In this document: positions 1 to 64,000 of the stretch, in pieces
Numbering within the stretch: position 1 is the first letter of the stretch
How the letters are laid out: the number at the start of each line of letters is the position of its first letter
Origin: Xestospongia bergquistia
Taxonomy: Eukaryota > Porifera > Demospongiae > Haplosclerida > Petrosiidae
Assembly: GCA_963965975.1 (NCBI GenBank)
Contig: OZ014422.1
Span: 186,001 to 250,000, forward strand
DNA length: 64,000 bases
Direction of reading: 5' to 3'
Made by a program: the position numbers and the translations under genes
Notes under the pieces: generated by a model
The model's database searches: none
What the model saw: only the letters and a program-made list of their open reading frames with translations
Told to the model about the DNA's origin: nothing

Positions 1-72
1 GAAAAAGATTCCCTTATTTCTCAACAGGTATAGATGTGTGTTAATACAAGCTAATCTGTCTGTCTCTATGTA

Positions 73-1194
73 GCTTGAAGAGTGCCACAAAGAATTGGAT
101 ATATGCAAGCAACGTGCTACTCAACTAGACTCACAATATCAGAACACACTTCAAGAGTTGAATCATGCTCAAAGTGAATTAAAAAGCTTCCAAGTAATGT
201 AACCTCTGTACTTGAACAATAATCATGTTGTATTTCAGGAGAGCAGACATAACAATGAAAGAGATACCAACAGGAAAAGGATGAGAGTATTAAATGAGAA
301 AGTGACCTTGTTAGAGACACAACTAACTGACTCACATCAAAGACTGCAACAGACTGAGGACTCACTCCACTCTACTGAGGAGGAAAAGAGGAAACTATTA
401 CAGAAGCTAAGTTAGTTAAGATAACACACCCACACTCTATTCATTGTTTCTAACAACATGCAGGTGCACTCGAAGAACATTACAACACATTAATACGTAA
501 TCATTCACAATTGAAATTATTACTCTCTCGTTCACAAAATCAATACGAGAAACAACACAAACGTTATACATCTCTCCAAAGTGAGTATGATCAAATGGCT
601 GAACAAATATCAGAGTGGGCTGAGAGCCATCGATCTTCAAGTGAAGCTCTTGTAAAGAATATCAAGTATGTGTTTAGAGTAAACAAGAATTTCTATGGAT
701 ACTTTTATTTGCTAGGGAACAAGAAAAAGAAATAAATTCTTTGAAATGTAAACAACAACTATTAAAAAATGAAAATGAAACATTACGTGAACAATTACAA
801 GACAAGGCTCAAACCAGTAGTGGCAACTCTCAAGGAGCAAACTCGCTCGACTCCACACTTCGCAAACTAGAGTTACAATATCAACAAACACTAGAGAAAG
901 GAATGTATGTTGTAAACATTTCTTGGACAATGTATGATGTTTTATTTTAGTTCCAGTACCAGTGGACTAGATACATCAGGTTACTCTAGTCCAGCAGAGT
1001 CATCAGATGATTTAGATAAGGCTTATTGGATACGACGAGCTGGAGAGGTATTATTAATGTCTCCTTCTTTCATTTTTAATTTTATTTGTTGTTTGTAGTT
1101 GTCTGTACAACTTCAGGAAAGTAGTGAGTACTGGTCTGCTAAAGTACGAGAGCAATCTCTCAAGTTGGAAAAGTTTGAAAACCATCATTGTTAA
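73..1194 (+). CDS. Coiled-coil protein, C-terminal part (5' end outside window)
   Basis: Six exons read in one frame with GT..AG introns: about 73-193, 239-410, 464-665, 716-904, 951-1047 and 1099-1194, ending in TAA at 1192-1194. The product is almost entirely charged, heptad-like coiled coil rich in Leu, Gln, Glu and Lys. A short Ser-rich linker (SSPAESSDD) is followed by a final helix containing AYWIRRAGEL and EYWSAKVREQ, which is the most distinctive stretch. The beginning lies left of the window. I do not recognise the family with confidence; golgin-like or vesicle-tether-like coiled coils are possible, but this is only inferred from composition. The reading frame is clean, so it is likely a real expressed gene. 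Confidence 0.7.
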
Positions 1195-1730
1195 TTGTGT
1201 TTGTTATAAATTTTTTGTTATTACAACAACAACAATTACATTATTCATAAATTTGGTTCCTTTTGAACAATATTGTAATTATGACATTCATTATTTTGCA
1301 GGTTCTTTTTGTAACATTTCAAAGAACCAGTTTTGTGTTATACAAAGTTGTTGCCATGAGAGCGCGCGCGTAACCATACTCCGTATATTCATAGATGGGG
1401 GGGGACATCATGTATATTGTTTTCATTGGGTAGTGGTCGCGAGGTAGAATTTGATTGGTAGCGGCGCTTTTGGCCTCGGCATGTCAAAAGTACTTGTGTT
1501 TGTACTCTCATTCCTTTGAAAACTGCCGCCCTAAACCACAAGCATACCTCCGGCGTCTAATCTACTATACCTTTGTTCATATGTATGGCCCCAGCGACAG
1601 CTCATTGGATTGATTGCTAACGTAGCAGTAGATCGCGAATTGTAAGTTAAGTGATTGTGCTAATATCTACACATTTTAAAGAAGACATTTTGCTAGTTTA
1701 AACTAAAAAAACAGATCGAGAGAAGCTATT
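1195..1730. other. Intergenic region upstream of axin A
   Basis: 536 bases between the coiled-coil gene and the axin A start. It holds the presumed 3' UTR of the former and the promoter/5' UTR of the latter. It is the most GC-rich part of the neighbourhood, with an alternating GCGC stretch near 1361 and a G8 run near 1397. I see no TATA box or other gene in it. Confidence 0.5.
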
Positions 1731-2453
1731 ATGGCTGTTGATCATGAATTAGCTCTGGAGGAAGCACTCCAACGTATTGGTGGAGACACGAACGAGTCGG
1801 ACGAAGATAACATGAGTGTTGTCTCTGGCTATGAGGGACAAGAAGAAGAAGAACAAGCACCATCTTACACAACATCTCATAGACTGTTTCCTCGAACTAG
1901 CCAAGTGCCGTCTTCTGTCTCTCTCAAACAAATACTAGATGATGAGAGATCGTTCACTTTATTTCGAAGATTTCTCAAGGACCAATGTATCTCTCGTAAT
2001 CTTCAGTTTTGGTTGAGTTGCGAGTACTATCGAAACCAGCCACCCAGCGAAAAGAATAAAGTGTTAGAAATGGCTAAAGCAATTTATGTTAAGTTTCTCA
2101 AGAGCTCAGCACCACTCCATGTATCTGTACTGGACAGTACGAGACACACAATACAAGTAATGATGCAAAAATGTCAGTTACGTGATGAACCTGATTTGAC
2201 TTTGTTCCAACAAGCTCAACAAGAAATCTACCAGCAAATGGAAGCTAATGAGCTTCGGCAGTTTTTATGTTCAGATGCATTTCCAGAGTGTCCTCAGTTT
2301 AATAGAGCAAATGGTTTAGGATCTGTGATATCAGAGATGGGATTTCAACCGTCAAGGTATCGTAATGGTGGATCACTTCATTCGAGTGATGACTCAACGT
2401 CTGTAACCAGTTTCACATCAGAGTGCGTTATTAATGTTACGTTGTTGTGTTGT

Positions 2454-2530
<77 letters not shown>

Positions 2531-4184
2531 CATGTATTCATGCATGTATGTTTAACTGACATTTGGTTTGTCTAGCAAGCCTTTGATCTAGTTTTATATG
2601 AATGATTGTTATCACCTCACTGACTCTCATCTCACCTCCTCCCGCACTTTTTAGGGAAGTTTGTTCCACACATACTCAAGTACTATGCATGCCCCCTCAT
2701 ACAAGACTTGCATTTACACCGAGGAATGCTCATTCTGACACAGAACACTCATCTCGTGTAAGGAGATCTGTCTCTATTGTTATAACAACACTCTTGTTAC
2801 ACCTCTTACTCTTCAATAGGCACAACACTCTACTGGAATGACTACACATTACAGCAGAAACAAGATACTCACTCAAAATCAATTCTATGATATTTTGTAC
2901 GAGAGATTAGTAGCTGTTAAAAAAGACCGTGCCAATCTGAAACAACGAGCACGAAATATCGCAAGAGAAGCTGGAAAGTCTTATGAAGACATTATGGTAA
3001 ATTGCATCCTCTCTCTATATATATTAAATTATATACTGACTTTATATCATATTTAGTCAATGGAATGGTATGATGCACCAGAAGCAATCAAATATGCTCG
3101 TTTTGATGAGGAAGCTCCGCCTACTAAGAGAGAGTCTAGCTCATATATTATTAGCATTGCAGCTAGAGAGATACAGGAGGCAGTCAAGGACTTAGATATA
3201 ACAAGACAAGTTAGTACATATCTACTCACATAATGTTTACAGTAATACACGCAATATCTATTAGGTTCGTCAAAAGCGTACCTCAAACATATCGAGTTCT
3301 GCTTCCAGCTATATTAGTGACAGTGGCGTGGGTGAGAGCTTCTTTCCCAGTAGTGGGAGTGGTCCTCAGCACATCAGCAGCAGAAGTGCTCCACAACGTG
3401 TGCAAGCTTATCTTCAAAGTCAACATCACTTCAATAGTCAGTTATCAGAACGTGATGCCAAGGCCCAGGTGGCTGCTACCATGTTAATGAATAACTCTGT
3501 ACATTCAGAAGAATTAAATCCAACAATGCATAGCCGTCGTCATTTTAATAATTATCCAGGGGCTTACTCATCTGATGATAGCTCTTCTTGTTTTACAGCA
3601 ACCTCTCATTCATCTAATTCAGAGTTTTTTATACCTCGTAGAACTCATCATGTGTATGGTGACTCTAACGAGGGTAGTACCAGACATTCCAGGTAATTGT
3701 TGTCAAATAAACAAAATACCATAATTAATTATGTCATTTATTTCAATTATTTCATATAGATATCCACCTGGTATGCGTCGTATGACAAGTAATCCCAGAC
3801 GTCCACCCCCATCTCGTTTTATTCCACCTCCTCCTCAACAACCACCATTGAGAGCTATGTCACCAGCTGTTCCTTCTTCAACTGACTCTCTTCTTGTAGC
3901 ATACACAATGGATGGTTTTAATAGTACTCTAGCAAAGAGAGTACAATCAAATCAACTTACTTTGGGTGAATTTAAAGAGAAAGTATTTGCCAGAAGAGGT
4001 CATTACAGGTAATACAAATTACATCTGATGTTTTAGTAGTTAATTTTGTGTTAGATTCTTCTTTAAAAGTTTCTGTGAAGAGCTAGGCAGTGAGATATTG
4101 GAAGAGATATCAGAAGATAGTCAACAGTTACCACTATATGAAGGAAAGATTGTAGGCCATGTTGAAAAAATGAACGACTTGTAA
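1731..4184 (+). CDS. AXIN: Axin (RGS + DIX scaffold), copy A
   Basis: Wnt-pathway scaffold of the beta-catenin destruction complex. The first exon starts at the only good ATG (1731) and encodes an acidic N-terminus and then a complete RGS domain at about residues 63-186 (LKQILDDERSF... LQFWLSCEYYR... LRQFLCSDAFPEC), the fold that binds APC in known axins. The donor is probably GTGCGT near 2422, just before a TG microsatellite. Later exons (2655-, 2820-, 3058-, 3265-, 3761- and 4054-4184) encode a Ser-rich linker, a Pro-rich stretch (RRPPPSRFIPPPPQQPP) and a C-terminal DIX domain (LLVAYTMDG... LTLGEFKEKVFARRGHYRFFFK...), used for head-to-tail polymerisation with Dishevelled. I could not identify clear GSK3- or beta-catenin-binding helices by eye. 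RGS plus DIX in this order is diagnostic of axin. A second copy lies at 47827-49399 on the other strand. Confidence 0.93.
2457..2526. repeat. (TG)n microsatellite in axin A intron
   Basis: About 70 bases of uninterrupted TG immediately downstream of the presumed donor that ends the RGS exon. A reading frame through it gives only Cys-Val alternation and is not coding. Confidence 0.95.
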
Positions 4185-4691
4185 CCATTCTTTTTGTAAA
4201 ATTGACTTCTAATTATTCTATCTTATTGTTTCTCTCTTTTTATTTCTATCTCTCTCTCTTTCTCTCTCCTCTTTTCTTTATATTTATGTTAATGAATCAT
4301 TTCTACATTATCTATCGAAATATTGTGTAATTCATTTTCCTCTTGTTAGTTTGCTTCTACTTATGATTGGAATGTACAGTGCACCAAAATGTAATATGTC
4401 TTCAAAAGAAACAGTTGGTAGACAATCCCCTTCTCAATCTGTCTTTCCCACCACATATGGTTTCAACACTGTAATATGAGAAGGATTGGCAGCCACAGAA
4501 ACAGGTCATTACAGGCCAATAAGGTTGGCAGAGGATTATCAAACACAAAGGGTACAGACCTTTGATCTGGTGTACCAAACATATTGTACACCTAAATGGT
4601 TGTACTAACTGATATGTTATCAACTTATAACATAGCTTTGATTGTAAAGGTAGTGTAGAGGTTGACAAGATCTATATGTTTATTAATATCT
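4185..4691. other. Convergent intergenic region, axin A / CEP95
   Basis: 507 bases between the 3' ends of two convergent genes. It contains a long pyrimidine-rich tract (about 4225-4290) and otherwise AT-rich 3' UTR-like sequence. The longest open frame (minus, 4402-4668) has no recognisable domain and no intron context, and I treat it as noise. Confidence 0.5.
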
Positions 4692-7229
4692 TTAGATCTT
4701 TCTTGTTAATTTCTCTTTCAATAACTCTTTGTCCAATTCTCTGTAATGAATATTGTCTTTCTCCCAGTCATCCAAACCAGACCATAATCTAGTGATTTCA
4801 GACTCCATGTGTTGTCTTAATTCTCTCTCAGATTTACTCATAGCCTAATAAACAGATGTGTTGTTAATATGAAGGTATACCACATCAAAGTTAAGCTTTG
4901 CACTGTGTACCTGTTGTTGAGCCCTTTCTCGTATTAGTGCTTCTTTTTGTTCTTTTTCAATTGCCTCAGCAATCATTGCTAATCTATCATGATAGCTAAA
5001 ACATAAATACAAAAATAAGAATATCATAGTAAACAAACTCAAGCCATTATGTTGCGTGCGTGCGTATTTGTATGAACACACTTACAATGTTTCCAAAGAT
5101 TGTAGATGATCTTGATGTTGCTTAGCAACAACTTCCTGTTTTTCTTTTGCATATTGTTTCATTTCTCTAATGTTTTCTGTTTTTATTCTTAGACATTCTT
5201 CAAAGGCAAGTTTATAAACCTATTACATCATTATGACATAACACAACATTGTTATAATGACATACTTGTTCCTCTCTTGTTCTCTTTTTTTGTAACTTAT
5301 TTCTAATAGTAATTTCATAATCTTTAAAATACCGACGTGCTCTAGCTGTCGCCTGGCGATGATTTTGAAGACTGACTTGAAGTAACCTCTCATGTTGACG
5401 CTGTTCAGCTATAGCATGCTATAGTATCAGAGACATGTGAAGTAAATTATAATATATATATATATATTATATATGATGTCATTAATGCTATAGCACACTA
5501 CTATAAGGTGCTATAGTATCAATGACATCATAGTGAAGAGTATTGTAATATTAGATCCTTTGATATTGAATTACATACCATTTTTTGAGTGTGGTGCAAT
5601 TCCTTATTTAGTAAAGTTAAAAGAGATTTTTGTCTTTGATGCATCTCCTCAATCTGTGGATTATTACGTCATCTTATGTGTGTGTGGTATTAATGTCAAT
5701 AAATACTTTTTTGTGAGTAGGATTAGTTTGTGGGTGGGAAGACATTGTCTGAGACTTTAACTGACGTGCTTGTTGTTGCCACAGACGTCTCTCTGTTGCA
5801 GGACTACTATGAACACCTGGAAATGCCTCCTGTACTGCTGATATTAAAGGACCTGGTTATACATTATATAACAATATAAGTTATTATATAATACAAATTA
5901 CCTGTTGGTTCAGGTTTAACCACACATCCTTTGATGTGTGATGCCATAATAGGAGCATGCTTTGTGATATAACAAGCAATAATTATATCAGTTATTGTTA
6001 TGATTACCTTCCCCTTGTGTTTTGATGAAGGCTTCTTCTTGTTATGTCTAACCACATTGTTGAGATAACTATGATACAACGTCTTAAGAATCTCATTGTG
6101 GGATTGTGAGGGAATATCAGAGGATTTTAGTCTGTCTTTATCAAAATCTAGACATTGATCATGTCTAACAGATTCTTCAGTAGAATATTGATCATGGCAG
6201 CTGGTAGAATGTTGATTAAGATAATGGTCACAGCTGGGATGATCATCATTTTTCGTTCTTTCTGATTTCTCAGTTAATGTCGTATTATCAGGTTGAGGTA
6301 TAAGAGAATCAGTAGAGGAATCAGAGAGAGGATGTGGTACACATATTGAGTGACTGGTAAATGAAGAAGATAGTGAACTAATACTTAGTGCAGGTATGTC
6401 CAATTCCTAAAAGATCATGTGATAGTCATGTGATCGGGTATGTGACATTCCACTTACTTTAGAAATAGCATCTTCCTTCACAAGTTTATCTTCAGGCAAA
6501 CGAGATTTAGGACCTTAATTAGTGGGTGGAGCTTGTATTGAGAATATATCAAATAGATTGTACCTTGATGTGGAGTACTTTGATGAAGGGGTGGAGCTAA
6601 GCAATCATGAGTAGGCGGAGTTAATGGAGTACAAGGCTTTGATGTTGAAGGTATTATAATAGGAGGTCGTATAGTGAGTTCTTCTTGTAAAACCTCATTT
6701 ACTACTTTAATACCTTATATGGTATGTAATATAATATTCATTAAAGGGGTATGGCTATACCTTCCTCCGATAACATATTAGAGTCATCAGTAGTACTGTC
6801 CACAATATCTAATTGAAATAATACACCAAATATTTCCAATAGATTTTTCATAGCAAGAAGGTCACCCTAGAGTGCGGTAATGGGTGTGGTTTATTTAAAA
6901 TGTACATACCTTTGCAATATCACGTCCTTTGATATGACTAAGTGATATCTCAGGTGGGAGGAGTTTTGATAAAGCATTAATAATAGTTTGACATCGAACA
7001 CTTTCTCTAGTACTTTTATTGAGAGTACCAGTTGGTACATTTGTTAGCTTGTTATAAAGAGTAGAGAATAGAGTAGAGTTACATTGTTTGATTGTACTGA
7101 GTTCTTGTTTCAAACCAGCATTAATTAAAATAGTATTAGCTAAAGTTAATACTAAGAAGAGAAATACGATTTTAAATAATTATTATATTAATTATTATTT
7201 TGAATACCTTTTTTTTCTGTTAGCTCCAT
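4692..7229 (-). CDS. CEP95: CEP95-like centrosomal protein (NN-CH domain + coiled coil)
   Basis: Multi-exon gene starting at ATG 7229 (MELTEKK, then a splice) and ending with TAA at 4692. The N-terminus carries an NN-CH-type calponin-homology-like domain: the stretch LPPEISLSHIKGRDIAK followed by GDLLAMKNLLEIFGVLFQL matches the remembered CEP95/CCDC45 pattern (LSHI.G..I..GD...IKNLLEIFDGLL). The middle (5864-6403) is a low-complexity Ser/Asp/His-rich linker. The C-terminal exons (4692-5400) encode a charged coiled coil (ARARRYFKDYEITIRNKLQKK, SYHDRLAMIAEAIEKEQKEAL) ending KEKLTRKI. CEP95 localises to centrosomes and spindle poles in vertebrates; the role here is inferred from that. It shares a 56-base divergent promoter with the TUG gene. 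The assignment rests mainly on the NN-CH block; another NN-CH protein is possible. Confidence 0.75.
5474..5530. repeat. Imperfect palindrome in CEP95 intron
   Basis: Two 22-base arms, beginning TGATGTCATTAATGCTATAG and ending CTATAGTATCAATGACATCA, are near-perfect reverse complements separated by about 13 bases. A (TA)n tract and a further partial copy of the arm (about 5418-5440) lie just upstream. This may be a small foldback element. Confidence 0.7.
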
Positions 7230-7285
7230 AATGTTTGAATAACTAGTAACTAAGGTGGGCATTGATTGGAACTTCAATCTAATTA
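7230..7285. promoter_or_regulatory. 56-bp bidirectional promoter CEP95 / ASPSCR1
   Basis: The two start codons face away from each other across only 56 bases, so both core promoters and both 5' UTRs must overlap here or extend into the partner's coding sequence. No TATA box is visible. Confidence 0.6.
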
Positions 7286-9542
7286 ATGCGCAGCAGCATG
7301 TCATCTGTGATTGTACTGTGTCCCAATGGTAGGAGAGTAACAGTCAAAACAGGACCCAATTCTCCTCTATTGCAAGTAATATCCTGTAATTATTGTTATA
7401 ATAATATTTTTATTTTATTTTTAAAGGTATTAGAGCAGGCTTGTGCTAAACAACAGCTTGATCCTGATCAGTATGTACTGAAGTAAGCTGCTATGTTATT
7501 ATAGAGTTTTAAGTTATTATCATGGTTTATTAGACGGGAAGGTGCTAAAGTATTTTTAGATCTCTCGTGTCCTTTCCGGTTTTCTGGTCTCACAAATAAT
7601 GCAAAATTAGAACTTGCTGTAACAGATCGTCCAAGATCATCAGGTGATGATACATTACATCATGTGATGTCATAAGATGTCATGATATTACAGGACAGAA
7701 AGATGTGCAGTTAGTGGTCCAGACTGAAGATGGACAACGCATACAAGATGTATTTCCTTTGACCACATCTCTCTGGTCAATCCTGGAACACCTTCAATTA
7801 ATAACAATACCAAATCCAGCCATTATTTATATGAGACAACAAATAATAGGAGAATATAGTCTTAAAACTACATCATTAAAAGATTTAGGCCTCTCACAGG
7901 GACGAGTGGCAATCAGATTAGTTTCTCTGCCATCCTCAAGGGAATATCCTATGGAGGAATGTCCTACAGAGGTACATTCTATAGAGAAGCATCCTACAGA
8001 GATACATCCTATGGAGGAATGTCCTACAGAGGTACATCCTATAGAGAAGCATCCTACAGAGGTACATCCTACAGAGGAACATCCTACAGAGGAACATCCT
8101 AGAGAGAAACATAACAGTTCAGTACATAAACTCTCAGAACAAGTGGTAGAAGTGATTCAGAAGGAGTTACCAAGTAGTGAGACATTAGAATGTTCTAGTA
8201 CATCAAACAATGACAATATATCAACTCCAATGTTTCCAGTTCTTCCCTTTTCTATATTTCCCAATAATGAATCAGAGACAGTACATGAATCAGAATTAAT
8301 ACCAGAGGTACAATCTGAAAAAATGTCAGAACCTATGGATCTGGAGAGAGATTTAAGAGAAGGTAACTACTGTAATATATAAGATTATGTCATCTATTGT
8401 GTAGCTTTAAGACAATATATACAACCTGTTACCACTAGACAATCATCAGTTCAGAAAATATATGAGGTATGTTGTATTGTTTAATTGATTAATAACTTTC
8501 AATAACTAGGAGCCTTGTGAACGTGACCCTATTATTTATCATCTTGATGCTGTTGCCACTACACCTACTGGTATGATAACCACACCCACATTAATAATGC
8601 ATTATATTTTCCATTAATATTAGAGGATGTAGATGATAATTTCTTTAAAGTAACAATCAGTGATGCTCTAATGATGCAACAAGACTTAAAGAGACAAGTG
8701 TATGAATAGATGTATGATTGGATGACAAATGGATGGATGGGTAGATAAATGGATGGATAGATGAAATAGAGAATTATATAAATTTGTATATTTAGCAAGA
8801 TGTTATCTGATGCTCCCTTGGTTACTACGGCAATGAAAGAGACAGGAGATAAAGGAAAGTGGTCTATATATCATCAAACTGTTATACGTGTCATCTTTCC
8901 TAATCGTTGGGTATTACAAGGTTGTTTTAATAGTGGAGAATCATGTAAGGTCTTCAAATGATATTAATTTTATTAATTGTATTTTAGTGAAATCGCTTGT
9001 TCAGTTTGTGCGAGAACATTTGGCACATCCAGGTTTAAAGTTTCACCTCTGTAAGTGATTACAAGTGGGCGTGGTAACTATTATTTTAATTATCAGATAC
9101 TGCACCACCAAAAGAAATATTAAAAAGTGGCCGTCCAACTTTTGCGGAGGCTGGATTTGTTCCAGCTGCACTGATTCACTTCAGTCCTGATGAAGGTCAA
9201 AATAGTGATGGTTCATTCCTATCTGATGTCAGCATGACCAACTACCAAAGTACTGCATTACAAGCTGAAATAAATGCTAGTCAGAGAAGGTTAGTTAAAT
9301 TAGGTAGTGGGTATGGCTATAATGTTATCCCACAGATCACACAAGTCTCCATCTTCACCTACTAACATGTTACTTGAAGAGCCTTCATTGACTACAGGTA
9401 CACACAATATATTATAACAATAACAACATTTGTTGTTATAATAGAACAACAGTTACCAAGACGACGACAACAACAACAACAACAATCACAAAATAACTCT
9501 GGACAAAAATTACCTAAGTGGTTAAAACTTGGTCAAAAATAA
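7286..9542 (+). CDS. ASPSCR1: TUG/ASPSCR1, UBX-domain tether protein
   Basis: The N-terminus (SSVIVLCPNGRRVTVKTGP) and the following exons form the tandem ubiquitin-like domains of TUG; the second contains LVVQTEDGQRIQDVFPL and KDLGLSQGRVAIRLV. A low-complexity region follows, then the TUG core (DNFFKVTISDALMMQQDLKRQ), a UBX domain (VIRVIFPNRWVLQGCFNSGE... FHLYTAPPKEIL) and the characteristic end LPKWLKLGQK with TAA at 9540-9542. In vertebrates TUG tethers GLUT4 vesicles at the Golgi and acts on p97/VCP hexamers. Insulin-type roles cannot be assumed here, but p97 binding is plausible. An in-frame Met lies at 7298, four codons after the chosen start. Unusual: a perfect-register pentapeptide repeat inserted after the second ubiquitin-like domain (see 7954-8112). 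Confidence 0.93.
7954..8112 (+). repeat. Coding 15-bp tandem repeat in TUG: E-x-(H/C)-P-(T/I/M)
   Basis: About ten consecutive 15-base units encode a pentapeptide Glu-x-His/Cys-Pro-Thr/Ile/Met. The array is acidic and His-rich, remains in frame, and interrupts the linker between the ubiquitin-like region and the TUG core. I recall no such array in vertebrate TUG. Confidence 0.9.
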
Positions 9543-9588
9543 TTATATATGACAAATTTGATAATAAATTTTGAGTGATTCATAATAT

Positions 9589-11474
<1,886 letters not shown>

Positions 11475-11580
11475 GTGAGTGGTCCTCTAATTTAAAGGAT
11501 AGTCACACCCATTGGAAGTAATATTAAAACTAGTAAAAAATAAATAACGATAGTAGTATCTATGATGAAAAACAGCAACT

Positions 11581-14418
11581 ATGAATGGAAGCAGTAAGTT
11601 AGCTGTTAATAACTGAGATAGTTTGTATGCTAGTAATGGACTGTCCTTACATGGTATGAAATGGGTGTGGCACATTTTTAACTTTTAGGCTCAGAAGACT
11701 CTGTTAAACAAAACTTACAAGATAGACTCCTTGACTCTGTCAAACAAGTAAACATGAATAATGACTCCATCCTTCAATCTGCTCCACCCCTTTAGTGTCA
11801 GTCTCATTTTGGTGCTCGTCAAGAAGTAGCTACAGAAGGAGATCTTCGTGTTAATACATTGTGTGCAGAATGGGAGGCTGTCCTTAGCCACGGAATGAAG
11901 AAACCTAAAACCAAGCTAAGGTAATGGGTGTGGCACATAATAATGTCATTAATTTTATTATTAATTACAGGAGTTTTGGTAGTAAAGTTGACACTTTAAC
12001 AGGTAATAGTACATGGCTAAAAATTGGTGATTTTATACTAGTGTAGTAGGTGTGGCTTTATGGCCATTAATTAGACCATTCCTTGTTAATGAAGAACAAG
12101 ATAGATTTGTTAGACTGAGGTTTGTTAATAGTGATATTGGACGAGGTAGGCCCCTATAATTATGAAGTCATTATTATATTTGATTTTTTTAGGAAGAGCA
12201 TGGTTAAGAGCAGCTATAAATGAACGAACTTTAGAGAATTATTTACACACAATGTTATCAGATTTAACCCATATAAGGCAAGTGACCTTTGACCTTTATC
12301 GTACATATTACTATTATAATATATCAGAACTTTATATGAACCATATGCATTTCTCCTTGACGATGAGCGATCTTCCATGTTACCAGTAATGGCAGCTGGT
12401 AAATAAAGTTAATGAAGATTAATTTATTAATCATCTGTTTCTCCTTCCAGGATTAAATTCTATTTTGTTCTCACTATCTGTGGATGCTGAATATCTCAAT
12501 TCTCCTCTACGTCGTGTTGAAGTACCCTCTATAGCACCAACTTTAAGACCATCCATTACTAAGACTACACCTGATTTTGCTAATCGTATTGGTCAAGATA
12601 CTGCAACGCAAGTAGATTTGGTTGTTGCTAGCAACAAAAAAAAGAAAAAGAAAAAGAAATCACCTTCACCAACTCTTGATACTACAAATATTGATAATAT
12701 TTTGGCCCAACCCACTAATTACATGATACTACCCCTTAATGTTACAGCAGAATATGATGATGATTTAAAAGTAAGTCAGGAGTTATGTCGTGATCCCAGT
12801 CCTGCTTCATTTGATGGGGTACATCCTTCAGATCCAACTCAATTTCTCTGCATATCCCCACAACCAGGAGAGGAAGGAGGCAGTGGTAGTCTTAATTCTT
12901 CACCATCATGTAGTGTACATAGCCTTAACTCTGCATCTGATGAAGCCACACCTCTTTTTGTGCCACCTTCTGATCCTCTGTCTGCTATTGAGGCAACAAA
13001 CAGTGTCTTACTAGCAGTCAAAGAAATTCAAGATCCTTCTGTAAGTGGGTGTATCATTAAGTAGTTTTATCAATTGTCTTTATAGCATGTTACCGCGGCA
13101 ACCATGAGTGAAGATGAGATGAAGGAGGCATTGAAAGCCCTGGTACGTAGCAAAGAAGAAGTTGAAGAATCACAACAACATACCTTACAAGAATTAGACA
13201 GAGAGAAAGAGAGAAGCCATCATTTAGAGAGAGAGTTACAACAAGTTAAAGAAGAATTACATACTACACGAGAACTACACACTCAACAGCAAGCAGGTTT
13301 GGAAAGGTAAAAAAATAACAATCTATACTCTATCTACTATTAAGTACCTTATCTAAGAGACACATTACATGATATTTTATAGAGAAAATGATTTACTACG
13401 TGAGCAGTTACGAAAATATGTTAGCATTGTACAACAACAACAACAACAACAACAAGGTGATGATGACAAACAGCTAGATGAATCTTTACCTCAGAAACTC
13501 TCTGAAGTCAGTTATATGCATCATATGATAGTCATGTGATAGCATTGTATGATAGTCATGTGATAGTCATGTGCTTTATTTAGATGGCTGAAATGTATGG
13601 AGAACTAATGGAATTCAATGATCGTCTACACAAAGAAGTAGCAACTAAAGACAGTCTTATTATTAAACTGTCTCATACATTACAACTTGCTAATATAAAA
13701 GTACTTATTTTTATTTTCATAATATTATACAGTCTATGGAATTTTTAGGTTCCAGTATCCACTGATCTCTTACCACCAGAAGCTCTGAAACCTGCTAAGT
13801 TAGTACAATTTTAAAACCTATTTAACTTTATTTGATTGGTCAATTAGAATTATAGAAGTGTGGATACCGTCAGTTATTAAACGTAAGGGGCGTGGTCCAG
13901 AGACACATCATGAATATCAAATATATGTCAAGTTGGGACAAGATGAATGGAATGTCTATAGAAGATATGCTGAGTTTTATGAATTTCATAGACAATTACA
14001 AAAAAATTTAGCAGAAATTCAAGAGTTTCAATTTCCTCCAAAGAAAGTTATTGGAAGCAAAGTAAGAACAACATATCATTACTTGTTAAACATCCTTTTA
14101 TTTAATAGGCTAATCAAGTGATTGAAGAACGTCGTCTGAAATTACAAGAATATCTCAGATTTGTAATTGAAGTCTGTTCTCGACCAAATGTAAAGAGAAA
14201 AGATGGACGAATCAATAATGCTATTGTTTATGAAGGAATAAGTAAAGAACACTTTTTGAAAGTGCTACCTTTTTTTAAGTAAGCTAGTGAGACTCCCCTA
14301 GTTTGTATTTGCGTGTTCCCTCAGTGATAGGAGTAAGGTAAATCAAGTATTACCATCACCATCAGCTGTTACTCCTCAAACTCCTTTGCTTAAATCACCT
14401 TCTTATAGTGGACTATAA
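11581..14418 (+). CDS. SNX29: Sorting nexin SNX29 (RUN + coiled coil + PX)
   Basis: I place the start at ATG 11581 (MNGS then donor GTAAGT), which splices in frame to SEDSVKQNLQDRLLDSVKQ. This matches the remembered SNX29 N-terminus. A RUN domain follows (GRGRAWLRAAINERTLENYLH, DDERSSMLPVMAAGLNSILF), then a Ser-rich linker with a Lys run at 12634-12660, a coiled coil (13104-13310 and after, with a short poly-Gln from CAA repeats near 13433), and a PX domain (VWIPSVIKRKGRG... VYRRYAEFYEFHRQL... FQFPPKKVIG), expected to bind phosphoinositides on endosomes. A final exon gives the tail ending KSPSYSGL. Domain order and end position fit SNX29/RUNDC2A. It converges on ECD with 79 bases between stops. 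Confidence 0.93.
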
Positions 14419-14497
14419 TATTTATTATATTGGTGTGGCAGATTATTGATTTATTAATTGTTAATAATTATGTTTATTATTATTATATGAAATTAAT

Positions 14498-17081
<2,584 letters not shown>

Positions 17082-17662
17082 TGCTGTATCCTACTGGAAT
17101 AAATATTTTTCTCACTCTATTTCACTCACGTGGTAACAGAGGTCTTTCCCAGGGAATTCCCTGGGTTAGCACTGAAGGTATTCATTTGTTGTCTTCACAA
17201 AGTCATGTGAAGCTAATATGATTCTTGTGTGAGTAATTTGATTGGTCAATACTTTAATTAACTTCTATGAATATCATTAAATATTGCATCAGCCAACTTG
17301 AGGCTAACAAATAGCATACTATATAAGGTCAAGTTAGTATTATTTTCACAAATTCTGTGAAAGAAAGTCTTTGAAGACTCGTTCCTCGAAAGAAAACGCT
17401 CTCTTGAGCAGTATAATGATCTTTTGTTCTTTCAAGACTCAATTCAGAAATATTAGGAGTCATCCGTTTACTATACGACTGTTTGAACATTTTAAGATTG
17501 CCTAACAGAGAACAATAAAGAACTCGCTTGTATTGTACTAAACCTTCTATTGAAGACTAACTCTACTTCGTATAATTTTGTACAGACAGAGAGATCTAAT
17601 CTACAATATATTCTATTATATAGTTGATTGTTGTATTATTGGTGATCTGATCTCGAGTTGAG
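17082..17662 (+). promoter_or_regulatory. ECD / ATF4 divergent promoter and 5' leader
   Basis: 581 bases. A TATA-like TATATAAG sits at 17320-17327 in the ATF4 direction. Just downstream are two short hairpins, TTTCACA-AATTC-TGTGAAA (17344-17362) and AGTCTT-TG-AAGACT (17366-17379), and two TTCNNNGAA palindromes (17353-17361, 17382-17390). An ATG at 17416 opens a 29-codon frame that stops at 17505. It counts as a uORF only if transcription begins upstream of it. The transcription start is inferred, not known. Confidence 0.45.
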
Positions 17663-17674
17663 ATGGACGCCTAA
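17663..17674 (+). promoter_or_regulatory. ATF4-type uORF1 (3 codons)
   Basis: ATG GAC GCC TAA. It is a three-codon upstream ORF, 61 bases before the next ATG, with no other ATG between. Vertebrate ATF4 mRNAs also begin with a three-codon uORF1 that promotes reinitiation. Confidence 0.75.
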
Positions 17675-17735
17675 GAGGAAGTGGGTTAACCTCCTCAACT
17701 AAGTACAACTAATACAATTTATATATATTTGAACC

Positions 17736-17905
17736 ATGGCTTCCATTATGAGGTAGGTCTCCTCTACATGTTGTGTTATATTAATTATTAATATAACAGG
17801 TCTCATTTATTGTCCCACGTTCGACTACACAAGTCGCATCAAAATGGCAGCATTAGCTCCTCAATCGTGTTTGACCGGCATAGCTGGTCACAGCCTCTTT
17901 TCTGA
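17736..17905 (+). promoter_or_regulatory. ATF4-type uORF2, spliced, overlapping the main start
   Basis: The ATG at 17736 is in a good context (ACCATGG). Exon part 17736-17752 splices (GT at 17753, AG at 17798-17799) to 17800, giving a 40-codon ORF that terminates with TGA at 17903-17905. It overlaps the main ORF (start 17844) by 62 bases in a different frame. If the intron is retained, uORF2 instead stops after six codons at an in-frame TAG formed by the donor. Confidence 0.75.
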
Positions 17906-18717
17906 GGATCTCTCTCCCACGTCCTTCTATGAACCATATGCACACATGGTAGGTCAGGAATCCCTTGTTATTGGGAAGGTTGATGAACTGGAACAGCTGT
18001 TACTATTAGACGCTAGTCTTCAGACAGATTTCCTTCTAAATAGTAAGATAATATTACTATGTATTACATTATATATGTGTTCCTCTAGACAAGTGGTCCT
18101 ATCCTCAATTGACTGAGGGCCCAATTCCAGATCTGAGCCTTTTCTGTGAACCTGATCAAACAAGTTTCTCAGAGAGCCCTCTCTCATCTCTTCCATCATC
18201 TCCCAACTCTGTCCAGCCTCTGTTGTCACCAGAAGAACAAGAGATCAATGAGATTGTCTCCTCTTTTCAAAATGATCCCCCTTACTTTGCTTTAAGTCCC
18301 CCTGTCTCTAGTCCATTGTATGCACAACTTGTACCATCTTATCCCTCTGACTCCTCCCCTCCTGCCTCGTCTCCTCTTTCTACCATAGCTCCTTCTCCTG
18401 TCAGTCCTGTGTCCCTCGTACAACCCAAAGATGAAACATACATACCACCTTCACCCAAGCCTGTTACAAAACGTTCTAGTAAACTGACTACTAAAGAACG
18501 TAAGGAACGTAAAAAGGACCAGAACAAAACAGCAGCTCTTCGCTATCGACAGAAAAAGAAAGACCAACTCGGCATTTTAATTGAACAAGAAAAAGCTCTT
18601 GAAACAACTAATAAAAAATTAAAGATGCAAGTAGACAGTTTATCAAAAGAAATAGAATATCTCAAGAATCTCTGGGAAGAAATACAACAAGTTAAACAAC
18701 AGAAACCAATTAAATAA
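17844..18717 (+). CDS. ATF4: ATF4-type bZIP transcription factor
   Basis: About 275 residues from two coding exons (17844-18042 and 18089-18717). The N-terminal two thirds are Ser/Pro-rich and acidic, like an activation domain. The C-terminus has a basic region KKDQNKTAALRYRQKKKDQ, very close to the remembered ATF4/ATF5 signature (QNKTAATRYRQKKR), followed by a leucine-zipper coiled coil (IEQEKALETTNKKLKMQVDS...). ATF4 is the effector of the integrated stress response, translated when eIF2 is phosphorylated. The leader here has the same two-uORF logic, which supports the identification more than the zipper alone. The start at 17844 is the first ATG in the bZIP frame. Confidence 0.9.
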
Positions 18718-18896
18718 AATACATAATTAAATGATTTGTCCTTATTTATTGTTTTGGGTTTTACCTAACATACTTCATCTTATTACCTCATATTTATCAC
18801 ATGTAGTTATTTATTTCTATTATTGTTGTAATAATAATAATTATTATAATAACACACTAAATGTAGTCATCTAACAATCAAAATATCAGTAAATAT

Positions 18897-21800
18897 TTAA
18901 AGTGCAAAAGTGGGTATAGTCAATTTACTAGCAAGTGCTTGACAATTAGGATCTTTACGATTAGTTACCAACGACTGAAACCGATCCTATAAATCACTCA
19001 GTCACATGAAGATCATGTGATCATACAAAACTTACCAACAAGTTAGTCTGAAAGGCTCCATGTCTTTGCATGAGTTGCCACAAGTTAATAATCATGGAAG
19101 CAACAGCAGGCTCAGAAAGATCAGAATGACATACTAATCTAGAAAGAGAGAGAGAGTTCAGATTATGTGAGGTTGTTGAACATAATACCTGGAATATAAT
19201 CCTAATGCTAACTTGGATTGTCTTTTAGCCTGTTCATATAATTATTAATAAATATAATAACAAGATATCTCCTTCTTACATCATCAGTTGATGTGAGAGT
19301 TTTAATATGATCAGATATTAATCCCAATAGTTTGTGTACAATGCCAATTACTTCAGATGTAAACTTCTTTTCTCCAGCATACAGACTATCATTAGAATCA
19401 ACTGTAAATTGAATTTTAAAAATAATGTAAAGGAAATTAGTCTGTGTTGTACAACATGTTATAAAGTAGTCACTGTCAGCACTCACCTTTGTCTATACTA
19501 TATAGATAATTATCCTATACAAAACAACAGGAATTACTATAAATAGGATTGTGGTTTAGTGAAGTCATTATGACATTATTGTGTTACTATATTTACAACT
19601 TGCTTGACAAATAGCAGATAACAAACAAATAGCACTCATATATACTCTGAATTTACAATCTGTATCATCCTGCCTGAAAATGAATGAACAAAGATGATGA
19701 AAGGACGAATGGATGAATAGATGGACTGATAAATGGATGGATGTACTGATAAATGGATGAATGGACTGATAAATGGATGGATGGATGTACTGATAAATGG
19801 ATGGATGTACTGATAAATGGATGGATGGATGTACTGATAAATGGATGAATGTACTGATAAATGGATGGATGTATGGATCATACCATTTGTATTCATCTAA
19901 TGAGTTTAAAACTCCTTTAATAATAAGTAAAGGTTCTCTATCAGGATTATCCTATGAAACAAATGTTGTCATGTGACTATCATGTGACTGTACTCACAGG
20001 AACAACCAGTAAAGTAGAGAACATATTACACAGAAATCCATTTACATGCTGTTCAGTACTCTGACGTTTATTATCCATATCTGTTAATTAAAAGAACACA
20101 TTATGAATTACTCAACACAATTACTCAGTGATTATTACAGGGTTTTACCCATGTCAATATCATTATACCCAAGTATTATCAATATCATTATACATTGCAT
20201 ATTACAGGGTCTTACCCATGTCAATATCATTATACATTGCATATTACAGGGTCTTACCCATGTCGATATCATTATACATTGCATATTACAGGGTCTTACC
20301 CATATACTGTGGTACATCTTTTAAACAGTTGATAGCAGCTTTAAAGAAAGCATCTCCTACAAAGAGAGTAGAACTTATAGTTAGTATGTTAATGTTAAGA
20401 CCTTGAGACAGGGCACCATTAGCAATAGCTACTCGACCAGAGAGGAGATAAAGATTAAGACGACTCAATATATTATCAATTGACGGTACTGTAATGAAAC
20501 AATATGCAACACAAGCCTAAATGGACAGACAGCTCAATAAAATGGACAGATAGATTGAACTTACTCTAACAAATGATGCTGTCTTCCTGTTATGGTTACC
20601 CTTGACAACCTCACGTGTTTTCATCGCCAACCAGTTGACATTCTATAATTATGAGAGGTGGAGTTTATAAATAAGTGGGAGGAGTCAACTTACATGAACA
20701 AGATAAATTAATACTGCATCCAAATTATTAAAAGTGGCACGAGCTTCAACAAAAAAACTTAATTGTTGTTCAAAGTCTCGTTCAAAATCAATCTGAGGAA
20801 ACAAAAATTCCATTACAAAATATAATTAGTAGGGACATTCTCATTTAATGCAAATATTTGATACAGACATTTCTGTTATCCAGTAAATGAAAATAATTAG
20901 GGACAACCACATTAATAATATAGGGACATCCTCATTAATAAACCTACTTTTCTAAGAAATGTTGTTATTAACTCTCCAATTTGTCGTCTGTCATCATTGA
21001 GACTTAAAGCACTAAATGGGTGTGGTCATGTCATAATCAAGTGGGTGTGGTTACTAACTTCAATGAATCGTGTAGAATTTTACACAAGTACATTATTCCA
21101 TTGATAATTAAAGGATCAGTTGTCCCCTCCTTCTGTTGACTAGAACAAAATAAGGGACGTGGTACGTAGGTGTGGCTTACAAAGTGAAAGCTCTGACAAT
21201 ATTAGTACTGACTTCAACTTTAACTTCTTCCTTTTGAAATAGATCAACATACGGTAAAAACTTGTCCTGAAAACAAAATAGATAACATTACAATATCATA
21301 ATGTTACCACACCCACCATAGCAAAGAGGTTGCTAAAGTCAGTAAAATAAGGTAATATTTTGTTTATAATAGAGACTAGTTCAGGATAATGTGACTCAAA
21401 GGCTCGTTCTGGTGTCATGTGTTTAATGATGTCATCCAATAATCTGTTGACTTCTTTCTTCTACAGTGAGATGTGTGACTTCTCTCTATATACATAGTTA
21501 CTTCAACTTACTGTGAAATGTTTAGCAACATATTCCATCCAAACTTGAGCACATGAGATATATTCTGATGTTTTCAATTTCATCACATCTTTCCATATCT
21601 ATAAACAAGTTAGTGTATCATTAGTTATATATTAAAATAACTCACTGTATTTAATAACTGTAGCTGTTCTTTAGCAGGAGGATCTGCTTGGACTACACAG
21701 TTACCCAATGATACATACAAATGATACTGTGAATATAAGATTAAGATAAACCAGTTTAGAAAACAAGTTTTACTTTAGGTGTGACTCCTTCTTCACATTC

Positions 21801-24082
21801 CTTGATAATGTCAGCAAACTCCAGTGCTCTGTTAGAAATAAATTCAGGTTTGAATGAGTTAATAAGAGCATTCAATACAAGACCACTGGACGTCTTCTCT
21901 CTGACTAAACTCAACACTTCTTCAAGAACGCTCTGAAACAAACAAAGATGACAACAAATATATTATAAAAACTTACCACAGGTGCTTTATGAGCAACACA
22001 CTGCAATATCCATTCCACAGCAGGAGCAAACAAATACATATACTTACTCATATCCAACATTTGAACAGCTAATATATTTTGCACAAAATCTGAGTTTAGC
22101 TACAACAAATACACATTAATGATTAATAGAGCCAGTGAGTCTTACTTGTGTGAATGTAGTCAAATAATCAATAAAATTCATCATGACATAATTACGAGCT
22201 TCCATAGCTACATTTTGTCCCACCTAAATACACATACCATATATGGAAATATATTATGTAACTATCATACTCGACACAAATAAGCTCTGGCATAAGCACC
22301 AACTAGTGGATCACCAATACCTCGAGTCATTTTAGTTAATCGAATAAGGGCCTGAGTAAATTCTTTATCAGTGAGAAATCGATAACAATTCAATATGGCA
22401 GCCTCAACATAACTAGAAAGAAAATGTTAAGGAAAATAGATGAGGATAGGAAGAGCAAGTAATGGAAGATTGATACAATCTTGGTACTAGTTCTCTGATA
22501 GAGGCTATTTTGAAGAACCAGTTACGACAAGTTTCTTTAGCTGAGTCTGGTACTTGATCAGGACTAAAGTTCCCTACACACAAACACAATATAATATAAT
22601 ATAATATAATATAATACAATACAATATAATACAATATAATATAATATAATACAATATAATATAATATAATACAATATAATATAATACGATATAATATAAT
22701 ACAATATAATATAATATAATACAATACAATGTAATACAATATAATATAATATAATATAATATAATATAATATAATACAATACAATATAATATAATATAAT
22801 ATAATATAATATAATATAATACAATATAATATAATATAATATAATACAATATAACATAATATAATACAATATAATATAATACAATACAATACAATATAAT
22901 ACAATATAACATAATATAATGCAGATTATACTGACTTGGTAATTCAATAGATTTAATAGAACCAGGAGGTGTATATGAAGATTTCTCACGAATACGTTCA
23001 AACACCAAATTACCTACAAAAATCATAATATACATGTACATGTAAATATCCTTACCAAAATTATCTAATATATCAGTGATAAGAACAAATTTGCTAGGAT
23101 AAAAATGAATAACACTATTATCTGCTAGCAGCTTGGAACACTATATGAAAAAATGGAATGGGTGGAGTCAATTGAGAGCTAACCTGGATAACAATTTTGA
23201 GTGCCATAACACGCTGGTCTCTTTGCCAAGCACTAGTTAGTGATTTATTCATTGTATCAATTTTGTGAACATAATCTTGTTGAGATAAATTAAGAGTTTC
23301 TTGAACACCACCTTCTTCCATATCATCTAACTGTTCTAAACGATGACGTACTTTATCAGCTTCAACAACAGCTGCTGCACGTGTCTCCACTAATTGATTA
23401 ATTAATTAATTAGAGCCAAATTAAAAGGGGTGTGACTTACATCGTTGACGCTCTTCATTAGATAAGAAACTCTGTATACAATGATAATTATTAACTACTT
23501 AATTGGTAGTCATTATTAACTTACTGTTGTAATGGGAATTTTCTCTGATGTTGTATAAGTTGCTAATATTGTAGTTCTCTTTGAGCTCCAGGGTTCAAAG
23601 GTGATATCTGGACTCAATTCAACCTATTTGATATCATAACAATACTACGACATCATAATGACATCATCTTTACTGTAGCAATAGGTCCTCCAAAAGAGGG
23701 CGTGTCTTGACGAGCATCCAGTACAGCAGACAAAGGGTCCATTGAAGCAAGGCTCAAAGGATCTGATAGTTCTTCTTGTTTACTGCCTCCACTTAAAGGA
23801 TCATTAATTGTTTCTGGTTCTTTTTTCTTTTTCTTATCATCAACTTTTGTTGCTTGAGCAGTCACTACAACCTAAAATAGGACAAAATAGGTGTAGTCCT
23901 AGCCACACCCCCAACTTACAATAGCCTTCAATGGATGGCTATCAGTACACTCTTCTAATTGACATTCCTGTCTTTTCTGTTCCAAAGTATAGTTCCTAGG
24001 TCGTGGTTTCCTGCAATGTTATATGATACTATTGTTTATTGAAATCAAATGAAACTTACCATAACATCTCCTCAGCAGCCAT
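18897..24082 (-). CDS. VPS35L: VPS35L, Commander/Retriever subunit
   Basis: VPS35-like HEAT-repeat subunit of Retriever, which recycles membrane proteins from endosomes. It starts at ATG 24082 (MAAEEMLW then splice) and ends with TAA at 18897. Landmarks match remembered human VPS35L (C16orf62) in order: a Ser/Asp-rich repeat of DPLS units ([17 protein letters not shown]), [33 protein letters not shown]... [116 protein letters not shown] and [18 protein letters not shown]. It has about 20 short exons. Three introns carry large tandem repeats (19680-19890, 20146-20300, 22590-22920). It shares a 263-base divergent promoter with the SH2-like gene. Confidence 0.95.
19685..19880. repeat. Degenerate ATGGATG(G)ACTGATAA tandem repeat in VPS35L intron
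   Basis: About 195 bases of 12-20-base units built from ATGGATGTACTGATAA and ATGGATGG. It lies between two exons and the open frame across it (Ile-His-Pro-rich) is not coding. Confidence 0.9.
20146..20302 (-). repeat. 42-bp tandem repeat that duplicates a 5' splice site
   Basis: Roughly four copies of a 42-base unit containing, on the gene strand, TGGGTAAGACCCTG. The outermost copy is the real exon-intron junction of VPS35L after DVPQYMG. The inner copies sit in the intron. Confidence 0.85.
22590..22920. repeat. (ATAAT/ACAAT)n pentanucleotide array in VPS35L intron
   Basis: About 330 bases of TATAA-type pentamers with C-for-T variants. It produces long open frames in three minus-strand frames made only of Ile, Leu, Tyr and Cys, which are artefacts. 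It lies between the exon with [13 protein letters not shown] and the exon with [14 protein letters not shown]. Confidence 0.95.
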
Positions 24083-24345
24083 CTTGGATTTTGGGAAGGT
24101 CTCTTCCTTGCCTTTTCTGAATGCTGCAGAATTTAGAGAATATAATATGTCAAAAGAGAGTGGATAAGCAAAATTTAAAGTTTCTTCTCAATTCTATGAC
24201 CAGCAGAGTATACGGAAACTAATTAATTTTGCATAAATATCATTCTCTAAAAAATTATAGAACGTTTCCGTTTATCTTTGTATACTTACGAAGATCACAT
24301 GATCTTTAACTCCCTAGTCTCCCAGTTGAGGGTTAAATTATTAAC
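24083..24345. promoter_or_regulatory. Divergent promoter VPS35L / SH2-like gene
   Basis: 263 bases. The motif GTATACGGAAAC near 24210 reappears inverted as GTTTCCGTTTATC...GTATAC near 24266-24289, placing paired CGGAAAC-type (ETS-like) sites symmetrically between the two starts. Function is inferred only. Confidence 0.45.
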
Positions 24346-25442
24346 ATGGCAGATATAGAACAGGGAGAAGACGAGGTGGCTACATTATTGAGAAAACAAG
24401 GGTAAGCAATATTAATATATGTAATAAACTCTATGTAATATTTTAGATGGTATTTTGGAGAGTTGAGTGAAGAAGCTGGTACAGCAATTCTAAAAACTTG
24501 TGGTGAATACAATGTCTTTATTGTATATTTGTCACCAACTCAAAACTATGTCCTTTCAGCAAGGTACATTTATAAAGACAATATTACCTTATTCTATTCT
24601 ATTGGTTAGATTTCCTGTTGATGAGTTAGAAGATGGATTAATTGAACATCTTACAATACATCAAACTGACAATGGGGAATATCAACTTACTGGACAGGTA
24701 TTTAAATTATCAACTGATAAAATTAAAGTATCAGTTTCTGTTATAGACTGAGATATATCCAACAATTGTAGAAGCTGTTAACGCATATACTACTAGTAGA
24801 GAACCACCTCTATGTCCTGCTTTAGGAAAGAGTATGTACATTTAATGTCCCTTAATTTTTAAAGTATAATTAATGATCATTTTCTAGGACTATTAGAAAC
24901 TCAATTAAGTATTTCGAGTATGACAGCTCCTCCTGATTACACTGAAGCAAATCGTCAACTTCAACCTGATATAGGAACATTACCAAAAATTAATAATATA
25001 GTATTAGAAAATGCTGTTGAAGGTATAGTAGAGAATATAGGACACTTAATGTATTCTTTTTTATCTTATAGCAAAAACAGGACGTATATCTCCAACAGGA
25101 TCACTAAGACAAGTTCGTCAGGATAGCTATATGGGAGATTACTTTGGAAGATCACCGACACCTATATACATGAATAATTCTCATTGGTGGCGCTATCGAG
25201 ACAAATCTTGTTGCCATCCTAAGAATACTTGTCATTGTTGTTGTTATCGGGAAACTTATTGGACAGGTTATCGCGAGGCCTATGAACATAAGTGGTACAA
25301 CTGTCAAGGGACTGGATTTTGTCGTTGTTTACTACTAGTATTAATGTGGTTATTAGTCTGGCCTTGTGTTGGTATAGGATTCTGTATAGCAGGTTGTTTC
25401 TTGTTGTGTTTCTTTTGTTGTTGCTACGAAGATGATGACTAA
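24346..25442 (+). CDS. SH2-like domain protein with Cys-rich membrane-anchored C-terminus (undescribed architecture)
   Basis: Six exons: 24346-24401, 24447-24563, 24610-24697, 24747-24831, about 24889-25021 and 25072-25442. Residues from about 20 read as an SH2 fold: WYFGELSEEAGTAIL, then GEYNVFIVYLS, NYVLSARFPVD, YQLTGQ and IYPTIVEAVNAY... PLCPAL, matching W-Y/F-G, FLVR, YVLS and the C-terminal PL-C elements in order. At the FLVR position the sequence is FIVY, so the phosphotyrosine-binding Arg is replaced by Tyr. A linker follows, with tyrosines in SYMGDYFG. The last 80 residues hold a Cys-rich segment (CCHPKNTCHCCCY, NCQGTGFCRC), a strongly hydrophobic stretch (CLLLVLMWLLVWPCVGIGFC), then FFCCCYEDDD. 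This suggests a C-terminal membrane anchor with possible palmitoylation. I do not recognise a named family. Confidence 0.8.
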
Positions 25443-25569
25443 AATTTTATTTTTTTAATCTTTTTCTAATTTTAAATGTGTGTTATTATTTTGAGTGTGA
25501 AGAGGAGATCGTGAATCTCATTAAAACTAGTCTTGAAGGGTGGGGCTCGTTGCAGTTGCTTTTTAAAAA

Positions 25570-28500
25570 ATGGCAACAAATGAAGGGTGGCCAGAAGCAT
25601 TTGGATTTTCTCTAAATTATGGAGCTCCTTGTGTAGTACACTGGATAGAAGAAGGTGGTAGTGCAGAAGAGTCAGGACTACAAGTAAATATCACACACTC
25701 TTTCTTGTTCACATCCTTTATACTATAATAGGTTGGAGATGTGTTAGTAGAAGTTGATGGAGAAGATGTGAGAGAATGGAGTGTAGAAGAAGTAATTGAG
25801 AGAGCTCAACAAGCTCGGAAAGTTAGAAATAAAGAATAAATCGTTCTAACTAAGGTTTTATATTGCAGGTTCCTCCGAGTCTCATAGTGAAGTCTCGAGT
25901 AAGACTGTTTGAGATCCCAAGGACACCAGCAGGATTTGGGCTGACGTTTAGAGGAGATTGTCCTGTATATGTACGTTCTGTTGACTTTGATAGTTTGTCT
26001 CATGAGATTGGTGTGCGATCTGGTGACTTGTTACTTGAAATTAATGGTACAGCAGTTCGTTACTCATCCAAACTTGAAGTGTTGGAATTACTTGAATGTA
26101 CAACTGATATATTGTCACTGGTAGTTGTAGTGGAAGGATTGCAGAGTGAAACGATACCTACTAGAGGTAGTCACCGTAACAACCCTCAATCCAAAGAAGA
26201 TCGAGCTAAACATTTCCATGAAAAAGTAAATTTATAAAAAATGAATTGATGCTATTTGTTCTCTTAAAAGCTCAACTATTATTTACAAAATGATGAGATG
26301 AAGAAAACACAAGTTGTGACATTGTTAAAGCATTATAACAAAAATCGTGATGTTGATAGTCTAGGGCGTGGTTTATACATGTTGTTAGAGACACAAATTG
26401 ATCGGAGATTATTACCAGACATTAGGTACCATTAAAAGAGTGTTATCTGTTAAATAAACATCCTTAGGACTTTACTGCAGCCTCGAGACTTGGCACAATT
26501 TGATGCTCTTGTCTCCTACAGACCACCTGGTAGTTTATCAACAATTAATCAAGGGGAATACCCATCATCTACAACAACAACAAAAACAGAATCAAAGTGA
26601 GTGACAGTCTTGTTAGAGTATAGATAATTTATGATATTGTAGGGCTCAGTTCCCTAGCAGGTAAGACATCTATGTTTGCATTTGAACAAAAATTGTTGTA
26701 ATTAGATTAGTACATGTGTCACGAGGTACTGGCAGTTTTGGGTTCTCTATAAGTGGTAATGCACCTGTGTTTATCAGATCAGTTGATACAGCATCTGCTG
26801 CTGCCAGAGCTGGCATAGAACCAGGAGATTATCTTTTAGAGATCAACAACGTTGACGTCAGGTGAGATGAACAAATCACTTAATAATATGTTATATAATA
26901 ATATTGTATAGAACAGCAACTCACTCTAATGTTGTGCACCTTCTAAAAGGGAGTGGGTCTGACCCAACTCTTCTTGTTTCTTCGACTCCTCCTGTTATTG
27001 AACAACCTGTGCCTCAAGATGAGAGAGAAATGTTGCTAACTGAGGATAAAAAGAAGCATTTAGCTGCTTTTAAAGAAAAGGTACTATTTCATTTATTAGA
27101 ACTAATATTATGAGGTTCATTGTGAGATGGAAGAAGTACTTACACACAAAGAAGATCGTCATTTTGTAAGACAAACTTTACGACAATATTTTCAGTCAAA
27201 GTCAGTGATGTACTGTTCATGGTCTGTAGTCTCATTGAGAATTTATTTCAGAGATTTACCAAAACTTGTACAAGTTTTATGTGATGTACTTGATGACCCA
27301 ACAAAACATATTCTATTTCATTATATTTGTCAACTTTTACCTGAAGAAGATCGAGCAGAATTTGATCGTCTTTCATCTGTTGCTATATCAAACAGTCAGT
27401 CAGTCAACTACTTAGATAGCTATAGATATAATATATTGTTAGGTTTATTGTATGCCAGAGTATTTGCAAGTGAACAATTAACACTTCAAGATACAAAGAT
27501 TGCAAGATTTTCAACTGCTCTAGAAAACACTAGTGAAGTTCAGAAAGTTATCAGTTCTGGTAATGACAGTAATTTCCCATAACATATTGATAATAATATT
27601 TTATTAGTAACTCCTAATGAAAGAGAAAAATCTTCTTCCATTCCCTCAAGAATAGCCAGTCGTCCTTTACCAGCAGTTCCACAAACTTATCATCCACAAC
27701 CTAGTCACTCTCATCTTCAGCCCAGTAGCTCTCATCTTCAGCCTGGAACTGCAAACATTACTTATTCTCAAGTTATACCAACTGGTGTCTCTCATTCTCA
27801 AACTCCTAGTCATCTTTCTTCTCCTCAGTTGCCAAGTAGGAATATCTCGATAGGGAGTGCATCATCTTCACTTGCTCAAGCTTTGAAGAATAAACAGCTC
27901 AAAAGTCCTGCAACAAGTAGACATAACTAACTCACAAAATGTTATTATCACTTTTGTAGATTCCAGTGATATGTCCACTCCAAATACTACCGTTGTTGTA
28001 TCTCCTCCTCCTCCTCCTCCTCCCACACCTAAAACTGGTCCTGGAGGAATGCCTGCCCCACCTCCACCTCCTCTACCTCCTCCTCCACCCTCGGTGGGTG
28101 GTATTGGACAACAACCACCATCAAAGTTTAAAAGAGTTAATTGGGACAAGTTACAAGGTCAAACTGTTGAGGGCACAATATGGAGAGAAGTAAGTAACCA
28201 AGTTATTACATACTACATTATATTGATGTAGTTGAGTGGACTTGAAGAAGCTCTTGAATATTGTGAATTGGAATCTCAATTTGCTGGACATTCTACAAAA
28301 AAAGGTACCATCTTTCAAATAGTTTATCTTGAGAACATGTCTTAGCTCCTCAAACAAGCAAAAGTACGACAAAGCCAGAAATATTGGACTCAAAGAAAGC
28401 TTATAATATATGTAAGTTATATTTCTATGCTCATAAATTATTTTCAAACTCTGAGCAGCCATACTTCTTGGACACCTCAAAACTTCTCCAGAGAGAGTTA

Positions 28501-30082
28501 GAGAGGCAGTAATGAATTGTGATACACAGTTCCTCTCAATAGAAAGACTTCAGCAAATGGAAAAGTTTGCACCAGATAAAAGAGAGGTTATATAGACTTG
28601 TAATGTCATGATGTGATCATTCTTCCTATTAGTGTCTGGGATATGCTCCATACCTCAATGATCCATCTGTCCTTAATCCTTCAGATAGGTTCTCTTTAGA
28701 GGTAGGTATGTTACCATGACAATCGGTATGTACTTTTCTCTATCACAGATGAGTACTATTCCACAGTATAGAGACAGATTACAAGCTATGATTTTTAAAT
28801 TACACTTCTTTGAGAAACTTCAAGAAATCCAACCAGTGAGTATCAAAGCAAGTACATCAAATTGGTCTAACTTGTTTTACCAGGATCTATATGCTATTAT
28901 TGATGCTTCACAGCAGTTACGAAACAGTAAAAAATTAAAGAAAATTTTAGAGGTTACTATATAATTTTGTATTTATATTATTACCTATTATTATTGTAGA
29001 TGGTATTGGCTATTGGTAATTATATGAACACTGGAATAGCTGCTCAAGGATTTCGTATCCACTTTCTTCAACAAGTACTACCAGTATTACCTCCATTACT
29101 AATATATTTTGCTTGTATAGTTAAAAGAACACAAAACAACTGATAAAAAATCATCTCTATTGAACTTTCTGGTCAACACTGTTGATCGTAAGTTTCCTCA
29201 AGTTATTGATTTTGCATCTGATCTGAAATCAGTCAAAACTGCAGCTAGAGGTCAGTCCACATGTCACATGACAATCACATGATTTATATATTTAGTATCG
29301 GGTGAGACATTGGAATTGGAAGTATCCGAATTGAGAGATGGTTTAAATGTAAACATGTAGTGTTGTTACTAAAAATATTAATTGTCTTTATTTGTAGGAA
29401 TTGAAACGGACATTACAAACTATTGACACAGATCATGATCCATCTGATAGATTTATTACAGTGATGAAGGTAGTATTAAATTCATTAAATTATCATCTAA
29501 TTTATAAATTATCCAGCCATTTATTTCAAAAGCTGAAGTTGAAATATCTTCTCTTGTTAAATTATACAACGAAATGAAAATAGAATTCACTAAGACAGCA
29601 AAATTTTTCAGTGAAGACCCTACAAAAATTCAAGTAGACAATTTCTTTTGTACATTTGCAGTATTCATAGTTGATTTTGAGGTCAGTATTATTAAAGAAT
29701 TTGTAAAATTTTGAGAACTTTATTACTAGAAAGCTCTAACTCAGATGAAAAAATCTAAAGAAGAAGAACTACAAAAGGAAAAGAGACAACAGCAGAGAGC
29801 TGTAAGTCAACTACCTACACCACCCACACATCTAATTGTATTATTTAGAGTATTCAATACACCAAGAAAGAAGAGCGAGAGATACAAAAAGAACCTGTTG
29901 TTGTAGATCTTAGACACTATCTTGCTCAAAAGGCAGCTTCTAGAGATTCAGACATCCTATTAGCAGCTGCTGAATCACTTCAAGACAGTAGACCAAATAG
30001 TACAGATTATCAGAGTATATTTCCCTCTGCTATTAGTGAAAAGGACCAGACTGAACTTATTGATAAAGAAACATTTTTTTAA
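25570..30082 (+). CDS. GRID2IP: Delphilin-like formin (PDZ/HHD repeats + FH1-FH2)
   Basis: Starts at ATG 25570 (MATNEGWPEAFGFSL). Order read from exons: PDZ1 (GFSLNYGAPCVVHWIEEGGS... VGDVLVEVDGEDV), PDZ2 (GFGLTFRGDCPVYVRSVD... GDLLLEINGTAV), a harmonin-homology-like helical domain (HFHEKLNYYLQ... LLQPRDLAQFDAL), PDZ3 (GSFGFSISGNAPVFIRSVD... GDYLLEINNVDV), a second such domain (AFKEKVHCEMEEVL... LLPEEDRAEFDRL), a poly-Pro FH1 (about 28005-28100), and a full FH2 (VNWDKLQG... FKLHFFEKLQEI... LAIGNYMNTG... GFRIHFLQQLK... LNFLVNTVDRKFP). Paired PDZ and HHD modules before FH1-FH2 are specific to delphilin, a postsynaptic actin nucleator/elongator in vertebrates. Ends with TAA at 30080-30082, 79 bases before the converging Kelch gene. 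Confidence 0.9.
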
Positions 30083-30160
30083 GTACATATTAGGCCAATG
30101 TCATGATATTACACACAAAATGTATACAAAAAAGAGAATTATAAAGTGACATAATTATTA

Positions 30161-31912
30161 TTATAAATCAATTACAGCAATACCAGCAGCTGCTCTACAA
30201 GTCTGCATTGAAGCAACTACTTCCCACATATTACTAACAGGATCATACATTTCTGCTGAACGAAGATAAGAAGGGCCATTAATACCACCCACAGCAATTA
30301 AATTGCTCCCAAAAGAACACAATGATACTCCATCTCTTGCCGACATCATTGGAGCAGCTGTTTGCCATTGACCAGTGCGTATATCTAAAAATTCAACAGA
30401 ATCAAGTCTTGACGTGCCATCGTTTCCTCCAGCAACAAAGATTTGTTGGCCAAGTACAGCTACGCCAATACCAGCACGAGGTTTGCTAAGGGGAGCTATT
30501 GTTAACCAGCGATTGACATGTGGGTCATAACACTCAACAATACTGAGGAATGATGTACCATCATTGCCTCCAAAAACATAAAGTTGACCGTCAAATACAG
30601 CTACCCCAGGAAAACTACGACGAGTGCTCATGTTAGCAATATTGTTCCATATATTTTTATCAGGATCAAAACGCTCAACAGTATTTAGACAAGAGCGCCC
30701 ATCATAGCCACCAGCTGCACACATAGCTCCACCCAGAACTCCCACGCCCACTCCAGAACGGCAAGTCCCCATTGGTGCAACAAAAGACCAAAAATTAGTA
30801 GCTGGATCAAAACATTCTACACTACTTAATCTTAATGAGCCATCTGATCCACCTACAGCATATACTTTACCTTCTAACACACCCACACCTAATTGCTGAC
30901 GACGTACTATCATACCAGTAGCTTCATGCCATTGGTTTTCTATTAATGAGTACATTTCTACTGAGCGTGTTATACTTTCTGAGGATTCTTTTCCTCCTAC
31001 AGCATACAAAGTACCAACAGTTGATTTACGAGGATGAAAACGAGGAGAAGTAGATCTTAAATTGCGTTGTGAGGGCAATAAATGGTATCGTTTAGCTTCA
31101 TCCACTAAGTCTCGACATTCAGAACTAGATCGAATGAGAGGTTCAGTGTCTACGGTATCCATAAGAAATGGTACAGATAGCATTGGTAGTCGGATATGAG
31201 CTAGGAGCTCAGGTAAGTGTTGTGAGCGTTCACTAGGATCTTGTTTAACCCAATCCATAACAGCAGTATATACTTCTTCTTCTCTAGATACTTTCAGATC
31301 AGTACTAGATATGAGAGAGGCAACATTTTCAGAAGTACTACTTAAAAATTCTGTTCCAATAGCTACCTGCTGAAAATATTTACGAGCAAATTTATCAATA
31401 TCTTCTGAGACTTGAGAACAACCATTTGCTTCAACAAAAGTCTTTATACCAAGACAATTAGAGACATCAAGTTGTTTCATAAGAAATGAACAACACAACT
31501 CCTGTACTTCAGTGATTTGTAAGAGAGAAGAGGCTGACAATATCTCTTGTACATTATCAACAGTTAATTCAATCTCACCAGAGTAAGCAAAATCGACAAG
31601 AGATGATAATATATCTGAATTCATATCTCTTATTTCTACAACATCTTGATTACTTTCCATCAACTCATGAGTGAACATAGCTTGGAAATATGAACTAACT
31701 GCTGCTAATATCGCACGATGAGTTGGAATCTCCCGATCACCAGCTCGTAACACAACATCACATAACTTCCGATGTGATCTTAAGGCATGTACTTTACGTA
31801 ACACTTCTTTGTGAAAGTTAACTTGTTCCTGAGCTCCTACAGGAGGTGACTGTTCTGTTGAAGCTGGGGTTGTGTCTTCCAACTCACTAGCAGAAGAAAG
31901 TGGTTCCGTCAT
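30161..31912 (-). CDS. BTB-BACK-Kelch protein (KLHL17/20-like), intronless coding region
   Basis: 583 residues in one exon. BTB domain at about residues 45-150 (LCDVVLRAGDREIPTHRAILAAVS, FAYSGEIELTVDNVQEIL), BACK domain to about 270 (LDVSNCLGIKTFVEANGC), then six Kelch repeats with GG and spaced Tyr/Trp (LYAVGGKESS, VYAVGGSDGS, MCAAGGYDGR, LYVFGGNDGT, IFVAGGNDGT, LIAVGGINGP). Such proteins are substrate adaptors for CUL3 ubiquitin ligases. BTB plus the six-blade composition is closest to remembered KLHL17/KLHL20, but I cannot separate KLHL2/3/17/18/20 by eye. A 5' UTR intron ending directly before the ATG (acceptor TTTAAG) is possible. The single coding exon is unusual here, where other genes have many introns, and is compatible with ancient retroposition. 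Confidence 0.93.
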   Translation of the reverse strand: MTEPLSSASELEDTTPASTEQSPPVGAQEQVNFHKEVLRKVHALRSHRKLCDVVLRAGDREIPTHRAILAAVSSYFQAMFTHELMESNQDVVEIRDMNSDILSSLVDFAYSGEIELTVDNVQEILSASSLLQITEVQELCCSFLMKQLDVSNCLGIKTFVEANGCSQVSEDIDKFARKYFQQVAIGTEFLSSTSENVASLISSTDLKVSREEEVYTAVMDWVKQDPSERSQHLPELLAHIRLPMLSVPFLMDTVDTEPLIRSSSECRDLVDEAKRYHLLPSQRNLRSTSPRFHPRKSTVGTLYAVGGKESSESITRSVEMYSLIENQWHEATGMIVRRQQLGVGVLEGKVYAVGGSDGSLRLSSVECFDPATNFWSFVAPMGTCRSGVGVGVLGGAMCAAGGYDGRSCLNTVERFDPDKNIWNNIANMSTRRSFPGVAVFDGQLYVFGGNDGTSFLSIVECYDPHVNRWLTIAPLSKPRAGIGVAVLGQQIFVAGGNDGTSRLDSVEFLDIRTGQWQTAAPMMSARDGVSLCSFGSNLIAVGGINGPSYLRSAEMYDPVSNMWEVVASMQTCRAAAGIAVIDL

Positions 31913-32599
31913 CTTAAAGGAATTAAAGTACTAGTAATAAGAGATTCATGAAATAAGAACTGACCTCCTGTGAAGTGATATAATCTTTAGGGGTTTTAAT
32001 CTCGAAGTTTGTGTAGTAATGTTTTCTTTTGTTGATTGGGGACAAATGTAGGTGCGGCTCTTTAGGATTACTCCGTATACTTTGAGTAGCCTGGTGTTTT
32101 TTTTCATTTCTGACATTCTGTAATTGATAATATAAAATAGACAGAAATGGACATCTCTTTTGTGTTATTTGATAGTTGTGTCTGTAATAAAAATAACTGG
32201 TTTTAAATTAAGCTCAATTTTCTCTTTAACTAAGTTCGTATAACTTTGGATATTGATTGTTAGTGGGCGTGGGCATAATTAACCACACACTGTAGTTTTA
32301 AGTGCGAGAAGAACTAGCCCTTACTGAAGAGATTCATATAAAATTTGATTATCAAGACGTTGTTTGTTGTAAAAAGAACCACAAAGAGGCTCTAAAGGTA
32401 AGTGAAAAGTAACTGATAATAATGACAGTCGAAATCGCACGAACAATTTAGCGCTTTGTTCCGTTAAAATAGTATATTGTATTTTATGTACTAGAATAAT
32501 TATACTGTCGACTATCAATTAATAATAATATTATGTTAATATTATTGTGTTTTAAAATACTCAATTATATATATGAGGCTCTTTCCTTATTAGCTCATA
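31913..32599. other. Divergent intergenic region, Kelch gene / G-alpha gene
   Basis: 687 bases holding two presumed promoters and the Kelch gene 5' UTR. AT-rich. I see a TATATAT stretch near 32565 about 30 bases before the G-alpha ATG but no other strong element. No additional gene is supported. Confidence 0.45.
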
Positions 32600-33354
32600 A
32601 TGGGAGGGTGTGTGAGTGTTACTCCTGAGGAGAGAGAGGCCAAGCAGCGGAGTGCTATTATTGATCGTGAAATCAGACAAGCAGCTAAAGATTATGAAAA
32701 CACTATCAAAATTTTATTACTTGGTAAGTCATTAATCAGTTTTGTCAGTAGTCTCCTTCTTGGAACAAGTTTTGAAGTTTTGTGCGCGCACACGCGGGTG
32801 TGTGTGTGTACATGTAATGGATTATTTTATGTTAGTTACAAGTTAAAAAGTACATTGAATGTCAACTACACACAATGTTTGTTGTGTTCATGTTATATAA
32901 ATAGAAGTTCCTGTTACTAAAAATAGCACTCTCCATTATTACTACTGTGTGGGTAGCAGTTAATTCACAGTTGTTACAACTATTGCGTGAAGGAATTTAA
33001 ACAGAATTTTTACAGAAATAAGTTTTTCCACACAAGTGTTCATAACTTCAACATGTGGTTTACTAAATTATGACTTTAATTTATCTATTATTAAAAACAG
33101 TTGCTAATAATCCAATTTTGATGTAATCTAAGAAGGATCTCTGTTGCCATTAATAACACGAACAGATGTACTGTTCTGTTCCATCCAAAATAAAAATCAT
33201 ATTAACATATGTTCTCTCTCATTTACAATTTATAGGTGCTGGTGAGTCTGGGAAGAGCACTGTAGTAAAACAGATGAAGATTATTCATGGAGATGGATTT
33301 ACACCGCAAGAGTTAGAAGGTTTTCGAGTAAGTTTATAACATTTGCATTAGTAT

Positions 33355-33449
<95 letters not shown>

Positions 33450-35020
33450 GCCTGTAATATTTGGGAATTTAGCATCATCAATGCGTGTTGTAATTCAAGC
33501 TATGACAAAATTGGATATACAATATGAAAATCCTGAAAATGAAGTTAGTTATATTTTGAATGAAAAAACATTTGTTGCTATTTGTTTTACTGAAAGACAA
33601 CAACATAATTAAATAAATTGAACAGTTTATTTTGTATCTCTTTATGTCATCATCATAACATTGTTTAGGAGAAAGCTCAGGTTATCTTAGGAGTGATGAC
33701 CAATATTCCTACGTTTGATAAACTACCTCCTGAGGTTATTGACGCCTTTCAATCATTATGGGCTGATCAAGGTATCAGAAAATGTTTTGAAAGAGCTTAT
33801 GAATACCAATTAAATGACTCTGCCCCTTAGTAAGTTTTGTGTCATGTGAGTGTCATGTGACTGACTGGTTTTTTTTTTGTAGCTACTTTTCTAACATGGA
33901 TCGAATCTTAGCACCTGGTTACACACCTACTGAAGATGATGTCCTGAGATCTCGTGTTCAGACAACTGGTATTATTGAAACTGCCTTTAAAATGGGCAAA
34001 CTTACCTACAGGTAAGATGTGGGCTCTAAATAGAATAAGTTTACACCACAAGTCGATAATTATACATATTGTTCAAACTTGTAGTATAGATAAGGTTAGG
34101 ACTTTAAATAGAAAAAAGGTATAATTTTCGCCAGAAGTCATTAATCATATTATACTACATTTGGTAATTGAAGTCTACTAAGTATGACACACTACCCACA
34201 TAACTGTGTAGGTTGTATAGTATAATAGTCATACACGATGAGGTCAAAAAGTGGTATGGATTCTTTGTAGTATCAAGGATTGTGACTGTATCACTAAGTA
34301 GAATGTTTGCTTTGTAAATCAACCTCATATCCTGTTATATCAGACAGGTGTATACTGGTACCACATATGTAACCTCTTTTAGGATGGTCGATGTTGGAGG
34401 ACAAAGATCAGAGCGTAGGAAATGGATCCAATGCTTTGATGATGTACGAGCTGTTTTGTTTGTTTGTGCTCTTAGCGGTTATGATATGACATTGTTTGAA
34501 GATGGGAAGACAGTGAGTGACATCATATGACATCATAGGTGTATTTGTTGTTCTTTAGAATCGTTTAGAAGAATCACTGAACTTATTTCAAGCTATTTGT
34601 AATAACAAGTTCTTTATCAAGACATCTATGGTACGTGTGTGTGTGTCATTAGTTCTCTCACCTATAACTCCACCCCTTTTTTCTTATTAGATCCTCTTCT
34701 TAAACAAAGTGGATCTGTTCCGTGAGAAACTCTGCAATGCTGATCGTCACCTACGTCTCTTCTTTCCACAATATACTGGTTAGTAATTGTAATAACTATT
34801 TGAACTGGTTTATCTTGTTTTATATTCAGGTCCTGAACGTGATGTCGAAGCAGCTGCTGTCTTTATTCAGGAGATGTTTCTAGAGCGCAATCTCAATAAA
34901 AACAAAATCGTTTATCCTCATTTTACAACAGCTACAGATACATCCAATATACGAGTGGTTTTCAAAGTAGTACTTGATACCATTATCAGAGAAAACCTCG
35001 AAGCTGCAAACCTACTTTAG
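32600..35020 (+). CDS. Heterotrimeric G-protein alpha subunit
   Basis: Start MGGCVS fits the N-myristoylation pattern (Gly2, Ser6) with a nearby Cys for palmitoylation. P-loop GAGESGKST spans the second exon. The helical domain follows, then [14 protein letters not shown] (switch I, with the Arg that cholera toxin modifies in Gs), [12 protein letters not shown] (switch II, catalytic Gln), the NKVD guanine motif and TTATDTSN (usual TCAT, here Thr for Cys). The C-terminus [10 protein letters not shown] lacks the Cys at -4, so it should not be a pertussis-toxin substrate. The sequence has Gi/o-like features but is divergent; a sponge-specific class is plausible. Exon 3 begins at 33451, directly after a CT microsatellite that supplies its polypyrimidine tract. 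Confidence 0.95.
33358..33448. repeat. (CT)n microsatellite forming a 3' splice tract
   Basis: About 90 bases of CT repeat ending at TAG 33448-33450, the acceptor of the third G-alpha exon. Confidence 0.95.
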
Positions 35021-35508
35021 TTCAGTACTATCATATGATATCCACATGATAGTCACATGACTGCTTTAATAAGTAGCTTCTTTCTTAAATTACACACACG
35101 CCTGGTATGTACAAGTTTTACAAACTTATTTCTTTTAGTAGTATACTACCTACATACGTGACTTGATCTCTATGTAGTAATGTTATATGTTATATTATCT
35201 CTAACTGTTGTGTGTTAATGACTGAACTATAATGATCATGTTATATTGGTTCTCAATTATTAATATTTTTGTTAAACTTTTTGGGAAAAGAAAAGCTTTT
35301 ATTCTAATAAATGCCCATCTCACTATGACTATTCTTGAGCAGCTGTGCAGATATGTAGGTATATTATGTTATCATATTGTCTGTCAGTTATGTATTTCAC
35401 AGGTCACTGATGGGACTGGTTAGGTTAATTGTTAATTGGATTATCACTCAAAAACAAAGATTTTCTGTGACCTGGTCACAACTTCATTTCATAACTAGAT
35501 TTAGTGTA
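35021..35508. other. Intergenic region G-alpha / TXNDC11
   Basis: 488 bases between two genes on the same strand. It holds the G-alpha 3' UTR with an AATAAA near 35306 and the TXNDC11 promoter. A paired TCATATGATATCCACATGATAGTCACATGA-type element lies at about 35022-35051. No gene is seen. Confidence 0.5.
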
Positions 35509-38326
35509 ATGTTGGTCATTGTTCGTATTCTTTTTTTACTTATTAATCTTCTTACATCTTTCAAGTGAGAGGGAAATACAAAATATGTCTTCTATATTAC
35601 TGACTATTACTTTAGTTCTGTTCAGCCAACTCAAGAAGAGGGCTATCCAGCTAACACTCTCCTATCTGTTTTTCCACCAAATCAATCATGGGTTATTGAC
35701 ATATATAATGGTTCGTTAGCAACACTCAATAATCTTTTAATGGGTGTGAATGTTGCCATGGTGATGATGTATGCCCCCTGGTGCACCCATTCTGCTTCAG
35801 CTGCAAAAAATTTTCTAGAAACGGCAAAATCACTGGAAGAAAGAGATGTAAGTAAATACAATGAATATTCTATCTGTTTGATATTTTAGGTTATGTTTAT
35901 CGGTCTAAATTGTTGGGAGGTCACTGGAGAATGTCGGCAGAAAGAGGGAACTTCTATGTACCCTCGTCTTGTCGCTTATCGTACCCATATACGTGGTCGA
36001 TTGGATTATTATGGAGACAAGGGACAAAGAGCTTTGGTAGGTGGAGCTTAGTTTGTACATATGATGATACTTCAATAGGAACAGTTTGCATTGAAATTAT
36101 TATATCCAATAATTTATATTACATCATCAAACCAGTTGAACGAGTTATTAGGAGTGGAAGAGGTATTTCTTTGATCTCTATATATACATATTATGCATTG
36201 TCTCAAGATAATTGTGGTCAGTTATTTTGATTTCTCTACTACTGATATGTTACCACCTGCTGGCTATTTAAATTATTATTTAGCAAGTCTATTAGCACTT
36301 CAAATAGGTATATAAATAAAATAATATATTACTTATTATTAATACATTACAGATCCTCAAACTAGCCTATATAGAACACCTTGTTTTGCTATTGTGACTA
36401 ACCCTCATGTAGCAGCTGAGTTATCTCTCATAGACACTCCCTCTATAATAGCTATATCTCTTGAAGGACATATTAAAGTAAATAATTATAATATTAATGT
36501 AATAAACTATATTGCTTTAGACATATGCTGGTCCGTTTCAACAAAATCACATATATGAATGGGCTATAACTATGTCACAATTAAAGGTAATATAATCCTC
36601 CTTTGTATCTATTATAATCTGTTATTAGAGAGTACGTCAAGTTGTCCCATCAGGGAACATCTCCTATCTCCTCTCACAACCAGTAGCTTTGTTGTTCATT
36701 CCATTGTCACACACTGACCCATCACTCAGACACATGATCACTCAAGTAATCATTGATATTATATAACAATGAAATATGATTATCTTGTACTGTGTAGTAT
36801 CATCTTGCAGCTATCGATATATCTTCTACTGCTATAACACATACTTTATCATGCAAGAGTCTACGTCATCTTTCTTCTCTGACGTGTTTCCCTCCCTGTG
36901 TGTCTGATCAATTAATTTGTTTACCTCTTTGTGAATCCATACATCAGCTATCGTATTGTCCTGTTTTTAACCCTTTGTTTCCTAATCATTTTTATCCCTC
37001 TTTGACAAAATTATATTGCCAAGAGGGTGTGGAAGTGGGAGGAGTTTCTGGTGGCTGGCCACCTCCATGTCAATTAATGTCTTTGCAATTTTTTGTAATT
37101 GATTCATCTCGTTATTGGTCATTGGCTGAAAGTATAGGCGTGGTTGAAGGGCGTGACCAACCTATGTTAATAATTGCTGATTACAAGGTATAATAATCAC
37201 GTGTGATTAGTACATGTACATTATTAATTATATAGTATCGTCAACAATACAAATTTAATATCACTATTAACACAACTGTTAATGATTACTGTAAGTTAAT
37301 TGTATCATTTGAGCTTTACCCCTTTCTCCACCCACGCAGGGAATATTTTAGACCAAGTAGTGATGGGTAGAGCTCCTCTAATCTATCGAAGTGGGCGTGG
37401 CAATAATACATATCAAGTAACAGGTTATATACATGAGATTACAACTGACAGTTTCCATGACGATGTATTAGCTATTACAGACAAAGTAAGGTTATGGATT
37501 TTGTTTGTCAGCAGAGACCACACCCATTAATTATAGGTAATCCTGTTAGTCCATTATGCTCCATGGTGTCTAGCTTGTAGTCATATTTGGCCACACCTTT
37601 ATTCCTTGAGTGCTTACTTAAAAGACCACCCACACATCAAATTAGCTAGGTGAGTGTGGTATTTCAATATCATATTAAGTATTTGACCTATTCCATTTAT
37701 AGAATTAATGGAGAAGAAAATGATCTCCCATGGTGTCATGTACCTGCATATTATCCATCAATTGCCCTTTACCCAGTAGGAAGGTAATATATGATGTAAT
37801 AATGATGTAATAACGATATGGGTATCATTACCATATTAGGAAATATCATCCAGTATGGTATTCCAGTAAAATGATATTGAATATTTCAAATATTGTAGAG
37901 TTTATAGCAAATTATGGAAAGATAAGTTTAAAGGTTAATGAGGAGGAAGAGCAAGAGGTGTGGTCTTTTAACCATTGGGAAAATATGGGTTGGTATTTGT
38001 GGCAAATAGCAGAACGTGAGAAGAAGATATTAGAAACAAGCAATAGAGAATTAGCAGACGAAATTAAATGGTTACGTCACAAATTAAAACAACTTGAAAA
38101 TCAAGACAACAACAACAATCTTTACTCTCTGTTAGCACAAGTTGATACTCTTATGAACAAACTAATGGGTAGCAAGGAGGGTGTGGCTATTGATGACAGT
38201 AACAACAAGGAAGGTGTGGTAACTGTCAACGATGATAACAAGGAGGGTGTGGCCACTGAAGCCAAAGTAATTGATGTGATAAAAAAAGGTGAAGATAATC
38301 AGAGAACATGTCCTGTTGAGAGATAA
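35509..38326 (+). CDS. TXNDC11: Thioredoxin-domain protein TXNDC11
   Basis: The ATG at 35509 opens a signal peptide (MLVIVRILFLLINLLTS) that splices (GT at 35565) to 35616 in frame. The protein should enter the ER, where vertebrate TXNDC11 assists redox and ERAD (with EDEM) and DUOX maturation. The first thioredoxin-like domain has YAPWCTHSASAAKNF, with one of the two usual cysteines missing. Then come FIGLNCWEVTGECRQ, the middle domains and a last thioredoxin domain with YAPWCLACSHIWPHL (CLAC), followed by ARINGEENDLPW. A coiled coil (REKKILETSNRELADEIKW) and an acidic low-complexity tail with repeated KEGV units end at the stop 38324-38326. Domain order and the ENDLPW motif fit TXNDC11. Confidence 0.88.
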
Positions 38327-38498
38327 TGTATCGATTAATTTATTTTCATTTCTATTAATTTTCCGCACAATTTTAGTAGTCAGAATGAAGGGGTTGGGTC
38401 TCTCAAATTCACCAGTAACTACTATAATTTGCAAAATAATCTAAAAATTTAAAACTGATGAATTATGTGATAATAAAAACAAAAAGGTTATAATTGCC

Positions 38499-38544
<46 letters not shown>

Positions 38545-38967
38545 TAACAATATAATAATAATAATACAACCAGTACTAAATAAATGAGATATTTGGGGCT
38601 ATGGAAAAATATCAATAGGACTACATTTTGTAATACATCAAAGACATTGGTCTATCCAACCAAAAGATTAACACATCAATAAAACAAAAATAATTATTAA
38701 ATCAATGGATTTCCCATTTATTATAACCAGTCTGCTTGTCATGTGACAATCACATGATCAAGCCAGCTGGATCTACACATACAAACACTAGATGATTGTG
38801 ACAATGGGATTATAATACAGTGGACAATTGAAATAAGATTAAACCATCTAACCAATAACGAACTAAAACAAGAGGGACATCCTCTAATTGGCATCTAGTT
38901 TTAGAGTGAAAAAGAGAAAAAACTGGAGACTACCTACATTATTTGAAATCCTATAATAATATATGAA
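38327..38967. other. Convergent intergenic region TXNDC11 / UNK
   Basis: 641 bases of AT-rich 3' UTR-type sequence with an (AAT)n microsatellite at about 38502-38570, a candidate AATAAA near 38578 (plus strand) and TTTATT (AATAAA on the minus strand) near 38717. A paired CATGTGACAATCACATGA element lies near 38739. No gene is seen. Confidence 0.5.
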
Positions 38968-41208
38968 CTATGGTGGAGAAATCTCCGGTAATAATACTGT
39001 CACTCGTTGGGCAACCCGAGCATTACAATGTGGACAAACTGGTTCTTGTAACCCGTCTGAACACCGTTGACATAACACACAATGTTGACAAGGTTGGAAC
39101 AATACAGATCGTGGTAATTCCATACACTTGATACACAATATAGCACGTTGTGAACTAATACTCTATTGTGAAATAATACAATAATAACACACACAAATAC
39201 ACACAGAGAGGATATGAATACTCACATCATTTAGTTTATCCAGATCACTTCTTAAAAGTATTCTTAACTGATCTAACTGTGAGACAGGTAATTGACGTAG
39301 GTTAATCCCTTCCATTAACACTCGTAATGACTGAGATGTTTTTATCTTTGTTTCTAGATCTTTGACTTGTTCCTCTAACTACAATAAGATGACATAGTAA
39401 TAGATACAAAATAAAACATACTTTGTCTCTCTCTTTAGATAATTTCTCTCTTTCTTTTTCTATACTTTCAGCTCGTTTGATTGCTTGCTCCGCCTCTATT
39501 TTCCAAGCATCACAAGCTGTTTTAGCTTGCTTCCATGATTCTTGCCATGAACTTAGAGTAATACGAGTTTGTTTTAACTCTTCTCTTAAACTTGTTATCT
39601 CATGTTTATCAGCTGAAGGAAGCTACAGTAAATTAAAAATATTTTATTCAACAAAAAACCACACCCACCATTGCACCAGGTCTAGCAGGTGAACCAAGGG
39701 TCTTCCCTGGTGCAGACTGAGTGACAACTTGTGCCATTGTCATCCCTCGTGACTGACCACTACTACTACCTGGAGTCTGTGGGATAGGAGACATGGCTGC
39801 TGCTGATGCCAGAGGGGATGTGGGCGTGGTTAAACCTAAGTTGGTTTGTAACGGTTGTATATGATGAGGTGCTGGAAATGGAGATAGAGGTCCGAGAGTA
39901 TTAAAACCGAGTGATGAAGAAAAAGGAGATTGCAATGTCTGCAAAAATCCATGTGCTACTGGAGATTGACCTAACACTGTAGTACTATTATTGATAACCT
40001 AATGAAATAGTTGAATAGATAAATGAACAGATAAATGATCTGACCTCATGATCACCAAAAGGATTTGAATCTCCTCCTCCTAGTTGAGTGGTAGGATCTA
40101 ACTCTTCAAGTGATAAGTCCTCCATTGATTGACCAATAGTAGCTTCTAATGCATCACTAACACTAGATGGTAAACTGCTGGCTTGAAACTGATTATTATC
40201 AGGACTGAATCCCGATGTAGTCACGGGAACACCACCGACAAATGATAATCGAAGTAGACTCTAATAGTCAGAAATGGGCGTGGTCATGTCAGTAAATGGG
40301 TGTGGTTATTTGCTTACCTGTTTTCTTCTTTGCTTTTCAGTTTCATCTAAACTACTATCACTTTCAATAGCATGTAATTGTTTTTTGAGATATGCCTAAT
40401 AATTAATGATAATGAAGTATTTCCTCCTTTATGTGTCAAATATCTTAAGTGTGTGTGTGTGTGTGTGTGTTTAGAAAACTGTGTTGTATATCAACAAGAA
40501 CTGAAAGTGTTCTATAAAATGACTAATAAGTCCCTAAAAAACACTGCCCACCTGACTATCTTCTTCTCCTAAGCTTTTACTTCGTACTTCAGCTCCAGGA
40601 GCACGTTGGAATGAGGGCATATCAGGATGAGATGGGGTAGCAGCTGACAAGGGTCTCTGAGATCCGATAGGTTGTATAGCAGAGGAATCCAATGGATCTA
40701 AAGAAGTCAAAGACTGGAGAGAGATAATACTATTAACAAGTAACAAAATCATACTGTAGTTTCTGGAGTCATGGGTTCTTCAGTAAGTTCTCTGGGAGCT
40801 GAGAGTTCCTCTGTTGATAGAGATATAATGAGTGGGTGGAGTCATTATTAACTTACTATCATCGTGAGCAAACGCACAAAAAGGTCCTCTTGGACAATAT
40901 CCAGTAGACTGAACATCATTACATCGAGTTGACTTGTATATCTAGTGAATGAACACGTAGATAATACAATGGACACATTAGTAATAATATTAATCTTGAC
41001 ATGGATTGACAAGATATATTAATTACTTCAGGATGGAATTGTTGTTCAGTTCTTGTGTGGCAATATGAACACTGATCACTTTGTTCACAGTTTATAGGAT
41101 CGCTCCATTCATCATTAACTTTGACATCAGGACATGGTGTTGATCTGTGAAACCAAATGAATTGATACAACAACTATTAGAAAACAACATCATATCTTTA
41201 AAACAAAC

Positions 41209-41258
<50 letters not shown>

Positions 41259-42561
41259 TATATTTAAATGTTTTAGGACCTCTCCTTCTATCTTTATTGT
41301 TATGGTAGAAAGGACAAGCATAGCCTTGCCGACATAGTCTTGGTGGTCGCTTACAAGGATCTGTCTTGTAATAGGTGAGAACAAAACTAGAATCTACAAT
41401 GACAAAACTATAATATCACGCAACTTGTCTATTTACTCTACTAACTGTATTATGTAGGCAATATGGGTGTGTGTGTGTGTGTGTAGTGTTAATAATGTGT
41501 GCCTGTTATGTTACTAGCTTGTGTGTTGACTTACTCACTTCCTCAACTTAACACATACAAATACAATACAAAGTCATTATTACTTGTCAATCAATAGTAT
41601 AGGAAAAGTGAAAGTATTTGGAGCTAAAGAAGATATTCTCAAATGTTTTGATGTTTATCAATTAGCTTTTAATCAACAGAATCGTTAACAGTTACATCTG
41701 ATTCAAGTGATATTACATGTAGTGTTAATAATATTACCAGTACATTATTATTATAAGTACTTTATAGCACTTCTCAAATTTATGCTAAAAATGTGCTGAG
41801 TAGATATAGCACTATTCACTAGTCATACATGTAATTGGCTTACCATGCCATCTGGGATCATCCACAAGAACACCTTTCTCTCGTTCTAAACTTCCCACGA
41901 GAGGAGACACGAGTTTATCTTCCTCTCCTTCACCTGTTAGTTCTCGTATATCGTACACAGGTGCTCTGAGGTCATGAGGGCCGTGAGCAAATGCACAGTG
42001 AGGTCCGTTCTTGACACAAAATCCTCTTGAGTCTGTTTCATACACACATGTACTGGTTTTGTAATATCGTAAATGATAGCGTCTCTCGGTGTCCCCAGCA
42101 TTTCGATGCAAAAAAGGACAACTAGTTATTTCAAAATGAAGTTATTAAAATAATAAAATTATAACTTACTCATCTCCATTAGGACATATGCCTGTGTTTT
42201 CATCATATGTGGAACAGTATGTATCTGGACTATAGTTAAAAGTCCCATCCCGACGTCGCATGGGTCTCCGTCTTCTCTGGTTCATAAAATGCCAGTAGAA
42301 GCAGGTATAGGGACGATGTTGTGTACACTTATGTTGAAGGAATAATTTACATTGTTCAACACGGAACTCTTTGAGGTAACTAGAAAGGTAGACAATCAAT
42401 AAATAGCATTGGACAATATTGTTCACTTTATTACTTTTACATAATATAAAGACTTGTAATTTTTATTATAAGAGAGCTTACGTGTAGTGGAAAGGTTTTT
42501 CAGTGACTGTACTCAATCCTCCAGCACTACTAACCCTCTGAAACGTGTCTGGACCAGCCAT
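38968..42561 (-). CDS. UNK: Unkempt-type CCCH zinc-finger / RING RNA-binding protein
   Basis: Starts at ATG 42561 (MAGPDTFQRV) and ends ARVAQRVTVLLPEISPP at 38968. The CCCH finger cluster begins with YLKEFRVEQCKLFLQHKC, then NQRRRRPMRRRDGTFNYSP, CPNGDECPFLHRNAGDTERR, YHLRYYKTSTCVYETD and GPHCAFAHGPHDLRAPVYDIRE, very close to remembered unkempt. A second cluster follows with CPYYHN-type, QCSYCHTRTEQQFHPE and GPFCAFAHD motifs. The middle is Ser/Pro-rich, then a coiled coil (39237-39640) and a C-terminal RING with CIKCMELPRSVLFQPCQHCVLC and CPHCNAR. Vertebrate UNK binds UAG-containing mRNAs and represses translation during neuronal morphogenesis; the sponge role is unknown. A CT/GA microsatellite (41212-41255) begins right at a donor (GTGAGAGAG on the gene strand). 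Confidence 0.94.
41212..41255. repeat. (CT)n microsatellite at a UNK 5' splice site
   Basis: 44 bases of CT on the plus strand. On the gene strand the intron begins GTGAGAGAGAG, so the repeat abuts the donor. Confidence 0.95.
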
Positions 42562-42922
42562 TGACTCAGCTGATCTTATAGACACTCCCTCCCACTCCAG
42601 ATTTAGAGCCACCGTCTTGTTTAGTGAAATAAAAAGTAGAGATACTAAAACTGGAGAGAAAGAAAGAACTGGAGAGGTTTTCTTTCGTACGTAGAGTTAG
42701 GGAGAGGGCTATCAGCCCCTTTGTTTACATCCGTATCTTTTGATACGTTTACTGTCTATAACATAATGGACTCGTTCCGAGATTTTTGGAGAAGAACGGG
42801 ATCCAGACTTGGTTACCATAGAAACAAACGCATGCGCACTGCTAATTAGCTAAACTGCAAGATAGGCAATATTAAAATTAATAAATTTATTTTTCATAAT
42901 TTTGATAAATAAAAGCTAATGA
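42562..42922 (-). promoter_or_regulatory. UNK promoter / ANKZF1 3' flank
   Basis: 361 bases between two minus-strand genes. It contains two small perfect hairpins near the middle, GGGCT-ATC-AGCCC (about 42707) and CGTATC-TTTT-GATACG (about 42732), and a purine-rich stretch on the plus strand (42640-42680). These may be promoter or 5' UTR structures of UNK. Confidence 0.4.
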
Positions 42923-45685
42923 TTAATTTTTATTCAAATTTTGTCTGTGCTCTCGTACACATTCAATTTTGCAATATTTATACTGCAAGCGTTCAAACGG
43001 TACCACACCACAGAGGTTGGTACCACACCAATCACATGAACCATATCTATAATAACATATTAATATTATCATCAACACAATACATTGTCTGACTTTGTCA
43101 CATTAAAACTTGTTGGAGCTTGTGCAGCCATTCGTTTCTCAGCAGCCAAAGCTCTTTTTTCTCTGTCAGTTAATACGCCAACTATCTGCTGTTGAGATGA
43201 CTCCACCCCTTTGAGTTCCTCTATTACAAGGACCTCCTATAGGACTAACTGATCCACAAAATATATAATATAACTACATACTCTCTTTTTTTCCTTTTGC
43301 AATTTCCTTTGAATCTTTTTCTTTTCTACTTTCTTTGCTTTACGAACTGACTCCATTTCATCCGTCAATGGACTAGGTATCTATTAGTAAGAAGTGCATA
43401 GTATCAGTATAGGAATGAGGCAGTATGAGTATGAGACTATGAAGTAGTACACACCTGAGCTGCTGCATAATCATAAGCTCTAGGAAAGTTGTTCATAAAT
43501 CTTCTAAAAGTATCTCGAGTTGGTTTATCTCTAGCTAATAAATAAGGTACCTTACCATTGCCATCTCTAAACAATGTTATTATAACACTTAATAAGTTTA
43601 TAATTAACATACTTTATAATAGGGTTAGCCCCATGTAATAATAACACGCGAATGACATCAACATGACCACTGGAAGAAGCAACATGTAGTGCTGTGATAT
43701 TATCAATAGTAGAGTTAACATCAAGTTTAAATTCCTGATCACTAGATGTAGGCTGATCAATAGATGACACTACAGGTTGATCAGTAGATGATGCTACAGG
43801 CTGATCAGCAGATGATGATATAGATTGATCAGTAGATGTCAATTGATCAGTAGATGATGATACAGATTGATCAGTAGATGTCAATTGATCAATAGATGAT
43901 GATACAGATTGATCAGTAGATGTCAATTGATCAATAGATGATGATACAGATTGATCAGTAGATGTCAATTGATCAATAGATAATGGTATAGATTGATCAG
44001 TAGATGATGATAAAAGCTGATAGTCTGATTTTCTTAACAGTTTCAATAAGGCCTCAACATCTCCATGACGACAGTAGGTATGTAGCTCCATCACAAGAGG
44101 ATCAATGACCTCCTTTTTTTCTTTCTTTTTTCTCCGTCTTTTCTTTATTTTGGGAGTACATGTTTCAGACAAGAATTCATCTCTCTCCTCATCACTTTCA
44201 TTGAATGGACTAATTTCTGCTTTGGTCTCAAGAACATTAACATGAGCCTCAGACACATCAGTATGAGTCTCAGGAGTATCAGTATGGGTCCCAGACACAT
44301 CAGTATGACTCTCAGGAGTATCAGTATGGGTCCCAGACACATCAGTATGAGTCTCAGGAGCATCAATATGGGTCTCAGTATAGCTAGTCTTGGTCTGAGT
44401 CTTTCTAGTAGCACTAGGTGAAGGATATTTTAATCCACTATAAACAGTAGCTAGTTTTAACTGAACCGATTTGATTTGACTAAAAGTTGGTCGACGAGTT
44501 ATAAATGGGATACTTCTGATACGAGGATCTCCTATAAGATAAGTCATTATAAACAACATTAATACAATTATACTAATTTACCAAAGGTCAAAGGTGAGTT
44601 TCGTCCAGTTGTAAAGGCATGTTTATTATGTTTAGGTGCTCTTATAAATACAGCTGTGGCTTTATCAATATAAGGTTTCCATGACAACAATAGATCATCA
44701 ATTTCCTATAATTATAATGATAATTATTTTATTGACAATACACGTACACATACCTGTTCCAAAGCAGCTTCATTATATCGTCGAAGACTAGCCCCAGCTG
44801 ATTTAGGCTTATGACTACCTTGATGTGCATCTCTGGACGACTGAATAGTTCCTCTTTTAGCTCGTACTGTGTAACGATGATATGTTTTATGATCCAAAAC
44901 ATTTGATCTGTTATAATTGAGTTTATAATAATTTAAATTATACTCTAATTACTTACCCATGGAAGACAGCTCCAGCAAAATGGCCACCAGATCTCATTAA
45001 AATGATCCATACTTGTGGTTTTGTGAGGTCTGCTATAGCATGTAATAATTCACTCATAGATATATTCATATCCTAATAGAGTGTTGTTACATTAATGTAC
45101 ATTGAATTAATAAAGTACTTTGGTATGTGAGAGAAGACAGCGATACACAGCATGTAATGTGCCATCAGATGTTGAAAACATCAGTAGCGGAGAACCTGGT
45201 AATTTGGTAGGTACCTCTTCCTCTTCCTTTAGCGGTTTGACGTCCTCTTCGGAGTCACTTTCTGACCCAGATATACTGGATAAGTCATCTATCATGAAGA
45301 ATGTAGATCACATGATATGTCATGTGACTATAATACCTGATAAACGTTCAAATTCATCTTGAGAAAATGAAGACAATCCTTTTAATCGTCTTTTTAGATT
45401 GTGACGATGCCAATCTAAACGATAATGTTCCACCTAAACAGTATGATCATGTGACAATCACATAACAGATAATACCTGTTCCTCTCTATTAGCAAAAGTC
45501 ACATGACAAGATGTACACTGAACATCAGATATTGTTCGAGTAATCTCTTCATCTACTTTTGTTTCTTGTTTTTCTATTAATAGTCTTTCATTTCCTAATC
45601 TAAGTTGTAAATTCTCATCAGTTAAAAGAGAAACAGCTTCAGCTGAGAACAATGACACTTGTTTAACTCCTTTCTCTCTCTCCAT
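42923..45685 (-). CDS. ANKZF1: ANKZF1/Vms1-type ribosome quality-control factor
   Basis: Releases nascent chains from stalled 60S ribosomes in known homologues. It starts at ATG 45685 ([10 protein letters not shown]). A zinc finger comes first ([31 protein letters not shown]), then the VLRF1 release-factor domain with [18 protein letters not shown] and the key [10 protein letters not shown], where the catalytic Gln of the GTxQ motif is present. This is followed by [15 protein letters not shown], a low-complexity region with two coding repeats, ankyrin repeats ([26 protein letters not shown]) and a C-terminal segment with a Cys cluster ([22 protein letters not shown]) ending NLNKN at 42923. 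It shares a 154-base divergent promoter with the PHB-depolymerase-like gene. Domain order fits ANKZF1. Confidence 0.93.
43740..44020 (-). repeat. Coding tandem repeat in ANKZF1 ([14 protein letters not shown])
   Basis: Repeats of 42 bases (with 21-base sub-units) encode Ser/Thr/Asp/Gln-rich units such as [14 protein letters not shown], all in frame, placed between the first ankyrin-like helix and the next. It is likely a disordered length-variable linker. Confidence 0.88.
44225..44385 (-). repeat. Coding tandem repeat in ANKZF1 ([14 protein letters not shown])
   Basis: 42-base units encode [14 protein letters not shown]-type repeats, in frame, upstream of the Lys-rich [13 protein letters not shown] segment. 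Confidence 0.88.
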
Positions 45686-45839
45686 TACTCCGTTTGTACT
45701 ACAATAGATCTCTGGATAAGACCTACTCTCTGATCCTTTTTATACTCTCCAATGCTAAGTCATTCTTGCCTTTCAGCCATATTTCACCACAGAACTGCAA
45801 CCAACCAGCTCCACCCACTTACCAAAATTGGCTTTCATC

Positions 45840-47345
45840 ATGAACTACTCATCGTCCCTTTGTAATTTTTTACTGCTGGTGGCTTCACTTGCAGCTGATG
45901 TACCAACTCTTGGTATAGTTCAAATAAAAATTATAAAAAATTGCTCTTCACTTTTAGGATCTTATAATGTTGACAAGAACAAGCTTTCTATCTCTGGATT
46001 CTCGTCAGGTGGATTTTTTACTGCTCAATTCCATGTAGCCTTCTCTAAGATCATCATGGGAGCTGGGATCATAGCAGGATTAATGCAAAAGCATTACCTA
46101 TCCATTCTCTATATAATGTAATGACAACATTAATGTATTATTGTTTTAGTTACCTTCCCATTTCACAGTCTATGAAATACAATATGAAGTCGACACACTA
46201 TAAAAGATATTAGATTATATATAATGTATAAACTATATATACTAACTAGTATTATTATGACAAGCTGAAACAGAATATAATATCCAATACTGTCCATACT
46301 AGAGTACAGTGAAAGAATTGTTTACTAAATTCCATAGGCTCATGATTTTGATTTGGAAATTATTGTATAAAATTTTATCACCATATATTAATGTCTTACA
46401 TTACTTTCCACTACATTATTTTTATTAGCTGGTTTAATATCTCCATAGATTATGNNNNNNNNNNNNNNNNNNNNNNNNNNNNNNNNNNNNNNNNNNNNNN
46501 NNNNNNNNNNNNNNNNNNNNNNNNNNNNNNNNNNNNNNNNNNNNNNNNNNNNNNNNNNNNNNNNNNNNNNNNNNNNNNNNNNNNNNNNNNNNNNNNNNNN
46601 NNNNNNNNNNNNNNNNNNNNNNNNNNNNNNNNNNNNNNNNNNNNNNNNNNNNNNCTGCATATCATATACTACAACATATCTATGGAGATATTAAACCAGC
46701 TAATAAAAATAATGTAGTGGAAAGTAATGTAAGACATTAATATATTATAATAATATTTTATATATTAATATTCTCTCTAGCTTATGGAATTTAGTCAAAC
46801 AGAGTTCTTTTCATCATCCTCTAGTATGGACAGTATTGGATATATTTATGTACCTACAGCTTGTCATAATAATGGGACTAGTTAGTATATATAGTTTATA
46901 CATTATATATAATCTAATATCTTTTATAGTGTGTCGACTTCATATTGCATTTCATGGCTGCAAACAAGGAAGGTAAACATTGAGAGACAATAAAATATTA
47001 AGTTTCTGTTTATTGTTATACATAGAGAATTCATAGACACTACCTATGCATTGCATGCTGAATACGATGGAATTGCTGAAGTCAATAATATTATTGTAGT
47101 TTATCCTCAAATTCACAAATCTTTATTGACTAACCCAAATGGATGCTGGGATTGGTAAGGACCTATTAATGTAACATTCTCTGTTATATTATAATATTTT
47201 ATTAATAGGTGGGGGTACACGACAGCTGATTATGGTAAGATAGTTTCCAATGACAACATGTAGTTAACTAGATTTTGTAGCTGTTAAAAATGGTACCCAG
47301 ATGGCAGGAGTAAGAAAGATACTTGGTCGAGTAGCTGGTGTGTAG
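45840..47345 (+). CDS. Secreted PHB-depolymerase-like esterase, interrupted by assembly gap
   Basis: Starts at ATG 45840 with a signal peptide (MNYSSSLCNFLLLVASLAA) followed by YNVDKNKLSISGFSSGGFF, which carries the G-x-S-x-G nucleophile box (GFSSG) in the context seen in extracellular poly(3-hydroxybutyrate) depolymerases. The first exon ends near IIMGAGIIAG; its donor is unclear. Exons right of the gap (about 46789-46880, 46931-46971, 47026-47155, 47209-47236, 47279-47345) read SMDSIGYIYVPTAC, CRLHIAFHGCKQG, NNIIVVYPQIHK, NPNGCWDWWGYTTADY and VKNGTQMAGVRKI, ending GRVAGV. These match the depolymerase C-terminal half (HGC, YPQ, NPNGCWDWWGY). Five GT..AG introns show it is eukaryotic DNA, not contamination. 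The middle is missing or lies in the 200-N gap. Substrate is unproven; a bacterial or fungal origin by transfer is an inference. Confidence 0.75.
46171..46449 (-). pseudogene. Decayed inverted copy of the PHB-depolymerase-like exons
   Basis: The reverse complement of this stretch aligns with 46678-46957, including the exon with SMDSIGYIYVP and the start of the exon with CRLHIAFHG, but with several small indels and substitutions. These break the frame and the HGC motif. It forms the left arm of an inverted repeat around the gap. Confidence 0.7.
46455..46654. other. Assembly gap (200 N)
   Basis: Exactly 200 undetermined bases, so probably a size-defaulted scaffold gap. Open frames crossing it are meaningless. 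Confidence 0.99.
46678..46957. repeat. Right arm of inverted repeat around the gap
   Basis: Reverse-complement partner of 46171-46449. It contains intact exon sequence of the depolymerase-like gene. Near the gap (TATGGAGATATTAAACCAGC...) the arms are almost identical, and they diverge further out. Confidence 0.8.
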
Positions 47346-47682
47346 AAAAATAACTCATTTAAACTGAATAATGACATGAGTGTCCAGAGAAATGTAAATG
47401 ATCCCTCAATTCACAATATATCTATTATTCTGATCAATAAAATTGTTTTACTATATTAATAATTACACTACTGTCAATTTAGATCTAAGTACATAGAAAG
47501 CCACTTAGCTACTATAGCTCAAATTACCTATAGTTGAATTAACATCTGTGGAAACCACTTTACTATACTACCCTTAATCTACTAGACATTACATAATTTG
47601 AGACTTACTTAGGATTCTGAACCACAACAATCATTCTTTTATGTGATACATAATCAAAAGTAGAGTAGTAGGTGATCATCAT

Positions 47683-47828
47683 GTTATTGTTAGCAAAGTT
47701 AATGTTTTTTATTTTATATATACTGGTAATACAATGAGAATGGTTTTAAACAGAACTAATGTTTTTGTTATTGTTGGCAAAACTAATGTTTTTATTTTAT
47801 ATATACTGGTAATACAAGGAGAATGGTT
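47683..47828. repeat. Direct 60-bp repeat at axin B 3' end
   Basis: Two copies of about 60 bases (47683-47745 and 47768-47828), sharing TATATATACTGGTAATACAA and GAGAATGGTT, spaced about 85 bases apart. The second copy overlaps the axin B stop codon. The rest of the convergent interval 47346-47826 is AT-rich with no gene. Confidence 0.8.
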
Positions 47829-49399
47829 ACAAGTCGTCAACTTTTTCAACATGGCCTACAATCTTTCCTTCATATAGTGGTAACTGTTGACTATCTTCTG
47901 ATATCTCTTCCAATATCTCACTGCCTAGCTCTTCACAGAAACTTTTAAAGAAGAATCTAACACAAAAAATTTACTAAAATATCAGATGTAATTTATATTA
48001 CCTGTAATGACCTCTTCTGGCAAATACTTTCTCTTTAAATTCACCCAAAGTAAGTTGATTTGATTGTACTCTCTTTGCTAGAGTACTATTAAAACCATCC
48101 ATTGTGTATGCTACAAGAAGAGAGTCAGTTGAAGAAGGAACAGCTGGTGACATAGCTCTCAATGGTGGTTGTTGAAAAGTAGGTGGAATAAAACGAGATG
48201 ATGGGGGTGGACGTCTGGGATTACTTGTCATACGACGCACACTAGACAGATATCTATATGAAATAATTGAAATAAATGATTTAATTAATTTTAGTATGTT
48301 ATTAATTTGACAACAATTACCTGGAATGTCTGGTACTACGAGGTACAAAAACCTTTGAATTAGATGAATGAGAGGTTGCCGTAAAACAAGAAGAGCTATC
48401 GTCAGATGAGTAAGCCCTTGGATAATTATTAAAATGACGATGGCCTTGTATTGTTGGATATAATTCTTCTGAATGTACAGAGTTATTCATTAACATGGTA
48501 GCAGCCACCTGGGCCTCGGCATCGTCATCCGATGACTGATTAATATAATGATGTTGATTTTCAAGATAAGATTCTACACGTTCTATGCAGTTTTCACTGC
48601 TCAAGTACTGAAGAACACTTCTACCAATGCCACTATCACTAACATAACTAGATGATGATGATGAATATTTCTGACGAATCTGGACAAGTTAATTCAAGAA
48701 TCAAATGAGGATACTAGACAATATACTGACCTTTCTTAGTATATCCAACTCTTTTGGGATATCTTCATCAAAAAGAGCATATTTGATTGCTCCTGGTGCA
48801 TCATACCACTCTATAGACTAAATATGATATAAAATCATTATATAATTTAATATATATATAGAGAGAGAGGATGCAATTTACCATAATGTCTTCATAAGAC
48901 TTTCCAGCTTCTCTAGCGATGTCTTGTGCTTGTTGCTTAAGAATAGCGTGTTTGTTTTGTACATACTTTAATTTTTTGTACAAAATATCATAGAACTGGC
49001 TTTGAGTAAGTATCTTGTGTTTGCTGTAATGTGTAGTTATTCCAGTAGAGTATTGTATCTATTAATATATAGAGTACTAATATTATTACACACAGTAACA
49101 TGGTAAGATCTTACACGAGGTGAGTATTCTGTGTCTGAATGAGCATTTCTTGGTGTATACATTAACTTTTTAACAATTGATCTTCCAGCAGATATACAAT
49201 AATACCTTGATGACTCTACTTCTCTATCTACTTCAGTTGTAAATGTAGTCGAGATTGTCCTGAGAGGTGTAGTATAAGATTGTGTTTGAACTCTTTCTTC
49301 TTCAACCTCACATTCAGCAATAGTATCTTCTTTTTCGCGAGCATCTCCACTAATACGTTCGAGAGCTTCCTCCAGAGCCGTTTCATGATCATCAGCCAT
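47827..49399 (-). CDS. Axin-like protein without RGS domain, copy B
   Basis: Paralogue of axin A, intact in frame through all exons. It starts MADDHETALEEALERISGD (A has MAVDHELALEEALQRIGGD), but where A continues into its roughly 125-residue RGS domain, B has only a short Thr/Glu/Arg-rich stretch and then rejoins A at YTPRNAHSDTEYSPR. Later exons follow A closely (QFYDILYKKL, IAREAGKSYEDIM, WYDAPGAIKYALFDED, VAATMLMNNSVHSEEL), and the DIX region is essentially identical in protein (LLVAYTMDGF... HYRFFFKSFCEELGSEILE), ending VEKVDDL. Even intron sequences are alike. With DIX and no RGS it could polymerise with axin/Dishevelled but should not bind APC through RGS, so a modulator or dominant-negative role is possible. 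It ends opposite the depolymerase-like gene and begins 261 bases from the TBCD stop. Confidence 0.9.
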
Positions 49400-49660
49400 A
49401 TATAATATCTACTCTCTGCTTCTCTAGACGAGTATCATCAATAGCATACCTTAAGTTGGCCCTTTTAAGGTACTTGACTTCATAGTCCTTTGTATTCATC
49501 ACAAGATAAAGTGAGATACTAACAGAACAAAGACTGACAAACACGTTTGCTGTTAAGGCGGCATTTGTCAAAGGGAAAGAGCACGTTTGAGGTATCTCAT
49601 TAAAGGAATAGCATAATATTTAATTTGTACAATAAATTTAGTTCATATTTTTTTCTGAAT

Positions 49661-56352
<6,692 letters not shown>

Positions 56353-56529
56353 TACTTGTGCAATAAGGGGTTAAATATTTATTTTCAATCATCAAGTAAA
56401 TTTAAAATATAGAAATAAAAATAATATATCATTACAAGTTGCCCAAAAAATTACAATGAATTAATAATATAATTAATAAATATAATTTGTAACATAAAAG
56501 TAATTTAACAGAAACAACAGACATATTAA

Positions 56530-64000
<7,471 letters not shown>

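Follow-up and report, generated by a model that had tools for sequence, protein, structure and literature searches.

The leader of an ATF4-type bZIP gene in this sponge reads as a delayed-reinitiation switch, an interpretation to which we give a probability of roughly 0.6. In such a switch, ribosomes would translate a three-codon upstream open reading frame (uORF1) and then resume scanning. When ternary complex (eIF2) is plentiful they would reinitiate at a second frame, uORF2, through its strong ACCATGG start, and translation of uORF2, which runs 62 nt beyond the ATF4 start, would keep ATF4 off; when ternary complex is scarce, uORF2 would be bypassed and initiation would take place at 17844. 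In favour of the switch are the strong-context uORF pair (present in 0.05-0.36% of shuffles and in 0/48 upstream regions), the match of the protein to ATF4, the known occurrence of the arrangement elsewhere, the site scores of the leader intron, and the pathway genes. Against it are a probable additional frame of 29 codons, uORF0, ahead of uORF1 (frames of more than ~20 codons normally bar reinitiation; PMC4176352), the loss of any overlapping uORF if the leader intron stays in, the short gaps of 61 nt, the ease with which the pair arises by chance when contexts are ignored, and the threonine that eIF2alpha carries at residue 51 (Thr51). Coordinates given without a contig refer to the window, the stretch of 64,000 nucleotides that was analysed (C12:186001-250000), which belongs to a genome that was searched across 146.5 Mb in 21 contigs.

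The gene itself consists of two coding exons separated by a short intron:

17844-18042, plus strand: ATF4 coding exon 1, with ATG context aaaATGG
18043-18088, plus strand: coding intron of 46 nt, whose removal gives a 275-aa frame, an alternative acceptor giving 73 aa
18089-18717, plus strand: ATF4 coding exon 2, which carries the bZIP (residues 204-265, ~18499-18684)

The vertebrate duplicate of ATF4 is ATF5. A search of the PDB with the 275-residue protein returned 21 matches, none of them ATF5, headed by human ATF4 (1ci6_A, E=1.4e-10) and followed at much weaker values by a fungal bZIP (0.0056), a DISC1-ATF4 fusion (0.0063), C/EBP-beta (0.012), ATF2 (0.19) and JUN (0.27). Pfam recognised bZIP_1 in the same protein, and the genome contains one strong locus for an ATF4-type bZIP, the next match having an E value of 2.8e-4 and 37% identity. 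Assignment of the predicted product as an ATF4-type bZIP, closest to ATF4 rather than to C/EBP, JUN or ATF2, is thus supported. The ATF4 family is reported to have been duplicated in vertebrates (PMC4736632). Relatives of the gene were also sought by tblastn in prokaryote and viral collections (48 and 43 pattern stretches, respectively) and none were found, an absence that is uninformative. As for its surroundings, a minus-strand neighbour lies head-to-head with the gene (14498-17081, first ATG 17081), its ORFs matching SGT1/ecdysoneless (PF07093) at E values of 7e-5 and 3.6e-4, below the Pfam cut-off, and at 19690-19890 the window holds a short tandem repeat that by eye is rich in ATGGATGGATGTACTGATAA-like units.

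Upstream of the ATF4 start, the leader contains the following elements:

17416-17505, plus strand: uORF0, 29 codons, context ataATGA (A at -3), part of the leader if transcription starts at ~17348
17663-17674, plus strand: uORF1, ATG GAC GCC TAA (Met-Asp-Ala-stop), 3 codons, context gagATGG
17736-17752, plus strand: first part of uORF2, ATG at 17736, context accATGG, second in-frame ATG at 17748
17753-17799, plus strand: inferred 47-nt intron inside uORF2 (GAG/GTAGGT ... AACAG/GTC), placed by site scores and length
17800-17905, plus strand: second part of uORF2, TGA stop at 17903-17905, with a 62-nt out-of-frame overlap with the ATF4 start

The original prediction had described a three-codon uORF1 at 17663-17674, followed by 61 bases free of any ATG up to the uORF2 ATG at 17736, and we re-derived both from the sequence. 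Its uORF2, of 40 codons once spliced and overlapping the main ATG at 17844 by 62 nt in a different frame, was likewise reproduced, given removal of the 47-nt intron at 17753-17799. After splicing, the distance from the uORF2 start to the ATF4 start is 61 nt as well. At both uATGs position -3 is a purine and position +4 a G, so that initiation contexts are good at uORF1 and at uORF2, and the product of uORF1 (MDA) falls within the class of 2-3 residues. The second in-frame AUG of uORF2 has the context attATGA. Scanned against Pfam, the 40 residues encoded by uORF2 matched no family at E values up to 0.1. Further ATGs at 17205, 17218 and 17267 would be relevant only if transcription started that far upstream.

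Removal of the leader intron is likely, judging from its predicted splice sites. The donor at 17753 has the highest score (5.4) in the whole of 17348-17843, where the sole other donor scoring above 1 is at 17681 (1.5). The acceptor at 17799 scores 3.4, and the upstream acceptors at 17585 (3.7) and 17623 (3.6) have no preceding donor above 1. These scores come from a generic splice matrix, which gives 2.2 for both the donor and the acceptor of the coding intron of the ATF4 gene. For comparison, we used introns of the same genome that could be anchored either by homology at the protein level or by the reading frame; seven anchor pairs yielded five introns, one pair having no gap and one (GCN2) no solution. 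Since these five measure 46, 47, 52, 56 and 59 nt and have donor scores of 2.2-6.7, the leader intron is typical in length and donor strength. A longer intron, 17681-17799, which would delete the uORF2 start, is less likely given its donor score of 1.5 as against 5.4 at 17753.

Since the overlap is missing when the intron is retained, the overlap of uORF2 with the ATF4 start depends on splicing. In the unspliced leader, uORF2 has 6 codons, with its end at 17756, and is followed by a 7-codon uORF (17768-17791), and no uORF overlaps the main start. Intron retention might therefore allow ATF4 to be made without stress, the eIF2 switch being bypassed. Intron retention is reported as the commonest form of alternative splicing in the sponge Amphimedon queenslandica (45.0% of events and 18.0% of all transcripts; PMC4432959), and because it is common there the retained, overlap-free form deserves to be weighed as an alternative. 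The good donor and acceptor scores, however, argue for efficient splicing, successive short uORFs would still lower output, and an intron-retained mRNA may decay or remain in the nucleus, and we consider it quite improbable that the leader is gated by splicing in this way rather than by delayed reinitiation.

Where the leader begins bears on how many uORFs it contains. Two promoter elements precede the predicted start:

17283-17291, plus strand: AARE/CARE core ATTGCATCA, an exact match and a candidate ATF4-C/EBP site in the proximal promoter
17320-17328, plus strand: TATA-like box TATATAAGG, with CA at 17347-17348, 28 nt downstream

From the position of the TATA-like box and the CA dinucleotide, we predict a transcription start near 17348. 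In 264 kb, TATATAAGG has two plus-strand copies, the ATF4 copy included. Measured between their first bases, the AARE core precedes the TATA-like box by 37 bases, and its sequence is identical to the core reported for CHOP, SNAT2 and ATF3 (PMC3006201). Its presence suggests that the ATF4-type gene may be its own transcriptional target. Because an exact ATTGCATCA is present four times when both strands of 264 kb are counted, the ATF4 copy included (~0.009 per 600 bp), a match at a single gene is suggestive only, this being one site in one gene, spotted after the fact. A start near 17348 would place uORF0 inside the leader, with no donor above 1 to remove it. A leader intron that excises uORF0 was considered and is not supported; between 17348 and 17681 no donor has a score above 1, as against 2.2-6.7 for the anchored donors.

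How often a uORF pair of this kind would be expected by chance was estimated by dinucleotide shuffling. A uORF of 2-5 codons together with an overlapping out-of-frame uORF appeared in 15.1%, 18.0% and 19.7% of shuffles for assumed starts at 17348, 17510 and 17600, respectively (20,000 shuffles per assumed start, the splice being taken as given). A stricter pair, with no in-frame upstream ATG, was present in 11.0-16.8% of shuffles (five assumed starts, 5,000 each), and in 3.6-5.8% when uORF1 had to be exactly 3 codons long (5,000 each). When both uATGs also had to carry the purine (-3) and the G (+4) of a strong context, a condition introduced after the first shuffle test, the pair was seen in 0.05%, 0.17% and 0.36% of shuffles for the starts at 17348, 17510 and 17600. 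For a genomic control we turned to 264 kb containing 48 first-ATG ORFs of 150 aa or more and took the 400 nt ahead of each, unspliced and probably including some false gene starts; here 18/48 had an overlapping out-of-frame uORF, 14/48 the pair, and 0/48 the pair with both strong contexts. Random synonymous recoding of the coding sequence brought the overlap to 62 nt or more in 62% of cases, and the length of the overlap is therefore no sign of selection.

By itself, then, without its contexts, the uORF pair is weak evidence, and the upstream ATGs might only resemble the ATF4 arrangement, the true leader starting further downstream or being spliced otherwise. Such a coincidence would fit the 15-20% of shuffles and 14/48 upstream regions in which the pair occurs regardless of context, and the unremarkable overlap. 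We nevertheless regard it as highly unlikely, as the arrangement had been predicted beforehand for ATF4 genes and chance yields it with its contexts in only 0.05-0.36% of shuffles. ATGs are also somewhat fewer than in shuffles if the leader is long (4 against a mean of 7.4, P=0.074, for a start at 17348), though not if it is short (P=0.61 for a start at 17640).

Operation of the delayed-reinitiation switch would call on the eIF2 stress pathway, several genes of which we found in the genome. PERK-like kinase exons are present on C13 (best match PERK, 6.7e-26), a GCN2-like kinase exon on C10 (best match GCN2, 1.4e-28), a gene for PPP1R15, the eIF2alpha phosphatase subunit, on C15, and a DENR gene on C7, together with W2-domain genes, one of which we take to resemble 5MP/BZW. 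An exon-by-exon search of the sponge's own genome gave no match to the GCN2-type anticodon-binding family PF12745, a result that looks like a false negative since GCN2-like kinase exons are present; asparagine synthetase (PF00733) had no match in the own-genome search. Three tandem kinase genes at G000:C12:6356716-6361121 have open frames of 373-382 codons, with 32-36% identity to the kinase query taken from PERK. In the PPP1R15 gene, the 471 nt ahead of the presumed start (L050:472) contain a single ATG, and this opens an overlapping out-of-frame frame of 113 codons (L050:284-625), which is possibly a sign of another uORF-controlled member of the pathway, or else of a coding exon that is spliced differently.

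The eIF2alpha gene, found at a single locus in two genome searches (L031, G000:C11, ~6925701-6925940, minus strand), reads MLSELTRRRIRS where the human protein reads LLSELSRRRIRS. In an otherwise highly conserved stretch, the DNA (AGTGAACTTACAAGA) thus encodes Thr (ACA) at the position of the phospho-Ser51, in place of a phosphorylatable Ser51; a single base separates Ser TCA from Thr ACA, and an assembly error or polymorphism could account for the difference. In trypanosomatids the aligned residue of eIF2alpha is also reported to be a threonine, and to be phosphorylated (PMC4850487), so that function may be kept in the sponge. Retention of two kinases and the phosphatase subunit argues that Thr51 is in use.

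Thr51 also bears on whether the leader might be plainly repressive, with uORF0 and uORF2 keeping ATF4 low, uORF1 seldom reached and no eIF2-dependent switch. Such a leader would be consistent with the threonine and with a uORF0 that has A at -3, falls within the predicted leader and has no donor above 1 to excise it. The phosphorylation system is, however, unlikely to have been lost, as PERK, GCN2 and PPP1R15 are retained, the trypanosomatid phospho-site at the same place is itself a threonine, and arthropod ATF4 leaders also have extra upstream uORFs, though in poor context (PMC4176352). On balance, simple repression seems to us a decidedly unlikely account, and delayed reinitiation remains the reading we prefer.

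The layout, contexts and ATF4 identity fit, and in part support, the original proposal of an ATF4-type switch leader, in a form that is more complex than proposed, with a uORF0, a splice-dependent uORF2 and an eIF2alpha that has Thr rather than Ser. The uORF0, the second in-frame AUG of uORF2, the TATA-like box and the CHOP-type AARE had all been absent from that proposal. A more elaborate scheme can be drawn, in which the leader has two gates, the supply of eIF2 and the 47-nt splice, the stress response acts via phospho-Thr51, and the AARE closes a positive feedback loop; taken as a whole we think it unlikely. The threonine at residue 51 is the most unusual element that we met, and Thr51 and the splice-gating of uORF2 are novel leads. 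Together they offer test cases for the capacity of an eIF2alpha with threonine at residue 51 to drive the stress response of an animal, and for a possible release of ATF4 from that response when the intron is retained.

The sponge leader is a credible extension of a known animal control device and as such is less novel than first thought. Paired ATF4 uORFs have been described in vertebrates, arthropods, Aplysia and Hydra, and claimed for all animals but nematodes (Hiraishi 2014; PMC4176352), so the claim of great age is largely published and the sponge leader adds one branch; the main text of that paper has no mention of sponge, Porifera or Amphimedon. Among the titles and abstract openings returned for ATF4 uORFs in sponges, eIF2alpha T51 and Porifera eIF2 stress, a set with subscription journals mostly outside it, nothing concerned the leader or Thr51 in sponges. 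Since a uORF survey of 478 species is reported to have taken in sponges (PMC7889888), its data could include the sponge ATF4 leader without comment.

Like the mammalian ATF4 leader, that of the sponge has a short uORF1, a longer uORF2 that overlaps the ATF4 frame if spliced as predicted, and favourable contexts at both uAUGs. Human uORF1 is given as four codons including the stop and uORF2 as sixty codons, twenty-seven of them overlapping, with a favourable Kozak sequence at uAUG1 and uAUG2 (PMC12839439), and the mammalian overlap as 83 nt (PMC5666893). The lengths had been said to be the same as in vertebrates; this holds for uORF1, which matches the human one, whereas the sponge uORF2 has 40 codons and an overlap of 62 nt. 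The sponge leader differs further in its extra 29-codon uORF0 and the splice-dependence of its uORF2, and it has no counterpart of the human single-codon uORF downstream of uORF1. A penultimate GCG-Ala codon favours DENR dependence of uORFs (PMC7494916), and the sponge uORF1 ends in a related but different Ala codon, GCC.

Among invertebrates, the nematode ATF-5 gene resembles that of the sponge in having two uORFs ahead of an ATF4 homologue, but its uORF1 is reported to exceed the length that allows reinitiation, whereas the sponge uORF1 has 3 codons (PMC4176352). The leaders of arthropods, Aplysia and Hydra share with the sponge the paired uORFs and a uORF1 of 2-3 residues, and those of arthropods also the second in-frame AUG in uORF2 and the extra uORF upstream of uORF1; the extra uORF, however, has A at -3 in the sponge and a poor context in arthropods, and the second in-frame AUG is in the context attATGA in the sponge and in a strong one in insects (PMC4176352). 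In Drosophila crc/ATF4, where reporter mutants are reported to reveal a positive uORF1 and a negative overlapping uORF2 (PMC4433282), the pair has the organisation predicted for the sponge, with an overlap of 125 nt in the fly as against 62 nt in the sponge.
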